From the NCBI GenBank assembly GCA_016786485.1, contig JAEUWD010000051.1, forward strand, positions 1-64,000: a DNA stretch of 64,000 nucleotides. The letters run 5' to 3'. Position numbers and translations under genes: made by a program. The notes below the pieces were generated by a model. It was not told where the DNA came from, did no database searches, and saw nothing but the letters and a program-made list of their open reading frames with translations. This document shows positions 1-64,000 of this stretch, in pieces (positions within the stretch are counted from its first letter, which is position 1; each line of letters opens with the position of its first letter). The stretch is from Bacteriovoracaceae bacterium (GTDB lineage: Bacteria; Bdellovibrionota; Bacteriovoracia; Bacteriovoracales; Bacteriovoracaceae).

Positions 1-2472
1 ATTATTTCTCGTGATGTCCAAAATGATAAAAATATTGGTACTGGTGTAAGTCTCTACGGTCGTCGAATTGCATCGGGCTCATTTATGGATGACGACAAGG
101 CGCTTAATGCTGGTGCTGCTTATGCTCATGAATTGCAAAATTTAACGACTATTGAAAATGTTATCGCTCAAACGGCTAACGGTAGTTACTCAGTGGGGCA
201 AACCATTGTCTTTGACTTAGTTTTCTCACGCAATATTACCGTTGGTGGTGGTCCGCTCATGATTATGATGAACACTGGAGCACTTGCTAGTTGTTCATTC
301 TTAGCAACCAACACTTTACGTTGTACTTATACAATCGGCGCAGGAGAGTCCACCGCCGATTTAGATTTTGCTGATTTCGATTCATTATTATTTAACGGCG
401 CGACGGTGACTGATTCACTTGGAAATGTCGTATCTCTTAATTTACCAAGGCCAGGTGTCGGCGATGATGAAGATTCTTTAGGTGATATTAGTAATATTGT
501 CGTTATCGATCCAGGTTGCAATATCAGTTTTGTTTCCGACGCTGCAAGTTTAAGTTTATCAATTGCCGTCAGTGGTGGCTCAAACAGAACTTGGAACATG
601 AATGGCACCATTTATAATAACGTGAATACCGTGAACCACAATCATGGTAGTGCAGGCGATCGTAATCACACATTCAGAATCGAAGATGGAACTCATCTCG
701 AGCAAGTTAACTTCTCTGGCTTTCAGGGGATTAAGAGCATTAACTTTGTCGGAACTTGTTCAGCTTTAGAGCAACTACGCTTACAAGGAAATAAATTATC
801 TGCAATCGATCTAAGTAATCTGCCTGATTTAAAAATTCTTTATCTCGCTGATGTTTATGGAATCGGTGAAGGTGCACAAAACAATAAAATTACTTCGCTA
901 GATTTTTCTAATAACCCATTGTTAGAACTTGCGGATATAAGTTACAACTTACTTCCTACAATTGACGTCAGTGGTATGGTCAACTTGCATACACTCCGCG
1001 CGCGCACTAATAACTTTACATCAGTTAATCTGAGTGGTGCCACAGCGCTGAAGCAATTGTGGTTAGTTGACCCGACAGGTCCTGGTTTTACAAGTATTGA
1101 TATGAGTACGAACCTGCTTCTTGAGGACGTTCAATTGATTAAAGTTGGTCTTACAACACTTGATATTGATAATAATACATTACTAAAATCTTTAAATGTT
1201 TCAGGTAACGATTTAACAGCGATTGATATTTCACAAAATACAATTTTAGAAACGCTCTACTTAGCAAATCGTGGTATGGGTGGTCCGGCTTGGAATACCA
1301 ATCGTATTACAACCCTTGATACGTCAAATAATCCAGTTCTAAAAACCTTAGAAATAACTGATAACTTAATGACTACGATGAATCTGACTCCGAACCCTCA
1401 ACTAATAACTTTTACAGCGTACAACGTTCCATTAACTTCACTCAATTTAACCGGTTTAACCGCTTTGCAAACGGTTGCGATGGATAGTGCGAATATGGCA
1501 ACGTTAGATCTTTCGACAAATACTGCTCTGGTGACTTTAAATGCCCGTGACTGCGGATTTACCAATATCAATCTCACAAACAATACACTTTTAAGATATG
1601 TAACTCTTGATGGTAATTTATTAACCGGAAATTTTGATACTTCAACTCTAAGTGTTTTAGAAACACTTCACTTAGGAAACTCAGGAGCAGGAGCACCGTT
1701 TAATACAAATCTCGTGACTTCACTGGATACGTCAAACAATCCAATTTTGAAAAATTTAAGAATTGATTATAACCCGATTAGCACTTTGGATTTAACTCCG
1801 AATCCACAGCTTCTGAGCTTTTATGCTCATCAGGTGCCAATCACGAGTATCGATATTACAGGCCTCAATCAAATGACATTTTTCTATCTGAGTGACGGTA
1901 ATATTTCGAATATAGATTTTTCGACAAATACGGCACTAACCGATCTACGTGTGATTCATTCGGGTTTAACTTCAATCAATGTAAATAACAATACGTTATT
2001 ACAAAACTTATATGTTCCTGGAAACTTGTTCAGCGGCGCTTTTGATACTTCGACGTTAACACAGTTAAGAGATTTGACCTTGGGTATTTATGGATCAGGT
2101 TCATGCGCGGGTTGGAACACGAATAGAGTCACAAGTCTTAACTTAACCAACAACACGCTTATTAGAAATATTTATATCGATTGTAATTTAATCACTACAC
2201 TCGATGTAAGTAATAAAAATCAACTCATTCGAGTTCAGTCAGATAATAATCCTTTGGATACATTAGTTCTTGCTAACAACACAGCTCTTAATTATTTCTG
2301 GTTAAGAACGATTGGAGATATGGGAGCTGTGCTGGATGATATATATAACGCTCGTGCCACTTTACCAGTTGCAACTATGAGTCTCATTGGTAACGGAATT
2401 CCATCTGCACCTGAACAGGCGCAAATCGATGATTTAGAAACAAATTATAGTTGGACCATCACTCACGACTAA
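1..2472 (+). CDS. Leucine-rich-repeat surface protein, 5'-truncated by window edge
   Basis: The frame is open from base 1 with no stop, so this is the C-terminal part (about 823 residues) of a longer protein. The first ~40 residues (with GTGVSLYGRR and DDDKALNAGAAY) look like the end of an FG-GAP/integrin-alpha-type repeat. The next ~110 residues form a beta-rich, Calx-beta/Big-like segment. From roughly residue 240 to the end runs a long array of irregular LRRs of the 'L-x-x-L-D-x-S-N-N-x-x-L' type, with near-identical tandem blocks (for example TLDTSNNPVLK and SLDTSNNPILK). No signal peptide or membrane anchor is visible because the N-terminus is missing. An exported adhesion or recognition role is inference from the repeats. 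It ends 2 bp from the convergent pst operon. Confidence 0.85.
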   Translation: MISRDVQNDKNIGTGVSLYGRRIASGSFMDDDKALNAGAAYAHELQNLTTIENVIAQTANGSYSVGQTIVFDLVFSRNITVGGGPLMIMMNTGALASCSFLATNTLRCTYTIGAGESTADLDFADFDSLLFNGATVTDSLGNVVSLNLPRPGVGDDEDSLGDISNIVVIDPGCNISFVSDAASLSLSIAVSGGSNRTWNMNGTIYNNVNTVNHNHGSAGDRNHTFRIEDGTHLEQVNFSGFQGIKSINFVGTCSALEQLRLQGNKLSAIDLSNLPDLKILYLADVYGIGEGAQNNKITSLDFSNNPLLELADISYNLLPTIDVSGMVNLHTLRARTNNFTSVNLSGATALKQLWLVDPTGPGFTSIDMSTNLLLEDVQLIKVGLTTLDIDNNTLLKSLNVSGNDLTAIDISQNTILETLYLANRGMGGPAWNTNRITTLDTSNNPVLKTLEITDNLMTTMNLTPNPQLITFTAYNVPLTSLNLTGLTALQTVAMDSANMATLDLSTNTALVTLNARDCGFTNINLTNNTLLRYVTLDGNLLTGNFDTSTLSVLETLHLGNSGAGAPFNTNLVTSLDTSNNPILKNLRIDYNPISTLDLTPNPQLLSFYAHQVPITSIDITGLNQMTFFYLSDGNISNIDFSTNTALTDLRVIHSGLTSINVNNNTLLQNLYVPGNLFSGAFDTSTLTQLRDLTLGIYGSGSCAGWNTNRVTSLNLTNNTLIRNIYIDCNLITTLDVSNKNQLIRVQSDNNPLDTLVLANNTALNYFWLRTIGDMGAVLDDIYNARATLPVATMSLIGNGIPSAPEQAQIDDLETNYSWTITHD

Positions 2473-2474
2473 AA

Positions 2475-3236
2475 TCAGCCGAAACGGCCTTCAATATAAA
2501 AACGTGTTTTTTCTTGGTCTGGGTTGTTGAAAACTTTTTGTGTTTCACCCATTTCAACTAATTCACCCATATACATGAAGAGCGTTTTATCTGAAACACG
2601 TTTGGCTTGTGCCATAGAGTGAGTGACAATAATGATAGTATATTCTTTTTTAAGTTCTTTTAATAAATTTTCTACCGCTTCAATTCCTGCCGGATCCAGT
2701 GCTGAGCAAGGCTCATCCATCAGAATGAGTGAAGGTTTTAAAGGAAGTAGGCGAGCAATACAGAGACGTTGTTGAAGCTCTAAGCTTAGTCCAAGCGCCG
2801 GATCGTCCAGACGATCTTTTAACTTCTCCCAAAGTCTTACTTTGGAAAGTGCTCTAAAGAGAATTTCATCATGTTCAAACTTAGGTAAGTGATCTTCGTG
2901 AACATTCACACCAAAGAGGACATTTTCTTTTACGGTCAAGGGCAGTGGATTTGGTTTTTGAAAAACCATTCCGACTTTTTTACGAAGTTCAGGTAAAGCC
3001 ACTTGAGCATCGTAAATATCTTGATCGAAAACTTTAATAGTACCTTTATGACTGACTTGCGGATTGCGTTCAGTAATACGATTAAAGCATTTTAGCAAAG
3101 TACTTTTACCACAACCAGAAGGTCCAATCAGAGCGCTGATTTCATTGGCGTTAATACCAAAGTTCAGATCTTTAATTGCCTGAAACTGACCATACCAAAA
3201 ACTAAAATTTTGAACATCAACTGCGTACTGACTCAT
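2475..3236 (-). CDS. pstB: Phosphate ABC transporter ATPase PstB, paralog 1 (degenerate signature motif)
   Basis: PstB-family ATPase of usual length (253 aa), last gene of the pst operon. Walker A GPSGCGKS (38-45), Q-loop Gln93, Walker B ILMDEP (171-176), D-loop SALD (178-181) and switch His206 are all canonical. The ABC signature, expected LSGGQQQR, reads LSLELQQR (150-157), so the glycines that contact the gamma-phosphate of the partner's ATP are gone. The frame is intact, so this is not decay by frameshift. The neighbouring paralog has a normal signature but an altered Q-loop and H-loop. The two therefore look built to work as a heterodimer with one active ATP site. The start codon lies just after the stop of the upstream paralog (2 bp gap), consistent with co-translation. 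Confidence 0.93.
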   Translation of the reverse strand: MSQYAVDVQNFSFWYGQFQAIKDLNFGINANEISALIGPSGCGKSTLLKCFNRITERNPQVSHKGTIKVFDQDIYDAQVALPELRKKVGMVFQKPNPLPLTVKENVLFGVNVHEDHLPKFEHDEILFRALSKVRLWEKLKDRLDDPALGLSLELQQRLCIARLLPLKPSLILMDEPCSALDPAGIEAVENLLKELKKEYTIIIVTHSMAQAKRVSDKTLFMYMGELVEMGETQKVFNNPDQEKTRFYIEGRFG

Positions 3237-3238
3237 GA

Positions 3239-3994
3239 TTAACCGAAAAGTCCTTCAATATAATTTTGGGTACGAATATCTTTTGGTGCATTCGAAAACA
3301 TTTTTTTGTTTTCGCTAAGATCCAAAAGGACTCCATTTAAAATCATTGCTGTGCGATCACCTAAACGTTTAGCTTGATTAATAACGTTAGTTACTAACAC
3401 AATCGTTAAATCTTTTTTCAACGTCGCTAGAACTTGTTCGATTTTCATTGTCGTTACCGGGTCGATAGCGATTGAGAATTCATCTAAGCAGAGAATTTCC
3501 GGCTTATGCGATAAAGCACGTGCAATAGTTAATCGCTGCTGCTGACCACCTGAAAGTTTGGTGGCGAGTGTATCTAAACGATCTTTAACTTCATCCCAAA
3601 GGGCGGCCTTGCGAAGACAATCTTCTAAGATTTCTTCCAGTTCAACTTTATTTCGAACTCCCGCCATACGTGGAGCATAAGTTACGTTTTCACGGATACT
3701 CATAGGAAGACCAACAGGCAGAGGAGAAACCATTCCGATTTTTCTTCTAAGCATGGTTGCATCTCTGTGCTTATAGATATTTACACCATCGACTAAAATC
3801 TGACCTTTGACTTTCGCATCATCAGCAAAATCGATCATACGATTCATGCATTTTAGAAGTGTACTCTTTCCAGAATTGGCCGGGCCAATAATGGTCAAGA
3901 TCTCATTCTTGTAAATGTCGAGAGTCAGGTTGTCTAAAACGGTGTGTCCGTCATAAGTAACACTGAGGTTTTTAATTTCAACTTTCTTATTCAT
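3239..3994 (-). CDS. pstB: Phosphate ABC transporter ATPase PstB, paralog 2 (altered Q-, D- and H-loops)
   Basis: Second PstB-family ATPase (251 aa). Walker A GPANSGKS (37-44), Walker B LCLDE (168-172) and an intact signature LSGGQQQR (147-154) are present. The Q-loop, normally GMVFQKPNPFP, is GMVSPLPVGLP, so the Gln is replaced by Pro91. The DEPCSALDP region reads DEFSIAIDP, and the switch His of VTHNM is Asn203 (VTNVI). Those changes hit the residues that coordinate and activate water at its own ATP site while preserving the signature it presents to its partner. It sits 3 bp downstream of pstA and 2 bp upstream of paralog 1. Family membership is certain from the overall similarity and context; catalytic asymmetry is inference. 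Confidence 0.92.
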   Translation of the reverse strand: MNKKVEIKNLSVTYDGHTVLDNLTLDIYKNEILTIIGPANSGKSTLLKCMNRMIDFADDAKVKGQILVDGVNIYKHRDATMLRRKIGMVSPLPVGLPMSIRENVTYAPRMAGVRNKVELEEILEDCLRKAALWDEVKDRLDTLATKLSGGQQQRLTIARALSHKPEILCLDEFSIAIDPVTTMKIEQVLATLKKDLTIVLVTNVINQAKRLGDRTAMILNGVLLDLSENKKMFSNAPKDIRTQNYIEGLFG

Positions 3995-3997
3995 AAA

Positions 3998-4867
3998 TCA
4001 CCACTTTTTCCGTGTTCGGAAATAAAAACGAATGCCCACGGCCACAAAATTAACACCTAATATAAGACCTACTAAAACGAGAGCTGTTGCGTAAGGATAA
4101 GCTTCCGGTACTCCTACCACTTGAGTCGAGATGGTAAAAAGATGCATTGAAAGTGACATACACTGATCAAAAACACTTTTTGGTAGGAATGGTAAATAGA
4201 ACGCCACACCAGTAAATAAAATAGCGGCAGTTTCACCAGCTGAACGAGCAACAGAAAAAATTAACCCAGTTAATATTCCTGAAAGAGAATTTGGTAATAC
4301 GATATGCTGAATGGTTTGCAAGCGACTAGCACCGACGTTCCAAGAAGCTTCACGATAAGCTTGTGGCACTGACTTGAGAGATTCTAGTGTTGACGTAATT
4401 AATACGGGTAAATTCATAATGGCAAGCGTACACGATGCGGCCAAAATACTAGTTCCCATATTAAAGAACAGCACAAATGCACCTAAACCAAAAAGAGCAT
4501 GAACGATACTTGGAACACCAGCGAGATTTAAAATGGCCAAACGAATGATACGTGTCCAAATATTATGAGGAGCATATTCTGAAAGATAAATGGCGGCAGT
4601 GACTGCGAGTGGACAAGTAATAAGAATACTTAAAAAGACTAAACAGAATGTTCCAAAAATGGCAGGAAAAATGCCACCAGCTTTCATTCCATGAATCGGA
4701 TCCATCGTGATAAAATCCCACGAGAGTGCCGGAGAGCCTTTCATCCATAACCAAACCATAATCAAAATCGTTGGGAAAAATAATGGCAATGAAATAAGAC
4801 CTAGAAGTCGTTTATATCTTAACTCCTTCTTTTGTCTTTCAATTAAATGTTCACTAGCACTAAACAT
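3998..4867 (-). CDS. pstA: Phosphate ABC transporter permease PstA
   Basis: Inner-membrane permease of the phosphate importer (289 aa, normal length). A hydrophobic segment at about 22-43 is followed by the MetI-type permease domain with several membrane spans. The coupling-helix region REASWNVGASRLQTIQHIVLP carries the EAA-loop pattern that docks on the ATPase. An intact upstream neighbour pstC and downstream pstB genes fix the assignment. The start overlaps the end of pstC by 8 bp, so translation is probably coupled. It should pair with PstC to form the channel and with the two different PstB proteins below it. Confidence 0.94.
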   Translation of the reverse strand: MFSASEHLIERQKKELRYKRLLGLISLPLFFPTILIMVWLWMKGSPALSWDFITMDPIHGMKAGGIFPAIFGTFCLVFLSILITCPLAVTAAIYLSEYAPHNIWTRIIRLAILNLAGVPSIVHALFGLGAFVLFFNMGTSILAASCTLAIMNLPVLITSTLESLKSVPQAYREASWNVGASRLQTIQHIVLPNSLSGILTGLIFSVARSAGETAAILFTGVAFYLPFLPKSVFDQCMSLSMHLFTISTQVVGVPEAYPYATALVLVGLILGVNFVAVGIRFYFRTRKKW

Positions 4868-5762
4868 TCTTTTTTCCTCGAATAAAATAATCGGCGGTTA
4901 AATTCACGGTAAAAGAAACTAAAAATAATAATAAACCGATCGCAAAAAGTGCTTGATAATGTTCTCCACCTTTTGGTGATTCACCTAGCTCAGCGGCAAT
5001 GGTTGCGGTCAATGTACGACCTGGGTCAAAGAGACTATGTGGGATTTGAATGGCGTGACCGGTGGCCATCAGAACCGCCATCGTTTCACCTAAAGCACGA
5101 CCAACTCCTAAGAGGGCCGCGGCCATCAAACCGTTTTTAGCTGCGGGAACTAGTACTTTCGTAGCAACTTCCCAACGTGTAGCACCCATGGCCTCTGCAG
5201 CTTCACGATACGTTTCTGGAACTGCTCTGAGAGCGTCTTCTCCAATTGAAATGATCAGTGGCAGGGACATAAGTGCTAAAATAATCGAAGCATTTAAAAT
5301 ATTTAAACCAACCGGAATATTAAAAATTTTAATTAAGAGTGGATTGACAATCATGATCGCCACAAATCCCCAAACAACTGATGGGATAGCGGCCAAGAAT
5401 TCAATAACAATTTTATAAAACTCACGCATTTTGGGCGAGCAGAATTCTGAAATATAAAAGGCACAAGCTAAACCCAAAGGCACTGCCATTAACATTGAAA
5501 GACCAGTCACGAAAAGGGTTCCGGTCAAAAGGGCCAATGTTCCATAACGAATTTTTACGACTGAAGCAGGATGCCACTCAGTTGAAAAGAAAAACTCAGA
5601 GAAACTAAACTTTGAAACGAGAAATGGATAGGCTTCTTTTAAAATAAAAACAAAAATGGCCAAAATAAAAATGATACAACTAACTCCGCAAGCTTCGATA
5701 AGTAATTCAAGTCTTCTTTCGCTGAAGATACGGTGAAAATAGGTAGAGAGTTTATTTCTCAT
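4860..5762 (-). CDS. pstC: Phosphate ABC transporter permease PstC
   Basis: Membrane permease of the Pst importer. The open frame reaches back to 5834, but I place the start at the ATG ending at 5762 (protein begins MRNKLSTYF, 300 aa). It forms an ATGA overlap with the pstS stop and follows a purine-rich GAGAAGG sequence; the longer version would add a polar, Arg-rich stretch unlike PstC. The first hydrophobic segment is at about 25-45 of this version. The permease domain contains the EAA-loop sequence YREAAEAMGATRWEVATKV. ATGA overlap with pstS and 8 bp overlap with pstA indicate one transcript. Confidence 0.93.
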   Translation of the reverse strand: MRNKLSTYFHRIFSERRLELLIEACGVSCIIFILAIFVFILKEAYPFLVSKFSFSEFFFSTEWHPASVVKIRYGTLALLTGTLFVTGLSMLMAVPLGLACAFYISEFCSPKMREFYKIVIEFLAAIPSVVWGFVAIMIVNPLLIKIFNIPVGLNILNASIILALMSLPLIISIGEDALRAVPETYREAAEAMGATRWEVATKVLVPAAKNGLMAAALLGVGRALGETMAVLMATGHAIQIPHSLFDPGRTLTATIAAELGESPKGGEHYQALFAIGLLLFLVSFTVNLTADYFIRGKKNV

Positions 5763-6634
5763 AACTTCACCTTCTCGGCCGGAGTGTAACCAGTTTCCAA
5801 GGTAATTTCGCTGGCGCGATCTGATTGGGTCCAATTGATATAATCTTGAATCGCCTCGCTTGGAGCGCCTGACGTATACATATAAAGTTCACGAGCAATC
5901 GGGTAGACCTTACTCACAGCATTTTTTATATTTGGTTCGATACAAGGCTCATTCGCATTTTTTGATAAACATAAGGCGCGAACATGGGGATTTAAATATC
6001 CCATGCCAGTGTAACCAATAGCACATGGAGTTTTCTCAACCAGGTCGATAGCTTCTTTTGAACCATTCAAATCCATTGAACCTAATTTTAGATCATGTTT
6101 TTTTCCAAGTATCGCTTCACGGAAATATTGATAAGTTCCAGAATTTGATTGGCGTGAGATGCGGATAATTTTATTTCCCTGACAACCTGGAACTTGTGTG
6201 TTTCTTACTTGGTGCCAGTATTCACACGTGCCACCTTCGCCGTAAATACAAGCCACTTCTTCTAAAGTTAAACCAGTGATTGGATTATTTGGGTGAACGA
6301 AAACGGCAAGTGCATCCATGCCAACGACAAATTCATTTACGTCTTTGCCATTATTTTTTCGAGCTTCTTCACGTTCTTCTTCTTTGATTCTGCGAGAAGA
6401 GTTTGCGATATCAACCGTGCCGTTGATTAGTGCTGCGATTCCAGTACCTGAACCACCACCAGAAACGGCCACCGCCACATCTGGTTTTAGTTTGCGATAT
6501 TCTTCGGCCCAAGCTTGCGCCAAGTTAACCAAAGTATCTGAACCTTTGTTTTGAATAATCAAATAATCCGAATCATTCTCACAACTAACGAGAGAGATCG
6601 AAGCGAGAGCAACCACAAATAACAATTTTTTCAT
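5759..6634 (-). CDS. pstS: Phosphate-binding lipoprotein PstS
   Basis: Periplasmic phosphate receptor of the Pst system (291 aa). It has a lipoprotein signal peptide MKKLLFVVALASISLVSC with the acceptor Cys at residue 18, so it is probably anchored rather than free in the periplasm. Phosphate-binding-family motifs are visible: GSDTLVNL near residue 32, SGGGSGTG near 59-66 and RQSNSGTYQYF near 161-171. It is the promoter-proximal gene of pstS-pstC-pstA-pstB-pstB. No obvious Shine-Dalgarno precedes the ATG. Three 11-bp-spaced hexamers lie just upstream (see regulatory entry). No phoU, phoB or phoR is attached. Confidence 0.94.
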   Translation of the reverse strand: MKKLLFVVALASISLVSCENDSDYLIIQNKGSDTLVNLAQAWAEEYRKLKPDVAVAVSGGGSGTGIAALINGTVDIANSSRRIKEEEREEARKNNGKDVNEFVVGMDALAVFVHPNNPITGLTLEEVACIYGEGGTCEYWHQVRNTQVPGCQGNKIIRISRQSNSGTYQYFREAILGKKHDLKLGSMDLNGSKEAIDLVEKTPCAIGYTGMGYLNPHVRALCLSKNANEPCIEPNIKNAVSKVYPIARELYMYTSGAPSEAIQDYINWTQSDRASEITLETGYTPAEKVKL

Positions 6635-6671
6635 GGCAGGAATATACCAGCGGAAGGGTCAAAATTGTCAT

Positions 6672-6699
6672 TGTGTTTATCATCTTAACACAGTCTTAA
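6672..6699 (-). promoter_or_regulatory. Candidate Pho-box-like repeat upstream of pstS
   Basis: On the minus strand TTAAGA (6694-6699), TTAAGA (6683-6688) and AACACA (6672-6677) are spaced exactly 11 bp apart, about 40-65 bp upstream of the pstS start. Direct repeats with 11-bp periodicity are how PhoB/PhoP-type regulators bind. The hexamer is closer to the TTAACA-type box of Bacillus PhoP than to the E. coli CTGTCAT box. The periodicity is seen directly; assignment to phosphate control is inference. Confidence 0.35.
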
Positions 6700-6743
6700 T
6701 AATAGGTTGTAAAAGGGGTAATAAAGCATGTAATTTCAAATAG

Positions 6744-7475
6744 TTAATTCCAGTTATATCCTACCTGAATGGCCCCAAAACCATAGGCTTGTTTCCCGGT
6801 GTGGGTCCAATCGGTTTGCTGCAGTGAAGCTTCGAGCTTCGTAAACCATTTTTTGTTACTGGTCATGAGCCCAGCATGACACCCCAAAGTCTTGGAATCG
6901 TATTGAAAAATACGGCCACTATTGGCCCCGCTGGTGAATTTTCCATCGAAATCATAATCGCTGTAACTGACGCCAGTATAGAGAAGTAAATTCTCTTCCG
7001 CTCGGTAACCGTAGATAACAGAAAAATCTAAAACACGGTTGGTGATATCTGCTTTGTCGTTACTTGAAGTTAAAAAATCTGCATCCGTTGTTTTGGCCCG
7101 GCCATAGGCTATGGTGGTCGCGAGTGAATGATTTTTTTTGGTAGCTTCTTTTTCACTTTTTCCCAAGAGTTGAAATTTAAAACCCACTTGTGGTGTGGTT
7201 CTCTCTGGTAGGACGACGTAAATATCTACTTGTTCGGTAAAGCCTAAAGTACCATTCGCCATCACACCTTGGCTGTGTTTCATGACAAGCGGATCTGTGA
7301 CAGGACCAGCACCAGTCGGCTCAAGTTCACCTTTGGAATAACCGCCATAACTCATGCCCAAATCAGTGTGGAGAAATTCACCTTTAGCTTCGGGAGATAT
7401 GAATCTGGATGAAGGGGTTTTGACTGCGATGGAGCAACTACTAAATAATATTGATAAAAGTATGATAAATTTCAT
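6744..7475 (-). CDS. Predicted lipoprotein with beta-barrel-like C-terminus, unknown function
   Basis: Protein of 243 aa not assignable to a named family. It has a short lipoprotein signal peptide (MKFIILLSILFSSC, Cys14). The rest alternates polar and aromatic residues (for example LLLYTGVSYSDYDFDG, and the end GFGAIQVGYNWN), like an 8-12 strand outer-membrane barrel or a porin-like MipA/OmpA-type fold. A GAGG Shine-Dalgarno lies 5 nt before the ATG. It stands alone between pstS and the baeRF pair with intergenic gaps on both sides, so it is likely monocistronic. An outer-membrane location is inference. Confidence 0.7.
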   Translation of the reverse strand: MKFIILLSILFSSCSIAVKTPSSRFISPEAKGEFLHTDLGMSYGGYSKGELEPTGAGPVTDPLVMKHSQGVMANGTLGFTEQVDIYVVLPERTTPQVGFKFQLLGKSEKEATKKNHSLATTIAYGRAKTTDADFLTSSNDKADITNRVLDFSVIYGYRAEENLLLYTGVSYSDYDFDGKFTSGANSGRIFQYDSKTLGCHAGLMTSNKKWFTKLEASLQQTDWTHTGKQAYGFGAIQVGYNWN

Positions 7476-7510
7476 AAAGCCTCGTTTTGTCGAAGCTTTA
7501 CTTTAACATA

Positions 7511-7732
7511 CTACCATTTTGTAAGTCCATTAGCATTGCGATTACTATTTTGTAATTTTTTATCGTACTCTCTCGTTTGGAAGATTTTCTTTTTTAATCT
7601 GTCCTGATTCTCTTTTGTATTTTCAGATTCCAAAACTTTTTTTTGATAGTCATGTTGCGCGCAACCGACGGCCAGATAAAGCATCACAAAAGTAATCATC
7701 ATTTTAATCTGCAAACGATCAACAAATCTCAT
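7511..7732 (-). CDS. Small predicted lipoprotein
   Basis: A 73-residue protein with an N-terminal hydrophobic segment ending in a lipobox (YLAVGC, Cys24), followed by a short, highly charged, Lys/Glu/Asn-rich mature part (about 49 aa). The start codon overlaps the stop of the upstream baeRF-like gene by ATGA, which supports both the start and co-translation. No recognisable domain. It resembles entericidin-size or assembly-accessory lipoproteins only in general form. Function unknown. Confidence 0.65.
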   Translation of the reverse strand: MRFVDRLQIKMMITFVMLYLAVGCAQHDYQKKVLESENTKENQDRLKKKIFQTREYDKKLQNSNRNANGLTKW

Positions 7733-8838
7733 AGGCCCTCTGATATTGTTTTACCAGGCTTTAGTATCGCCATAATAGCATGCCCTTTGGGAAATTGTTC
7801 TTTGTCGGCGACATAAACTTCGCCTCCGTTTTCAATAACGATTTGTGCGATATCATCTAACAAATCATCGTCTTCATGATCAAGGTGGTCATAATGAATA
7901 GCCAATCCACCGGTATTTTTGTCTATTTTCCCAAAAATTTTCTTTTCTTTTGATATGACTAGTTTTTTGATTTTTCCCTTTACCGCGGCTCTTGCAATCG
8001 TAAATAAATTTCTTTTTATACTACTTGCAGCTTCATTTTCGGTGGCGCTTTGGTACTCAAAAACTACATCTTTAATTTTTTTAGTGGTGGCATGTTTTAT
8101 GTCAAATCTTATTTTGTTTACGATATCAATCGCCATACTTTCGTCAAAGTATTCTTTTTGATTTATTTCACTCTTCAAAAAGTATGGGAGATTTCTGCGC
8201 AAGAGATTCACAATCTCTTTATCCCCAGCAAAGTATAAAAACTTTTTATCTTTTGTTAGAATATCCATTATCCAACTAGTGAGCCAGTCGCTTGTTTTGG
8301 TGATATTCTGCATTCTCTTACGTTCTTTTTTGAACTGAATATCGAAGTTATCATTTTTATTAATGACCATATCTTCTGAATAATAAATTTTTTCAACTAA
8401 TTTGATTTCTGTTTGGTTGCAGCTATAAAGACAAGCATATGATTGTCCGACTCCTAGAAGATAAAAGTCTTTTTCATACTGCATCCAATGCAGCAGTGGT
8501 TTTATATGAAAAGAATTTGCCGTTATCATGGTATACTGAACTTCATTTGGAATCGAATAGACGCGAAATTTATTTCGAGTTCTAAAAATACCTAGAGCAT
8601 ATTTAAAATTTTTTAGCTGGTCATAATTGTTTATGAGATCTGATAATGGTTTTAAAAAATCATTACGCTCCTTAATATTTAGTACCGCATCTAAATAAGG
8701 TAATGATTCCTTGTAGGCTTTTCGTAAGTATTTTTTCAAATCAGCCGGGCCATTAGTTTGAGGTATGTAAACACTTAAGTGCAGGTCATTTTTTGATTTT
8801 ATAAGCTCACTGACGTTCTGATTAATGGCAAATGTCAT
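7729..8838 (-). CDS. baeRF-type protein (bacterial archaeo-eukaryotic release-factor-like)
   Basis: A 369-residue cytoplasmic protein whose layout matches the bacterial archaeo-eukaryotic release factor families. The N-terminal part contains DLHLSVYIPQ and KYLRKAYKESLPYLD. A central YEKDFYLLGVGQSYACLY resembles the eRF1 'fYVLALS...VRLF' strand pair, and the C-terminus has HAIMAILKP where these proteins end the L30e-like domain. Members are thought to act on ribosomes, often in stress, but the family is poorly characterised. I did not determine which numbered baeRF family it belongs to. It is followed by an ATGA-overlapping lipoprotein gene and preceded by an nhaR-like regulator on the same strand. 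Its codon use is AT-rich. Confidence 0.6.
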   Translation of the reverse strand: MTFAINQNVSELIKSKNDLHLSVYIPQTNGPADLKKYLRKAYKESLPYLDAVLNIKERNDFLKPLSDLINNYDQLKNFKYALGIFRTRNKFRVYSIPNEVQYTMITANSFHIKPLLHWMQYEKDFYLLGVGQSYACLYSCNQTEIKLVEKIYYSEDMVINKNDNFDIQFKKERKRMQNITKTSDWLTSWIMDILTKDKKFLYFAGDKEIVNLLRRNLPYFLKSEINQKEYFDESMAIDIVNKIRFDIKHATTKKIKDVVFEYQSATENEAASSIKRNLFTIARAAVKGKIKKLVISKEKKIFGKIDKNTGGLAIHYDHLDHEDDDLLDDIAQIVIENGGEVYVADKEQFPKGHAIMAILKPGKTISEGL

Positions 8839-8922
8839 AACATCTCCTGTTTCGTTGTTACAACTATTTTACGGTAGTTTTTATTATTTATAAAATAGAT
8901 AATATGGTTGCTTTATATCGAT

Positions 8923-9807
8923 TTAATCGATACTGAATGTCTTAAACAAATGCTCGATGAGTGGGTTTGATATCGTTCGCTGTGAGGTCAAAAGAAAAAG
9001 CTCTTCGTAAGCTGATGAGAGAGTACCTAAACTATAAAGATCTTTTGTATCGATTTGCTTGGCCACTGAGTATTCGGGGAGAAAAATGAGACCCATTCCT
9101 TCGATGCCCATCATCTTAGTTAGTGCAATATCTTGGGTTTCTGCAATTATTTCTACTTCAAGATTACTTGCAATTAACCAACTATTAATTTCACTTCTTA
9201 TACGAGAGTCAAAGGTTGGTAAAATAACCTTTTGTCCGTTCAGCGATTTTGGGAAGTTCGCTGATAGTTTTCGGTATTTTTTTGCACCGAAGACTTCGAT
9301 ATTTTTTTTAGTTAAGGTTCTCGATTTAAGTGTTTTTGTGTCGATATTAAGGGGATAATTTGAAAGTACTAAATCTATCCTGTGTTCGGTCAGTTCATGT
9401 GTTAAATCTCTGAAAGTTCCTTCCGATATGGTGACAACGCATGGCTGATAATCGTAGGCCATCTGAGTTAATTTCATTGATATTTGTTTGCCAATACCAT
9501 CCAGTGCGCCAATATGAATGTGTGATTTCCCTAAAGAGGTTTCTCCACTTAAAATCTCCGACATTTCATTTCCTAGTTTGAAGATGTCTTGAGCGTACCT
9601 AAGTGCTATTTTACCTCTTTCGGTTAAGATTAATTTTTTATTTTCTCTCTCAAAGAGCTTGATGCCAAGTTGCTCTTCGAATTGTAAAAGTTGAGTGCTA
9701 ACTGTTGATTGCGCTAAACGCAGTTTTTTGGCAGCTTTTGATACACTTTGTTCTTCAGCAATCGTTTTAAAATAAATGAGGTGATGATAGTTCAGCCAAG
9801 AGTTCAT
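8923..9807 (-). CDS. LysR-family regulator, NhaR-like
   Basis: LysR-type transcription factor (294 aa). The N-terminal winged helix-turn-helix reads LNYHHLIYFKTIAEEQSVSKAAKKL...QSTVSTQLLQFEEQLG (about 4-50). The 'NYHHLIYFKTIAEE' opening is characteristic of the NhaR subfamily that responds to sodium/pH. A C-terminal effector domain of LysR length follows (about 90-290). No nhaA-type antiporter is adjacent in the window. The nearest upstream gene is a 34-residue membrane protein on the same strand. The target and inducer cannot be read from the sequence. Confidence 0.82.
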   Translation of the reverse strand: MNSWLNYHHLIYFKTIAEEQSVSKAAKKLRLAQSTVSTQLLQFEEQLGIKLFERENKKLILTERGKIALRYAQDIFKLGNEMSEILSGETSLGKSHIHIGALDGIGKQISMKLTQMAYDYQPCVVTISEGTFRDLTHELTEHRIDLVLSNYPLNIDTKTLKSRTLTKKNIEVFGAKKYRKLSANFPKSLNGQKVILPTFDSRIRSEINSWLIASNLEVEIIAETQDIALTKMMGIEGMGLIFLPEYSVAKQIDTKDLYSLGTLSSAYEELFLLTSQRTISNPLIEHLFKTFSID

Positions 9808-9878
9808 ATGTTTTAAATGACATTGACATAAAAAAACTCAATATAGAAGTAGTAATATACAAATTAAGATGTATTTAA

Positions 9879-9983
9879 TTATGAACCCATTACGATAATC
9901 GCAAAAATAACGAACAATAAGGCCTTAAACATAATCACGAAGTGATACACATTTGTGACTTGGGCGTGGTATTTTTTTGACAT
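9879..9983 (-). CDS. 34-residue single-span membrane protein (small ORF)
   Basis: Short ORF in the 302-bp space between speA and the nhaR-like gene. Its ATG is preceded by a textbook Shine-Dalgarno AAGGAGG with 6 nt spacing. The protein starts MSKKYHAQVTNVYHF, positively charged, and continues into one hydrophobic helix (VIMFKALLFVIFAIIVMG) that ends the protein. Charge distribution predicts N-in, C-out insertion. It resembles KdpF/CydX-class small membrane subunits in shape only; no homolog is recognised. The perfect RBS and clean helix argue for a real gene. The rest of this intergenic space shows no convincing feature. Confidence 0.6.
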   Translation of the reverse strand: MSKKYHAQVTNVYHFVIMFKALLFVIFAIIVMGS

Positions 9984-10109
9984 GAGCTGCCTCCTTGGCA
10001 ATTTCTTAAGACTTAATAAAGCAAGCCTTATGCCAAAGAATTCGACGTAATTTCAATAATTTACGGGATTGGGAAACAGGCTAAAAAGCCACTGGGGGCA
10101 TTTAGACAC

Positions 10110-12038
10110 TTAAGAAAGCTGGGTGAGGTAAGTGTAGCCCTTCATCGCTGCTTCGTAAAAATCGGTCAATTCCACGCCTTCTCGAGGGCGAATTTTCCCA
10201 CGCTTAATCTGGTCATCGATTTGCGCTTTTACTTTGGCGGCCATCGTACTTGGAGTGTATTGCATTGTCGTGAGAACATCACTTGGTGAGTTCCCTAAAA
10301 TAACTTCTTCAATATAAAAATCTGATGGGTCATCATCATCACAATAAACGTGGACTTCGTTTAACCGGCCAAAAAGGTTATGCATATCACCCATAACGTC
10401 TTGGTAAGCGCCGGTTAAAAAGAGACCAATATAGTAATCTTCTTTCTCATGAATTTCGTGAATCGCCATCGAATTGGAAAGTCCTGCTTCATCATTTAAA
10501 AACTTAGAAAGTTTTCCGTCAGAATCGCAAGTAATGTCGACGATACTACAAAGTTTAGTTGGTTTTTCTAGTAATCGTTTAATCGGAACCACTGGCAGCA
10601 CTTGATCAATCGCCCATGTATCTGGTGCTGATTGGAAAACAGAGAGGTTACATAAATATTGATCAGCTAAGAAATTTTTTAAATCTAAAATTTGATCAGG
10701 CACGTAAGGATCACGTAGCCCAAACTGATAAGCTTTATCGGCAATTTGCCAGTATAATGTTTCAATTTTTCCTCGCTCTTCCAGATCGATAACACCTAGA
10801 TTGAAAGCTGAAAAACATTCTTCTTTTTTAGAGATAGCATCGAGGAAATATTCTTGATAATTCTTTTCGTGAATTTCTTCTGAGATGTCACGCATTTGTT
10901 TTACTAGCGAATGTTCACCCGTTTTTTTATCCGTATTTATTTCATTTTTTGTGAGTGAAATTTTACCGAAAACGTTGGTGACAACACAAGAGTGGTGGGC
11001 CGTTACGGCACGACCTGATTCCGAAACGATATGCGGATGATCGACTTCTTCGTTATTACAAATATCTTTTAAAATATAGACAACATCGTCAGCGTAATCT
11101 TTGAAAGTGTAGTTAATCGATGATTGTGAATTGGTACGCGTACCATCGTAATCAACGCCCACACCACCGCCAACATCAAAATATTCAATCGGCGCACCCA
11201 TCTTACGAAGGTTGGCATAGGTACGTGCGGCTTCGGTCAGAGCAGCTTTGATAGTGATAATATCTGGAATTTGGCTACCAATATGGAAATGGAATAATTT
11301 TAAACACTGAAGTTTATTTTTTTCTTTAAGAAAATTGATCCCTTTAATAAGTTCTGAAGAATTTAGACCAAACTTAGCTTTTTCACCGCTAGAACCGGCC
11401 CATTTCCCCGTACTTTTTGAAAGAAGTTTTGCGCGGAAACCGATCATCGGCTCAACGTTCATCTCTTCTGCCGTTTGAAGCAGCAGTGGAAGCTCTGAGA
11501 ACTTTTCGATAACCACGATAACTTTACGTCCAAGCTTAACTCCCAAGAGGGCGAGTTTCATAAACTCTTTATCTTTGTATCCGTTACAAACGTTAAGCGA
11601 TTGTTTATTTTCGTTTTGAGCGAGAACTGCCATAAGCTCTGTTTTTGAACCAGCTTCAAGACCATAGTTGAAAGGTGCACCAGCATCGACGATTTCTTCG
11701 ACGACTTCACGCATTTGATTAACTTTAATCGGGTAGACACCAAAATAGGTACCACGATAGTTAGCTTCTTCAATGGATTGCTTAAAATATTTATTAATCA
11801 GTTTTACTTGTGAACGAAGAATATCTTGAAAGCGAATAACCGCAGGGAAAGCAATATTTTTTGATTTCATTTCCTCAATGACTTCAGAAATATCAATTTG
11901 TGGGCCAGTCGTTGTTCGTTCTGGGCACACACTTAAATTTCCACGCTCATTGATGCTGTAGTAGTTGAGACCCCAACGATTGATCATGTAGGTGTCGTTG
12001 GCTTTTTCGAGATTCCATTCACTAGTATTGTTTGTCAT
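10110..12038 (-). CDS. speA: Biosynthetic arginine decarboxylase SpeA
   Basis: PLP-dependent arginine decarboxylase (arginine to agmatine), first step of the agmatine route to putrescine. The frame extends to 12086, but I choose the ATG ending at 12038 (MTNNTSEWNL, 642 aa). The 16 extra residues would be hydrophobic and are absent from the family. Diagnostic stretches: FGVYPIKVNQ with PLP Lys105, GLEAGSKTELMAVLA, FHFHIGSQ, FDVGGGVGVDYDGT and ESGRAVTAHHS. The C-terminal half with CDSDGKLSKF is typical of the bacterial SpeA rather than the constitutive ornithine type. No speB is nearby. Length is close to E. coli SpeA (658). Confidence 0.96.
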   Translation of the reverse strand: MTNNTSEWNLEKANDTYMINRWGLNYYSINERGNLSVCPERTTTGPQIDISEVIEEMKSKNIAFPAVIRFQDILRSQVKLINKYFKQSIEEANYRGTYFGVYPIKVNQMREVVEEIVDAGAPFNYGLEAGSKTELMAVLAQNENKQSLNVCNGYKDKEFMKLALLGVKLGRKVIVVIEKFSELPLLLQTAEEMNVEPMIGFRAKLLSKSTGKWAGSSGEKAKFGLNSSELIKGINFLKEKNKLQCLKLFHFHIGSQIPDIITIKAALTEAARTYANLRKMGAPIEYFDVGGGVGVDYDGTRTNSQSSINYTFKDYADDVVYILKDICNNEEVDHPHIVSESGRAVTAHHSCVVTNVFGKISLTKNEINTDKKTGEHSLVKQMRDISEEIHEKNYQEYFLDAISKKEECFSAFNLGVIDLEERGKIETLYWQIADKAYQFGLRDPYVPDQILDLKNFLADQYLCNLSVFQSAPDTWAIDQVLPVVPIKRLLEKPTKLCSIVDITCDSDGKLSKFLNDEAGLSNSMAIHEIHEKEDYYIGLFLTGAYQDVMGDMHNLFGRLNEVHVYCDDDDPSDFYIEEVILGNSPSDVLTTMQYTPSTMAAKVKAQIDDQIKRGKIRPREGVELTDFYEAAMKGYTYLTQLS

Positions 12039-12135
12039 TTCTAGAGAGTAGGAAAAAGGCAAAAAAATGTCTATGAAAAATTTCAATAAAAGTGAGCTCC
12101 GCGATCAGAGAGAGCTAATCACGGAGTCAATAAAA

Positions 12136-12330
12136 TTAATTTCGACCGATGTACTGTTGGCGGTTCTGAGCGTGTCTTTCAATCATTGTCTGACGACGAC
12201 CAGATTCTGTACTTGATTGCGACTTGCCGTTGCTCGCATCAGGCTTTGGAACAGTGAGTTCGTTGCTTGCGCATCCACCTAGGCCCATTACTACCACAAT
12301 AAGCGAAATAGTTGCGATTAGTTTTTTCAT
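12136..12330 (-). CDS. Small predicted lipoprotein
   Basis: A 64-residue protein with signal peptide MKKLIATISLIVVVMGLGGC (lipobox LGGC, Cys20) and a short hydrophilic Ser/Gln/Arg-rich tail ending QNRQQYIGRN. An AAAAGGAG Shine-Dalgarno lies 8 nt upstream of the ATG. It lies upstream of speA on the same strand with about 97 bp between them. Function unknown. The clear lipobox and RBS make it a real gene. Confidence 0.7.
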   Translation of the reverse strand: MKKLIATISLIVVVMGLGGCASNELTVPKPDASNGKSQSSTESGRRQTMIERHAQNRQQYIGRN

Positions 12331-12495
12331 GAGTCAAACTCCTTTTGTCTCTCTGACCTCACTTTTAGTATATGCCAGTTCGGTGCCAATTATTAGTCGG
12401 CAAAAAACGATAATATCGCGCAAATGCCCAGTAGTATTGAGTTTTTTCGGTGTCAAAAAGTACATAATTGGTGACAAAAAGGAACACGCTCAGGA

Positions 12496-12927
12496 TTATT
12501 TCGACTCTAAAATCTGAAAAAAATGACGCTGCTCTTGTATTGTTAGCGGTTTTACTGACTCAACGTTCTTACGCTTAAGGCCTTTGCCTTTAACCACCTC
12601 GTCATAAAGACGAATTTTTTTGGTCATTTGCTTGGCCATTAGGATCAACCATGCGGGAAATTTTTTGGTAATTTCAGCTTGGGGAATTTTACTGAGTTCA
12701 CATTCTTCAAGCGCAATAATATTAGCACTACGGGGCTCACCATCAAAGAATGAAAGCTCCCCAACGAATTCACCAGCGCCCAGATGGGCGAGCGGAATAA
12801 CTTCTGTGCCTTTTTTTAAGCAAACTAACAATTTTCCACGCTTGATGATAAATAAATTTGTTTCATTATCGCCTTCGCGGCAAAGAATTTGATCTTTTTT
12901 TAGAAAAATTTGAAAGTTCTCAGACAT
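12496..12927 (-). CDS. Cyclic-nucleotide-binding-domain protein
   Basis: A 143-residue protein that is almost entirely one CNB (cNMP-binding) domain: DQILCREGDNETNLFIIKRGKL at about 12-33, then AHLGAGEFVGELSFFDGEPRSANIIA at about 47-72, with the phosphate-binding-cassette signature GELSFFDGEPRSA including Glu and Arg. No HTH follows; the C-terminal ~50 residues are helical and basic. It is thus a stand-alone sensor or adaptor rather than a CRP-type regulator. It starts 2 bp after the SGNH-like gene and is surely co-transcribed with it. Confidence 0.85.
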   Translation of the reverse strand: MSENFQIFLKKDQILCREGDNETNLFIIKRGKLLVCLKKGTEVIPLAHLGAGEFVGELSFFDGEPRSANIIALEECELSKIPQAEITKKFPAWLILMAKQMTKKIRLYDEVVKGKGLKRKNVESVKPLTIQEQRHFFQILESK

Positions 12928-12929
12928 AT

Positions 12930-14048
12930 TTATAATTTTAAAACCTTTCTTAACACTTTGGCCATCGCCTTTGAGGCCCTTTCGTAATAAAAGTTCTGTG
13001 GATGTTGCTCATCAAAGAAGACAATATTGTCATTCCATTCATCCATTAACATTTGTTGGAAATCAAACAGAAAGACATCGTGCTTGCGAGCATAGTCGCG
13101 AATAATTTGATTAAAGACGGGACTGCCGCGCCAAGGTTCGCAGTCAAAACTGGCAGCTACTTCGAGTGCTTGAAGGGCCTCATTATTCTCACCAATCTTC
13201 TTCGCCATCAGACCATAAACATAGAAAGCACGCGCGTGTCCGGGTGATTTTGAGGCCAAGGTTTTGGCACGAGCGTAAGCTTGTTTATGATCTTTTTTCT
13301 CAATCAGTGCTTTGATTTGCACAATTTCGGTGGTGATTTCTTCTGAAGTGACCGCTTCACAAGTATTACGTGGTTCTTCTAACAAATTGATCGGTGTCGT
13401 CATGAGAATCAAGAGAATATTATGTTTTTTACTATAACGAACAAGCTCATCTAAATGGAGTTCAAAAAGTTTGTAGGCAATTTCAGTTCGAAGCATGCGA
13501 TCAGGTGAAAGATAAGGCTCTTTATCAGCTTGTGGTTCAGTGCTAAGTGGCACTTTTTGAATCTCTTTATAAAGAAAATGGGTCATAAAAGGAGCAAAAT
13601 AGAAGAGCGATTGATAAAACGGATCATTATAACGATGAATATTTCTTAAAATCAGTGGTCCATCTTTAGTTTCAAAAATTTTTTCGTAAAATTCTTCGGC
13701 TGCGCCTTGATAGATAACAATTTTAGGTTTTGGTTCTAAATGTTGAAGCGTTTCTAGCGTTCGATGTAAGGCCTGGTGAGGTTGGGCCAGAGAAGAAATT
13801 TCAATTTTATTCACTAAACCGACCGAAAGTTCTTCCGACATAATCGGTAGGAACTTGGCCAGCTGAACTCCTAGCCGATCACCCATTAAAACAATCGGAG
13901 AGAGTCCTATGGTCGATTGGGCCTGATTATTCATAAACGTGTAAGGATAGGGCTGAATGGAGACTTGCTGATTCAGTTTATCCAGCACTTTTTGTCCGAT
14001 TAGGACCAAAATGAGCATTACAAGTGCCAAAGAGATGAAATTTTTCAC
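12930..14048 (-). CDS. Membrane-anchored SGNH-hydrolase-like protein with TPR-like insert
   Basis: A 372-residue protein with an N-terminal membrane anchor (residues 4-20). A block-I-like VLMGDRLG (54-60) has Arg where the nucleophilic Ser of GDS would be. A C-terminal block-V-like FFDEQHPQ (Asp346, His349) matches the SGNH Asp-x-x-His catalytic dyad. Residues about 240-300 (LIEKKDHKQAYARAKTLASKSPGHARAFYVYGLMAKKIGENNEALQALEVAA) form a TPR-like insert. The altered first block makes hydrolysis uncertain; an AlgX/AlgJ- or DltD-like role at the envelope is a guess. It is operonic with the CNB-domain gene and divergent from the U32 pair. Confidence 0.6.
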   Translation of the reverse strand: MKNFISLALVMLILVLIGQKVLDKLNQQVSIQPYPYTFMNNQAQSTIGLSPIVLMGDRLGVQLAKFLPIMSEELSVGLVNKIEISSLAQPHQALHRTLETLQHLEPKPKIVIYQGAAEEFYEKIFETKDGPLILRNIHRYNDPFYQSLFYFAPFMTHFLYKEIQKVPLSTEPQADKEPYLSPDRMLRTEIAYKLFELHLDELVRYSKKHNILLILMTTPINLLEEPRNTCEAVTSEEITTEIVQIKALIEKKDHKQAYARAKTLASKSPGHARAFYVYGLMAKKIGENNEALQALEVAASFDCEPWRGSPVFNQIIRDYARKHDVFLFDFQQMLMDEWNDNIVFFDEQHPQNFYYERASKAMAKVLRKVLKL

Positions 14049-14122
14049 TAATGCGACCTTAGTTGTAAGATTGTCTTGTTTTCGAGTTTATCTTATCCCA
14101 ATTTTTTGGTAAATCAAACGCC

Positions 14123-15331
14123 ATGAAAACCGCTTGGAAACCTGAGTTATTAGCGCCTGCTGGAAACCTTGAAAAATTGAAGGTTGCCATCTCTTATGGG
14201 GCGGACGCGGTTTATTTAGGCGGGCAAAAATTTGGTCTACGTGCTGCCGCTGATAACTTCACCTATGAAGAGTTAGCAGAAGGCGTACAGTTTGCCCATG
14301 AACGTGGTCGCCAAGTCTACGTCGTTCTTAATTCTTTTTTACATGATAAAGATTTAAACGACCTGCCAGAATTTTTAACTTTTCTTGATTCACTTAAAGT
14401 CGATGCCTTGATCGTTTCTGATCTAGGCGTGGTTGAAACTTGTCTTAATTATTCTCAGATTCCTGTGCATCTATCAACGCAAGCGAGCTGCTTAAATGTT
14501 GAAGCTGCTAAGTTTTGGAAGAAGATGGGTGTGAAACGTTTGATCGTAGGTCGAGAGCTTTCAATCAAAGAAGCCGGAATGTTAAAGCGTGCGACTGAGC
14601 TGGAAGTTGAAATGTTTATCCATGGTTCAATGTGTATGGCGTATTCGGGAAATTGCGTAATCTCAAATTATACTCAAGGCCGTGATAGTAACCGTGGTGG
14701 TTGTGCTCATAGTTGTCGTTTTGAATATTCCATTGATTTTAAAAATGAGTGGCAAGAAGTGGAAAAGCGTAAAGCATATTTTATGAGTTCAAAAGATTTG
14801 ATGGGCGTTTCATTATTAGAAGAATTTTTTAAAGAGGGTATTGATTCAGTTAAAGTTGAAGGACGAATGAAAGGTCCGCTTTACGCTGGAACTATTTCGA
14901 AAGTCTATCGTGAGGCACTTGATTATTACGCCGAACACGGAAATCTTTATTCTCAAAATATTTTAGAATGGGAGAGTGAACTCAAAAAACTCGCTCATCG
15001 CGATTACACAACAGCTTCATTGGTCACTCCAGCTGGCACAGATTCTATTTTCTCAGAAAGAGAAGGGACCAAAGATTTAGAAGCGCAGGCCGCAGCCGTC
15101 GTTACTGAAGTGGTGAAAGACCAACATATTATTGTAGAAATTAAAAAGGCCTTTGAAATCGGTGATGTGATTGAATATGTTCCCTTTTCTGGTGCAACTA
15201 AGGCGTGGAAAGTGGCCGAGATGGCGACTTTAGGTAATCAGAAAATTGAGCGCACTAAACCTTCAACCTTAGTGAAATTACCCTATGTCAGCGGGATTGA
15301 GGCGTTGAATATCGTCAGGAGAAAATCTTGA
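14123..15331 (+). CDS. U32 peptidase-family protein, TrhP/YegQ-like (Fe-S cysteines present)
   Basis: A 402-residue U32-family protein. The N-terminus KPELLAPAGNLEKLKVAISYGADAVYLGG and the motif IVGRELSIKE...MFIHGSMCMAYSGNC are diagnostic. Cys171, Cys178, Cys194 and Cys198 match the Fe-S-binding set known from U32 RNA/quinone hydroxylation enzymes. The family includes TrhP (tRNA 5-hydroxyuridine), RlhA (23S rRNA) and UbiU. The sequence looks closest to TrhP/YegQ. Despite the name, proteolysis is doubtful. The next gene is a U32-like partner lacking the cysteines, with overlapping stop/start (TGATG), resembling the trhP1/trhP2 and ubiU/ubiV pairings. Substrate (tRNA versus other) is inference. 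Confidence 0.8.
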   Translation: MKTAWKPELLAPAGNLEKLKVAISYGADAVYLGGQKFGLRAAADNFTYEELAEGVQFAHERGRQVYVVLNSFLHDKDLNDLPEFLTFLDSLKVDALIVSDLGVVETCLNYSQIPVHLSTQASCLNVEAAKFWKKMGVKRLIVGRELSIKEAGMLKRATELEVEMFIHGSMCMAYSGNCVISNYTQGRDSNRGGCAHSCRFEYSIDFKNEWQEVEKRKAYFMSSKDLMGVSLLEEFFKEGIDSVKVEGRMKGPLYAGTISKVYREALDYYAEHGNLYSQNILEWESELKKLAHRDYTTASLVTPAGTDSIFSEREGTKDLEAQAAAVVTEVVKDQHIIVEIKKAFEIGDVIEYVPFSGATKAWKVAEMATLGNQKIERTKPSTLVKLPYVSGIEALNIVRRKS

Positions 15332-16464
15332 TGCAAATCAATACTTACGTTCGAAATCATAAAGAAATAGAATTGTGTCGCGAAAATCGCGTCATGGAAG
15401 TGATTCTAGCACATAAAGATTTTTCTCGGACTGGTGATTTGTCGGACATTTCTGAGCTTGCTCAAATTTGCCAGCAGTTTGGAATTCGCACCGTATTTGA
15501 ATGGGATATCATTATGACTGAAAATGATTTCCAAAAGTGCGCTGAAAAATTTAAGACGTTTGATTTGAAAAATATTTCCGCCATTCGTGTGCAAGATCCA
15601 GGTGCTTTAGAATATTGCTTAAATCATACCGAACTACCGATCCAGTTGGTGCTTGAAAACGGAAATCATAATCTCGTGGGACTTAAGAAGTGGCGTGGTT
15701 ATGTGGGAGAGCGTCTTGAGCGTATGGTGCTTTCGATTGAATTGCCTGAAGCCACTTTGAAGGAATATATAGAGGCTTTAGATGTGCCGGTGGAAATTTT
15801 AGTTTTAGGTCCGATTCTGCTTTTCTATTCTCCTCGAAAATTATTAAGTGTTTTGGGATCTGATAAAGAAGAGATTATTGCGAGCGGTTCGAGTGAAGAG
15901 TCGCCTCATAAAGGTTTTCCGCTGATTGAAAATCGTCACGGTACATTTATGTTTCATATTAAAGACCAATCATTGATGGAATATCTTGAAGATTTAAGTC
16001 AGATCAATCTAGCTTATGGCCGAGTGGATTTGCGTCAAAGAAATTTTCGACTGCTCGAAAATGTCGCACGCTTAAATGCGGGTGACAAAAACGAAATCAC
16101 GACGATCAAAAATGAATATGGCACGGAATTAACCAAGGGTTATTTCCACGTTAACAAAACTGATGTGTTGTTTCCAAAACTCAAAAACCAACGACTTTTG
16201 CCACGGGATGACAGCTTTTTGGGCGAAGTTTTAGATGTTTCGAACAAAAATTATTTCGCTATTTTGATGAAAAAAAATGCGGCGTTGACGGTGGGACAAA
16301 AAATAAAAATACTTTCACCCCAAGGAAAAGAAATTTTTCTCACGGTTGAACGTGTAAGAAACTCCCTGTTCGAAGTGCAACAATCCATTGAATCCGGCTA
16401 TTTAGCGCTGTTAGATTTTCATTCGGGAGTGCTTCCAAAATCACTCGTCTTTAAGGCCGAGTAA
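15331..16464 (+). CDS. Cysteine-less U32-like partner protein
   Basis: A 377-residue protein immediately after the U32 gene. I start it at the ATG at 15331, which shares one base with the upstream stop and follows AGGAG by 9 nt; a TTG one codon earlier is also possible. The middle region RMVLSIELPEATLKEYIEALDVPVEILVLGPILLFYSPRKLL aligns in pattern to the U32 'RELS...E-F-HG-LC-AYSG-C' core, but both cysteines of that motif are Leu and Lys here. It therefore cannot hold the cluster at that site. This looks like a degenerate paralog acting as a partner subunit. Function inferred from pairing only. Confidence 0.6.
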   Translation: MQINTYVRNHKEIELCRENRVMEVILAHKDFSRTGDLSDISELAQICQQFGIRTVFEWDIIMTENDFQKCAEKFKTFDLKNISAIRVQDPGALEYCLNHTELPIQLVLENGNHNLVGLKKWRGYVGERLERMVLSIELPEATLKEYIEALDVPVEILVLGPILLFYSPRKLLSVLGSDKEEIIASGSSEESPHKGFPLIENRHGTFMFHIKDQSLMEYLEDLSQINLAYGRVDLRQRNFRLLENVARLNAGDKNEITTIKNEYGTELTKGYFHVNKTDVLFPKLKNQRLLPRDDSFLGEVLDVSNKNYFAILMKKNAALTVGQKIKILSPQGKEIFLTVERVRNSLFEVQQSIESGYLALLDFHSGVLPKSLVFKAE

Positions 16465-16573
16465 TTTGCTCAGTTAACATCTTCTTACATCAGTATGACT
16501 TTATGTTTACAGCTACTTTGAAAATCTGATGAAATAACTTCAATCAAATTTACGTCGGTCAAGGAGGCCCCCA

Positions 16574-17893
16574 GTGAAGATATGCAAGGATCGCATTTTT
16601 TTCCTATTACTTTTAACTGTTTTCCCTTTATCTAGCTTTGCTCAGTATATGGCAGCAGCTCCAGGCGAGTTTATTGTTAGATTTAAATCGATGGAAGCGG
16701 CTCGTAGTTTTTATGCAAAACCAGGTGTTAAGGCCATGGCCAAGCATGAGTGGTTGAGTTCGACTATAGCTCCGATTGGTCACATGAAGACTTTAACAAA
16801 AGATCAATTTCAAACGACATTGACCTTTTTACAATCAAGCCCAGAAGTAGCTTATATTGAACCAAACTATTTATATTCGGTTCCAGCGCTTGCGAATCAG
16901 TATGACAATTATTTCAACCAAAATCGTTCAGCTCCAACAGATAAACATTGGAAAGAACTTTGGGGCTTAAGCAATTCTAAAAATCCAGGAGTTGATATCA
17001 ATGCTCTAAGAGCTTGGGAAGTGACTCGTGGTAATCAAAACGTAGTTGTGGCCGTTATTGATACTGGTGTTGATTACACTCACCCTGATCTACAAGGTAA
17101 TATGTGGGTAAACAAAGGCGAAATTGCAGGTAACAACAAAGACGATGATAACAACGGTTTTGTTGATGATATTTACGGATACGATTTTGCGAACACTGAT
17201 TCAGATCCAATGGATGATAACAGTCACGGTACTCACTGTGCTGGTACTATTGGCGCTGTTCACGATACAAACGGTGTTGCGGGTGTTATGGGGTCAGTTA
17301 AAATCATGGCACTTAAATTCTTAACGGGCCAAGGCAGTGGTTCAACAGCAGGCGCGATTAAAGCGATTGAATATGCTACAAAAATGGGTGCTCACGTTAT
17401 GTCAAACTCATGGGGCGGCGGCGGAGCTTCTCAAGCACTTAAAGAAGCTATCGTAGCGGCAGCAGCTAAAGGTATTGTCTTCGTTGCAGCTGCAGGTAAT
17501 TCAAGCAATGATAATGATCGCTCACCGAACTATCCATCAAACTATGATGTACCAAATGTTATTGCTGTAGCAGCAATGGATATCAATGGTAAGCCAGCTT
17601 CGTTTACAAGTTATGGACAAAATACCGTTCACGTTTCAGCTCCAGGGGTAAATATTCTTTCAACTGTACCAAATGGTCAGTATAAGTCTTACTCGGGAAC
17701 TTCAATGGCGACTCCACACGTTTCAGGTGTCGTAGGTCTAGTTCTTTCAACTAACGGACTTCAGTCGGTCGGAACAATGAGAGAGCGTTTAATTAAAACT
17801 TCAAAGAAAAGTTCAGAGCTAAGCAAGATTAGCGCGTCAGGAGGATACGTTGATGCCTTCGCTGCGGTTACTGGACAAGTATCTCAAGATTAA
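16574..17893 (+). CDS. Secreted subtilisin-like serine protease (S8 family)
   Basis: A 439-residue exported protease. GTG start with a perfect AAGGAGG Shine-Dalgarno 6 nt upstream. Signal peptide 1-23 (cleavage after SFA). An inhibitor-I9-like propeptide lies at about 31-103 (EFIVRFKSMEAARSFY...VAYIEPNYLY). The catalytic triad is Asp163 (VIDTGVDYTHPD), His218 (SHGTHCAGT) and Ser377 (GTSMATPHVSG), with oxyanion Asn309 in AAGNS. A Ca-binding-like Asp/Asn run (NNKDDDNNGFVDD) at 187-199 follows the usual S8 layout. No C-terminal extension, so it is a minimal secreted enzyme. A strong terminator follows. A degradative (possibly predatory) role is inference. Confidence 0.95.
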   Translation: MKICKDRIFFLLLLTVFPLSSFAQYMAAAPGEFIVRFKSMEAARSFYAKPGVKAMAKHEWLSSTIAPIGHMKTLTKDQFQTTLTFLQSSPEVAYIEPNYLYSVPALANQYDNYFNQNRSAPTDKHWKELWGLSNSKNPGVDINALRAWEVTRGNQNVVVAVIDTGVDYTHPDLQGNMWVNKGEIAGNNKDDDNNGFVDDIYGYDFANTDSDPMDDNSHGTHCAGTIGAVHDTNGVAGVMGSVKIMALKFLTGQGSGSTAGAIKAIEYATKMGAHVMSNSWGGGGASQALKEAIVAAAAKGIVFVAAAGNSSNDNDRSPNYPSNYDVPNVIAVAAMDINGKPASFTSYGQNTVHVSAPGVNILSTVPNGQYKSYSGTSMATPHVSGVVGLVLSTNGLQSVGTMRERLIKTSKKSSELSKISASGGYVDAFAAVTGQVSQD

Positions 17894-17900
17894 AATAAAG

Positions 17901-17925
17901 AAGGGGCTTTCGGGCCCCTTTTTTT
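17901..17925 (+). terminator. Intrinsic terminator after the subtilisin gene
   Basis: Stem AAGGGGCT / GGCCCCTT (17901-17908 with 17913-17920, one G-U closing pair) around a TTCG loop, followed by a T run to 17925. It lies 8 bp after the protease stop and overlaps the 3' end of the convergent methyltransferase gene. Confidence 0.9.
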
Positions 17926-19036
17926 ATTTCTTTTTTAATAAATAATATTTTACTGACAAACCACCATTTTTAAATTCTAAGCTTTTAAAAATTTTGTATT
18001 TAGCATGAGAAAGTTTAGTTTCTTTAGGGACCAAAATTCCTAAAATTTCGGGTTCACCAACTTGAAGCATTTTTTCCAAGTACTGTTGTAAGGTATGAGC
18101 TAGTTTTATTCGTAGGCCATAAGGCGGATTACAAATCATCCAAAGTGGTTTGGTAGGAGCATTTGTGGCTTGGAAAAGATCTTCGACTTTAAATTGGATC
18201 TCAAAATTTCTTTTTTTAGCGATTTCATTGGCGTGTTCAATACATTTTTCTTCGATGTCATGTCCAATCAGTTGGGTAAATTGAAAATTTTTATTAAAAG
18301 TCGGTTCGATAATTTTTTGTTTCTCAAAAAAAGGAAAGCTTTGATAAGCAAAAGGTCTTTCTAATTTTTCAAAAAACTCGAGTGCTTCAAAAAGAAAAGT
18401 TCCACTGCCACAACAAGGATCGAAAAGCGTTTGTTTTTCAACTACTACGCCAGCCTCATTAATCGTGAACCATAATAAAGCCGAAGCCAATGTTTCGCGC
18501 AGAGGTGCAATGTTACCCATTTCTTTTCTTCCACGGACATGAAGTAATTCACCACTCGTATCTAAACTCAGAGTGGCCATATCGTTATCTAACCGTAAAA
18601 AAACGGTAGGCGGATTTTGGCTTTGATCTTCCAAGTATTTTTTTGGATAAGGCTGGGCCTCATAATGTTTAGCAATGGCTTCGGTCAAAGTTTTTTCCAG
18701 TCGTCCTGTGTGAATAATGCGAGATTTTCTGGCCGTGACCTCGAACTGTGGTATTTTTCCGCGCAGAAAAGGACGCCAATTCAGCGTCGAAGCTTTCTTA
18801 AATAGCTTCGGTAGATCTTTCATTTTGAATTGCTCAAAACGTAGTAGGACACGAGTCGGGATTTTGAGATAGTGATTAAAAGCAAAACCGACTTCAGGCA
18901 ATGCTTCACATTCGATGCCGCCCATAATGGTCTTGGCATCTACCTCAGGAAATTTAAACTTCAATTCACTGAGTGCCAGTGCTTCGAGCCCTGGAGTCAC
19001 GACCAAGAAAAAAGAAGCCTTTTGTTTTAGATCCAT
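17924..19036 (-). CDS. THUMP-domain class I methyltransferase, RlmL/YcbY-N-like
   Basis: An rRNA-methyltransferase-like protein. I start it at the ATG ending at 19036 (MDLKQKASFFLVVTPGLEALAL, 370 aa), because the family begins at this strand and the 13 upstream residues are not conserved-looking. A THUMP/ferredoxin-like N-terminal region (about 10-150) is followed by the SAM fold with LFDPCCGSGTFLFEAL (motif I) and MICNPPYGLRI (motif IV, NPPY). NPPY plus THUMP fits the N2-guanine methyltransferases RlmL (23S m2G2445) and TrmN. Lack of a second MTase half means it corresponds to the N-terminal half of E. coli RlmL. The target base cannot be read from sequence. Confidence 0.85.
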   Translation of the reverse strand: MDLKQKASFFLVVTPGLEALALSELKFKFPEVDAKTIMGGIECEALPEVGFAFNHYLKIPTRVLLRFEQFKMKDLPKLFKKASTLNWRPFLRGKIPQFEVTARKSRIIHTGRLEKTLTEAIAKHYEAQPYPKKYLEDQSQNPPTVFLRLDNDMATLSLDTSGELLHVRGRKEMGNIAPLRETLASALLWFTINEAGVVVEKQTLFDPCCGSGTFLFEALEFFEKLERPFAYQSFPFFEKQKIIEPTFNKNFQFTQLIGHDIEEKCIEHANEIAKKRNFEIQFKVEDLFQATNAPTKPLWMICNPPYGLRIKLAHTLQQYLEKMLQVGEPEILGILVPKETKLSHAKYKIFKSLEFKNGGLSVKYYLLKKK

Positions 19037-19051
19037 GTTAAAATCTTTACG

Positions 19052-19600
19052 ATGAAAAAACTCAATCGTCATCAAGAAGTGGCTTCAGGCAACAAACAAA
19101 ATTGGAAATCTCATCAATATGAGGTTTCAGTTGATTTTAAGCAGGGTAAGAACCTAGAAATCAACTTCGAAGTAAAATCCAAAAATGCTTATTTGACTTC
19201 CAATGATTTCGGGCCAGATTATAAAAAGAATTGGGGTCTTTGGAATTATGATGTGGTGGAAGCTTTTTTGCAGAAAAGAGACAAACGTGGAGTCGCTTCA
19301 CCTTATCTCGAATTTCAACTTTCACCTAAAGGCCAAGCCTTTGCTTTAGTTATTATTAAACCAAGACAAATTTATTATACCCCTTTAGATTTTAAAATTT
19401 CGTCCAAGAGTGTGGTTTCAGGGGAGAGTTGGAAAGCGCAACTATCGATCCCTTCCAATGTTTTTTTATGTGAAGGTGAACTCTATGGAAATTTTTACGC
19501 TTGCTTGGGAGAAAATCAAAACCGTGAATATTACGGTATGAATTTAAATCCAGAAGAAAAGCCTGATTTCCATCGACCGGAGTTTTTTGTAAAATTATGA
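19052..19600 (+). CDS. Carbohydrate-binding family 9-like protein
   Basis: A 182-residue protein without signal peptide whose core (ISFEVKSKNAYL-type strands, then WGLWNYDVVEAFLQ and YLEFQLSPKGQAFAL, then SGESWKAQLSIP) matches the CBM9-like/DOMON beta-sandwich found as a free-standing domain in many Gram-negatives. The start is divergent from the methyltransferase gene, 15 bp apart. Its stop overlaps the start of the RsmI-like gene (ATGA), implying coupling. The absence of a secretion signal is unusual for a sugar-binding domain; cytoplasmic role unknown. Confidence 0.6.
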   Translation: MKKLNRHQEVASGNKQNWKSHQYEVSVDFKQGKNLEINFEVKSKNAYLTSNDFGPDYKKNWGLWNYDVVEAFLQKRDKRGVASPYLEFQLSPKGQAFALVIIKPRQIYYTPLDFKISSKSVVSGESWKAQLSIPSNVFLCEGELYGNFYACLGENQNREYYGMNLNPEEKPDFHRPEFFVKL

Positions 19601-20265
19601 AAGCTAAGCTGACGTTAATACCAACTCCGATTGATGAAGTGACACCTTTAGAGGCGACCGCAAAAAATATTTTGTCCGAAAATTGGTCGAAGGCCTTAAT
19701 CGTTGTCGAAGAAGCCAAAGTTGCGCGTCAGCGTTGGTTACGTTGGGGCCTACCGCGTGAAGCAATTGAAAAATTTGTACTTTATAACGAACATCATACG
19801 GCCGAAGATATTAATCACATCATTAAAGCGCTTAAAAGCGGGCAGGAAGCTTATCTCATGAGCGATTGCGGTTTACCCGCCTTTTGTGATCCTGGTTACG
19901 ATTTAATCAATCGTTGTCACGATGAAAACATTCCTGTTACCTCAACGCCATTTCCCAATTCAATTGTGTTGGCCTTGGCCTTAAGCGGTTTTAATCATCA
20001 AGAGTTTTTCTTTGCGGGATTTATACCCCATGAAGATCGCGCACAAAAACTCAAAAAGCATTTTGAGCGTAAGGAAACTTTTATTCTAATGGATACGCCT
20101 TATCGTCTCGATAAATTGATGGAAGAAATTGCTCAGCTTAAAACCAAACGTCGTCTATTTTTGGCGATGGATCTCAATACGCCAGAAGAAAAATGTGTGC
20201 GTGGAAAAATCGAGACACTCAAAAAAACTTGGGGCAAACGCGAATTTATTTTGGTCGTCGAGTAG
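19597..20265 (+). CDS. Tetrapyrrole-methylase-fold SAM methyltransferase, RsmI-like
   Basis: A 222-residue methyltransferase of the RsmI/tetrapyrrole methylase fold. Evidence: TLIPTPI at the N-terminus, MSDCGLPAFCDPGYDLINRC (the RsmI 'SDAGTPLISDPGY' motif), TPFPNSIVLALALSGF (the 'GPSA...ALSGLP' motif) and FFAGFIPH. RsmI 2'-O-methylates C1402 of 16S rRNA. This protein is shorter than E. coli RsmI (286 aa), lacking the C-terminal domain, so it could be the YabN/SAM-methylase-like variant. It starts within an ATGA overlap of the CBM9-like gene. Confidence 0.75.
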   Translation: MKAKLTLIPTPIDEVTPLEATAKNILSENWSKALIVVEEAKVARQRWLRWGLPREAIEKFVLYNEHHTAEDINHIIKALKSGQEAYLMSDCGLPAFCDPGYDLINRCHDENIPVTSTPFPNSIVLALALSGFNHQEFFFAGFIPHEDRAQKLKKHFERKETFILMDTPYRLDKLMEEIAQLKTKRRLFLAMDLNTPEEKCVRGKIETLKKTWGKREFILVVE

Positions 20266-20685
20266 TTACTGGCATTTAAAAGCATAGGGTGGATGAGATT
20301 CTCGGGTAAGAAACTCACCACTATCACTATAACGAAATTCTGCGCGAGCTTCGTTTCCATCAGTTGATTGTATTGGCCAAATATTGAGATAAAAATCAAT
20401 TCCTGCTTTTTTGTCATTACTAACAGTTATGTGTTGAATATAGAGATTTTGATAGGCCCCTTCACTAAGCGTTAGATCCGTAAATTCTTTTAGTAATTTT
20501 TCTGATTCAAACTCATAAATTTTCGCTGAAAGATCTTCTTCGGTCCCATAGATTTCAATAACTATTTCACCCTTTTCTCCGTAAGTACCAAGGCAGACTA
20601 GACTAGGAGTCACTTCATTTGTAGTCGTTTGTGCCAAGACCATAGAACTTATGGTTACTAGAAGGATGGTGAAGAAAAGTTTCAT
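20266..20685 (-). CDS. Secreted protein of unknown function
   Basis: A 139-residue protein with a clear signal peptide (MKLFFTILLVTISSMVLAQ, cleavage after Ala18). The mature part is beta-strand-rich with two cysteines (SLVCLG near the start, FKCQ at the end) likely to form a disulfide. No family recognised. Its RBS (AAGGGG, 8 nt before the ATG) is the 3' arm of a perfect terminator-type hairpin whose T run touches the start codon, so its expression is likely conditional. It converges on the RsmI-like gene with no gap. Confidence 0.65.
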   Translation of the reverse strand: MKLFFTILLVTISSMVLAQTTTNEVTPSLVCLGTYGEKGEIVIEIYGTEEDLSAKIYEFESEKLLKEFTDLTLSEGAYQNLYIQHITVSNDKKAGIDFYLNIWPIQSTDGNEARAEFRYSDSGEFLTRESHPPYAFKCQ

Positions 20686-20715
20686 AAAAAAAGCCCCTTG
20701 TTTTAAGGGGCTTTT
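20686..20715 (-). terminator. Intrinsic terminator overlapping the RBS of the next gene
   Basis: On the minus strand an 11-bp perfect stem AAAAGCCCCTT / AAGGGGCTTTT closes a 5-nt loop. The T run (7 Ts) abuts the ATG at 20685. It is about 70 bp downstream of the Arg/Asp-rich gene and would end its transcript. The 3' arm also carries the only Shine-Dalgarno for the 139-residue secreted protein. Confidence 0.85.
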
Positions 20716-20787
20716 ACCATCAGTTTATTTTTAATTCATTTTAAATAGCTAAGCTTAAACTTTTTACATTGCTTAGAACGCTAATCG

Positions 20788-21117
20788 TTACTTACGGCGA
20801 GACTTTCGTTCTTTGCGATCAGATCTTCTTTCTTTTCTTTTACCTTTTCTGTCTCCTCGACGATCTTCCCTGTAATCTTTACGATCCTCTTTTCTGTCTT
20901 CTTTAAATTCTTCCTTACTTACTTCTCCATCTTTAAGTGCCTTGCGATCTTCGCGGCGTTCTTCACGAAAGTCTTGTCGATCGTCCCGTCGCTCTTGTCT
21001 GAATTCTTGACGATCTTCTTGGCGATCGGTAGGGCTTCCTTCGAGGGCAGCATCCTGGGCAAAAACGTTGGTGTTGATTGTTGATAAAATCAAAAAAATA
21101 GTTGTTAAGAATTTCAT
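20788..21117 (-). CDS. Secreted Arg/Asp/Glu-rich low-complexity protein
   Basis: A 109-residue protein from the ATG ending at 21117, which has AAGGAG 5 nt upstream; the open frame continues to 21177 without a better RBS. Signal peptide MKFLTTIFLILSTINTNVFAQ. The mature protein is almost entirely R/D/E/K/Q with imperfect 4-7-residue repeats around DRQ, EFREER, EDRK and ends in a strongly basic tail (KERKSRRK). A DGEVSKEEF stretch resembles half an EF-hand loop but lacks the first acidic ligands. A long charged helix in the periplasm is likely. Function unknown. Confidence 0.65.
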   Translation of the reverse strand: MKFLTTIFLILSTINTNVFAQDAALEGSPTDRQEDRQEFRQERRDDRQDFREERREDRKALKDGEVSKEEFKEDRKEDRKDYREDRRGDRKGKRKERRSDRKERKSRRK

Positions 21118-21244
21118 ATTACTCCTTGGCTTTACATAGAATATCAACCAATTGGTATTTTTAGCAATTGAGTACATTTAAACCGCCTTTTTTGATTCAA
21201 GCTTTTGATTGCAAAAGCCTATCAGTCTAGTCTATAAAAGTTTT

Positions 21245-22225
21245 ATGACACATGATAGAAAACAGGATCATATTACGCTAGCGCTTAGGGCAAAAACTTG
21301 GGCCCAAGATACACGTTTTAATTATGAGCCGATGCTTTCGGTCCACCCAAAAACAGAGCAAGTCATGGAAATTCAATTCTTGGGTAAAAAGATGAACTAT
21401 CCTTGGTGGTTTTCGAGCATGACTGGAGGCACCGCGTCAGCGAGAAAGATAAACGAAAATATGGCACGAGTCTGTGGTGAGTTTGGTTTAGGCATGGCCC
21501 TTGGATCACTTCGTCCTTTGCTAAACTCAACTGAGCGCTTCGAAGATTTTTCTGTACGCAAGTTTATGCCGAATGCTCCACTTTTTGGAAATTTAGGTGT
21601 GGCGCAGGTTGAGGAACTTATTCGAAATAAAGAAACAAATAAAATTGATGAGCTTATTGATAAGCTGAATTTAGATGGGTTGGTGGTTCATGTAAATCCA
21701 CTGCAAGAGTGGTTACAGGCCGAAGGCGATAGGTACGATCGTCCGCCTCTAAACACTATGGAAGAGCTACTTTCAAAAGCTAATTATCCTATTATTGTTA
21801 AAGAAGTGGGTCAGGGAATGGGTCCTGCCAGTCTTAAAAAACTCATGGAATTACCTTTGGCCGCGATCGAGTTAGCGGCTTTTGGTGGAACAAATTTCAG
21901 CGCGATTGAAGGGGAGCGTACCCAGGAAAATTTCTCCCACCCGTTAGTCCATGTGGGACATACGGCACTTGAGATGATAAAAATTATCAACGCAAATTTA
22001 GAGAGTCCAAGTGTTCAGTGTCGAAGTTTTATCCTCTCGGGTGGTGTTAAAAATACGCTTGATGGATATTACCTGATGCAGTCTTGTCGAGCTCGGTCCG
22101 TTTTCGCGATGGCCTCAGAGGTGCTGAAACGTGCCCATGAAAGTTACGAAGACTTGTACGAGTTTGTTCAAGCAGAGTTGCAGACCTTAACCATGGCCCA
22201 ACAATTTTTGCAAGTAAGGGATTAG
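21245..22225 (+). CDS. fni: Type 2 isopentenyl-diphosphate delta-isomerase
   Basis: FMN-dependent isomerase interconverting IPP and DMAPP, the last step of the mevalonate cluster. I choose the ATG at 21245 (MTHDRKQDHITLAL, 326 aa) because the family starts with this R-K-x-x-H motif; the open frame begins 36 bp earlier. Further signatures: FNYEPMLSVHP, WWFSSMTGG (FMN binding), GMALGSLRPLL, VKEVGQGMG and the C-terminal SGGVKNTLDGYYLMQ phosphate-binding strand. The sequence style (RFNYEPML) resembles Bacteroidetes IDI-2. It is the first gene of five co-directional isoprenoid genes. Confidence 0.93.
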   Translation: MTHDRKQDHITLALRAKTWAQDTRFNYEPMLSVHPKTEQVMEIQFLGKKMNYPWWFSSMTGGTASARKINENMARVCGEFGLGMALGSLRPLLNSTERFEDFSVRKFMPNAPLFGNLGVAQVEELIRNKETNKIDELIDKLNLDGLVVHVNPLQEWLQAEGDRYDRPPLNTMEELLSKANYPIIVKEVGQGMGPASLKKLMELPLAAIELAAFGGTNFSAIEGERTQENFSHPLVHVGHTALEMIKIINANLESPSVQCRSFILSGGVKNTLDGYYLMQSCRARSVFAMASEVLKRAHESYEDLYEFVQAELQTLTMAQQFLQVRD

Positions 22226-22232
22226 AGAGAGC

Positions 22233-23528
22233 ATGGAAACAATTGCGGGTTTTTCGAAATTATCGAAATCAGAAAAGATCCAGTGGCTATCTCGCCAAGT
22301 GGAAAATAATCCCGATGAATTTTTAGATGTTACACGCTTTTGGTTAAAAAATTCGGATGAGCAAAAAGTCTTTGATGAATTTAGTGAAAACACTATTACT
22401 AATTACTATTTCCCCTATGGAATTGCTCCTAACTTTCTAATCAACGGAAAAATTTATTGTATTCCAATGGTCATTGAAGAAAGTAGCGTGGTCGCAGCTG
22501 CCAGCAAAAGTGCTAATTTCTGGTTATCTCGCGGTGGCTTTAAAGCTGAAGTTATTTCCACTACCAAAGTGGGGCAAGTGCATTTTGAGTGGTTCGGTAA
22601 AAAACGCAAACTCAAAGAATATTTCGAAGCTCAATTACCAAAAATTTGGGAAGCACTTGAGCCACTCTGTGTGAATATGAAAAAGCGTGGTGGTGGTGTT
22701 AAAGATGTCACATTAGTTGATATGACACAGTCACTAGAAAATTATTATCAAATTAAAGTCACCTTCGAAACCTGTGATGCTATGGGTGCCAATTTTATTA
22801 ATACCATTTTGGAAGAGATTTCGAATATTTTAAAAAAAGACATCGATGCAACACAGTTGAACGTCATCATGTCGATTTTAAGCAATTATACGCCAGAATG
22901 TTTGGCCCGTGTTTGGGTGGACTGTCCGATTGAGGACCTGGCCGATCCGGCGCATCAGATGTCGGCCGAAGATTTTGCCAATAAATTTCTTAAAGCAGTT
23001 CAAATAGCGAATGTGGATGTTTCTCGTGCCGTTACACATAATAAAGGCATTTTAAATGGAATTGATTCTGTCGTGTTGGCGACTGGGAATGACTTTCGTG
23101 CCGTTGAAGCCTGTGCGCACGCTTATGCTGCGAGAGACGGACAATATCGTTCGTTGACCTCGGCCAAAATCGAAAATAATCACTTTGTCTTTTCGCTCGA
23201 AATCCCGCTTTCTTTAGGCACGGTCGGTGGTTTGACAACTCTTCATCCTCTTGCCAAACTCTCTCTAAACTTACTGCAAAATCCAAACGCTGAGGAACTG
23301 ATGCTGATGACAGCTTCAGTAGGACTAGCACAGAATTTTGCGGCTATTCGTTCGTTGATTACGACGGGCATACAGAAAGGTCATATGCGCATGCATCTTT
23401 TAAATATTTTAAAACAAATGCAAGCTAATCGTAGCGAGATTGAATCCGCGAAAAATTATTTCTCGGACAAAACCGTTTCGTTTACATCAGTTAGAAATTT
23501 TTTAAATTCAATGAAGATAACTCAATAG
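22233..23528 (+). CDS. mvaA: Hydroxymethylglutaryl-CoA reductase, class II
   Basis: Converts HMG-CoA to mevalonate, the committed step of the pathway. Length 431 aa matches class II (Pseudomonas mevalonii type) enzymes. Motifs: ENTITNYYFPYGIAPNFLINGK at about 52-73, IPMVIEESSVVAAASK with catalytic Glu82/83, DAMGANFINT, NKGILNGIDSV with the catalytic Lys, and ATGNDFRAVEACAHAYAA. It starts 7 bp after fni. There is no HMG-CoA synthase or thiolase in the window, so the upstream steps are encoded elsewhere. Class II enzymes often use NADH; cofactor not determined here. Confidence 0.94.
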   Translation: METIAGFSKLSKSEKIQWLSRQVENNPDEFLDVTRFWLKNSDEQKVFDEFSENTITNYYFPYGIAPNFLINGKIYCIPMVIEESSVVAAASKSANFWLSRGGFKAEVISTTKVGQVHFEWFGKKRKLKEYFEAQLPKIWEALEPLCVNMKKRGGGVKDVTLVDMTQSLENYYQIKVTFETCDAMGANFINTILEEISNILKKDIDATQLNVIMSILSNYTPECLARVWVDCPIEDLADPAHQMSAEDFANKFLKAVQIANVDVSRAVTHNKGILNGIDSVVLATGNDFRAVEACAHAYAARDGQYRSLTSAKIENNHFVFSLEIPLSLGTVGGLTTLHPLAKLSLNLLQNPNAEELMLMTASVGLAQNFAAIRSLITTGIQKGHMRMHLLNILKQMQANRSEIESAKNYFSDKTVSFTSVRNFLNSMKITQ

Positions 23529-23535
23529 GAACAAG

Positions 23536-24543
23536 ATGTCGGTTGGACAGAGAGAACAGTATTTTTTTGGACATGGAAAGCTGCTACTAAGCGGTGAGTA
23601 CTTTGTTCTCGATGGAGCGCATGCTCTGGCCCTTCCAACTCGTCTTGGGCAATCACTCACGGTTCGATATCGTAAAACTTTTGCACCAAAACTCATTTGG
23701 AAAAGTTTTGATGTCGAAGGGCACAAGTGGTTTGAAGCTGAAATGGAATTGTGGCAATTTAATTCTATCAATCAAGAAACCAATGAAACGTTAGAAGTCC
23801 TTCGTAAAATTTTACAAGAAGCACGCGTTCTCAATCCGCATTTCCTGCGCGAAGAAGTGGAAGTGACGGTGGAAACTAAACTTGATTTCCCGGTTGATTG
23901 GGGTCTAGGTAGTAGTTCTTCGTTAATTTATAATATCGCTCAATGGGCCTACGTAAGTCCGTTTGAGTTAGCTTTCAGAACCCTAGGTGGTTCTGGCTAT
24001 GATATTGCCTGTGCGCAAAGCTTAGGGCCGATTATGTATCAGAAAAAAGTTGAAGGTCCGAGCTGGCGGCAAGTGAATTTCAATCCAGCTTTTGCGTCTT
24101 CTATTTACTTCGTGAGCCTTGGTAAAAAAGCTTATACCAGTGAAGCACTCGCTTATTACAAAAAAGCAGAAATCAAAGATAAAGAAAGAATCATCAATAT
24201 TATTTCCCATCTGACGGATGAAATCATCACCGCTCAGACTTTGGGCGAATTTGAATCGTTGTTATTAACACATGAGAAATGTGTTTCTGACGCACTTCAA
24301 TTACAGCGCATGCAAGATTTATATTTTTCTGACTACTGGGGAGTTGTGAAATCGTTAGGGGCTTGGGGAGGAGATTTTGTGCTAGTAACTAGTGATCGCG
24401 GACAGGCAGAAACCGCTAGTTATTTTAGAGAAAAAGGTTTTTCGAATTTAATTCCGTATGCGGATTTAATTGGAAACTACATGACAAAACCTTCACCATT
24501 CTATCTGCCTAATTCGATTAGCAATGAAACCCTCTTACAATAA
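23536..24543 (+). CDS. GYDIA-family GHMP kinase (probable phosphomevalonate kinase)
   Basis: A 335-residue GHMP-superfamily kinase. The N-terminal FFGHGKLLLSGEYFVLDGAHALALPTRLGQSL is the substrate/nucleotide strand. LDFPVDWGLGSSSSLIYNIAQW is the glycine/serine-rich ATP loop, and SGYDIACAQSLGP is the family's namesake motif. Such proteins occur in mevalonate clusters of Bacteroidetes. Because mevalonate kinase and the decarboxylase are present next door, the missing step, phosphomevalonate phosphorylation, is the best guess; this is inference by elimination. It overlaps mvaD by 20 bp and follows mvaA by 7 bp. Confidence 0.82.
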   Translation: MSVGQREQYFFGHGKLLLSGEYFVLDGAHALALPTRLGQSLTVRYRKTFAPKLIWKSFDVEGHKWFEAEMELWQFNSINQETNETLEVLRKILQEARVLNPHFLREEVEVTVETKLDFPVDWGLGSSSSLIYNIAQWAYVSPFELAFRTLGGSGYDIACAQSLGPIMYQKKVEGPSWRQVNFNPAFASSIYFVSLGKKAYTSEALAYYKKAEIKDKERIINIISHLTDEIITAQTLGEFESLLLTHEKCVSDALQLQRMQDLYFSDYWGVVKSLGAWGGDFVLVTSDRGQAETASYFREKGFSNLIPYADLIGNYMTKPSPFYLPNSISNETLLQ

Positions 24544-25552
24544 TCAGATTTCATGGCGAGCACCTTCTAATATTGCTCTCATTAAATATTGGGGGAAAAA
24601 AGACGGACAATTTCCGATGAATCCGTCGCTAAGTTTTTCTTTAGAAAAATGTCATACCGAAATGTCACTTATTTATCGTCCAGCTTCAGAGTTAAACGTC
24701 AATTTTACATTCGAAGGGAATATTAAAACGAGCTTCGGTGATAAAATTAAAAAATATCTCACAAGCATAGCACAAAAATATTCGTGGATGAATGAACTGG
24801 AATTTGAAATCAATTCGAAAAATTCATTCCCACATTCTTCTGGCATTGCTTCTTCAGCTTCATCATTTGCAGCGCTCGCTCTTTGTTTAACCGATTTAAT
24901 TACGAGTAAAGAGAATAAGCCAAATGATTTTTTCGAAATGGCCAGCGACCTTGCTCGCCAAGGTTCTGGTAGCGCTGCTCGTTCTGTTTTTGCAGGTTAT
25001 TCTTCCTGGGGGCAAACGGCTTTAATTAAAAATAGTTCTGATAATTACGCACGACCACTGCTAAATAATATTCATCCGAGTTTCTTAAAAATAAAAAATG
25101 TCATTTGCGTTGTCGATGCGAATGAGAAAAGTGTTTCAAGTACTCAGGGTCATGCTCTCATGGCCAATCATCCGATGAAAGAAATGCGAATTCAACAAGT
25201 TCACCAGCAATTAGAAAATTTATTATTAATTTTAGAAAGTGGTGATTGGAACGCGTTTGCACAACTAGTAGAAGCAGAAGCACTTACTTTGCACGCTTTA
25301 ATGTTAACAAGCCAACCATCATTTATTTTATTAAAACCAAATACTTTAAATTTAATTCAAGAGATTCAAAGCTTACGAAAGAGTGGACACCAGGTGTGTT
25401 TTACTCTTGATGCTGGGGCGAATCTCCATCTGCTATATGATCCTTCAGAAAATCAGATGATTGAGCAAAAGATGTTAGCGTGGAAAGAAAGTGGTTATCT
25501 TCTAAATGCTATTTTTGACGGAGTAGGTAGTGGCCCAAGTAAACTCGCCTAA
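24524..25552 (+). CDS. mvaD: Diphosphomevalonate decarboxylase
   Basis: A 342-residue GHMP-fold decarboxylase making isopentenyl diphosphate. Signatures: SWRAPSNIALIKYWGKKDGQ at the N-terminus, NPSLSFSLEKCHTE, FPHSSGIASSASSFAALAL (ATP loop) and DLARQGSGSAARSVFAGYSSW. The last carries the Ser/Arg used by this family. It overlaps the preceding kinase by 20 bp and the following mevalonate kinase by 23 bp, so all are translated from one message. It belongs to the decarboxylase group that includes mevalonate-3,5-bisphosphate-type enzymes, so substrate detail should be kept open. Confidence 0.93.
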   Translation: MKPSYNNQISWRAPSNIALIKYWGKKDGQFPMNPSLSFSLEKCHTEMSLIYRPASELNVNFTFEGNIKTSFGDKIKKYLTSIAQKYSWMNELEFEINSKNSFPHSSGIASSASSFAALALCLTDLITSKENKPNDFFEMASDLARQGSGSAARSVFAGYSSWGQTALIKNSSDNYARPLLNNIHPSFLKIKNVICVVDANEKSVSSTQGHALMANHPMKEMRIQQVHQQLENLLLILESGDWNAFAQLVEAEALTLHALMLTSQPSFILLKPNTLNLIQEIQSLRKSGHQVCFTLDAGANLHLLYDPSENQMIEQKMLAWKESGYLLNAIFDGVGSGPSKLA

Positions 25553-26471
25553 ATTTTTCTCAAAAGTATTGCTCTTCGGAGAGTATTCGATCATTAAAGG
25601 GCACACGTCACTGGCGATTCCTTATGAATTATTTAGTGGTGTGCTTTCGCTTTCAGGTAAACCAAAACATGAAAGAGATTCTCATAAAGAATTAAAAACC
25701 TTTTTGAACTATTTAAAAAACTTAGATAAACCAACGCTCAAAAATCTAGGACTGGATTTAAGATCATTTGAATTTGATATCAACCACGGTCTTTTCTTTG
25801 ATTCAACCATTCCTCAAGGTCACGGTGTCGGGAGTTCAGGCGCTTTATGTGCCAGCTTATTTGAGCGTTATAGTTCAAAGAGTTTTAGTCGCAACGAAGA
25901 TTTGAATCTTGAAGAGATTCTTGTTCTGAAAAACCATTTGGCAAAAATGGAATCCCATTTCCATGGTGCAAGTTCAGGTTTTGATCCGCTTTTGAGTTAT
26001 TTATCGGTTCCACTTTTAACTCAATCACAAACCATTATAAAGGTGAAGTTGCCGGAGCAGGGCAAGTCGATTCGCACTTTATTCTTACTTGATACAGAAC
26101 GTTCACGCCGAACTGAACCACTCGTAAACTTGTTCTTAGAAAAATGTAAAAACAAAGAATTTGAAGATTTTTTCCATACGCAATACCGCCAAGTGAATGA
26201 AGGTTGTATTGAAAGCTTTTTAAGTAATAATTTCTATGAACTTTACCGTCAGTTTGCCGTGTTATCTGACTTCCAGTCAAAACACTTTAAGCCGATGATT
26301 CCACCGCTTTACCAAAAACTGTGGGAAGCAGGCTTAGATTCGAAACGTTTCTTTTTAAAGCTTTGTGGTGCTGGTGGTGGTGGCTTCTTATTAGGCATTA
26401 CTGATGACTTCGATTCATTCTGCCAAGAATTTCCACAAGAACAAGTTCGCGTTCTGTTTCGATTTAATTAA
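25530..26471 (+). CDS. mvk: Mevalonate kinase
   Basis: A 313-residue GHMP kinase placed last in the cluster. GTG start inside the end of mvaD with GGAG upstream. Motifs: SKVLLFGEYSIIKGHTSLAIP, STIPQGHGVGSSGALCASLF (motif 2), SHFHGASSGFDPLLSY (the catalytic Asp region typical of mevalonate kinase) and LKLCGAGGGGFLLGI (motif 3). It phosphorylates mevalonate at O5. Distinction from phosphomevalonate kinase rests on the HG-x-SSG-D motif and is likely but not absolute. Its 3' end overlaps the convergent crotonase gene by 8 bp. Confidence 0.85.
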   Translation: MAQVNSPKFFSKVLLFGEYSIIKGHTSLAIPYELFSGVLSLSGKPKHERDSHKELKTFLNYLKNLDKPTLKNLGLDLRSFEFDINHGLFFDSTIPQGHGVGSSGALCASLFERYSSKSFSRNEDLNLEEILVLKNHLAKMESHFHGASSGFDPLLSYLSVPLLTQSQTIIKVKLPEQGKSIRTLFLLDTERSRRTEPLVNLFLEKCKNKEFEDFFHTQYRQVNEGCIESFLSNNFYELYRQFAVLSDFQSKHFKPMIPPLYQKLWEAGLDSKRFFLKLCGAGGGGFLLGITDDFDSFCQEFPQEQVRVLFRFN

Positions 26472-27336
26472 TCGGAGTAACGTTATTTGGTAACGCTTCA
26501 GCATGCTCTTCGTTTTTTAACAATGTTAATTTCACCGAATAGCTCATACTTTTAGCTTTAAGAAATTCACGGTTGTGATTTTCATCAATATTTTTCCAAT
26601 CTTCGGCCATCATCGCAGCTTTTGTAAGTTTCTTTTCAAATTCGATACTCGCTTCGACTTTTTCACGAATAACTTCTAGCAAGCCTAACTTGGATTGAAT
26701 TCTCTGGATTGGAGCTTGGGTACGGATACTTTCTAAAAGTTTCTTCAACACTTCATCCCGATTAGTTGAATCATACATTTGATAGATAAAACCACTTTCT
26801 GTTAATTGTTGGCTTGGGATGTTCGCGGCCGATAAAACCCAGTTTCTTGCCATGGCCGGATTAATGATATGGCTTAGTAAACCTAGACCACCAGAACAAG
26901 CAATCAGCCCAAAATGGGTATGATTAAATTTAATTTGAGTATTGATATTAGCTAAACGAATGTCAGCACCTAAAGCTAATTCCGCCGCTACGCCTTGGGC
27001 ACCATTGCCTAAGTCAAAAACGATCGTCTGAGGTAGGTGTAGCATCGCTAAGTTAAGCTTTGCCACTTTTTCTAAAAGTTTTTCCAGTGTTGGACGCTTT
27101 AAATGCTTAATGTGCTGATTGTTAAGACCGCGTGAGAAATACTCAGTCGATGAATTCACTACGACAGAGTGTATTTCCACCTTGGTGATAAGCCATGAGA
27201 GAATGGATTCGAATTCAAAGAGCATTTCCATCGAGAAATCATTCTGATTTTCGATGTCATTGATAGTGACATAAAGTGTGCGTGTTGATTTCTCGAGACG
27301 TGTCACTAAAGTTTTGTAATTGAATAGAGCCGACAT
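26464..27336 (-). CDS. Enoyl-CoA hydratase/isomerase (crotonase) family protein
   Basis: A 290-residue crotonase-fold protein with FDLGNGAQGVAAELALGADIRLAN at about 107-130 (second oxyanion-hole strand) and FNHTHFGLIACSGGLGLLSHIINPAMARNWVLSA after it. The first oxyanion strand (VVVNSSTEYFSRGLN) is weakly conserved, and the usual catalytic Glu of 'EVKLGL' is not visible (HFGLIA instead). It may therefore be a divergent or non-hydratase member. AAGGAAGG Shine-Dalgarno supports the start. It is probably unrelated to the convergent mevalonate cluster. Substrate unknown. Confidence 0.75.
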   Translation of the reverse strand: MSALFNYKTLVTRLEKSTRTLYVTINDIENQNDFSMEMLFEFESILSWLITKVEIHSVVVNSSTEYFSRGLNNQHIKHLKRPTLEKLLEKVAKLNLAMLHLPQTIVFDLGNGAQGVAAELALGADIRLANINTQIKFNHTHFGLIACSGGLGLLSHIINPAMARNWVLSAANIPSQQLTESGFIYQMYDSTNRDEVLKKLLESIRTQAPIQRIQSKLGLLEVIREKVEASIEFEKKLTKAAMMAEDWKNIDENHNREFLKAKSMSYSVKLTLLKNEEHAEALPNNVTPIN

Positions 27337-27532
27337 CTACCTTCCTTGGTAAAAACTATTGAGCTTCCACGATCCTTGTGGTTTGTGCTCTTACATTTAT
27401 TTTTTTATGTATTGCATGCTCTGTCAAAAAAGAAATGAGGTTTTGTGTTTTTAATCGACTCAATTGATACGAGATTGCCCAATATCAATGGCTTAATCTT
27501 AATGGGTGAGTAGTTTAGTCCCTGAAATATTT

Positions 27533-28468
27533 TCAGTGACCGTGCTCTTCCAAAAATCTTTCCGCTCGCATGCCGGCCTGACAACCAGAACCTGCGGCCG
27601 TGATCGCTTGGCGGTAGTAAGAATCTTGAACGTCACCACATGCAAAAACACCTTCGACGTTAGTATCTGGGTGTGGGGCACGGGTTTTGATGAAACCGTG
27701 TTCGTTAAGTTCAATCTGACCTTTTAAGAAGGAAGTATTTGGAGTGTGTCCGATGGCGTAGAAGAGGCCATCAGTTTGTCTCTGCTCAGTTTTTCCCGTT
27801 TTTACGTTCTTCACGATAATACCAGTGACACCAGCTGAAGCATTATGTTCAATCTCGGTGACTTCAGTATCCCAAATGAATTCAATCTTTGGGTTTTTCT
27901 TCGCTCTTTCAATCATTGGCTTTGAGGCGCGAAGTGTATCTTTTCGATGAACAACATAAACTTTTTTAGCAAATTTTGAAATGAAGTTTGAATCTTCCAT
28001 GGCAGTATCACCACCGCCCACAACGTGAACGATTTTATCGCGGTAGAAGAAGCCGTCACAAGTGGCACAAGTACTTACACCACGACCAGTAAGTTCTTTT
28101 TCATTTTTTAAACCTAAAAACTTAGCACTGGCACCAGTTGAGATAATAATGGTCTTAGCTTCAATAGTGGTCCCGTCTTCACAAGTCACAATAAACGGCC
28201 GTTTTTTTAAGTTTGCGTCGGTGACTTTAGTTGAGCGATATTCAGCTCCAAATTTCTGGGCCTGTTTTTTGATATTTCCGATCAATTCTGGTCCCATGAC
28301 ACCATCAGGGAAGCCTGGGAAATTCTCAACTTCTGTGGTTAGGGTAAGCTGTCCACCTGGCTCATGGCCTTCAAGTACAAGAGGTTTTAGATTTGCACGG
28401 GCAGTGTAGAGTGCAGCAGTTAAGCCAGCAGGACCCGTTCCTATAATAACGACGTCACGTTTTTCCAT
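27533..28468 (-). CDS. trxB: Thioredoxin reductase
   Basis: NADPH-dependent flavoenzyme keeping thioredoxin reduced, 311 aa as expected. FAD-binding GTGPAGLTAA (10-19), redox-active CATC (Cys134, Cys137) within STCATCDGFF, NADPH-binding VGGGDTAMED (150-159), and the C-terminal FAD motif GVFACGDVQDSYYRQAITAAGSGCQA. AAGGAA Shine-Dalgarno present. It follows a 69-residue gene by 19 bp on the same strand and is presumably co-transcribed with it. Confidence 0.97.
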   Translation of the reverse strand: MEKRDVVIIGTGPAGLTAALYTARANLKPLVLEGHEPGGQLTLTTEVENFPGFPDGVMGPELIGNIKKQAQKFGAEYRSTKVTDANLKKRPFIVTCEDGTTIEAKTIIISTGASAKFLGLKNEKELTGRGVSTCATCDGFFYRDKIVHVVGGGDTAMEDSNFISKFAKKVYVVHRKDTLRASKPMIERAKKNPKIEFIWDTEVTEIEHNASAGVTGIIVKNVKTGKTEQRQTDGLFYAIGHTPNTSFLKGQIELNEHGFIKTRAPHPDTNVEGVFACGDVQDSYYRQAITAAGSGCQAGMRAERFLEEHGH

Positions 28469-28487
28469 ATCAATTTCCTTTTAAGTC

Positions 28488-28697
28488 TTAAGAATCTTTT
28501 TTCGCAGGTCCAGCTTCAATGCCGAGTTGTTTTTTGATAACAAGCGGTCTGTCATCTTTCTCAGGATTGAGTTGGTAATAAGCATTTACGGTAGTTAATT
28601 CGCCTGGGTTTTTTGCTTCCGCAGTCACTTTAAAACTTTGACCAGTGATAGTGCAGTCATAGTTATAAATCTTTTTAAAATTTCGATTGCGTGCCAT
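28488..28697 (-). CDS. Small conserved-looking protein upstream of trxB
   Basis: A 69-residue soluble, basic protein (MARNRNFKKIYNYDCTITG...) with GAGG 5 nt before the start. It has one cysteine (Cys15) in a YDCTITGQSFKVTAEA stretch and a PEKDDRPLVIKKQLG segment. No family recognised. The N-terminal part reads like a short beta-hairpin nucleic-acid-binding fold, but that is a guess. Operonic with trxB, so a redox-related role is possible. Confidence 0.6.
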   Translation of the reverse strand: MARNRNFKKIYNYDCTITGQSFKVTAEAKNPGELTTVNAYYQLNPEKDDRPLVIKKQLGIEAGPAKKDS

Positions 28698-28859
28698 TCA
28701 TTACCTCGGGCCAAATTGTGTGTGCTCAAAATAACAGAAAACAGAGTATTTTTCAATAGTTAATTGGTCCATTATTCACATAAAAACCTACGCAGATGAT
28801 GGAAAATGACTACCCAATATTTTAAAAAAAGTTACAATATTATTAAGACCAAGGACGGT

Positions 28860-30344
28860 ATGCGTTTAACTATCTTATTGATTTTCTTTCTCTTTTCATT
28901 TGGGGCCATGGCCCTTAATACCGTTAAAGTCAAAGTACGTACGGGAACGGGTAAAACCGTGGTTTTAAACGTGGGTTCCTTGGGTAATATTCGCGAAGGG
29001 GATAGAGCGGTTCTGGTTTATACCCATGCGATGCCAAATGAAGTTATCGAAAGCGACCTGGTAGCACAAATTCGAGCAGTCAAAGTCGATGATTCAGAAT
29101 CAATTTGGTATGCGACAGAAGTCTATGACCCAGAAGCACTGAGTAGTGAAGATAAATTTCAAATGCTCGCACCAAAGCAAATTATGTTTGGGCGAAAAGA
29201 TTATAAAATCAAAAATCGCGTGATTATTAAAAATAGTAAACAGAATTTGGATACGATCGAATCTGATCTCGAAAAAGGTTGGGACGAAAGTGAGCTGGAT
29301 AAAAAATCCGATAATTACTATTCAACGCTTGATACGCATAAACGCACAGAACATTTCGATGAAGATTTTGAATTAGCTGATGTTTATGAGTGGGTGGAAA
29401 AAGATGAGGGGACTCCGAAGCTTTACACCAAACAACTTTATCGCAGCCCTTATCGACATGAATTTGAACAAAAGATGAGACTCGAAACTTTTGAAAAAGT
29501 GGTTATGGCCCATATCGAAAAGGCCAACTCTGGTTACCATGTTCCTGCACGTTTTTACGAAAAAGTGTTACAAGACAAAAATATTCGCGAGTTTCAAACC
29601 GAATATGCCAAAACGCTTTTGGATCGCAAAGATCGCCAAGAAAAGTTTGACCGTAAGTATGATGAAATTTTCAACAAAGGTCCGGCTTGGTCTGATGATA
29701 TTTCTGACGAAGATTTGGCCCATGTCTTAACGGAATATGGAATTGCGACGGAAATGAAACGTCGTGAATCAGTTTTCTTACGTCGCTATAACTTCCTGGT
29801 GCATTTTGCAGTTGGGATGAATATGCAAAATAATGAAACCGATGCTGATCCATCTCATGGTCGCCATATTCGTTCTGATTTTCAATTGGGACTAGAGATG
29901 CATTTGTTAAAACGTTTCCCGGCGCTTGAAGCTTTCACATTGGAAGCCTCAATGAGACGTTCGCGAGATAGTCTGGCGATTGATGCAGAAAATGCTTTAA
30001 CTGCTGATACCAGTTTTGCTTTAAGTTTGGATTATCATCCGTTTACCACTCCAGGAATCGTCGGCGAAAATATTGTTTTCGTAGGAACGACTCTGAGAAT
30101 GGGTCGCACCAAAGTTGAAGTACCAAACTCGAATGCTCAGGCAATTTATGGTTCGAGTGGAATTTTTGGATTACGTGGTGGTGTGAAGTATCACATGGAT
30201 AATGGTTGGGGCTTTCGCTTGATGGCCTCTTATGAGAACATTGGATTAGACAAAACAGAAGCTAATAACGTAGGCGCAGGATTGCCGGCCAAGCTTGATT
30301 TAAGTGAACTTAAATTCACAGCTGGATTAAATTATTTCTTTTAG
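28860..30344 (+). CDS. Exported beta-barrel protein with N-terminal GD-motif domain
   Basis: A 494-residue protein from the ATG at 28860 (MRLTILLIFFLFSFGAMALN, signal peptide; AAGGA Shine-Dalgarno). The open frame starts 54 bp earlier, but that start would put a polar tail before the signal. An N-terminal small beta domain (KTVVLNVGSLGNIREGDRAVLVYT) is followed by a highly charged helical middle (about 110-320). A C-terminal membrane-barrel-like region ends LKFTAGLNYFF, the terminal-Phe signature of outer-membrane proteins. The next gene has the same architecture with a shorter middle. Function unknown. Confidence 0.65.
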   Translation: MRLTILLIFFLFSFGAMALNTVKVKVRTGTGKTVVLNVGSLGNIREGDRAVLVYTHAMPNEVIESDLVAQIRAVKVDDSESIWYATEVYDPEALSSEDKFQMLAPKQIMFGRKDYKIKNRVIIKNSKQNLDTIESDLEKGWDESELDKKSDNYYSTLDTHKRTEHFDEDFELADVYEWVEKDEGTPKLYTKQLYRSPYRHEFEQKMRLETFEKVVMAHIEKANSGYHVPARFYEKVLQDKNIREFQTEYAKTLLDRKDRQEKFDRKYDEIFNKGPAWSDDISDEDLAHVLTEYGIATEMKRRESVFLRRYNFLVHFAVGMNMQNNETDADPSHGRHIRSDFQLGLEMHLLKRFPALEAFTLEASMRRSRDSLAIDAENALTADTSFALSLDYHPFTTPGIVGENIVFVGTTLRMGRTKVEVPNSNAQAIYGSSGIFGLRGGVKYHMDNGWGFRLMASYENIGLDKTEANNVGAGLPAKLDLSELKFTAGLNYFF

Positions 30345-30355
30345 AGGAGTAGGGC

Positions 30356-31429
30356 GTGAGAAATTATTTATTTGTTCTTCTTTTTATCTCGAGTGTGGCG
30401 CAGGCCTTAGAGGTTGATGAAAAGCTCACAATGAGAATTTTAAAAGTTTCTGACTCAAGAAAAACGATTCTTATTAACCGTGGAGAAGAAGACGGGTTGG
30501 CCAAAGGCGATCACGCTAAATTTTTTATGACTTCAGGTGTTGTTGCTCGTGGGATGTTAGTTAAACTCGCTCCGACTCGTTCGATCTGGTCACTTTATCG
30601 CTTAGTGAATGCCGATACAATTGCCAATGATACTGTTATGAATTTAAAAATTACACCTGCGGTGAAAGTCACAGATGATGATTCAAAAATGTTATTAACC
30701 GATGACACTCCTCAAAGAGTTGGGAACGCAGATCCAAACGCACTTGGTATTCCACTCGCGCAAGGAGCACAAGATTTAGATGCGCCGTTATCATCGCTTG
30801 AGCGTGCTGAATTATCTGAACTACGAACAAAAATTTTGGATAAAGATATTGGCGTAAAAAAAGTCGAGATTTTTGCTTCATTACAGTTTTCTCGCCTAGG
30901 TTCAAAAGTTGAAAACTCAAACGCCTCCACCAGCGTTTCGGATAGCTCAATTTCTACCGATCTCTTTTTAGGTGGAGAGTATTATTTTAAAGTGACGCAA
31001 GACTGGTATTCAAAGTTCACCGTTTCACCTTTCATGCATATGATTAATAATCAGCAATTGCAGTTTAATGGAACTTCGGTTTCAACTTCGGTGACGGAGT
31101 TTGGGGCGAATGCCAATTATTATTTTAATGGTGAACATTCAAAAGCTGAAACTTTTATTCCATTTGCGACAGCAGGTTTTGCGATTGGTAGCGTGAAAGA
31201 TACAGTCGCTGAAGGCGCGGGAACTTTTGAAAATACCGGTTCAACTTCTTCTATCAGTATGGGTGCCGGTCTTAAATATCATACCTTCAGAGGTTATGGT
31301 TTACGCCTAGTCGGTGACTACTACTCACGTTCTGAGTCACTAGGTGAAGTTGCTGCGACACCAGGAGTGACCTGGAGTCGAACTAGTTCAGGCTTCAGAT
31401 TTTTAATGGGTCTTAGTTACCGTTTTTAA
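30356..31429 (+). CDS. Exported beta-barrel protein, shorter paralog of the preceding gene
   Basis: A 357-residue protein with GTG start preceded by GAGGAG. Signal peptide MRNYLFVLLFISSVAQA. The first domain SRKTILINRGEEDGLAKGDHAKFFMTSGVVARGML mirrors the G-x-x-x-G-L-x-x-G-D pattern in the gene before it. A linker then leads to a C-terminal barrel-like region of alternating strands ending RFLMGLSYRF (terminal Phe). It starts 11 bp after its neighbour and is co-transcribed. The pair may be a secretion or assembly component of the outer membrane; this is inference. Confidence 0.65.
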   Translation: MRNYLFVLLFISSVAQALEVDEKLTMRILKVSDSRKTILINRGEEDGLAKGDHAKFFMTSGVVARGMLVKLAPTRSIWSLYRLVNADTIANDTVMNLKITPAVKVTDDDSKMLLTDDTPQRVGNADPNALGIPLAQGAQDLDAPLSSLERAELSELRTKILDKDIGVKKVEIFASLQFSRLGSKVENSNASTSVSDSSISTDLFLGGEYYFKVTQDWYSKFTVSPFMHMINNQQLQFNGTSVSTSVTEFGANANYYFNGEHSKAETFIPFATAGFAIGSVKDTVAEGAGTFENTGSTSSISMGAGLKYHTFRGYGLRLVGDYYSRSESLGEVAATPGVTWSRTSSGFRFLMGLSYRF

Positions 31430-32813
31430 AAATCTTTTCGATTTCCTGAAAATTAAGATTAATCGTGGGATGATTCTTTGAAATCTGTGACAAACGACGT
31501 TGCCATAAATCATCAATGGTTCGAACATGTTCGTTTTTAATAATATCTTTAATCATATTCGCGTCGATATTTTGCTTACTGAATGGCAACTGCTTTGAAG
31601 GTGAGCGCAGAGAATTTAAAGTTAATTGATAATGATAAGAAAGCCCCAGATTATTCATAATCGTTTTCGTTATTTGCTGGGCCATCACTCGGAAAGTGGT
31701 GTATTTCCCACCCATAATAATAAAGAGATTTTTATAGGGCTGAAAAATTTTGTGATGACGACTGACTTTACCTGGCTTACTCGAATGAGAATCTTTAACT
31801 AAGGGCCTTACCGCCGCAATCGAATCAATAATAGAGTTATGGCCCAGTTTAGAATTGGGAAAATAACGTTTTACTTCAGCCAGTAAATAATTGATCTCAG
31901 TTTCATTGGCCTTAATATCAAAAATTTCTTCATCGACGAGTGTTTCAGTGGTTCCGGCCAAAATAGCATCACGTTCTGGTATGACAAAGATAACTCGATT
32001 GTCTTCGGTTTGCAGTACTACGGGATGTGGTAGGGTGATGTCTTCTTTTTTGAGCCAAAGATGTATACCTTTTGATGGTACGAGCTGAGGTTCCCATTGG
32101 AGTTTTAATTTCTTCATGAGGCCATCAGTGAAAGGACCAGTAGCGAAAATCACTTGAGTTGTGGTGATTTCTTTTTTTTTGTCAGTGATGCGATCATGTA
32201 AAAGGACACGGTAATGGGAATTTTTCTTCTCACATTCGAGCACTTCCACATAATTGAGTGCGGTTGCTTGTTTTTCTTCAAGAGCATCGTAGAGACATTC
32301 CAAACCTAGTTTAGCGTCTTCGACTATTCCGTCGTAGTAGATACCAGCGCCTCGCAGATGTTTAGGCTCCATCTCAGGGAAAGTTTTAAGTGTTTCACCT
32401 TTAAACATGGCACTGTGTTTTGTATTTTTAAAACCAGAGAGCATGTCATACATCATCAAACCAATTTTAATAAAAGGTAGAGGATATTTTGAGCTACCGT
32501 ACACCGGTAGAAAAAATTTTTCTTCATAACAAAGATGGGGCGTAAGTTTCAGCCAGAGATTTTTTTCGTGGAGTGCCTCGGAAATGAGTGAAAAATCAAA
32601 ATTTTCTAAATAACGAATTCCACCGTGAAGCATTTTGGAAGAACCTTGTGAGGTCTGCGAACAGAAATCACCTTTTTCGACAAGGAGTACTCGAGCGTTG
32701 GATTCATTCTCAGCTAAATTTAAAGCGAGATCGCGCAGAATTCCACAACCAACGATTCCGCCTCCGATGATAAGGACGTCATAATGCGAGTGACATTTTT
32801 CTAGGTTTTTCAT
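31413..32813 (-). CDS. glpD: Aerobic glycerol-3-phosphate dehydrogenase
   Basis: FAD enzyme oxidising glycerol-3-phosphate to DHAP at the inner membrane (466 aa). FAD motif YDVLIIGGGIVGCGILRDLA (11-30), SQTSQGSSKMLHGGIRYLE (typical GlpD), GIYYDGIVEDAKLGLECLYDA, IFATGPFTDGLMKKL and IIMGGKYTTFRVMAQQ. It is somewhat shorter than E. coli GlpD (501 aa), with a reduced C-terminal domain. Its ATG overlaps the stop of the upstream YbjQ-like gene (ATGA), and its 3' end overlaps the convergent barrel gene by 17 bp. No glpK or glpF is adjacent. Confidence 0.93.
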   Translation of the reverse strand: MKNLEKCHSHYDVLIIGGGIVGCGILRDLALNLAENESNARVLLVEKGDFCSQTSQGSSKMLHGGIRYLENFDFSLISEALHEKNLWLKLTPHLCYEEKFFLPVYGSSKYPLPFIKIGLMMYDMLSGFKNTKHSAMFKGETLKTFPEMEPKHLRGAGIYYDGIVEDAKLGLECLYDALEEKQATALNYVEVLECEKKNSHYRVLLHDRITDKKKEITTTQVIFATGPFTDGLMKKLKLQWEPQLVPSKGIHLWLKKEDITLPHPVVLQTEDNRVIFVIPERDAILAGTTETLVDEEIFDIKANETEINYLLAEVKRYFPNSKLGHNSIIDSIAAVRPLVKDSHSSKPGKVSRHHKIFQPYKNLFIIMGGKYTTFRVMAQQITKTIMNNLGLSYHYQLTLNSLRSPSKQLPFSKQNIDANMIKDIIKNEHVRTIDDLWQRRLSQISKNHPTINLNFQEIEKIFKNGN

Positions 32814-34021
32814 AACTCTTTAGCAGTAGCTACTACAACATTTCCAGTACAAGTTACTTTATAACGATCAGGAGGCAAAGGAGAAACTTGATAATTAATT
32901 CCGACAATCGCATTTCCTTTCATGTGGACGGCGTGCGGTTTTAATTTTTCGGTAAGATTTCGATAAACATCATTTAGTGTTAACGATTCTTCCGTCGCGT
33001 TATCGGCAAATAATAATTTATGGTCGATATTTTTTTCTTCAGTTTCCATCAAAACTTCGTAATTAAGTTCGGGAACTTTTTCTAAAAGCTCTGAATTAAT
33101 AGTCGTGTGCTCCGTCACAATGCCTAAATGTTCACGAATATCAAAACCTTCAAGCTGACTTAGTGTTGAAACACGAATATCAGAAAGTGAAATGTCATCC
33201 AGCTCAAATTGTAGATGGTGATGATAGTTTTGATAAAGTGTACGTTTTGTTACTAAGCCGCGCGATTCTTTGTCATCATAATTTTTTGGTGGATGTAATT
33301 CTTCACTCAGGCCCATGTATAAATCACAACTTAAATTACGTAGTCGGTGAGAGAGGTAAATCGCCGCAAATTCACTCATGCGTGGAATTAAAAGAACGCC
33401 ACGATTAATTGTTTTTTGTATTTCAGCTTCATTTTCTTCTTTGATGATTTTGTATTCTTTTAAGACATCGATAATTTTTTCGGCGTCTTCTTCGAAACGA
33501 ATATTTTTAAGAATGATACTAAAAGGTGGATTGCCTTCGGCTGACATATCACCAAAACTCATATTCTCCGCAAAATCTTTTACATCACTAAAAATTTGTG
33601 GAGTAGGAGTAGGTGGCGCTACTGGCTCGACTTCTTCTTCCATCATGGGGGCAGCAATCGGTTCAGGTGCCATTTCTGGTTCAGGTTCTGGTTCGGCGTG
33701 ACCGAAGTCTGCAATCTCATTATTGTTTTCTAGAAATTCTGGAGCGGAGTCGGGTAAAACATTGGTAGAAGTCATTTCATCATTAGACGTTTCAAAAGTC
33801 GGTAGCTCAAATGTCGTTTCTTCTACTGGAGTTTCAGCTACTGCTATTTCATTTTCTGAATCTAATTCTTCTTCGACTTCAACTTCGTTTTCGACTTCTT
33901 CGGGAAAGGGATTTTCGGGAGGAGTATCGGGTGTATCAGGGAGAACGGGATCACTTTCATTCAAATCATGCAGTAATTCCGCTAAATCTTCGATGCGTGT
34001 AAGATCTTTTTTGTCGCCCAT
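32810..34021 (-). CDS. Acidic-tailed protein with C-terminal YbjQ/UPF0145-like domain
   Basis: A 403-residue cytoplasmic protein. Residues about 1-150 are acidic, Pro/Glu/Thr-rich and disordered (many EVE, PEP, PTP runs). Residues 165-250 form an unknown alpha/beta region (PPFSIILKNIRFEEDAEKIIDVLKEY). The C-terminal ~110 residues (LTLNDVYRNLTEKLKPHAVHMKGNAIVGINYQV ... CTGNVVVATA) fit the YbjQ/UPF0145 pattern 'A-x-x-GAnAIVGv-y... GTAV'. Translationally coupled to glpD by ATGA, although no functional tie to glycerol metabolism is evident. Function unknown. Confidence 0.6.
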   Translation of the reverse strand: MGDKKDLTRIEDLAELLHDLNESDPVLPDTPDTPPENPFPEEVENEVEVEEELDSENEIAVAETPVEETTFELPTFETSNDEMTSTNVLPDSAPEFLENNNEIADFGHAEPEPEPEMAPEPIAAPMMEEEVEPVAPPTPTPQIFSDVKDFAENMSFGDMSAEGNPPFSIILKNIRFEEDAEKIIDVLKEYKIIKEENEAEIQKTINRGVLLIPRMSEFAAIYLSHRLRNLSCDLYMGLSEELHPPKNYDDKESRGLVTKRTLYQNYHHHLQFELDDISLSDIRVSTLSQLEGFDIREHLGIVTEHTTINSELLEKVPELNYEVLMETEEKNIDHKLLFADNATEESLTLNDVYRNLTEKLKPHAVHMKGNAIVGINYQVSPLPPDRYKVTCTGNVVVATAKEL

Positions 34022-34073
34022 GGTTTATTATAGCTGATACAATAAAATTGCTCAAATTTTCACGGAGGAAAAG

Positions 34074-35522
34074 ATGATTAAAAAACTGATAGTTTTAGTT
34101 TGTTACTTTTCTATGACCCAGGTCTGGGGTCAATATACTTTCGGCTTCAGAGGTGATGCCGGTTGGCGTGGAAGTTCAGGTTATTCTGGTGAAGATGGAA
34201 CGAGTCAAGTCATACGCGCTGATGGGCGTTCAGCTTTTTTTGATTTATCTGGTGGTGATGGAGACGACGGTCGAGATGGCCGTGATGGTGAAAATGCAAT
34301 CCAATGTTTTCAGCCTTTTCAGCACTTTGGAAATTTAATAGGTGCTGAGGGTGGTGACGGCGGTGATGGTGGAACCGGTGGACGTGGTGGCGATGGCGGA
34401 AATGTTCTCATTTATTTTCAAGATTGGAATGATCTCAAAGCGATAGCACTTAAAAACGAAGGTGGACGTGGTGGTGAAGGCGGTAACGGCGGTCGTGGCG
34501 GCGAAGGATGTATTTGTCGCGAACGCTACTGGAGTTTCCGACAGTGTGTCACTCGTCAATCATGCCGTGATGTTGAATCTTGCCATGATGTTCAAGAACG
34601 TCAAAGCGATGGGACTTATCGTACGGTAAGACAGTGTCGAACTGATCGCGTTTGTACGCCATATGAAGATTGTGATACTTACCACTTTACTTGTCGTGAT
34701 GGTCAGCAAGGTCGTTATGGCAGTAACCATGGCCGAAACAGTGATGGTAATCGCGGTTCAATTCGCTTAGTACAAAACTTAGCGGTGGTTCCAGATGAAA
34801 TGACATCAACCAACCGAACGCTAGCTCAACTAACCAATTCAGTAACACTGACAAAACAAATTTGGGATAACGTCGGTGGTGCGCGCAGTTTATTTGCTCC
34901 AGGTTCAAACGTAGGCGATCGTTATTATATCTATCGCAGACTGGCCCAAAAAAGTTTCAGAGTTGATTGGCAAGCCACACATGACATGAGTGAATTTAGC
35001 AACGTTGGCGTGCAATTAAATTTTGATGGCAGCTACATTTCATACAGTGTGGATTCGGATTTCTTCTTCAAAGGTGAAGTCGTTTATGGCACGAACGAAG
35101 ACGTTTTAGTTATTCGTTCCGCTTTCCGTGAAGACGAAATTACAGACTTGACCTTCGTCAAAGCTGAAGGAGTAGGTAGTGAACTAAAACTCATTTTCCA
35201 AGATCATCGCGATCTGAATGATGTCGTTGATACCAAAATAAAAATCAAATTTAGCTTTCAACCATTTATTGGAAAAATGAAAAACATTATTAGTGATGAA
35301 TGGAAGCACGAGCTTTTATTAGACAGTGAATTTGTGACGATAGAAGGCGATAAAATCATTCTCCACGTGGGGAAATACCCTTATAAGCGCAGCTTAGATA
35401 AAATCCTTAAGGCCAAGCGCAAAGTCGCGTTTAAAGCGGTATTCTTAAGAAAATACGGCTCTAAAACAGCACAAAAAGTGATTGAGCAAAAGAAAACTCG
35501 TTTAAGTGAATTAACGAATTAG
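34074..35522 (+). CDS. Secreted glycine-rich, cysteine-rich protein
   Basis: A 482-residue exported protein: GGAGGAAAAG before the ATG, signal peptide 1-19 (ending QVWG). Residues 23-75 have collagen-like G-D-x repeats. Two near-pure glycine segments follow at 93-110 (GGDGGDGGTGGRGGDGG) and 129-145. A cysteine-rich block at 146-207 carries nine cysteines with alternating basic residues (C146, C148, C158, C164, C170, C188, C194, C200, C207). A ~270-residue beta-rich C-terminal domain completes it. Gly-rich segments of this spacing can form polyglycine-II bundles. An extracellular structural or adhesive role is inference. Confidence 0.7.
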   Translation: MIKKLIVLVCYFSMTQVWGQYTFGFRGDAGWRGSSGYSGEDGTSQVIRADGRSAFFDLSGGDGDDGRDGRDGENAIQCFQPFQHFGNLIGAEGGDGGDGGTGGRGGDGGNVLIYFQDWNDLKAIALKNEGGRGGEGGNGGRGGEGCICRERYWSFRQCVTRQSCRDVESCHDVQERQSDGTYRTVRQCRTDRVCTPYEDCDTYHFTCRDGQQGRYGSNHGRNSDGNRGSIRLVQNLAVVPDEMTSTNRTLAQLTNSVTLTKQIWDNVGGARSLFAPGSNVGDRYYIYRRLAQKSFRVDWQATHDMSEFSNVGVQLNFDGSYISYSVDSDFFFKGEVVYGTNEDVLVIRSAFREDEITDLTFVKAEGVGSELKLIFQDHRDLNDVVDTKIKIKFSFQPFIGKMKNIISDEWKHELLLDSEFVTIEGDKIILHVGKYPYKRSLDKILKAKRKVAFKAVFLRKYGSKTAQKVIEQKKTRLSELTN

Positions 35523-38299
35523 TTAGTAAAAAATGATTGGTCAGATGATTTTTGGATAAGTTCCTTATAGGCACTTGAATCATCTTCAGATTCCATTTGG
35601 CCAATATCATCTTCAGATTTTTCTTCGTTTTGAACTTCAACTTTTTCAACTGAAGCTGGTTCGCGTTTTTGAACTTCTTCAACTTTTACGACATTCGATG
35701 AACCAAAAGCACACTGGCTAATTTCAGATGCAATCTTCGCTACATTCGCATCTTGTTGCGGAATATTGCTATTCTTTTGAATATAATGATCTTTTCCTGA
35801 AATACGGATGTGTAACGTATCAGCTGGAGAGGCAACTCGTGAGCAAAAATCAGAAGCTTTAAATTCGCTTAATTTATCTTGGTCAAAGACAACATGGAGA
35901 GTGTTATCAGCTTGTGATAAACCCACGGCAAATGCTTCACCATTAGAGATATCGCGCTCAAGTACAGCGAGATAGTTAGCGTTATTTGATGTTTTCACTA
36001 AGTAAGCTTTGTTTTGACTAGCTTGTGCATTTGATGAAATGTTTTGTTGATGGCCAACGCTAGCAGAAGAGTTATTTTCGGCCGAACCATTCGCACCTAA
36101 TTCGATGCTTCCGCCATTTAACGAGCCTGAAGCAGGGGAGCGGTAAGTTCCATTAGCACCAGAAACGCTGCCGACATTTTGTCCACCCATGGCAGCTTGA
36201 GCAATTTTCTTGGCTTCATATTCTTTTAATTTCTTTTCAGCATCGGCCACTCTCACGTCTGCTGATTCTTTAGCGTCAACGCGCTTTTCAACATCGTCAC
36301 GTAATCTTTCTAATTCTTTTTGCATTTCTTCACGTAGTCGCTTGTACTCAGCAAGTTCTGCTGAAATAGCTTTATCGTCTTTCTTCTTAAGTTGTTCTTC
36401 TAAATCTCTGATACGGCTGTCTGATTCATTAAGCGCATCTTGCATATTGTTGACAACACTATTTACTTGGTCAGCATTTTTAATTTTATCTTGATGCTCA
36501 GTCACACGAGAAGATACCTGGCTTGCCATTGCATCATAATTTGATGCTCCAAAGTTTTGGAAGTTTGGTTGGGTGTTGTTTTGGTTATGCGCTGTCGCAT
36601 TATTAGCATTTTGATTTTCTGTGTAGGATTTGCTCACGTCAGAAAGCTTCTCACTCGCTACATTTGGCGATATCCCAAGAAGGTCACGATAATCAACCGA
36701 GTCGTTTTTATCATTATTGTTCTTCTTTTCTTCAAAAATGTTTTTCTTTTCTGCATGGTCAGATGCTAAGTAGACTTTGTAAGCCTCAGCTATTTTCTTT
36801 TCTTCGTCACTAAGCCCTAATCCTGCAATTAAATTTTCAATTGCTTCAACGCTATGAGTGTTTTTAAGTTTATTGCAGATGACATTGTTGAATTTTGTAA
36901 ACTTTGCGAACTCATAATCTTTTGACTCTTCTGGGTTAACTTTTAAGGATGAGTGAATGGTGTTGTTGAGAATAGTATAACGAGCATCATTGATGGAACA
37001 TTTATTCATTTTCTCATCAACTCTTTCTAAGTTTTTTTCCTTGCAAAGATAGACAAGTCCTTGCTCTAATTCTTTGTTACCAAGGTCATTATAAGCTCCC
37101 AAAATAAAAGGTACCGCTTCCCTGTCAGCTCCAAATGTTAATGACTTGCCACAACTAGCATCTGCAAAAGTTCGTATCGTTTTGTTACACTTCTCAGTAT
37201 AATCCTCGACCAGTTTTTCTTGTGAACGTGGACTAAATAGTGACTTATAAGCTGTAAGTACATCTTTGCTTGAGATGTTCTTAGCTGGTATATCCTTGAT
37301 GTTCTTATGAACATCTTCAAAGTTTTTATGATCATCAGAATCGAGCTCAATCCCAAGATCGTGAGGATTAATATCAATACTTCCTTTGATGTTAGTATTT
37401 AATTCATTCATTATATTAATGATTTTAAATTTCGTAGGTGTAAGGCAAATATTGTCGGATGCTTTCATTTTTTTACTGTTTTCTTCACCAAAGGCAGCTT
37501 TAATACTTTCTTCTTTGCTAATAATCCCTTCATATTCTAGTTCAGATTGAGCAAGATATTTATTTCGATATTCTTGTTGCATTTTTTTAAAACTCACTTT
37601 GCCAGTGTCATCTAGGTATTTTAAATTTTTAGCATCTTTTGTGAACTTAAAAACGCCCCATTTACTATGGCATTGTAGATTATCTAGCATTGAGATTTGT
37701 TCGATACATTGTCTTTGTATTTTTTGATGATCAGTTTTTGAAAATTTAGTATTATTAAAAGCGGCAGAATTTTCAAAACTATTAATAATACTATCTAATG
37801 CCGTTTCAAAATTTTTATAAATTGAATGGAAGTAGAGTTGTTGGTAAGCTTCTTTCGCCTCTTTTTCGTTTTGATTTCTTCCAAATTTATCAATTCTAGC
37901 AAGTAACGAATTTGATTTATCTGAGGTTTTTAAGCAGTCACAAAATTTCTCATAAGAAACAGTTCGAATAGAGCCGTCTTTTGATATTTTTTTTACGTCA
38001 CATAGCTCTTCTTTTGATGAATCGATAAACTGCTTATTATCAAGAATATCTAAAAGATTACTTAGATCACATGGGCCTTTGACTGGAGTAGGTGTGTCAT
38101 TTTTTTTCGCCCCAAATTTCCTCTTGTTATCTGCGGGATTCGGTCCCATCATTTTGGCAACGTACTTATTCATGTAAAGGTCTTTTTCAAAGCGATGGAT
38201 TTCACACTGCTCTTTCACTGTTTTAATGAATTCTACTTTTTGCTGAGCAAAGCTTAAATTTGGAAGAAGATAGAGAGATAGTAGTATTATATATCTCAT
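35519..38299 (-). CDS. Large secreted coiled-coil protein of unknown function
   Basis: A 926-residue exported protein (signal peptide MRYIILLSLYLLPNLSFA). Residues ~20-500 are charged and mostly helical with several cysteines (CNKTIRTFADASCGK, for example). An Asn/Gln-rich linker (~560-590) precedes a strong coiled coil at ~625-715 (SRIRDLEEQLKKKDDKAISAELAEY...). A Ser/Gly/Asn-rich linker follows, then a small C-terminal domain (~770-870) and an acidic Glu/Ser tail. No family recognised. It starts inside the stop of the 234-residue gene (ATGA), and its 3' end overlaps the convergent Gly-rich gene by 4 bp. Envelope location is inferred from the signal. Confidence 0.65.
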   Translation of the reverse strand: MRYIILLSLYLLPNLSFAQQKVEFIKTVKEQCEIHRFEKDLYMNKYVAKMMGPNPADNKRKFGAKKNDTPTPVKGPCDLSNLLDILDNKQFIDSSKEELCDVKKISKDGSIRTVSYEKFCDCLKTSDKSNSLLARIDKFGRNQNEKEAKEAYQQLYFHSIYKNFETALDSIINSFENSAAFNNTKFSKTDHQKIQRQCIEQISMLDNLQCHSKWGVFKFTKDAKNLKYLDDTGKVSFKKMQQEYRNKYLAQSELEYEGIISKEESIKAAFGEENSKKMKASDNICLTPTKFKIINIMNELNTNIKGSIDINPHDLGIELDSDDHKNFEDVHKNIKDIPAKNISSKDVLTAYKSLFSPRSQEKLVEDYTEKCNKTIRTFADASCGKSLTFGADREAVPFILGAYNDLGNKELEQGLVYLCKEKNLERVDEKMNKCSINDARYTILNNTIHSSLKVNPEESKDYEFAKFTKFNNVICNKLKNTHSVEAIENLIAGLGLSDEEKKIAEAYKVYLASDHAEKKNIFEEKKNNNDKNDSVDYRDLLGISPNVASEKLSDVSKSYTENQNANNATAHNQNNTQPNFQNFGASNYDAMASQVSSRVTEHQDKIKNADQVNSVVNNMQDALNESDSRIRDLEEQLKKKDDKAISAELAEYKRLREEMQKELERLRDDVEKRVDAKESADVRVADAEKKLKEYEAKKIAQAAMGGQNVGSVSGANGTYRSPASGSLNGGSIELGANGSAENNSSASVGHQQNISSNAQASQNKAYLVKTSNNANYLAVLERDISNGEAFAVGLSQADNTLHVVFDQDKLSEFKASDFCSRVASPADTLHIRISGKDHYIQKNSNIPQQDANVAKIASEISQCAFGSSNVVKVEEVQKREPASVEKVEVQNEEKSEDDIGQMESEDDSSAYKELIQKSSDQSFFTN

Positions 38300-39000
38300 T
38301 TTCGAGACTCGTTTTTAGCTTCGTATTTCGTTTTAAGCTGAGGGTATTCCTCGTATATGACTTCACGGTTTTCTGTTAAAAATTTTATAGAGAAGTGGTC
38401 GAGTTTATCAGGATTATTATTAATCTGATCGTTGAGCCAGTCTATGTAGTACTGTTGTTTTCCTGCGATTGGAAATTTGGTGGTGAGAATATCGTATGAA
38501 AAAGCTCCTGATAGAAAAAAACGATAAAATGTGGTTTTTATACGTGATAGAGCCATATATTCGATAAAGGTTCGTTTCCCCATGAGAAGGTGAAGAGTCG
38601 TTCCTTCCGGGCATGTTAAATTTAGAAAATCGACAGCTTGAAGGTAATCATCAATTTTCTTTAAAACCTTCATAATATTTTCTTCTGATAGATCTTTAAG
38701 CACCACTTTTTCATCCAGACCAAGGCCCAAATTTAAAATTTTCTTTTCTAAATGTGTCAAAATAAATGAATTTTGACCTTCAGTTAACACGGTATGATTA
38801 TCAACGTGAATTGCACTACAATATTCATGAATATAAACTTTGAACTGTAATTCTTGGGCTTCTAGCTTCTCCACTTCCTCCAACCCAGACAACTTGCTAC
38901 CGCAATTCATGCAGTCTTTTTTGGTGTTACTGGCGAGCTCAAAGGCGCTAACGTTCAGCATGGAAACTCCAACCATTAATATTACTAACCACTTCATCAT
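38296..39000 (-). CDS. Secreted protein paired with the large coiled-coil protein
   Basis: A 234-residue exported protein with signal peptide (MMKWLVILMVGVSMLNVSAFE) and AGGAG 4 nt before ATGATG. A CMNCGSKLSGLEEVEKLEAQEL stretch just after cleavage (two Cys in CxxC) and two further cysteines suggest disulfides. The rest is helical. Upstream partner of the 926-residue protein with a 4-nt overlap, so they are likely made in stoichiometric amounts and may interact. Function not recognised. Confidence 0.6.
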   Translation of the reverse strand: MMKWLVILMVGVSMLNVSAFELASNTKKDCMNCGSKLSGLEEVEKLEAQELQFKVYIHEYCSAIHVDNHTVLTEGQNSFILTHLEKKILNLGLGLDEKVVLKDLSEENIMKVLKKIDDYLQAVDFLNLTCPEGTTLHLLMGKRTFIEYMALSRIKTTFYRFFLSGAFSYDILTTKFPIAGKQQYYIDWLNDQINNNPDKLDHFSIKFLTENREVIYEEYPQLKTKYEAKNESRK

Positions 39001-39113
39001 AAGCTCCTACGGACTCTTTTCGTCTTATTTGATAAATAACTTAAGTCGAAAATGAGTAATTTCGTCGGCTTATCTCGCCGGATAAGGCTAGTTATATTGG
39101 GTGCTTAGCTGCC

Positions 39114-39151
39114 TTGTATTGTTTGCAGAGTTATGTTATAATTGTTATAAC
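39114..39151 (+). promoter_or_regulatory. mazEF promoter with palindromic operator
   Basis: A -35 TTGTAT (39114-39119), 17 bp spacer and a perfect -10 TATAAT (39137-39142). The -10 lies inside a perfect inverted repeat GTTATAA-TTG-TTATAAC (39135-39151), about 12 bp before the antitoxin start. A palindrome over the -10 is the expected place for autorepression by a MazE-type dimer. Confidence 0.7.
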
Positions 39152-39162
39152 TTGAGGCTATT

Positions 39163-39384
39163 ATGAAGCTAAAACTGCAGCAAATTGGTAATTCGGTAGG
39201 CGTTATTATACCGAAAGAGGAAATCACGAAACGCAATTATCAGTTAGGTGATTTTGTCGAAATTGAATTTTCTGACGATCCATTTTGGAAAAAACTCGAT
39301 AAATATTCTAAAAAAACTCGCCAAGAAATTGATAAAAACGATAGTTTGAGCGCCGACGATTTGAAAGAATGGGATGACATTTGA
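39163..39384 (+). CDS. MazE-like AbrB-fold antitoxin
   Basis: A 73-residue antitoxin. The swapped-hairpin AbrB/MazE DNA-binding start is visible in KLKLQQIGNSVGVIIPKEEITKRNYQLGDFVEIEF. The C-terminal half is acidic (DKNDSLSADDLKEWDDI), as expected of the disordered toxin-binding tail. Its stop overlaps the TTG start of the toxin. The promoter just upstream carries a palindrome over its -10, consistent with autoregulation. Confidence 0.85.
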   Translation: MKLKLQQIGNSVGVIIPKEEITKRNYQLGDFVEIEFSDDPFWKKLDKYSKKTRQEIDKNDSLSADDLKEWDDI

Positions 39385-39716
39385 AAATAGGTGATATCGT
39401 TCATTTAAATTGGACACCTCAAAGTGGAAATGAAATGGCCAAAAATCATTATGGTGTGATCTTAAGTTGCTCAGAATTTAATCAACTCATCCCGCGCGTA
39501 ATGGTCGCTCCAATTACGTCGAAGTTCCATGAAGCTTACAGTCCTTTAAGAGTAGATTTAAATTCAATTAATAAAAAAGTAGAAGGATATATATGTATCG
39601 ATCACTTAAGAGCGATTGATCCTGAAACTCGTAATCTAAAATTAATTGGTGATGAAATCAGTTTTCCATGCCGTGAGCAATGTCGATTTGTACTGAAAAA
39701 AATTTTTTCAGTCTAG
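39381..39716 (+). CDS. MazF/PemK-family endoribonuclease toxin
   Basis: A 111-residue toxin. The family pattern IGDIVHLNWTPQSGNEMAKNHYGVILS (MazF 'GDIv-ldf-p--G-E--g-RP-lVlS') includes the conserved Gly-x-Glu. It is followed by APITSKFH...PLRV and YICIDHLRAIDPETRNLK, matching the 'v-vdqvrtvd' strand. The usual 'RP' before the VLS strand is HY here, a minor deviation. TTG start overlapping the antitoxin stop by 4 nt (TTGA), with no independent RBS, so output depends on antitoxin translation. Expected to cleave mRNA when released; sequence specificity unknown. Confidence 0.85.
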   Translation: MKIGDIVHLNWTPQSGNEMAKNHYGVILSCSEFNQLIPRVMVAPITSKFHEAYSPLRVDLNSINKKVEGYICIDHLRAIDPETRNLKLIGDEISFPCREQCRFVLKKIFSV

Positions 39717-39728
39717 AAAGTAAAAAAT

Positions 39729-40370
39729 ATGATTGATATATCTAAAATTGAAAACATTATCTTCGACCTTGGTGTAGTTATCATCAACCTGGACTTCTCT
39801 CGCACGATAAAAGCCTTCGAGCAAAAAATCCCAAATTTAGATAAAAGAACCTTTCTAGGTAGTGAAAATCAAGACCCATTTTTTTCACAATATGAGGTTG
39901 GAAAAATTTCGACAGAAGATTTTTATAAAGCATTTTTGAATAAGTTTAAAACTAAGATGAGTTTGATTGAGTTTACTGAATGTTGGAATGCGATGATTTT
40001 GGATATTCCTCGAGCGAGAATTGAACTTTTAGAAAGATTGAAAAAAAGCGGAAAGCGAATTTTTCTTTTGAGTAATATAAATGCTTTACACGAAGATGCT
40101 GTAGAAAAAAGTTTTCAGATGTTGAAGATGAAGGGGAGTTTTCGTTCGTTATTTAATAACGCTTATTATTCTCACCACATTGGTCACCGAAAGCCGAGCC
40201 CTGAAAGTTATGAACATGTGATAAAAGAAAACAAACTCGATAAAACAAAAACTCTATTCATCGATGATATGTTTCCCAATATTGTAGCCGCAAGAAAAGT
40301 AGGGTTGAGTGCTTTTCATTTGGAAAAAGATTCGAAAATCGAAAAACTGGATATTTTTAATAATGAATAA
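39729..40370 (+). CDS. HAD-superfamily hydrolase, YihX-like
   Basis: A 213-residue HAD phosphatase. Nucleophile motif IIFDLGVVIINLD with Asp13, motif II FLLSNINALH (Ser/Asn), motif III Lys in GHRKPSPESYEHV and motif IV LFIDDMFPNIVAARKVG. A four-helix cap between motifs I and II makes it subclass IA, close to YihX/alpha-D-glucose-1-phosphatase and epoxide-hydrolase-N-like proteins. It follows the toxin by 12 bp and overlaps the flavin-reductase-like gene by 8 bp, so it may be co-transcribed with both. Substrate unknown. Confidence 0.85.
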   Translation: MIDISKIENIIFDLGVVIINLDFSRTIKAFEQKIPNLDKRTFLGSENQDPFFSQYEVGKISTEDFYKAFLNKFKTKMSLIEFTECWNAMILDIPRARIELLERLKKSGKRIFLLSNINALHEDAVEKSFQMLKMKGSFRSLFNNAYYSHHIGHRKPSPESYEHVIKENKLDKTKTLFIDDMFPNIVAARKVGLSAFHLEKDSKIEKLDIFNNE

Positions 40371-40899
40371 TTTAATTACAGATTCTTCGAATAAACTTTA
40401 TATTATTACTAGCTATTTTGAGGGCAAGCATTACGGCATGATTGCTTCTTGGATTTGCTTGGCTTCGTTAATGACTGAACAAGTGAGATTCATTTTGTGC
40501 TTGTCTAAGTTTAATCATTCGGCAAAAGCAATTTTGATAACTAAGAAATTTATTCTACAGGCGATAAGAGAAAGTGATTATGAAATGGCTTACATTTTTG
40601 GTGCAAAACATTCAGAAGAATTTGATAAGTTTGAAAACATCAATATAAGATTGCATGAAAGTGGGATAAAAATATGCAATAGAGATGCAAAGTTTATGAA
40701 CGTGAATGTTGAGCAAATTATGGACACTAAAGATCGATATATTTTGTATTGCGTAGGTAGCGAAAGTGGTGAGGATAATGAAAAATTTCCGCCTTTGACT
40801 CAAGAGAAATTTTTGAATTTTTTAAATGAAGAACAGGCAACTGTTATAAAAATGAAATTTAGTAAAGATATTTTAAAAGCCAATAGTGCCTTTGTATAA
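40363..40899 (+). CDS. Flavin reductase-like (FMN split-barrel) protein
   Basis: A 178-residue protein from the ATG at 40363, eight bases inside the HAD gene. The open frame begins 54 bp earlier, but that start would overlap the HAD gene by 62 bp. The N-terminal pattern LYIITSYFEGKHYGMIASWICLASLMTEQVRFILCLSKFNHSAKAIL...FILQAI matches the flavin-reductase-like domain ('g-mtaswv-slsp-p-v-vs--k-s-T---i---g-F'). FMN binding is probable; an electron donor or substrate cannot be inferred. AT-rich like its neighbours. Confidence 0.65.
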   Translation: MNNLITDSSNKLYIITSYFEGKHYGMIASWICLASLMTEQVRFILCLSKFNHSAKAILITKKFILQAIRESDYEMAYIFGAKHSEEFDKFENINIRLHESGIKICNRDAKFMNVNVEQIMDTKDRYILYCVGSESGEDNEKFPPLTQEKFLNFLNEEQATVIKMKFSKDILKANSAFV

Positions 40900-40902
40900 T
40901 TT

Positions 40903-41283
40903 CTATGTCAGTTCTCTTATGATTTTCCAAGGAAATTCTTTGCCCAGCACATTAGTAATGTATGGTTTAATTAAATGAGGTATGTCATTCTTTTCATAAC
41001 CTGTAACGTAATATAAAAATTGATACCCATTTTTTGAAAGTATCGACGCAATTTCCATCCCGCAATATTTATCTTCTTCTGAACTTAAATTTAAATCTAT
41101 AAAGAACAATGACTTTATCGAAGGTGGTGAGTTGGTGAGATGAGCAAGAAAATCTTCTTTATTTGAAAATGTATTCAAATTAATATGACTGCTTGGTTGT
41201 GATGCTTCATATTTCCATATTTCACGAATAAGTTCGTCATCATCAATTAAAAAAATTTCAAGTTCACTATATCGTAACGGCAT
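40903..41283 (-). CDS. Stand-alone response-regulator receiver domain
   Basis: A 126-residue single-domain receiver. Acidic pocket DDDE (14-17), phosphoacceptor Asp63 in FFIDLNL, switch Thr94 in YVTGYE and Lys115 in LGKEFPWK. No output domain. A hybrid kinase whose own receiver ends in the same style (ILPKNLIVHVPI) lies 1.6 kb away, so this may be its partner or diverged duplicate. The gene faces the flavin-reductase-like gene tail to tail (3 bp) and follows the cupin gene by 5 bp on the minus strand. Confidence 0.8.
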   Translation of the reverse strand: MPLRYSELEIFLIDDDELIREIWKYEASQPSSHINLNTFSNKEDFLAHLTNSPPSIKSLFFIDLNLSSEEDKYCGMEIASILSKNGYQFLYYVTGYEKNDIPHLIKPYITNVLGKEFPWKIIRELT

Positions 41284-41288
41284 AAATT

Positions 41289-41783
41289 CTAACTTATACG
41301 AATGTATTTTTTTATGATTTGTAATTTTTCGCTTTCAAAATTTTCAAATGTTGGTAGCTTGGCAAGTTCGAAATTACTTTGTGAATATGCAGGGAAAGTG
41401 TTTGTTCCTAAAAGTGCCCAGCGACCTCCTGTTTTGAGTCTTGCTCCTTGCCAGTAATGTGATGGAACAATAGTTTGGGGTTTGTGTAATTCAAAATTTT
41501 TATTACCTAGTTCAACAATATCAAAATGTGAGTCGTTAAAAACAAGTATTTCAATAGGATCGCCGGCATAAAAATGCCACATCTCATCACATTTAAGCTT
41601 ATGTAGTGCAGAGAAATGTTCTTCTGTTATGAAGTAATATATTGCACCAGCAATGGATTTTTTCACATTTGAAAAATCAATCATGAGCTTAGATTGATAG
41701 GTATTTTTATAAAATCCACCTTCTTCGGGTAATTCGATAAGGCCAAATTCTTCAATAATTTTTTTTTGTTCTTTGCTAAACAT
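41289..41783 (-). CDS. Cupin-fold protein, DUF985 family
   Basis: A 164-residue protein of the cupin_5/DUF985 type. Evidence: the N-terminal IEEFGLIELPEEGGFYKNTYQ, then SIAGAIYYFITEEHFSALHKLKCDEMWHFYAGDPIEILVF with the His/Glu metal-or-sugar-binding residues, and the C-terminal VPSHYWQGARLKTGGRWALLGTNTFPAYS. Members of this family are mostly uncharacterised and some bind sugars. The start lies next to the divergent binding-protein/kinase pair, and the receiver gene follows it 5 bp downstream. Confidence 0.85.
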   Translation of the reverse strand: MFSKEQKKIIEEFGLIELPEEGGFYKNTYQSKLMIDFSNVKKSIAGAIYYFITEEHFSALHKLKCDEMWHFYAGDPIEILVFNDSHFDIVELGNKNFELHKPQTIVPSHYWQGARLKTGGRWALLGTNTFPAYSQSNFELAKLPTFENFESEKLQIIKKYIRIS

Positions 41784-41820
41784 TTCTACCTATTACAAAA
41801 TGATTATTCCTATTAGAATA

Positions 41821-42873
41821 ATGTACATGAGGATATTATTAGTTAATAGTGGGTATTTTCTGAAAGTATTATTTGTTATCGTTAATTTGGCGTTCTCGAT
41901 AGAGTTATTCGCCAAATCTGTTGTTCTCATACAAAGCTATCCTGATGGTGTTTGGACTAAAGGAATAGTCAATGGAGCTACCGAAACCCTACAAAAGTTC
42001 TCATCTAATTTTAATATTATAAACTATGTATATGATTCAGAAATTTTAAGACATAAAGATTTTAAGGAGCAAGAAAAAGTAGTTACAGAAATACTCAATA
42101 AAATTAAGCAGGTAAATCCAAGCTATATCATTTTAAATGATGATGAAGCAGTAGAAAAGTTCATAAATAAGTTAGATCCAAAGCTTAACATAATTATAAA
42201 TGGAATTAATGACGTTCCGGAGAATATTCCAGGCGTAAAAAAGGAAAAATTGAATAGCTTATGTGGGATTATTGAAGATTTTCCAATTGAGCAATCAATA
42301 AGAATGATTACTCTTATGTCGAGTAAGATTAAGCAAATGTCCGTTATTTCCTCAAATAATATTTCTTCACAAATTGTTGCTAGGAAATTTGAAAAATTAC
42401 AAAAAGATAAAACACAGAAAATAAAATTAAGAAAAATTTATCTATCCGATAGTTGGGAAGAATGGAAAATCGCTTTAATGAAAATTAACAAAGTAGATGA
42501 TCTCACATGGATATTAGTTCCTTATGAAATAAAAAATAAAAAAAATATAAACATGTCATTGATAGATATAGCAAAATGGGTCCGAAAAAACGTCAGAATA
42601 CCAATACTTGGTATTCTGAGCATTAATACAAAGATGGGCTTTTTATCCGCGATTTCGATTGATCCTTATGGGCTTGGTCGGCAAGCTGCTGAAGTTGTAA
42701 TAAGGATGGAGCAATCTGAAACTTGCTCAAAAATTGGTTTTGAAAAATATAAATATTTAAATTTTGAGATAAATAAGGATGAAGTCAGAAGACTTGGTCT
42801 TAAGGTACCGAGTGAATTTATGGGTATCGCAAGGTTTATAGAAGATAAAGATTTAATTTTGGGTGAACGATGA
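41821..42873 (+). CDS. ABC-type periplasmic binding protein (TrpX/DUF534-like), sensor partner of the kinase
   Basis: An exported binding protein of about 350 residues. Start uncertain: I use the ATG at 41821 (MYMRILLVNSG); the frame opens at 41773 and no candidate has a good Shine-Dalgarno. The hydrophobic signal ends near ELFAKS. KSVVLIQSYPDGVWTKGIVNGATETLQKF, IINGINDVPENIPGV and ISIDPYGLGRQAAEVVIRM fit the PF04392-type 'ABC transporter substrate-binding protein' group. No transporter genes are nearby; instead the stop overlaps a sensor kinase (ATGA). It thus probably senses a ligand for the kinase. Confidence 0.75.
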   Translation: MYMRILLVNSGYFLKVLFVIVNLAFSIELFAKSVVLIQSYPDGVWTKGIVNGATETLQKFSSNFNIINYVYDSEILRHKDFKEQEKVVTEILNKIKQVNPSYIILNDDEAVEKFINKLDPKLNIIINGINDVPENIPGVKKEKLNSLCGIIEDFPIEQSIRMITLMSSKIKQMSVISSNNISSQIVARKFEKLQKDKTQKIKLRKIYLSDSWEEWKIALMKINKVDDLTWILVPYEIKNKKNINMSLIDIAKWVRKNVRIPILGILSINTKMGFLSAISIDPYGLGRQAAEVVIRMEQSETCSKIGFEKYKYLNFEINKDEVRRLGLKVPSEFMGIARFIEDKDLILGER

Positions 42874-44768
42874 AACGGATTTCCAAAGAAATTTATGTAC
42901 TTGTATATGTTTCGATACTAATTTCACCGTTTTTTTACTACAAAGCACAAATAGACCTAGATCGTAATATAAAAGGTGCAGTAAGCGAATTGAAGGAAAA
43001 AATTAAACAGACTGATTTGATCTTAGATTTTATGACTGAATTACCTTTTGTTTCGAACTCGATAGATTTTAGCAGTTATGACCAAATCGATAAATTAATT
43101 GAAACGCGTATGCATTCAGATGAGATGCTTGACGAGTTTCATATTCTAAATAGTAGTTTTGTTCCAATATATTCAAAAAAAATGAACTATAAATTAAGTA
43201 ATTTAGAGTTTATTGAGAAAATAAGAGAATATGACAAAAAAACACTTAAACCATTCTATTTTCTTGGCTCTAGTTTATTTATTTTAAAAAAAATCAAAAG
43301 GTCAAATTTGGATGATGATTTTTATATTATGGCAAAATTATTTATTGATAACTATTTTATAAATCGACTGGCTCAAGATGGGATATATTTAAAAAAGCCA
43401 ATCTATTTTAATGACGTTGTAGCGCAAAATACGGCTGATTTTAGTATGCTGGCAAAAAATATTTCTAAAGATGCTCAACTGTATAGATACTTAATGGATA
43501 ATTTGGCATTTTTAATAATGGTGATTATTTTTATGTTTTCTTCGTGTCTCATATTCATCAGGTTGTTTATCACGCCATTTCGAAAAATAATATCTTATAT
43601 AAAACAACTGTCATCAGCAAATATGCATTTTGATACTATGGACGAATTACCCCGTATATTTAGGCCATATCTTAAGATAATAGTGGAAGCAAATTCAACG
43701 ATCGTAAAAGCTCAGAAAACGGAAAGAGAGCTTGAAAATCAAAAGTTGCATTACAAAATAGCTCAGCAAGTCGCACATGACATACGTTCTCCATTAGTTG
43801 TTATTAAAACTTTGAAGCATGAATTAGATATTTTACCAGAAAAGATACGCAGAATATTGTTAATGAGCATTAATAGAATAGAAGAGATTACACTTAATTT
43901 GTTAAAAAAAAATGAACGAATAAATGCAGATTCAACCCCTCTAACAGAGGAGCTTCTAACTCTAATCGAGAATGTTTTGATCGAAAAACGAATTGAATAT
44001 AGAAACAACGACATGGTCAATATAACACTAATACGTAATTGTGATGATTTTGGTTTTTTTGCAAATGTACGAAAAGGATATTTCAAAAGAATTATTTCAA
44101 ATTTAATTAATAATTCGATAGAGGCTTGTGGTGATAAAAATTGTTCGATTGTTATCACATTGAAGAAACAACATAATAACCATATATTAATTCTAAAAGA
44201 TAATGGCCCAGGCATCCCATCTGAAGTATTAGAAAAGTTATTCACAAATGGGTTCAGTACTAAAGTAAAAGGGAACGGACTTGGTTTATTTAGTGCGAGA
44301 GAGGAGTTGGAAAAATGCAGTGGAACAATTGTTATTGATTCATTAAATTCAAATGGTACAGAAGTGACAATAAAATTGCCATCTGTCGACAAGCCTAGCT
44401 TTTTTACGGATTCACTAACACTAACTAATTATGAGAAAGTTATCATCCTAGATGATGATATTTCTATACACGAAATGTTTCGTAAACTTTTTGCAGGTGC
44501 TGCACAGAAAGTGGAATATTTTGACAGTATTAAAAGCTTTGAGAGTACCTATAAAAAACTCAGTTCAAATATTTTGTTATTAATAGATTATGAGTTTGTG
44601 GGGGAAGTGGTAAATGGAATTGATGTCATAAAAAAAATACAGCATCAAAAAAACAGTCACCTTGTGACAGCACGTAATGAAGAAGATGATATTTTGACTC
44701 AATGTAAAAACGAAGGAATCAAAATCCTGCCAAAAAATTTGATAGTCCATGTTCCTATCAAGCTATAA
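42870..44768 (+). CDS. Hybrid sensor histidine kinase
   Basis: A 632-residue kinase. Transmembrane helices at about 8-25 and 212-234 flank a ~185-residue periplasmic domain. A HAMP-like linker and coiled coil (AQKTERELENQKLHYKIA) lead to the H-box AQQVAHDIRSPL with His303. The ATP-binding domain has N-box ISNLINNSIEACGD, G1 DNGPGIP and G2 GNGLGLFSAREEL. A C-terminal receiver from about 520 has DDD, an Asp in LLIDYE, Thr in LVTARN and Lys in ILPKN. The HDIRSPL type is frequent in Bdellovibrionota. ATGA overlap with the binding-protein gene. Confidence 0.88.
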   Translation: MKRISKEIYVLVYVSILISPFFYYKAQIDLDRNIKGAVSELKEKIKQTDLILDFMTELPFVSNSIDFSSYDQIDKLIETRMHSDEMLDEFHILNSSFVPIYSKKMNYKLSNLEFIEKIREYDKKTLKPFYFLGSSLFILKKIKRSNLDDDFYIMAKLFIDNYFINRLAQDGIYLKKPIYFNDVVAQNTADFSMLAKNISKDAQLYRYLMDNLAFLIMVIIFMFSSCLIFIRLFITPFRKIISYIKQLSSANMHFDTMDELPRIFRPYLKIIVEANSTIVKAQKTERELENQKLHYKIAQQVAHDIRSPLVVIKTLKHELDILPEKIRRILLMSINRIEEITLNLLKKNERINADSTPLTEELLTLIENVLIEKRIEYRNNDMVNITLIRNCDDFGFFANVRKGYFKRIISNLINNSIEACGDKNCSIVITLKKQHNNHILILKDNGPGIPSEVLEKLFTNGFSTKVKGNGLGLFSAREELEKCSGTIVIDSLNSNGTEVTIKLPSVDKPSFFTDSLTLTNYEKVIILDDDISIHEMFRKLFAGAAQKVEYFDSIKSFESTYKKLSSNILLLIDYEFVGEVVNGIDVIKKIQHQKNSHLVTARNEEDDILTQCKNEGIKILPKNLIVHVPIKL

Positions 44769-44840
44769 TCAGATTATATATTAAGGATTACATGGCATAA
44801 ACCCACATCGCATATAGGTGAAGTGTGCGTTTTGATGTAA

Positions 44841-45080
44841 ATATCACTGTATTTTTTCTTAATACACAAATTCACCTTGATAAACTTTGAATTAAAAGCT
44901 GTTGCAACTGAAGATAAATCAGTCACTCTTACTTATAAATTCTTGGCTGACATTATTAATACTGGTGAGGCAATCACTTGGATTAGAAACTTTGAAGCAA
45001 AATTGAGCACTTCCGAATCTGGAACAAAAGTTACGGAGGTTAATGAATTCGATGGTACAATGCAAATTGGTAAAAACTAA
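44841..45080 (+). pseudogene. Start-less reading frame, possible gene remnant
   Basis: The frame is open from 44841 (after a TAA at 44838) to a TAA ending at 45080. The last ~65 codons read like real protein (ELKAVATEDKSVTLTYKF, then TGEAITWIRNFEAKL). There is no ATG near the front and no Shine-Dalgarno before the only alternative start, a TTG at 44877. This suggests the 3' remnant of a gene that lost its beginning. A genuine TTG-started small gene remains possible. No family recognised. Confidence 0.35.
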
Positions 45081-45202
45081 TTCGCATCTTCACATTCTTC
45101 TGTGTGCTTTGGATCATCACAGCTATTTAATTCATAAATAGTTTGAATATAGAAACCACCTCGAATCAAAAATAAGATCCAGAATAAGATGTTGGTTTTC
45201 AT
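45077..45202 (-). CDS. Possible 41-residue protein with N-terminal hydrophobic segment
   Basis: ATG at 45202 to TAG at 45077. The protein has a hydrophobic N-terminus (MKTNILFWILFLIRGGFYI) and an acidic tail with two cysteines (ELNSCDDPKHTEECEDAN). No strong Shine-Dalgarno is visible, and the start codon lies at the edge of an inverted repeat. It overlaps the remnant ORF on the other strand by 4 bp. Weakly supported; a secreted micro-protein is possible. Confidence 0.3.
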   Translation of the reverse strand: MKTNILFWILFLIRGGFYIQTIYELNSCDDPKHTEECEDAN

Positions 45203-45221
45203 GACTCACAGTATGAGTCAT
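45201..45221. repeat. 8-bp inverted repeat with 5-nt centre
   Basis: ATGACTCA (45201-45208) and TGAGTCAT (45214-45221) are exact reverse complements around CAGTA. The left arm overlaps the start codon of the 41-residue minus-strand ORF, so it could be an operator or a translation-blocking hairpin. About 57 bp lie between it and the secA stop. Confidence 0.5.
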
Positions 45222-45277
45222 CCCATGTCTCTTTTAAGAGATTTCCAACGACGGTTAAAAAGAATGTTGTATTGGTA

Positions 45278-47833
45278 TTAAGTCCCATGACAGTGCTTAA
45301 ATTTCTTACCTGAACCACAAGGACATGGATCGTTACGACCAACTTTAGAATCAGTTCGTTGAACGGTCTTCGCACTTGCGCCTTTCTCTTCAAGCTCGCG
45401 CGCTTTTCTGTGAGCGGCCAGTTGGGCCTCAAGCATCGCTTCTTGTTGTTTCTTAATCTCAGCAATTTCGTCAGCGGTGTAGAGCTTAACTTCAAAAATA
45501 GTTTCAATCACAGCTTGTTTAATTCTCAATTTCATATCTTCGTAAAGAGTGAAAGCTTCACGCTTGTATTCAACTAGCGGATCTTTTTGTCCATAAGCAC
45601 GAAGATTGATACCTTCTTTCAAGTGGTCCATAGCGAGTAGGTGATCTTTCCAATGTGAATCAAAAGTTGAAAGCAGAATTTCCTTAACTGTTAATGCAAC
45701 CTGAGTCTCATCATATTGCGAAAATTTCTTATTTAAAATTTCCAGCGCTGTGGTCTTAAAATAATCGACCACGTTGCCTTGAAATTTTTTCTCGCACTCA
45801 GATTGAGTGACTTCAATATGTGTTTTAAAAACATTTTTAAAGCCATTTTTCATATCTTCCCACGGCCATTCATGAACCTGAGGTGCACGTGAAGCAGGTC
45901 GATATTGGGATTCAAGGTAGAACACCACGTCTTCTAACATTTCTTCTAAGAATTGACGGTTACCTTCATCATTTAAAATATCACGACGTATTTTATAAAT
46001 AACTTTTCGTTGCTCATTCATAACATTATCAAAATCAAGTAAGTGTTTTCTGATTTCGAAGTTATGACCTTCCACGCGTTTTTGTGCTTTAGCAATCGCG
46101 TTTGAAATCATATTGTGCTCAATCGGTTCGTTATCATTCATTCCTAAACGAGTCATGATGCCACGGATTCTATCTGAACCGAAAATACGCATTAAATCAT
46201 CTTCAAGTGATAAGAAGAATTTTGAAACACCTGGGTCACCCTGACGACCTGAACGACCTCTTAATTGGTTATCAATTCGGCGGGCCTCGTGTCTTTCAGT
46301 ACCTAAGATTAAAAGACCATCGAGCTGTTTTGTTTCCGAAGTTAATTTAATATCGGTACCACGACCGGCCATGTTGGTAGCAATAGTCACTGCACCTTTC
46401 GTTCCAGCATTGGTAATAATATGGGCTTCACGTTCGTGTTGTTTTGCGTTTAATACTTCGTGTGGAATTTTTTTTGCACGTAAGTATTGTGAAATAATTT
46501 CAGAACTATCGATAGAAATGGTACCAACCAGAACCGGCTGACCCTTCTTATGAAGTTTTTCAATTAAATCGGCAACTGCCACGTACTTGGCATTTTTTGA
46601 AGCATAGACCACGTCGGCTTGATCATCGCGTTTCATGGGAACGTTGGTTGGGATAACGACCACATCTAAGTTATAAATTTTGGCAAATTCTTCGGCCTCA
46701 GTATCTGCCGTACCTGTCATCCCAGAAAGTTTGTTATACAAACGGAAATAATTTTGGAAAGTAATCGAAGCCAGTGTTTGGTTTTCGCTTTTAACGGCCA
46801 CGCCTTCTTTGGCTTCAACCGCTTGGTGTAAACCATCTGACCAACGTGAGCCATCTTTTAAACGGCCAGTAAATTCATCAACGATGATAACTCGGCCTTC
46901 CTTCACCACGTAATCCACGTCTTTTGCAAATAAAGTGTGAGCTTTTAGCGCTTGGTTAACAGCGTGGAGCATATCAATATTTTTAACTTCGAAAAGGTTT
47001 TCGATATTTAAAAATTGTTGAACTTTATTCACACCCTCATCCGTTAAAACAGATGAACGTGATTTTTCATCCACCGTATAGTGAGTGTCTTTGACTAGTG
47101 TAGGGAGAATACGATTCACTTTGCCGTAAAGACTAGTATCGCCTTCGCTTGGACCAGAGATCAGTAACGGAGTACGCGCCTCATCGATTAAAATCGAGTC
47201 GACCTCATCCACGATACAGAAGTTATGTTCTCTTTGCACATAGTGCTTCAGATCAAATTTCATATTGTCGCGAAGATAGTCGAAAGCAAATTCGTTATTG
47301 GTTCCGTAAGTAATGTCTGAGTTGTAAGCGTTTTGTCTTTCATCATCACGCATGTCAGATAAAATACAACCAACTGATAAACCTAACCAATTATAAAGCA
47401 CACCCATTTCATGAGCGTCGCGGGCCGCGAGGTAATCGTTAACGGTAACCAGGTGACAGCCAGTTCCTGGAAGAGCGTTTAAGTAAAGCGCTAATGTCGC
47501 AGTTAAAGTTTTACCTTCACCGGTTTTCATTTCTGAAATTTTACCTTGATGCAAAACAGTAGCACCCATAATTTGCACATCGAAGTGACGCATTTTAAGT
47601 ACACGAGTTGAGGCTTCTCTGACCGTTGCAAAAGCTTCCGGTAGAATATCATCGAGACTTTTTCCACTTTCTAAATCTTTTCTGAGTTTTGCCGTTTGGC
47701 CTTTCAGTTGTTCATCACTCATCGCCTTCATTTTCGGCTCGAGAGCATTAACGGCATCAACAATTGGTTTTAAAGCTTTAAGATCGCGGTCTTGTTTAGT
47801 TCCAAAAACTTTTCTGATAATTTGATTAAGCAT
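45278..47833 (-). CDS. secA: Protein translocase ATPase SecA
   Basis: Motor ATPase of the Sec export pathway, 851 aa. Walker A MKTGEGKT (102-109), [19 protein letters not shown]-type DEAD region ([20 protein letters not shown]), [22 protein letters not shown] (helicase motif) and [12 protein letters not shown]. The C-terminus has the SEC-C zinc site [15 protein letters not shown] (Cys837, Cys839, Cys848, His849) that binds SecB and ribosomes. GGAG 7 nt before the ATG. It follows the M23 gene by 14 bp on the same strand. Confidence 0.97.
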
Positions 47834-47847
47834 GATATCTCCAACAT

Positions 47848-48942
47848 TTATTCAAGTACGTAATACAAGGGATCAACGGCAACACCATTAACTCTCACTT
47901 CATAGTGAAGATGGGGCCCTGTCGAATTTCCAGTATTACCAACTCGAGCAATTAGGCGTCCACGTTTTACACTATCGCCCAACTTAATGTGAAGACTTTG
48001 ATTGTGAGCATAGATGGTTTCAATTCCATAACCATGATCAATTTGCACAAAGTTTCCAAATCCTGCTTTTCGTCCAGAAAAAGTAATTAAACCGTCCGCG
48101 GGAGCGTAAATCGGCGTCCCTGGCGTCGCACCAACATCGAGACCTTCGTGCATACGCAGACGTCCAGATACGGGGTTAATTCTTTGTCCGTAATAGTCAG
48201 TAATCCAACCATTGGTTGGAAGAAAAGTAGGGGTTGAGCGCAAAAGTGAATCTTTATCCAATAGGTACTCATCAAGTTTAAGAATTTCTTCTTCCATATT
48301 GGATACAACACTTTTAATTTTGTTAAATTGAAAATCGAAGCTGGCATAGTCTTTGGCCAAATTAAAACTACGCTTCGAAAGTTCGGACCAATCTTTAGCA
48401 ATATTATAATTTTTTTGAATGCCTAAGTTCGCTGCAATTTTTTGGTCATAAAGGTTTTTTAAATTTTGGTATTCAACTTCGGTTTCCATCTGTGAGAAGT
48501 CGAGATTTAAATTTAAATAATTTTTTAAATATTCAGGCATTTTGACTGAAGTTTGACGGTCATCACCGCTACCTTCGTCATTGCTCTCATCTTCATCTTT
48601 TAATGGAACAGTAGGGCCAGTATAATTTAATTCTTCAAGACCAGTAATAACACGCAATTTTTTTTCAAAGGTGTGAATACGGCGAAGATCTTCTGCGAGC
48701 GTATTGATTTTCATTTGAAATAACTGAACTTGTTCTTTGAGCTGACGGTTTTCTAAAGTTAAATGTTTGTTCTCATAAACTTGCTGAAGAATTTTCCAGT
48801 AGTCGTAAGCCAGGATTCCAATAAGAAGAGTGAATACAACGAAAATGAACGCGAATGATTTAAAAAATAATCCCGGAATACGTATTGATTTAACGCCTTT
48901 TTCTTTTTCGGGAATAATCATTAAGGTATAGTACCGGTCCAT
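47848..48942 (-). CDS. M23-family peptidoglycan endopeptidase
   Basis: A 364-residue inner-membrane-anchored protein. One transmembrane helix (about 26-47) is followed by a coiled-coil region (about 55-95). A long linker leads to a LytM/M23 domain at about 255-364. The zinc/catalytic residues His265 and Asp269 (MHEGLDVG), His313 (YAHN) and His344/His346 (GPHLHYE) are all present, so it should be an active cross-link hydrolase rather than an EnvC-type activator. AAGGAT Shine-Dalgarno present. It lies between a PP2C phosphatase gene (45 bp) and secA (14 bp). Confidence 0.92.
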
Positions 48943-48987
48943 ACGAATCCTTGGAAAAGTTATAATGTGACTATTGTAATAAAAAGA

Positions 48988-49734
48988 TTATGCGTGGGCG
49001 ACAGAAATAATCACGGAAACGTTATCTTTTCCGCCATTATCGAGGGCCTTTTGAATAAGCGCGTGGACGGCCTGCTTAACTGTATCCATGGTAACTGCAG
49101 CAGGGTCAGGTAAATGTTGGTTAACAATATCTAAAATGGCTTGATCACCAACTAAACCGTGAAGACCATCTGTGCAGAGTATAAAAATATCGTTTTTACA
49201 AACTTTATAACGGAAAACATCCACATCAACATCAGGATCAAAGCCCACCGTTCGAACGAGAACATTTTTTTGTTCGTCGTAGCGTGCCATTTCTCGAGAA
49301 TAAATCCCCATGCTGACTTTTTCTTGGACGAGAGAGTGGTCACGGCTTAATTGATAAAGTTGTCCTTCGTGTATTAAATAACAACGCGAATCGCCGACAT
49401 TTACGACATAAAGGTTAGGGCCTTTATATTGAATTCCAGAAATAGTTGTCCCCATTCCTGCTAGCTCTTTATTTTTTGCCGCAATCTCTAAAATATTTTT
49501 ATTAATATGTTTGATACAAGCTGTGAGTTTGCTTTCTGGCTCTTCTTCCGTTGTTTCATCAAAAAATTCTGGCATTAATTTGGCAGCAGTTTGCGATGCG
49601 ATATCTCCACCTTGATGCCCACCCATACCATCGGCAACAGCGAAGAAAAGGTGCTTCGGAGATAAGCATAATGAATCTTGATTGGTTTTTCGTTTTAAAC
49701 CGATGTCTGAATGGCCTGCCGTAATAATACTCAC
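48988..49734 (-). CDS. PP2C-family protein serine/threonine phosphatase
   Basis: A 248-residue soluble phosphatase with GTG start and AAGGAAG upstream. Metal-binding aspartates are visible in GLKRKTNQDS (Asp20), FAVADGMGGHQGG (Asp35), ILCTDGLHGLV and GGKDNVSVII. This matches the short bacterial Stp/PrpC type. No partner Hanks kinase is adjacent. Instead the gene is divergent, across 185 bp, from prkA, a different kind of serine kinase, and it shares a transcription direction with the M23 peptidase and secA. Confidence 0.93.
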   Translation of the reverse strand: MSIITAGHSDIGLKRKTNQDSLCLSPKHLFFAVADGMGGHQGGDIASQTAAKLMPEFFDETTEEEPESKLTACIKHINKNILEIAAKNKELAGMGTTISGIQYKGPNLYVVNVGDSRCYLIHEGQLYQLSRDHSLVQEKVSMGIYSREMARYDEQKNVLVRTVGFDPDVDVDVFRYKVCKNDIFILCTDGLHGLVGDQAILDIVNQHLPDPAAVTMDTVKQAVHALIQKALDNGGKDNVSVIISVAHA

Positions 49735-49849
49735 AAAACTTCCTTATAGTTTATGATAGGACAGACTCAAAAATCATGGAAGACAAAAGATTATTCCTGA
49801 GTAATTTGGTCGGAAAGTGTCATTATTTCAAGTCTTTGATTTTTCTTAA

Positions 49850-49877
49850 TTGAATGATCGTTTTTACAGTGTACAAT
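49850..49877 (+). promoter_or_regulatory. Candidate promoter of prkA operon
   Basis: TTGAAT (49850-49855), 16 bp, TACAAT (49872-49877), about 43 bp before the prkA start in the 185-bp divergent region. It fits sigma-70 consensus moderately well. I see no TGGC-N-TGC sigma-54 site. Confidence 0.35.
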
Positions 49878-49919
49878 TATAGTCAAGAGGGATCTACTCC
49901 CACCTCATAAGGAGATGTC

Positions 49920-51971
49920 ATGCCGAACATGGATATCAAATCATTCGTAACCTCACATTTTAATGCAGAAGATTTTTCTCATTTGCATTGGACTGGAGAT
50001 TTTCAAAATTACACAGACCTTGTTCTGAAGAACCCTCGAATCACTCGTAATGCCTTCCAACGCATGCACGATATGATTATGTCGTACGGGACAAGCAAAT
50101 ATACAGAGTACAAAAAAGAAATTACTCGTTACCACTTCTTTGATGATCCGTTTGATAACGGCAAAGATGCTATCTTTGGTATCGATGTTCACTTGATGAA
50201 GCTCGTTAACTTCTTTAAGTCAGCAGCGATGGGCTACGGGACTGAAAAACGCGTGCTTTTACTTCATGGTCCAGTAGGTTCGGCAAAATCTTCGATTTCG
50301 CGTTTACTTAAAAAAGGTCTTGAGCATTATTCAAAAACCGATGAAGGCGCACTTTATACTTATGAGTGGTACGATTCAGAGCCAACTGAAATTCTAGGTG
50401 GCCAAAAAGTATTTCCATGTCCAATGCATGAAGAACCACTAAAACTTATTCCAGAAGAAGTTCGTCCAAAATTTGTTGAAGAATTAAATAAGAAGCTTGA
50501 TGGCCATAAAGTAAAAATTAAAGGCAACGTAAACCCAGCTTGTCGTTATATTTTTGAACAGTATATGCGCAAATATGATGGTAATTGGGCCAAAGTGGTT
50601 GGCCACATTCGTATTAAACGTCTGATACTTTCTGAGAAAGACAGAGTAGGGATTGGTACATTCCAACCAAAAGATGAAAAAAACCAAGACTCAACAGAAT
50701 TAACTGGTGATATTAACTATCGTAAAATTGCCCAATATGGTTCTGACTCAGATCCAAGAGCATTTAACTTCGATGGTGAATTCAATATTGCAAACCGCGG
50801 GATCGTCGAATTTATCGAGATGTTAAAACTCGATGTTGCGTTCTTGTACGATTTATTAGGTGCTTCACAAGAACAATCAATTAAGCCTAAGAAATTTGCC
50901 CAGACTTATATTGATGAAGTTATCTTAGGTCACACTAACGAACCAGAGTACAGAAAGTTACAAAATAACGAGTTTATGGAAGCGCTCCGAGATAGAACGG
51001 TAAAAATTGATGTACCGTACATTACTCGTTTGGATCAGGAAGTCCGCATTTATCAAAAAGATTTTAATGAACGAACTCTTAACATCCATATTGCGCCCCA
51101 TACACTCGAGATGGCGTCAACTTGGGCGATTCTGACTCGTTTAGAAGAACCTAAAAAATCCGACTTAACAAAAATGCAGAAGTTAAAACTGTATAACGGT
51201 AAAACCTTACCAGGATACAATGAAGATAACGTTAAAGAACTTCGTAAAGAAGCTGTACGTGAAGGTCTTGAAGGTATTTCTCCTCGTTATATTCAAGATA
51301 AAATTTCAAATGCGATCGTTAAGAACGCTCACCATGGTTGTTTGAATCCATTTATGGTTTTCAACGAACTTGAATCTGGTTTAAAGCACCATGCTTTAAT
51401 CAATTCACCAGAGCAACTTGATCACAATAAAGAAATGTTATCGGTGACTCGTCAAGAGTATGAAGATATCGTGAAGAACGACGTTATGAAGGCGATCAGC
51501 GTAGATGAGTCAGCGATTCAAACCCTTTGTGCTAACTATATTGATAACGTTAAGGCGTACACGCAAAAAGAAAAAATCAGAAATAAATATTCTAACAAGC
51601 TAGAGGAAGCTGATGAAAGATTCATGCGATCAATTGAAGAAAAAATTGATATTCCTGAGTCTCGTAAAGATGACTTCCGTCGTGAAATCATGAATTACAT
51701 CGGTGCTCTAGCGATTGAAGGAAAATTATTTAACTACAAGATGAACGAAAGACTCCATCGCGCTCTTGAACTTAAATTGTTCGAGGATCAAAAAGATAGT
51801 ATTAAACTCACGACGATTATTTCCAACGTTGTCGATAAAGCAACTCAAGAAAAAATTGAAGTCGTGAAGTCTCGCCTCATGAAAAACTTTGGCTATTGTG
51901 AAGTTTGTGCGACAGATGCACTTAACTTCGTAGCTAGTATTTTCGCTAAGGGAGATTCGATTAAGTCGTAA
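49920..51971 (+). CDS. prkA: PrkA-family serine protein kinase (YeaG-like)
   Basis: A 683-residue PrkA kinase/AAA-like ATPase. Walker [13 protein letters not shown] (117-124), preceded by the family's N-terminal region. The central part ([41 protein letters not shown]) is highly characteristic. The C-terminal PrkA domain carries [36 protein letters not shown]. Start at the first ATG after AAGGAG. First gene of prkA-yhbH-spoVR, an arrangement conserved from E. coli (yeaG-yeaH with ycgB) to spore formers and tied to starvation and stress. The genes sit 9 bp and 2 bp apart. Confidence 0.96.
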
Positions 51972-51980
51972 GGAGAAATC

Positions 51981-53099
51981 TTGGATCATCCAATAAAAAG
52001 AGATCACTCTCGTTTCCGTAAAATTGTGAAGGGTCGAGTGAGAGAGAATTTACGTAAGTATATCTCTCAGGGCCAACAGATTATCCCAAAGGGAACTGAT
52101 AAGTTTACGGTACCAATGCCGCAAATTGATACTCCACGTTTCAAGTTCGGTGATAAATCACAGGGCGGTATGGGACAAGGAGATGGGAAACCAGGTGATC
52201 CAGTTGATGGTCAGCAGGATCCAAATGGTCAACCAGGCCAAGGTGAAGCTGGAGAAGGCGAAGGTTCGAAGGAACTTGAAGTCGAATTGTCGGTTGAAGA
52301 ACTAGCACAAATTTTAGGTGAAGAACTAGCTCTGCCAAATATTGAACCGAAAGGTAAAAAGTCCATCCATTCTCAAGTGGATCGTTACACGACGGTTGGA
52401 AATGTTGGTCCTGATTCACTTAAACATTTAAAACGCACATACAAACAAGCCTTAAAGCGCCAAGTATCCATGGGCACTTACGATCCAAATAACCCAACCG
52501 TTATCCCGAATCGCGCCGATTATCGTTACCGAGCTGCTGATACTAAAGTCGAAAATCAAAACGCCGCTGTGGTTATTTATATGATGGATGTTTCGGGTTC
52601 GATGGGTGATGAGCAAAAAGAAATTGTTCGTACTGAAAGCTTTTGGATCAATTTATGGTTAAAAAGTCAGTATAAAGATATTGATATTCGTTACATCATT
52701 CACGATGCGACAGCAAAAGAAGTGGATGAGAATACCTTCTTTAGAACGCGTGAGAGTGGTGGTACCTTGATTTCTTCAGCTTACACTTTATGTAAGCAAA
52801 TGATTCAAGCTGACTATAATCCAAATGAATGGAATATCTATCCTTTCCATTTCTCAGACGGCGATAACTGGTCAGCCGACGATACAAAACTTTGTCTTCA
52901 GTTGTTGGACGAATTTATTATTCCTTCATCGAACATGTTTTGTTACGGCCAAGTGGAAAGTCGTTATGGTTCAGGGCAGTTTTATAAAGATCTTAATGCC
53001 AAATATAGTGATAAAAATTCTGAAGTGATTTTATCGAAGATCAAAAACAAAGATGGAATATTGGATTCTATTAAAGAATTTTTAGGCAAGGGGAAATAA
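51981..53099 (+). CDS. yhbH: YeaH/YhbH family protein (VWA-like)
   Basis: A 372-residue protein of the UPF0229/YhbH family. TTG start with AGGAG 7 nt before it. The N-terminal basic region ([26 protein letters not shown]) is typical. A Gly/Gln/Pro-rich linker (about 55-90) leads to a VWA-like domain with [14 protein letters not shown] (MIDAS DxSxS), [12 protein letters not shown] and [11 protein letters not shown]. Middle gene of the PrkA operon. Its exact biochemical role is unresolved in the family; it may bring substrate to the PrkA kinase. Confidence 0.93.
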
Positions 53100-53101
53100 G
53101 A

Positions 53102-54622
53102 ATGGAAATGCGCAGTTCTCCGATTAAAGGCAAATTAAGAGATCTACAAATCGAAATCGAAGGTTATGCTAAAGAGTTCGGTCTGGATTTTTTCCCGCAA
53201 ATTTTTGAAATGTGTGATTACGACACGATCAATATTTTAGCTGCCCAAGGCGGTTTCCCAACTCGTTACCCACATTGGCGTTTCGGGATGGAATACGATC
53301 AGCTTTCTAAAGGTTATCGTTACGGATTACAGAAAATTTATGAAATGGTTATTAACACTGATCCTTGTTACGCTTATTTATTACAAGTCAATAACTGGGT
53401 AGATCAGAAAATTGTTATGGCCCACGTTTACGGCCACAATGACTTTTTCAAAAACAATATGTGGTTTAGAACTACCAACCGTAAAATGATGGATGTCATG
53501 GCCAACCATGGGACGAAAATTCGTCGTTACATGGAAAAATACGGCGTTGATAAAGTGGAAGCTTTCATCGATCGCGTCCTTTCATTAGAAAATTTGATTA
53601 GTGTTAACGAAATGTTTGAGACTCAAGAAATCAAAAGACATCGTCGTGAATTAAATGAACAGGCCCGAACTGAAAGTGAAGACGATTACGTGAATGATGA
53701 TCGCTCGGAAGCTTTAAAATCTTTCATGCGTACTAAAAAGCGTGGTGAAGATTTAAGAGATTATGAAAAAAAATCAAAAGAAGATCATAAAGAATTAGTA
53801 TTGCCGAAGAAAATTCCACCAAAACCAGAAAGAGATTTACTACAATTTTTGGTTAACTTTGCTCCAGTAGAAGAGTGGCAAGCGGATATCATTGGGATTT
53901 TAAGAGAGGAATCATATTATTTCCTACCTCAACGTTTGACGAAAATCATGAATGAAGGCTGGGCAAGTTACTGGCACTCGACCATCATGACTCAAAGAGC
54001 TTTAGATGCTTCCGAAATCGTCGATTTCGCTGATAAACACGCAGGGGTTATGGCCATGAGCCGTCAGCAAATGAATCCGTACAAAGTGGGAATCGAGCTT
54101 ATGCGCGATATCGAACATCGCTGGAATACTGGTAAGTTTGGCAAAGAGTACAATGAATGCCAGAACATGAGCGAAAAAAATAATTGGGATCTTAAATTAG
54201 GTAAGGGCCGCGAGAAAATTTTCGAAGTCCGAAAAACGCATAATGATATTTCATTCATTGATGAGTTTTTAACGCCTGAATTTTGCCAGCGACAGCAGTT
54301 ATTTACCTATAAATATAATCCACGCACAGGCCGCTATGAAATTGACCACCGCGATTTCTTGGGAATCAAATCAAAGCTGTTAGCGCAGTTAACTAACTTT
54401 GGCTCACCAATGATTGAAGTCGATGATGCGAACTTCAAAAACCGTGGAGAGTTGCTCTTAGTTCACCGCCATTCTGGGGTGGATTTAGACATGAACTATG
54501 CTTCAGAGACCCTTAAGAACCTTTTCCATATTTGGACGAGACCCGTAAACATTCGAACTAAGTTCGATGAGAAAGAGGTTGTCTTCCACTTTGATGGCAA
54601 AGAAATGAAGCCGTTACATTAA
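53102..54622 (+). CDS. spoVR: SpoVR family protein
   Basis: A 506-residue member of the SpoVR/YcgB family, normal length. The [34 protein letters not shown]-type block (here [34 protein letters not shown]) and [13 protein letters not shown], together with [11 protein letters not shown]-like [14 protein letters not shown], are hallmarks. Named for a sporulation phenotype, but the gene is widespread in non-spore-formers. It starts 2 bp after yhbH. It ends 3 bp from the convergent 109-residue secreted protein. Catalytic activity is not known; conserved HxxH-like residues are suggestive only. Confidence 0.94.
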   Translation: [506 protein letters not shown]

Positions 54623-54625
54623 GTC

Positions 54626-54943
54626 TTAGTTGCAATATCTTACGAAATTTTGCCAAGAAAATGTCCAAAAGTAACCGCATTGATATTGGTAATACCAGCT
54701 ATTGGTATTGTAATTCCAAAAATAGACATTTGAGCATGTATTGACGGTGTACCAGTTTCTTTGTTGGCAGTTTTTAACAACATATCCGTAAGCATCATAG
54801 TAGCAAGGACCACATGCTAAAGAAGTTGAGCCTTGTTGAGAGTAGTAGCGACTAGTTGACCAGCCAGATTGCGCGTAAGTAGCTTGTGAGGTTGTGATAG
54901 CTACAAAGATTAGAACTAAAGCTAAGAAAGCGAATTTTTTCAT
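54626..54943 (-). CDS. Secreted Tyr/Trp/Asn/Cys-rich small protein
   Basis: A 105-residue precursor from the ATG ending at 54943 (MKKFAFLALVLIFV, GGAG 7 nt upstream); the frame extends 4 codons further without an RBS. The signal is cleaved near TTSQATYAQ. The ~80-residue mature part is extraordinarily aromatic, with about a third Tyr/Trp/Phe (SNVYFWNYNTNSWYYQYQ), and has six cysteines likely to form three disulfides. No family recognised. It converges on spoVR. A secreted binding or adhesive peptide is possible, but this is speculation. Confidence 0.65.
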   Translation of the reverse strand: MKKFAFLALVLIFVAITTSQATYAQSGWSTSRYYSQQGSTSLACGPCYYDAYGYVVKNCQQRNWYTVNTCSNVYFWNYNTNSWYYQYQCGYFWTFSWQNFVRYCN

Positions 54944-55010
54944 TTTACACTCCAAATATTTAAAAAGAAATGCAACTTACGCAGTAAGCTAGAACTTGTA
55001 AATAATTAAT

Positions 55011-55904
55011 TTAGGCTTTTAAAAGTTTTTCATAGCTTGTCATGAGTTTTTTTGTGATAGGACCTGGTGTGTTTTGTAAAATCTTCTCATTAATCTGACA
55101 GATAGGAACAATACCTTTAGTTGAACTGGTGAAGAAGGCTTCATCGGCTTCCAAAAATTCCGCAGGCGTAAAATTCTTTTCTCCGCCTTTGAATTTTTCT
55201 TTTTTCATAATATCTAAAATCTTATCTCGGGTAATACCTTTGAGTAGACCAGCTTTGAGCGGAGGAGTGAGGATTTCACCGTTCTTAATCATCCAAATAT
55301 TATTGGTCGTACCCTCAGTGATAAAACCATCTTTATTCGTCATGACAGCATCAAAGAATTCTTTTTTACGAGCATCTAAAAGCGCTAAAACGTTATTCAA
55401 ATAGTTTCCAGACTTGGCATTTGGGTCAGTCGCCTTGGGATCGTTACGTAGGAAACTTGAAATACAAACTGATACACCTTTTTCATACCACCACGCTGGG
55501 TAATCAGGGTATTCCTTCACGACAATCACCATATTGTTTTGTTCTGTCTGTACGTCCAGGCCAATGGGAGTGATGCCACGAGTGACAACAAAACGTACAT
55601 AAGCCTGATCAACATCGAGGGCCTTGACTGTTTTTTCAATTTCTTTTTTTATTTCTGCTCGTGTGAAAAGCACAGGCATGGCAATCAGTTCAGCTGAATT
55701 ATAAAGGCGATCAAGATGTTCTTCTAGAAAAAGACATTTGCCCTTAATGGTTTTAGTCACTTCATAAACAGAGTCACCATACAAAAAGCCACGATCAAAA
55801 ACTGAAATATTAGCTGCTTCTGGCGGATAAATTTCACCATTAATATTGACTAAAGTACGTGGAAAAAGATCTTTGATGTTTTTGTTTTTTGGATTCATGG
55901 CCAT
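55011..55904 (-). CDS. Class IV PLP aminotransferase (IlvE/D-amino-acid aminotransferase type)
   Basis: A 297-residue fold-type IV aminotransferase. Motifs: ISVFDRGFLYGDSVYEVTKTIKGK with the FDRG/GDGVFET-like block, LEEHLDRLYNSAELI, AKSGNYLNNVLALLDARKK with the PLP Lys, and ITEGTTNNIWMIKNGEILTPPLKAGLLKGITRDKIL. The length and motifs fit branched-chain aminotransferase (ilvE) or D-alanine aminotransferase (dat). The sequence alone does not separate them, though VTRGI-type blocks lean to the Dat/ADCL side. It stands alone on the minus strand. Confidence 0.9.
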   Translation of the reverse strand: MAMNPKNKNIKDLFPRTLVNINGEIYPPEAANISVFDRGFLYGDSVYEVTKTIKGKCLFLEEHLDRLYNSAELIAMPVLFTRAEIKKEIEKTVKALDVDQAYVRFVVTRGITPIGLDVQTEQNNMVIVVKEYPDYPAWWYEKGVSVCISSFLRNDPKATDPNAKSGNYLNNVLALLDARKKEFFDAVMTNKDGFITEGTTNNIWMIKNGEILTPPLKAGLLKGITRDKILDIMKKEKFKGGEKNFTPAEFLEADEAFFTSSTKGIVPICQINEKILQNTPGPITKKLMTSYEKLLKA

Positions 55905-55937
55905 AAGATAATAGAAAAAGAGAAAAAAAGAAATCTT

Positions 55938-57314
55938 TTAATAGGCCTTAAGCTTGATTAGCGTATTATCCAATTCTTCAATGTCGCGTTGGTCAACAAA
56001 CAAGGTTTCTTCAATCGCACTGAGCGATGCAGTTTGCGTGAGATTATCAATAAAAGCTTGGCTACCTTCGTGGACGGCCTGATCCAAATGTACCGTTTGA
56101 GTTAAATCATCCCAGAAACGGGATTGGATCATGACCCAGCAACTTAAACCATCAAGCTGATCGCAAGCACGAGCGGAATATCGTTGATAATCTTCGTTTT
56201 GCTTTTTACGAAGGGAAGCGTAAGCATAAATCTGGTTAACTTCTAACTCTTGCGCGCCTTCGGTACGTTTAATAACTGCATTTAAATGTTCACGGGCCTC
56301 ATCAAATTTATCCAGTTGCACCAAGAAGGCCGCTTTCAAAGTCGTGCGTTCATTCTGAGTACCAATGGCGTGGAACTTCATTTCTTCCGAAAGCTTTTCG
56401 CCTTCTTGCCATTGCTCCAATAACCATGTGAGGGGTAGCAAACGCTCAAGGGCGTTGATGGAATTGGATTTTTTCATAATCGCCAGTTTATATTGAGCGT
56501 AGGCGAGATCCCATTTCTCTTGCATCAGATAGAAATTACCTTTGATATTTTCCACGTTCGCACCATCCAGATCTTCAATGAAGCGATAACTTTTGACGAG
56601 GTCGTTTTCTCGGAAATAAAGAAAGCCTATCGCTTCTCGCACATCTTCATCAGACAAAATTTCTGTTGGAATTTGACTGATGTAGGGGCGGATAAATTTA
56701 AATTGATTGAGATAAAGGGCGAGTTTCAGCCAAACGCGAGTACGTTCAACGGAATAATCCAGAGAGACGAGTGATTCAAAAGGTCGCGCCGTCACATCTT
56801 CGCTGCTGTTAAGTTTTACCTTCACGAGAGCATCAAACCATAAGTGATCACTTTCCGATTCACTCATGGTGGCACCCTTGCAATCATTCCAATCTTCGAA
56901 GAGGTCTTTTTTGATATTGAGAATCACTTTATTTAAAACTTTCAGGTGGCAGATTTTTTTATAATTTTCAGAAGTTTTAAAAATAGGTGAGCTTAGTATT
57001 TTCAGACTTTCCATATAGTTTTCTTCTAAAAAGAAAACTATGGCGTGATAACGATCAATCAAAGGTAAGAAATCTTTATTGAGCCCTAGGTCCTTCAATT
57101 TGAAGATTTCCAGCTTCGCCCGCTCCAGGTTACCAATCAGCAGCGAATACTTCACCTGGCCAATTTTATCGTTGATTTGAGCTAATTGCGCCTGCTTCTC
57201 AGAAACTTGTTCTGCAGCGAAAATATTTTCATCTTCCGGATAGGTAAACTTGTTAGGCGCTTTAGACCACGCGCTTAAGCTGATTAAAATAGTCAGTAAT
57301 CCCAATATCTTCAT
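55938..57314 (-). CDS. Exported TPR-like helical-repeat protein
   Basis: A 458-residue protein with signal peptide MKILGLLTILISLSAWSKA. The rest is degenerate helical repeats with TPR spacing (ARAKLEIFKLKDLGLN-type, KGNFYLMQEKWDLAYAQYKLAIMKKSNSINALERL, FDEAREHLNAVIKR), so a periplasmic scaffold is likely. Two CysxxxCys-like pairs near the C-terminus (SARACDQLDGLSCW) are reminiscent of SEL1/cysteine-bridged repeats. It is divergent (62 bp) from another exported protein of unknown function, with which it may share regulation. No specific role can be given. Confidence 0.65.
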   Translation of the reverse strand: MKILGLLTILISLSAWSKAPNKFTYPEDENIFAAEQVSEKQAQLAQINDKIGQVKYSLLIGNLERAKLEIFKLKDLGLNKDFLPLIDRYHAIVFFLEENYMESLKILSSPIFKTSENYKKICHLKVLNKVILNIKKDLFEDWNDCKGATMSESESDHLWFDALVKVKLNSSEDVTARPFESLVSLDYSVERTRVWLKLALYLNQFKFIRPYISQIPTEILSDEDVREAIGFLYFRENDLVKSYRFIEDLDGANVENIKGNFYLMQEKWDLAYAQYKLAIMKKSNSINALERLLPLTWLLEQWQEGEKLSEEMKFHAIGTQNERTTLKAAFLVQLDKFDEAREHLNAVIKRTEGAQELEVNQIYAYASLRKKQNEDYQRYSARACDQLDGLSCWVMIQSRFWDDLTQTVHLDQAVHEGSQAFIDNLTQTASLSAIEETLFVDQRDIEELDNTLIKLKAY

Positions 57315-57376
57315 GTTAATTTATCGTCTAAATGACCGAGAAGGTTTAGGTCAGCAAAAAGGATTTTTTTAAACTT

Positions 57377-59017
57377 ATGGAAAAGTGGTTTTTACTCTTC
57401 ATTTTATTTGGTCAACAGGCCTTCGGTTTGACTCCGCTAGAAGGTGTTATTCTCGGTAAAATACAACAAGATGACCAGTTTGATCCGATGAAAACGGTTT
57501 TTGAAAGAAAGTCGCAAAACAAAGATGTGACGGATTCAGAATTAATGCTTCGAAATTATTTGGCCTTTTATCAGAGCGGTGAGAATTTAAAAAATAGCTG
57601 TGATAAATACACTACACCATTTCGATATGCTTCACCTTGGTTGCAATCTCAAGCAGAGCAAACAGTCCTTGCGACTTTGCAGTACATGGCACTCGACTTA
57701 CAAGTTCGTGCGATTGCCAAATACGCTAAACATCTCGAGTACACTTCAAGCGATTATAATCGTCTGGTCGATAATATTATTCAGGGTTATTGTTCGAAAA
57801 ATTTAACTGTTTATAGTTTGAAACTGCTAAAACAAAATCTACTAGATAAGTTTGAAAATAATAATAGTTTTAATTTACCAAATTGGAATAATAGTCCGCA
57901 TTTCCCCGAGAATTTGCAGTCATTATCGCAGTCTAATTTTGCGCGTACGAATGAATTTAATTACACCTTAAAAGGTTTTCGTGCTTTCTGTTCTTGGTCG
58001 GGAAGTGTTGATGATTTTCGATTGCTCGATGTCTATTTGCAAAATCCTCATTTAATGAGTTACGTCTTTCAACATATGGATGGAAAAGAATCCTATTTTG
58101 ATTATACTTCTCACCAATTAAAATATCGTAGCTCACAAGACACGATTCAAGTGCTTTGCAAAAATGGGATTTGCCGCAAAGCTGATTACAAGTCTTTTGA
58201 AAAATTATTCCCACGTATGATGGGTTCGAGTTCTCTTAAAAGTGATCTCGAACGTCTTTACTGTCAGCGTTTTTCACAAATCAATATCGATAATAAATCA
58301 CCACTGCCAGTGATTGCGAAATGGAAAAACGAAAGAACTTTGGAATCCATCAATCTCGAGCGTTCGCAATTAATTGCTCTTATTACTGGCGCACCTGATT
58401 TACTAAATTCAGTGGAGAAATATGTGGACCTGGTACGACTGTTAAAAAGTAATATCAATCAGCGCTTAAGCAAGTGGGCGAAAGCCTCATTGAACCAATT
58501 CTCCAATGATATGTATTATGAAGAATCACTACAGTTTCAAGTCATGCCGAAAAATGCACGCTTTGAGAACATTAGAGGTAAGTATCATATCGATGTAGAA
58601 GTTACTTTGGGTGAAATCGATCGCGGGACTGAATTATTTGATAAATTAACCGCGTATTATTCTTTGAAATTTCCAAAGTCATTTCTTGATTGGGCGAAAA
58701 AAGAATATATGGCGGCGAAACACTCTGGAAAAACTTATCGAATTGAGAACTTCGAAAAACAAATTCAAGAATATGTGAAAAACCAACTGATTAATAAAGA
58801 AAAACGTTTCGTGGTTCTACCTTGGGACCAAGAAAAAAATCCCGGTGGTAATCTGGAGAAAATTATTACGCCCGAGTTATTACGCCAGTTAGAGCTAACA
58901 GATGAGAAGTTTTTTGCTAAAAATGTAAACGACTTTGTGGAAGTCCCAGTCGAATTTCATTATGGGAATTTTGCCCTCAAATATCTGCGTTACCGCTTTA
59001 ATAAAGTTTATAGATAA
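57377..59017 (+). CDS. Exported protein of unknown function
   Basis: A 546-residue protein with a short signal peptide (MEKWFLLFILFGQQAFG). The first ~350 residues are helical with scattered cysteines (CDKY, YCSKN, FCSWSG, CKNGICRKADY, YCQRF), which likely form disulfides after export. The C-terminal ~200 residues are mixed alpha/beta and basic. No known domain recognised. It shares a 62-bp divergent region with the TPR-like gene and is followed 52 bp later by rpoH. Confidence 0.6.
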   Translation: MEKWFLLFILFGQQAFGLTPLEGVILGKIQQDDQFDPMKTVFERKSQNKDVTDSELMLRNYLAFYQSGENLKNSCDKYTTPFRYASPWLQSQAEQTVLATLQYMALDLQVRAIAKYAKHLEYTSSDYNRLVDNIIQGYCSKNLTVYSLKLLKQNLLDKFENNNSFNLPNWNNSPHFPENLQSLSQSNFARTNEFNYTLKGFRAFCSWSGSVDDFRLLDVYLQNPHLMSYVFQHMDGKESYFDYTSHQLKYRSSQDTIQVLCKNGICRKADYKSFEKLFPRMMGSSSLKSDLERLYCQRFSQINIDNKSPLPVIAKWKNERTLESINLERSQLIALITGAPDLLNSVEKYVDLVRLLKSNINQRLSKWAKASLNQFSNDMYYEESLQFQVMPKNARFENIRGKYHIDVEVTLGEIDRGTELFDKLTAYYSLKFPKSFLDWAKKEYMAAKHSGKTYRIENFEKQIQEYVKNQLINKEKRFVVLPWDQEKNPGGNLEKIITPELLRQLELTDEKFFAKNVNDFVEVPVEFHYGNFALKYLRYRFNKVYR

Positions 59018-59033
59018 ATTCACATATGGGCCC

Positions 59034-59063
59034 TTGACTAAGTTCTAAGTGCGCTCATATTCT
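59034..59063 (+). promoter_or_regulatory. Candidate rpoH promoter giving a leaderless message
   Basis: TTGACT (59034-59039), 18 bp spacer, TATTCT (59058-59063). A start site about 7 nt after the -10 would fall on the A of the ATG at 59070, where no Shine-Dalgarno exists. Confidence 0.4.
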
Positions 59064-59069
59064 CCATTC

Positions 59070-59984
59070 ATGTCAGTCAAAAAAAGTTCTAATCCTACAG
59101 TGCTACCAGCGACCAGCAATCAAGTCTTACCGGTTGTTCCAAGCTCGCGCCAATTTGATGACGCCTTAGCGGTTTATTTAAAGCAAATCAGTCGTTATAA
59201 ATTACTCTCACCAGAAGAAGAAAAAGAGTTAGTTCAGCAAATGCATGAAACGGGTGATATTGAAGTGGCCAAGAAATTAGTTTCGGCCAATCTGCGTTTA
59301 GTGGTCAAAATTGCTTTCGAATACCGTAATGCCTATAAAAATATTCTCGACCTTATTCAGGAAGGAAACATCGGCCTCATGAAGGCTGTTTCTAAGTACG
59401 ATCCGAGCAAAGGCGCTAAACTTTCGTATTATGCCAGTTGGTGGATTCGTTCTTATATTTTAAAATTTATCCTCGATAACTTTCGCCTCATAAAGATTGG
59501 CACAACTCAAGAACAGAAAAAATTATTTTATAATTTAATGCGTGAAAAGCAGCGTCTCCTCAGCATGGGGATTGAACCTGATGCCAAGTTACTTTCAGAA
59601 AATCTCGGTGTTTCTGAAAAGGCCTTAGTGGAAATGGATATGCGCTTAAGCTCGGGTGGAGCGGAAGTCAGCTTGGATTTACCAGTGGGCGATGACTCTC
59701 GTAATACTATCGGGGATATGCTCTCAGATGGGAATGAATCCTCAATAGATGAGGTCCTAGGGCATCAACAAGGGATGGAAATTCTTCAAGATCATTTAGA
59801 AGGCTTTGTGAGTTCGCTTAAGGAAAGAGATAGAGAAATCTTTAAAAAACGGCTACTTAGTGAAGTTCCCGCTTCTTTACAGGCAATTGCAGATGATTAT
59901 GGCGTCTCGCGTGAGCGTATACGCCAGATAGAGGAGCGTCTGCTCGAGAAATTAAAGGTTTACATGTCTGAATTTATTCGATAA
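59070..59984 (+). CDS. rpoH: RNA polymerase sigma factor RpoH (sigma-32)
   Basis: A 304-residue group-3-like sigma factor from the ATG at 59070; a GTG start at 59049 is the alternative, and neither has a Shine-Dalgarno. Region 2: SANLRLVVKIAFEYRN...DLIQEGNIGLMKAVSKYDPSKGAKLSYYASWWIRSYI. The RpoH box sits in TTQEQKKLFYNL. Region 4 is LQAIADDYGVSRERIRQIEERLLEKL. Together with its length (E. coli RpoH 284 aa) these identify it as heat-shock sigma rather than RpoD. It stands alone before rpsO. The N-terminal ~20 residues are Ser/Pro-rich and unlike E. coli. Confidence 0.92.
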   Translation: MSVKKSSNPTVLPATSNQVLPVVPSSRQFDDALAVYLKQISRYKLLSPEEEKELVQQMHETGDIEVAKKLVSANLRLVVKIAFEYRNAYKNILDLIQEGNIGLMKAVSKYDPSKGAKLSYYASWWIRSYILKFILDNFRLIKIGTTQEQKKLFYNLMREKQRLLSMGIEPDAKLLSENLGVSEKALVEMDMRLSSGGAEVSLDLPVGDDSRNTIGDMLSDGNESSIDEVLGHQQGMEILQDHLEGFVSSLKERDREIFKKRLLSEVPASLQAIADDYGVSRERIRQIEERLLEKLKVYMSEFIR

Positions 59985-60004
59985 AACATGCTGCATTATT
60001 AACA

Positions 60005-60043
60005 GATCACGATTGTGATCCTTCGACTTGGTAGTAATACTAC
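60005..60043 (+). promoter_or_regulatory. Inverted repeats in the rpsO leader
   Basis: GATCAC-GATT-GTGATC (60005-60020) and GTAGTA-a-TACTAC (60031-60043) lie between rpoH and rpsO. A possible promoter (TTGTGA 60013-60018, TAATAC 60035-60040) overlaps them. S15 genes are commonly controlled by their own product through leader structure, but whether these bases are transcribed is unclear. Confidence 0.3.
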
Positions 60044-60063
60044 TCGGTGATAGGAGATGGTTT

Positions 60064-60330
60064 ATGACAACCCAAACAAAAAATTCTAAATTGGTTTCTC
60101 AATTTGGAAAAAACGCAAAAGACACTGGTTCAGTGGACGTTCAAATTGCCATTCTAACTCAAAGAATTGCTGATTTAAGCCCACATGTTGAAAAGAACAC
60201 TTTTGATCAAAGTTCAAAACGCGGTCTAATGAAGATCATTGGTAATCGTCGTCGATTACTAAAGTATCTTAAGTCTCAAGATGAGAATCGTTATCAAAAA
60301 GTTATTGATGGTCTAGGACTACGTAAGTAA
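60064..60330 (+). CDS. rpsO: 30S ribosomal protein S15
   Basis: The frame opens at 60028, but the ATG at 60064 (MTTQTKNSKLVSQFG) has GGAG 7 nt upstream and gives 88 aa, the exact family length. Conserved S15 stretches: DTGSVDVQIAILTQRIADLSPHVEKN and DQSSKRGLMKIIGNRRRLLKYLKSQDENRYQKVIDGLGLRK. It binds 16S rRNA and helps assemble the 30S platform. A terminator follows directly and pnp comes next, the classical rpsO-pnp order. Confidence 0.97.
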   Translation: MTTQTKNSKLVSQFGKNAKDTGSVDVQIAILTQRIADLSPHVEKNTFDQSSKRGLMKIIGNRRRLLKYLKSQDENRYQKVIDGLGLRK

Positions 60331-60335
60331 TAAAA

Positions 60336-60363
60336 ATAGGGATCGCAAGATCCCTTTTTTTTT
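60336..60363 (+). terminator. Intrinsic terminator after rpsO
   Basis: Stem AGGGATC / GATCCCT (60338-60344 with 60349-60355) around GCAA, followed by nine or more Ts. It separates rpsO from pnp, so pnp probably has its own promoter in the ~125 bp that follow. Confidence 0.9.
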
Positions 60364-60491
60364 GTTAAATTTATTGGGTTAGTTCATGAAGTCTTTAAAG
60401 GATACATAAATACAAAACACGCTTTTGTTTTTATTTATTCTTTAAACATCATGACTAACATTTATTCATATTTTCCAAAAGGAGTGTTGTC

Positions 60492-62612
60492 ATGATTAAC
60501 AACAAACAGGAATTCTCATTTAAATTTGGTGATAAAGAGATCACCATTGAAACTGGCCGTTTAGCTAAACAAGCAGATGGTGCAGTTCTCGTTACGAGCG
60601 GTGGTACGCAAGTACTCGTTACCGCTTGTTCAGCTCGCGAAGTCAACGATAGCCAAGACTTCTTCCCATTAATGGTAGATTACAAAGAAAAGTTTTTTGC
60701 CGGAGGTAAATTCTTAGGTGGATTCTTCAAGCGTGAAGGTCGCCCTGGAAACCACGAAATTCTTCTGATGAGAATTATCGATCGCCCACTTCGTCCATTA
60801 TTCCCAGAAGGGTATATGTTCGAAACTATTATCATGGCGCAAGTTCTTTCATATGATGAAGAGCATGACCCAGAAATTTTGGCCGGTTTAGGAGCTTCAG
60901 CAGCTCTAGCGATTTCTGATATCCCATTCAATGGTCCATTAGGTTTCTGCCGTGTTGGTAAAATCAATAATGAATTTGTTTTAAATCCAAGCCATGAAGA
61001 GATTAAAAAATCTGAGATGGAAATCATGGTAGCTGCAAGTGATAAAGCGGTACTCATGGTTGAAGGTGAAGCAAAAGAAGTAAGTGAAGAAGACATGCTC
61101 GGAGCGATTAACTTTGCTCACGATAGTATTAAAATTTTCTGCGCTAAACTTAATGACATGGTTAAAAAAGTTGGTAAGACGAAGCGTGCTTTCGAATCAG
61201 CTGCTCCAAATAAGAAATTAATTGAACAAGTTGAAAAAGATTTCATTAAGGAAGCTCGTGCTTGTTTAGCGATCAATCCTAAACTAGAGCGCCAAGAAGC
61301 TTCTCGCCAATTACAACTAACAATTAAGGAAGCTTTAGCTTTAGCTCCAGAGAAATTTGGTCTAACTGAGGATTCATCTTTCTCAAAAGAAGCTCGTAAG
61401 GCAACTGAAGAGCTACTTTATAAAATCATGCGTGCTGATATCATCAACGATGATAAACGTATTGGTGGTCGTAAATTAGATGAGATTCGTCCGATTGAAA
61501 CAGAAGTAAACCTACTTAAAAAAGTTCACGGTTCTTCGCTTTTTACACGCGGTGAAACTCAGGTTCTTGCAGCAGTTACTATCGGCGGAAAAGATGGCGA
61601 ACAAATGAGTGATCGTTTGAGCGGTATTTTCTACGATAAGTTTTATCTACACTATACTTTTGCTCCTTACTCAGTCGGTGAAGCAAGAGGTTACCGTGGA
61701 GTTGGTAGACGTGAAGTTGGACACGGAAATTTAGCTGAACGTGCACTTAAAGTCATGTTACCGACGGAACTTGAATTTCCATATACAGTAAGACTAGCTT
61801 GTGAAGTTACAGAATCTAACGGTTCTTCTTCAATGGGCTCAGTCTGTTCTGGTTCAATGGCGATGATGGATGCAGGTATCCCTCTTTATCGTCCAGTTGC
61901 GGGTATCGCGATGGGATTAATTAAAGAAGGCGATAAGTTCAAAATTCTATCTGACATCTTAGGTGATGAGGATGCTTTAGGTGATATGGACTTTAAATTA
62001 GCTGGTACTGAAAAAGGTATCACGGCGATTCAAATCGATATCAAAATTACTGGTTTAGATAATGCCATTATGAAGAAGGCCCTTTCTCAAGCGAAGACAG
62101 GCCGTCTGCATATCTTAAAAGAAATGGCGAAAACAATTAGTAGCACAAGAGGTCAGTTCAAAGCTGGCGTTCCAACTATCGTGATGACAAAAATCGATAA
62201 AGATAGAATCGGTGCTTTAATTGGCCCAGGCGGAAAAAACATTAAAGGTCTTCAAGAGAAATACAGTGTAACCATTGATATTTCAGAAGAAGGCGATGTT
62301 AAAATCCTAAGTGCTGATAGTGATATTAACGAGAAAGTAAAAAATCTCATCAATATGCAAATCAATGGTCCAGCTATTGGTTCAGACTATCAAGCAACTG
62401 TTCAGACGATTAAAGAATATGGTGCTTTCGTTGAAATCGCTGATGGCGTTTCAGGCTTAGTGCATATTTCTGAAATTACTGATGCTCGCGTAAATGATGC
62501 TAACGAATACTTAGCTGAAGGCGATGTCGTAACAGTAAGAGTTCTCGACATCGATAGATTCGGTAAGATTAAGCTTTCAATCAAAGCTGTTAAGCCAATG
62601 GAAAAGAAATAG
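60492..62612 (+). CDS. pnp: Polyribonucleotide nucleotidyltransferase (PNPase)
   Basis: Phosphorolytic 3'-5' exoribonuclease of RNA turnover, 706 aa. Two RNase PH-like domains: FFKREGRPGNHEILLMRIIDRPLRPLFPEGY in the first and the second with LFTRGETQVLAAVTIGGK and FPYTVRLACEVTESNGSSSMGSVCSGSMAMMDAG. KH domain: IGALIGPGGKNIKGLQE (GxxG). S1 domain: YQATVQTIKEYGAFVEIADGVSGLVHISEI. AAAAGGAG Shine-Dalgarno. A strong terminator follows. Placed after rpsO as in most bacteria, but separated by a terminator. Confidence 0.98.
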   Translation: MINNKQEFSFKFGDKEITIETGRLAKQADGAVLVTSGGTQVLVTACSAREVNDSQDFFPLMVDYKEKFFAGGKFLGGFFKREGRPGNHEILLMRIIDRPLRPLFPEGYMFETIIMAQVLSYDEEHDPEILAGLGASAALAISDIPFNGPLGFCRVGKINNEFVLNPSHEEIKKSEMEIMVAASDKAVLMVEGEAKEVSEEDMLGAINFAHDSIKIFCAKLNDMVKKVGKTKRAFESAAPNKKLIEQVEKDFIKEARACLAINPKLERQEASRQLQLTIKEALALAPEKFGLTEDSSFSKEARKATEELLYKIMRADIINDDKRIGGRKLDEIRPIETEVNLLKKVHGSSLFTRGETQVLAAVTIGGKDGEQMSDRLSGIFYDKFYLHYTFAPYSVGEARGYRGVGRREVGHGNLAERALKVMLPTELEFPYTVRLACEVTESNGSSSMGSVCSGSMAMMDAGIPLYRPVAGIAMGLIKEGDKFKILSDILGDEDALGDMDFKLAGTEKGITAIQIDIKITGLDNAIMKKALSQAKTGRLHILKEMAKTISSTRGQFKAGVPTIVMTKIDKDRIGALIGPGGKNIKGLQEKYSVTIDISEEGDVKILSADSDINEKVKNLINMQINGPAIGSDYQATVQTIKEYGAFVEIADGVSGLVHISEITDARVNDANEYLAEGDVVTVRVLDIDRFGKIKLSIKAVKPMEKK

Positions 62613-62621
62613 TTAAAATAA

Positions 62622-62649
62622 AAAAGGGCCCTTTCGGGCCCTTTTTTTT
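62622..62649 (+). terminator. Intrinsic terminator after pnp
   Basis: A perfect 10-bp stem AAAAGGGCCC / GGGCCCTTTT (62622-62631 with 62636-62645) around TTTC, ending in a T run to 62649. The stem is symmetric, with an A run on the left, so it can also serve the convergent minus-strand gene. Confidence 0.92.
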
Positions 62650-62659
62650 GTCTTATTTT

Positions 62660-63220
62660 TTACTTAGTTTCTTCTGTTGATACTGGCGCTGTTTCTGGTT
62701 TAGGTAACTTCTTGCAACTTAGTTTCTCATTATGAACAATATAATTTCCATTATCTTGATAATCAAAATCAGTGCTGTAGTATTCAACCGTTTCAGCTGA
62801 AGTGAGCCTTAAATCAACATAAGCATTGCTGCTGCCATAAAGTCCGGCCACAAAATAGCTGGCATAGAGACGATCTTGTTTGCAGCGAACAGAATTAAAG
62901 CTAAGAGCGACCGCATGCAGGTTAAGCACCATTTCTTTTGATTCAAAAACTCTTTCACAAGCATTGTAGTTAGGGACAAATGCTACCCGCAGGGCGAAAT
63001 CTTCTTGTTCCATGTAAACTGTGGCATAAGTTTCTTCCAATTCGAAAAAGATATTGGTCTTAGCAGCTTCAGTTTTAAGATTGGTTTTTACCCCATTCTC
63101 CATTTCGTAATACTCATAACTTCCTTCACAACTGTAAGTCGCAGCATAGTCGATGACGAAGGCCTCTTCTTGAGCATGTAGGCTCAGATTAAAAAGTAGC
63201 GTAAGAACTAATGTAGACAT
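62660..63220 (-). CDS. Secreted protein of unknown function
   Basis: A 186-residue protein with signal peptide MSTLVLTLLFNLSLHA and a mature beta-rich domain (AATYSCEGSYEYYEME, VYMEQEDFALRVAFVPNYNACERVFE, LSCKKL) with four cysteines, ending in a short Pro/Thr-rich tail. Start supported by an AGGGGG sequence 6 nt upstream. Layout (short signal, beta-rich, paired Cys) is like the 139-residue protein at 20.3 kb but without clear identity. Function unknown. Confidence 0.65.
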   Translation of the reverse strand: MSTLVLTLLFNLSLHAQEEAFVIDYAATYSCEGSYEYYEMENGVKTNLKTEAAKTNIFFELEETYATVYMEQEDFALRVAFVPNYNACERVFESKEMVLNLHAVALSFNSVRCKQDRLYASYFVAGLYGSSNAYVDLRLTSAETVEYYSTDFDYQDNGNYIVHNEKLSCKKLPKPETAPVSTEETK

Positions 63221-63328
63221 GTGTTTCCCCCTCGGTTGTAAAAAACCTCCAAATTATTCCGTTTATTATTTCTATTGTCCACTTACGACTGGCCAGAGTA
63301 AGGAAGTGTTAAGTAATATTTGCAGGTT

Positions 63329-63781
63329 ATGAAAATAAAAATCAAAAAATTACCACATTTTGATGAATCCTTAGGACTTCCCAAATATGAGACGAGCGGT
63401 GCGGCAGGAGCTGATATCAGGGCATGCTTAGGCGCCGGTGATAAAATTGTCATTCCTGCCGGAGCGAGAACCTTGATTCCAACAGGATTAGCACTTGAAA
63501 TTCAAGCTGGGTATGAAGTGCAAATTCGCCCTCGCTCAGGCTTATCACTGAAAACGGGATTACTCGTGGTGAATAGCCCAGGCACTATTGATTCCGATTA
63601 TCGAGGCGAATTAAAAATTATTCTAGGAAACCTTTCACCAAAAGATGAAGTCATAACTCATGGCGATCGTATCGCTCAAATGGTTATCGCACCTGTGATA
63701 CAAGCTGAGTTTGAAGCAGTAGACGAGCTTTCATCAACCGAACGTGGCAGTGGTGGTTTTGGTTCAACCGGTAGGAGATAA
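63329..63781 (+). CDS. dut: dUTP diphosphatase (dUTPase)
   Basis: Trimeric dUTPase, hydrolysing dUTP to dUMP so uracil is kept out of DNA. I start at the ATG at 63329 (MKIKIKKLPHFDESLGLPKYETSGAAG, 150 aa); the frame opens three codons earlier with a TTG. The five family motifs are present: AGADIRA, PRSGLSLKTGLL, NSPGTIDSDYRGELKIIL, GDRIAQMVIAPV and RGSGGFGSTGR. Length matches the E. coli enzyme (151 aa). The next gene starts 0 bp after its stop. Confidence 0.96.
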   Translation: MKIKIKKLPHFDESLGLPKYETSGAAGADIRACLGAGDKIVIPAGARTLIPTGLALEIQAGYEVQIRPRSGLSLKTGLLVVNSPGTIDSDYRGELKIILGNLSPKDEVITHGDRIAQMVIAPVIQAEFEAVDELSSTERGSGGFGSTGRR

Positions 63782-64000
63782 ATGATGGCGATAAAGATTC
63801 CATACAAAACAGTGAAAAATTCAAAAGAAGCTTTCGAAGCGATTAAAAAAAATATTACAGTCGAAGAAATTGAAAAATACAAAGTGAAAGCAGAGCTTAA
63901 GTATGATGAAGATAAAAAAATCATTTATGCTTCAGGTAGTGGCTTTGAACTCGTAGTGAAATTTTTGGAGAAAGAATTGGAACTTGATCTACAATTAGCT
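63782..64000 (+). CDS. Protein of unknown function, 3'-truncated by window edge
   Basis: ATG directly after the dut stop (ATGATG), open to base 64000 (73 codons seen). The N-terminal sequence is basic and Lys/Glu-rich (MAIKIPYKTVKNSKEAFEAIKKN), followed by KYDEDKKIIYASGSGFELVVKFLEKEL. The short 'G-S-G-F-E-L' strand followed by a charged one recalls polyhydroxyalkanoic-acid-system-type small proteins, but the match is too weak to name it. Likely translated together with dut. Confidence 0.6.
   Translation, partial: MMAIKIPYKTVKNSKEAFEAIKKNITVEEIEKYKVKAELKYDEDKKIIYASGSGFELVVKFLEKELELDLQLA

Follow-up and report, generated by a model that had tools for sequence, protein, structure and literature searches.

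Organization of the mevalonate gene cluster

The window, a stretch of 64,000 nucleotides from a Bacteriovoracaceae bacterium, contains five ORFs on the forward strand in the order fni, mvaA, GYDIA kinase, mvaD and mvaK (Table 1). The gaps between fni and mvaA and between mvaA and the GYDIA gene are 7 and 7 bases, and the GYDIA/mvaD and mvaD/mvaK pairs overlap by 20 and 23 bases; these coordinates, together with the profile matches, bear out the first-pass annotation of five mevalonate genes that overlap or nearly do so. The fni frame is open from a TTG at 21209 according to the ORF tool, and the ATG at 21245, taken as start in that annotation, is in the same frame. Of 17 named loci from related bacteria (L032–L048), 16 have the five genes in identical order; Fni is truncated at a contig end in L039, and L045 is without detected MvaD and Fni. 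This recurrence of gene set and order places the operon far beyond chance.

Table 1. Genes of the mevalonate cluster and conserved residues of the GYDIA kinase
Feature	Position	Strand	Evidence
fni, type 2 isopentenyl-diphosphate isomerase	21245..22225	+	TIGR02151 208.9 bits, E 9.6e-62; Bacteroidota grouping in tree
mvaA, class II HMG-CoA reductase	22233..23528	+	TIGR00532 297.6 bits; 7n7s; tree and AU test
GYDIA-family GHMP kinase, putative phosphomevalonate kinase	23536..24543	+	NF040656 356.3 bits; slot, motif 3, X-MvaD fusion
GYDIA Lys15, motif-1 lysine	23578..23580	+	60/60 rows of GYDIA alignment; also invariant in GYDIA + X alignment, 26 rows
GYDIA Asp156 of G-S-G-Y-D-I-A, putative catalytic base	24001..24003	+	60/60 rows; aligns with SG-x-D of X, 14/14
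GYDIA Lys272, motif-3 lysine	24349..24351	+	60/60 rows
GYDIA Asp280, motif-3 aspartate	24373..24375	+	60/60 GYDIA rows, 14/14 X rows
mvaD, diphosphomevalonate decarboxylase	24524..25552	+	TIGR01240 178.4 bits
mvaK, divergent mevalonate kinase	25530..26471	+	TIGR00549 67.3 bits; conserved key residues; Foldseek

MvaA scores above the NCBIfam cut-off for class II HMG-CoA reductases (259.95 bits), and its top match among solved structures is 7n7s with 491.6 bits. Fni falls under the curated TIGR02151 cut-off of 281.3 bits, yet the match runs across nearly the full length; the protein is a clear homologue of type 2 IPP isomerases despite the score and is predicted to work as one. MvaD passes the diphosphomevalonate decarboxylase model (cut-off 171.35 bits), fails the phosphomevalonate decarboxylase model NF040704 (96.8 bits, cut-off 475) and is far short of NF040847 (50.1 bits, cut-off 560); 19 PDB sequences were matched, 18 of them named (di)phosphomevalonate or mevalonate diphosphate decarboxylase or synonyms, and one bisphosphate decarboxylase. 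MvaK does not reach the TIGR00549 cut-off of 163.05 bits. Its E141 and SG-x-D152 are invariant in 26 of 26 rows, the pattern HG-x-S-S-G-x-D is retained (the G is absent in one row of the 26), and the top 17 Foldseek rows are all mevalonate kinases; it is a clear mevalonate kinase homologue, divergent and below the curated score, and is predicted to act as such.

The GYDIA kinase and its counterpart in other Bdellovibrionota

By the proposed scheme MvaA would convert HMG-CoA to mevalonate, MvaK would phosphorylate this to mevalonate 5-phosphate, the GYDIA kinase would produce mevalonate 5-diphosphate, and MvaD would yield isopentenyl diphosphate, which Fni would isomerise. A phosphomevalonate kinase is needed because MvaD is of the diphospho type. 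The GYDIA protein is a member of the GYDIA family of GHMP kinases (NF040656, cut-off 225 bits), which is found above cut-off in 93 of 97 Bacteriovoracaceae-type genomes and in none of 193 members of the phylum outside this family.

In other Bdellovibrionota the slot is occupied by an unnamed GHMP-type kinase, here called X, with the gene order otherwise kept. The order Fni-MvaA-X-MvaD-MvaK is present in 15 of 18 stretches, Fni being lost at a contig end in two; the exceptions are L216, the one genome in which X is fused to MvaD, and L224 and L228, which have MvaK only. Family X is present also in a Legionella. Motif 3 reads K-x2-G-A-x-G-G-D in GYDIA and K-x2-G-A-x-x-x-D in X, and both patterns fit the phosphomevalonate kinases annotated in Limosilactobacillus and Streptomyces, with KTSGAGGGD and KPSGAGGGD. 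The mevalonate kinases compared carry a glycine at the position of the aspartate, and the cluster's own MvaK has CGAGGGG; as a discriminator the aspartate was assessed on the two annotated phosphomevalonate kinases and 3k17 against three annotated mevalonate kinases, 1kkh and the own MvaK.

The AF2 model of the GYDIA protein (pLDDT 92.2, pTM 0.89) shows the GHMP fold, and in the VIA structure comparison 3k17 (Z 25.7) and 3gon, which contains phosphomevalonate (Z 25.5), are in a tied top group. Whole-fold Z is blind to activity, with mevalonate kinase 8tfo at 25.9 and heptokinase WcbL at 24.8, and MvaK itself ties with 3k17 and 8tfo, so whole-fold comparison was given up as a means to tell mevalonate kinase from phosphomevalonate kinase. 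A single-sequence search of GYDIA against solved structures gave no match at all. The X profile (alignment A7, 14 rows, X of L221 left aside) has Listeria Lin0012 (3k17) as first match with 1.2e-12, narrowly ahead of mevalonate kinase 1vis with 6.2e-12. By hhalign the GYDIA profile comes at least as close to MvaK (3.9e-10) as to X (3.9e-8), and profile comparison does not settle orthology of GYDIA and X.

Exchanged roles, with GYDIA as mevalonate kinase and the last gene as phosphomevalonate kinase, would agree with the ranking of mevalonate kinases: 1kkh is the first match of GYDIA profiles, alone or with X, Foldseek places six mevalonate-kinase rows above 3k17 with 3gon at row 27, and GYDIA has a weak match of 36.5 bits to TIGR00549. 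The same model is matched more strongly by MvaK, which keeps the glutamate followed by HG-x-S-S-G-x-D and lacks the motif-3 aspartate that GYDIA has in common with phosphomevalonate kinases, making such an exchange quite unlikely. Non-classical mevalonate branches exist in archaea and Chloroflexi, and the first-pass annotation had raised mevalonate 3-phosphate as a substrate; a branch of this kind, with GYDIA acting on e.g. mevalonate 3-phosphate and MvaD on a mono- or bisphosphate, is highly improbable given the MvaD scores for the three decarboxylase models.

The GYDIA protein is therefore very likely a phosphomevalonate kinase, a role previously deduced by elimination and now also indicated by the slot, by the X-MvaD fusion in a relative and by motif 3. 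Judged from sequence, GYDIA and X would most likely both make mevalonate 5-diphosphate. Together the five genes very probably form a functional Bacteroidota-type mevalonate operon with GYDIA as its phosphomevalonate kinase. GYDIA in this sense was found in no paper of the literature searched, in which subscription journals were mostly uncovered.

Phylogeny of the mevalonate genes

MvaA, Fni and MvaK cluster with Bacteroidota and apart from other Bdellovibrionota, with SH-aLRT supports of 100, 100 and 97–100, and in the AU test a clade of all Bdellovibrionota is rejected for the three proteins (p = 2e-12, 0.026 and 0.0004 respectively). For MvaD a split with Bacteroidota is preferred (SH-aLRT 98), but the AU test keeps the all-Bdellovibrionota clade with p = 0.40. 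The Bacteroidetes-style affinity suggested in the first-pass annotation is consequently upheld for MvaA, Fni and MvaK and is not established for MvaD, and vertical descent with other Bdellovibrionota, named there as the refuting outcome, fails for the first three and is not rejected for MvaD. The trees are of a quick kind, built from ORFs of the tblastn set with a stop at both ends and with at most 28 Bacteroidota rows each; the Bacteroidota loci are an uneven sample, the best 80 matches to GYDIA minus 17, and the AU tests excluded Legionella, plus L228 for MvaK.

Vertical inheritance within Bdellovibrionota, the likeness to Bacteroidota being due to slow evolution or a tree artefact, would fit the gene order shared with other Bdellovibrionota, the MvaD result, and the warnings of the tree program about uneven composition and long branches (Melissococcus, L228, L041, L048, L040 and others). 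It is unlikely in view of the AU rejections by MvaA, Fni and MvaK. Whichever its direction, the exchange of mevalonate genes is family-wide, hence old and not a recent acquisition.

HMG-CoA synthase and the MEP pathway

No HMG-CoA synthase (HMGS) is found within the mevalonate cluster, and none was detected in the genome of the window (98.03% complete, 67 contigs) with PF08540, PF01154 or an HMGS alignment; the description of the cluster as complete is therefore unsupported. PF08541 has five matches in this genome, namely FabH, an OleA-type protein, a type III PKS-like protein and two thiolases. The OleA-type protein (L126) was rejected as a hidden HMGS: it is above the NF006720 cut-off and adjoins OleB-, OleC- and OleD-like genes in an ole cluster. 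HMGS was not recognised in 125 of 129 genomes of the Bacteriovoracaceae-type family, the remaining four having HMGS of two types, nor in 112 of 120 Flavobacteriaceae genomes. Among weak HMGS matches in four Flavobacteriaceae (L209–L212), those of L209, L210 and L212 were discarded, being 68–70% identical to the FabH-like L130.

A search for the MEP pathway had been proposed in the first-pass annotation; of its genes, dxr was not found in the window's genome (PF02670, control positive in 10 of 14) and is absent from 96 of 97 Bacteriovoracaceae-type genomes, the match in G237 being a fragment of 35 positions. In literature with subscription journals mostly uncovered, no paper on bacterial mevalonate pathways without HMGS was found, priority not being established thereby, and nothing linking Bdellovibrio with HMG-CoA synthase.

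Leucine degradation as a possible source of HMG-CoA

The window's genome carries a leucine operon (G000:C63) that could yield HMG-CoA. Leucine would be degraded via isovaleryl-CoA to 3-methylcrotonyl-CoA and carboxylated by methylcrotonyl-CoA carboxylase (MCC), and a LiuC-like hydratase would add water to the carboxylated product to give HMG-CoA. MccB of the operon scores 728 bits with methylcrotonyl-CoA carboxylase 3u9r and 459 with geranyl-CoA carboxylase, and reaches 1027.5 bits with the MccB profile A4, which includes MccB itself. The LiuC-like crotonase lies between mccB and mccA and is below every equivalog cut-off shown; the operon also encodes an HMG-CoA lyase (NF004283, 377.9 bits). 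Another crotonase, at 26464–27336 in the window, was set aside as an HMG-CoA-forming hydratase; its top NCBIfam match has 62.3 bits against a cut-off of 363, and going by the crotonase pattern one catalytic glutamate is presumably replaced.

MccB is present in 65 of 67 genomes without HMGS and in 9 of 13 with it (Fisher p 0.0056, on counts that ignore relatedness); within Flavobacteriaceae alone the association is not significant (p 0.22). Two MccB matches, in G340 with 557 bits and in G249 with 652 bits and one stop, are near the range of second copies, 500–598 bits, and may represent another carboxylase; without them the counts are 64/67 and 8/13 (p 0.0023), with p 0.0004 for the Bacteriovoracaceae-type family and 0.57 for Flavobacteriaceae. 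Both HMGS and MCC are missing from G339 and G351. The survey covers 80 genomes selected from some 250 in the two families: every one known to bear HMGS, 37 Bacteriovoracaceae-type genomes picked mostly by completeness and 30 Flavobacteriaceae, mostly the first listed. Lack of HMGS was assigned from the HMGS alignment search for the Bacteriovoracaceae-type genomes (129 genomes, misses partly listed), and for Flavobacteriaceae from a separate HMGS search in most cases and PF01154 alone for G293–G295; G192 was counted as HMGS-less despite one partial match of 17 bits to the HMGS alignment. MCC is also found alongside HMGS, and the HMG-CoA lyase of the same operon would compete for HMG-CoA, both of which run counter to a supply from leucine.

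It is possible, if rather doubtful, that HMG-CoA comes from an unrecognised HMGS, the pathway being classical and only the annotation failing. A divergent enzyme can evade profiles, HMGS does occur in the few Bacteriovoracaceae-type genomes mentioned, and flavobacteria have a further FabH-like protein under the FabH cut-offs (L130, L132). Against this, all five PF08541 matches of the window's genome are accounted for by other proteins, and the flavobacterial FabH-like protein is without a close counterpart among the PF08541 matches of this genome, G008 and G059 (at most 29% identity, to FabH-type proteins). With no recognisable HMGS in the genome, leucine breakdown is the most likely source, and we somewhat favour it as the supply for the mevalonate operon. 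More broadly, there is perhaps an even chance that a leucine-dependent mevalonate pathway without HMGS is normal in Bacteriovoracaceae-type predators and most Flavobacteriaceae, with GYDIA and X as the missing phosphomevalonate kinases.

If true, X would be a second unnamed family in the same phosphomevalonate kinase role, and the HMGS gap would turn into a hypothesis open to test, namely that entire bacterial families derive their isoprenoids from leucine, predicting growth dependent on leucine or protein. Synthesis of lipid carrier and quinone would then be tied to the catabolism of protein food, which could partly explain why bacterial predation and the mevalonate pathway have been reported to be linked.

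Comparison with known systems

NF040656 is a hypothetical equivalog that names no reaction; for its member in the window the phosphomevalonate kinase role is argued from its slot, from motif 3 and from the fusion seen in its positional counterpart. GYDIA shares the fold (Z 22.8–25.7) and the motif 3 K-x2-G-[AS]-x-G-G-D with the Gram-positive GHMP phosphomevalonate kinases (1k47/3gon, Lin0012 3k17, Limosilactobacillus, Streptomyces), with only 16–18% identity in structural alignments. Lin0012, recorded as "Lin0012 protein", is here taken to be a phosphomevalonate kinase.

In Elizabethkingia (Flavobacteriaceae) a mevalonate route has been described in which phosphomevalonate kinase was called missing and an unidentified GHMP kinase was suggested (excerpt of PMC4026382); the present assignment, if true, names this enzyme. 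The same excerpt counts all enzymes but one, and so HMGS, as present, in contrast to the 112 of 120 Flavobacteriaceae in which we recognised none. For myxobacteria, excerpts of PMC7321100 and PMC9548883 report that leucine degradation enters the mevalonate pathway at HMG-CoA, and that in feeding a sesquiterpene was labelled by dimethylacrylic acid-d6 and not by 13C2-acetate. Myxococcus xanthus has the HMG-CoA synthase MvaS, according to a title in a reference list, whereas none was found in the window's genome, which would allow leucine to be the only source of HMG-CoA in this organism. Predatory bacteria are enriched in mevalonate genes (Pasternak 2013, as cited in PMC4451040, PMC4646340 and PMC9548883), and for this predator signature acetoacetyl-CoA pools of the prey have been suggested (Pasternak 2013, as cited in PMC4451040), whereas for the Bacteriovoracaceae-type family the present data point to leucine.

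The mevalonate operon

The five mevalonate genes claimed in the first-pass annotation are all present as contiguous same-strand ORFs with profile matches, in the order type 2 isopentenyl-diphosphate isomerase (Fni), class II HMG-CoA reductase (MvaA), GYDIA kinase, diphosphomevalonate decarboxylase (MvaD) and mevalonate kinase (MvaK), separated first by 7-base gaps and then overlapping by 20 and 23 bases. The reductase, GYDIA and MvaD score above the curated NCBIfam cut-offs; Fni and MvaK are clear homologues, yet sub-threshold. A convergent crotonase-like gene, whose product is not an obvious hydratase, overlaps the operon end by 8 bases and lies near the operon in 12 of 17 named loci. Upstream, RlmL-like, CBM9-like and short RsmI-like genes are also conserved neighbours, the last kept in 14 of the 17 loci, and the RsmI-like protein of the window is under the cut-off (105.3 vs 167.9 bits).

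Coordinates of features in the window and in related genomes
Feature	Location	Strand	Remarks
Mevalonate operon	window 21209/21245-26471		five genes
Crotonase-like gene	window 26464-27336	-
RlmL-like, CBM9-like, RsmI-like genes	window 17924-20262		upstream of operon
X-MvaD fusion ORF, G100	L216:7441-9621	-	linker about 90 residues
Family-X kinase, Legionella adelaidensis plasmid	L232:2449-3306	-	annotated 'hypothetical protein'; 257.8 bits
Two GYDIA genes	G138:C8:31412-35659	opposite	both above cut-off, 2.4 kb apart
Type III PKS-like proteins	L133 (G000:C28), L139 (G059)		DpgA model 178 and 158 bits, cut-off 425
Ole-type olefin cluster, window's genome	L200:2-4367 (G000:C66)		OleA above cut-off; OleB-, OleC-, OleD-like neighbours

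Distribution and ancestry

The NF040656 search covered 290 genomes of the phylum, 97 from the window's family (f1) and 193 others. GYDIA is above the cut-off in 93 of the f1 genomes, the four misses being 81-84% complete, and in none of the others, 25 of which have weak matches. One f1 genome has two GYDIA genes (see table), and at L045/L025 MvaA is present, but MvaD and Fni were undetected around GYDIA and MvaK. Of the 290 genomes, 37 have a match to dxr (PF02670), which in f1 is confined to a 35-position fragment in G237. The window's genome gave no match, so the MEP route appears closed at dxr there, as far as a PF02670 search sees.

Three of the four genes tested bear out the proposed Bacteroidetes affinity. 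In trees with named-plasmid outgroups, f1 joins Bacteroidota in a single group apart from the other Bdellovibrionota, with support of 100 for MvaA and Fni, 97 for MvaK (100 without two rows) and 98 for MvaD without Legionella, which falls with the non-f1 Bdellovibrionota. The trees were built by a quick method and have long stems, and both branch length and composition drew warnings from the program. An all-Bdellovibrionota grouping is rejected for MvaA (p 2e-12), MvaK (0.0004) and Fni (0.026), but not for MvaD (p 0.40). Inside the joint group f1 and Bacteroidota are poorly separated, so the transfer may have gone either way. All five genes also occur in identical order in a Chitinophagales MAG (L052).

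GYDIA and the slot kinase X

Around weak GYDIA matches of non-f1 families 18 stretches were fetched, and 15 have the order Fni-MvaA-X-MvaD-MvaK, X being a kinase of 276-378 residues stop to stop in the GYDIA position. In two of these, L222 and L230, the contig ends within or before Fni. Only MvaK is visible in L224 and L228, and L216 has Fni, MvaA, a single long ORF and MvaK. X carries GHMP-type motifs; Pfam gave no match at E 0.1 in the eight tested, and NCBIfam only weak matches in five of ten. In the 727-residue L216 ORF, positions 15-325 match X (162.5 bits) and positions 415-723 match MvaD (171.2 bits), and by these matches the ORF is read as a natural fusion of slot kinase and decarboxylase, the sole case among the ORFs scanned. 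The X of Legionella adelaidensis, also with no Pfam match, adjoins fni and HMG-CoA reductase.

Residues K15, S127, G-S-G..D156, K198, K272 and D280 are invariant in 60 GYDIA rows, and so are their counterparts K14, S83, SG-x-D124, K165, K240 and D248 in 14 rows of X. The window's GYDIA has KSLGAWGGD as motif 3; X has K-x2-GA-x-GAD or a near variant (Q replaces the second G in two rows). Annotated phosphomevalonate kinases have KTSGAGGGD and KPSGAGGGD, and Lin0012, which we take to be a phosphomevalonate kinase, has KSSGSGGGD; mevalonate kinases have KLTGGGRGG, KITGGGLGG and KPTGSGGGG, and the operon's own MvaK KLCGAGGGG.

The profile and Foldseek rankings speak against a quick verdict of phosphomevalonate kinase. 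A GYDIA-only profile matches mevalonate kinases, which in Foldseek also rank ahead of 3k17, 3gon and 1k47; the joint GYDIA and X profile has mevalonate kinase 1kkh on top (4.2e-16), then 3k17 (7.7e-15), with 1k47 and 3gon lower (2e-6), and X alone places 3k17 first by a small margin. For the GYDIA model (pLDDT 92.2) the structural matches tie, with mevalonate kinase 8tfo at Z 25.9, 3k17 at 25.7, 3gon at 25.5 and the heptokinase WcbL at 24.8, and the fold by itself does not settle the activity. The role first deduced by elimination now has the slot, the X-MvaD fusion and motif 3 behind it, which carry most weight and make GYDIA very probably a phosphomevalonate kinase, while the rankings do not single out this activity.

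The missing HMG-CoA synthase

The cluster had been called complete, a word that is wrong in an interesting way; the missing piece is the first enzyme, HMG-CoA synthase (HMGS). None was found in the window's genome (2.98 Mb, 67 contigs, 98.03% complete) by PF08540, PF01154 or an alignment of two HMGS proteins, and its five PF08541 matches are FabH, two thiolases, an OleA-type protein encoded within an ole cluster, and a type III PKS-like protein that reaches 178 bits with its best model (cut-off 425). PF01154 was positive in one (G198) of 20 genomes, the window's among them, in none of ten related genomes (those of L033 to L048) and in one of five named flavobacteria, Flavobacterium flevense. 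The alignment, run on 129 f1 genomes, found full-length HMGS in two (G198, G249); archaeal-type HMGS is above the cut-off in G319 and G259, of one genus (loci L145 and L146), which suggests separate gains, one further genome has a 17-bit partial match and 124 have none. Among 120 Flavobacteriaceae, eight have full-length matches and four weak ones only, three of these FabH-like.

A possible supply of HMG-CoA from leucine

In the window's genome, contig C63 carries consecutive genes for methylcrotonyl-CoA carboxylase beta subunit (mccB), a LiuC-like crotonase, mccA, a small biotin-carrier-like protein (assigned from its AMKMEHT motif, with no NCBIfam match), HMG-CoA lyase and a second crotonase. 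The order is repeated by ORFs in G008, a near-closed relative in two contigs (three scanned, with a length cut above biotin carrier size). MccB scores 728 bits against the solved methylcrotonyl-CoA carboxylase 3u9r, 459 against geranyl-CoA carboxylase and at most 276 against chains named propionyl-CoA carboxylase, except two at 741 and 729 whose depositor names are propionyl- or probable acetyl-/propionyl-CoA carboxylase.

In 80 genomes chosen from f1 and Flavobacteriaceae, with or without HMGS, MccB is present in 37 of 37 f1 genomes that lack HMGS and in two of four that have it; for Flavobacteriaceae the corresponding counts are 28 of 30 and seven of nine. The matches in G249, G353, G355 and G433 have one internal stop and that in G173 is half-length; a stricter count changed the Fisher result little. 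With relatedness ignored, p for the association of MccB with HMGS absence is 0.0056 jointly, 0.0073 in f1 and 0.22 in Flavobacteriaceae.

A supply of HMG-CoA from leucine is slightly favoured. In a feeding experiment on a myxobacterium described in PMC7321100, dimethylacrylic acid-d6, not 13C-acetate, labelled a sesquiterpene, which the authors link to leucine degradation; this labelling may serve as a precedent for a leucine-fed supply in the window's genome.
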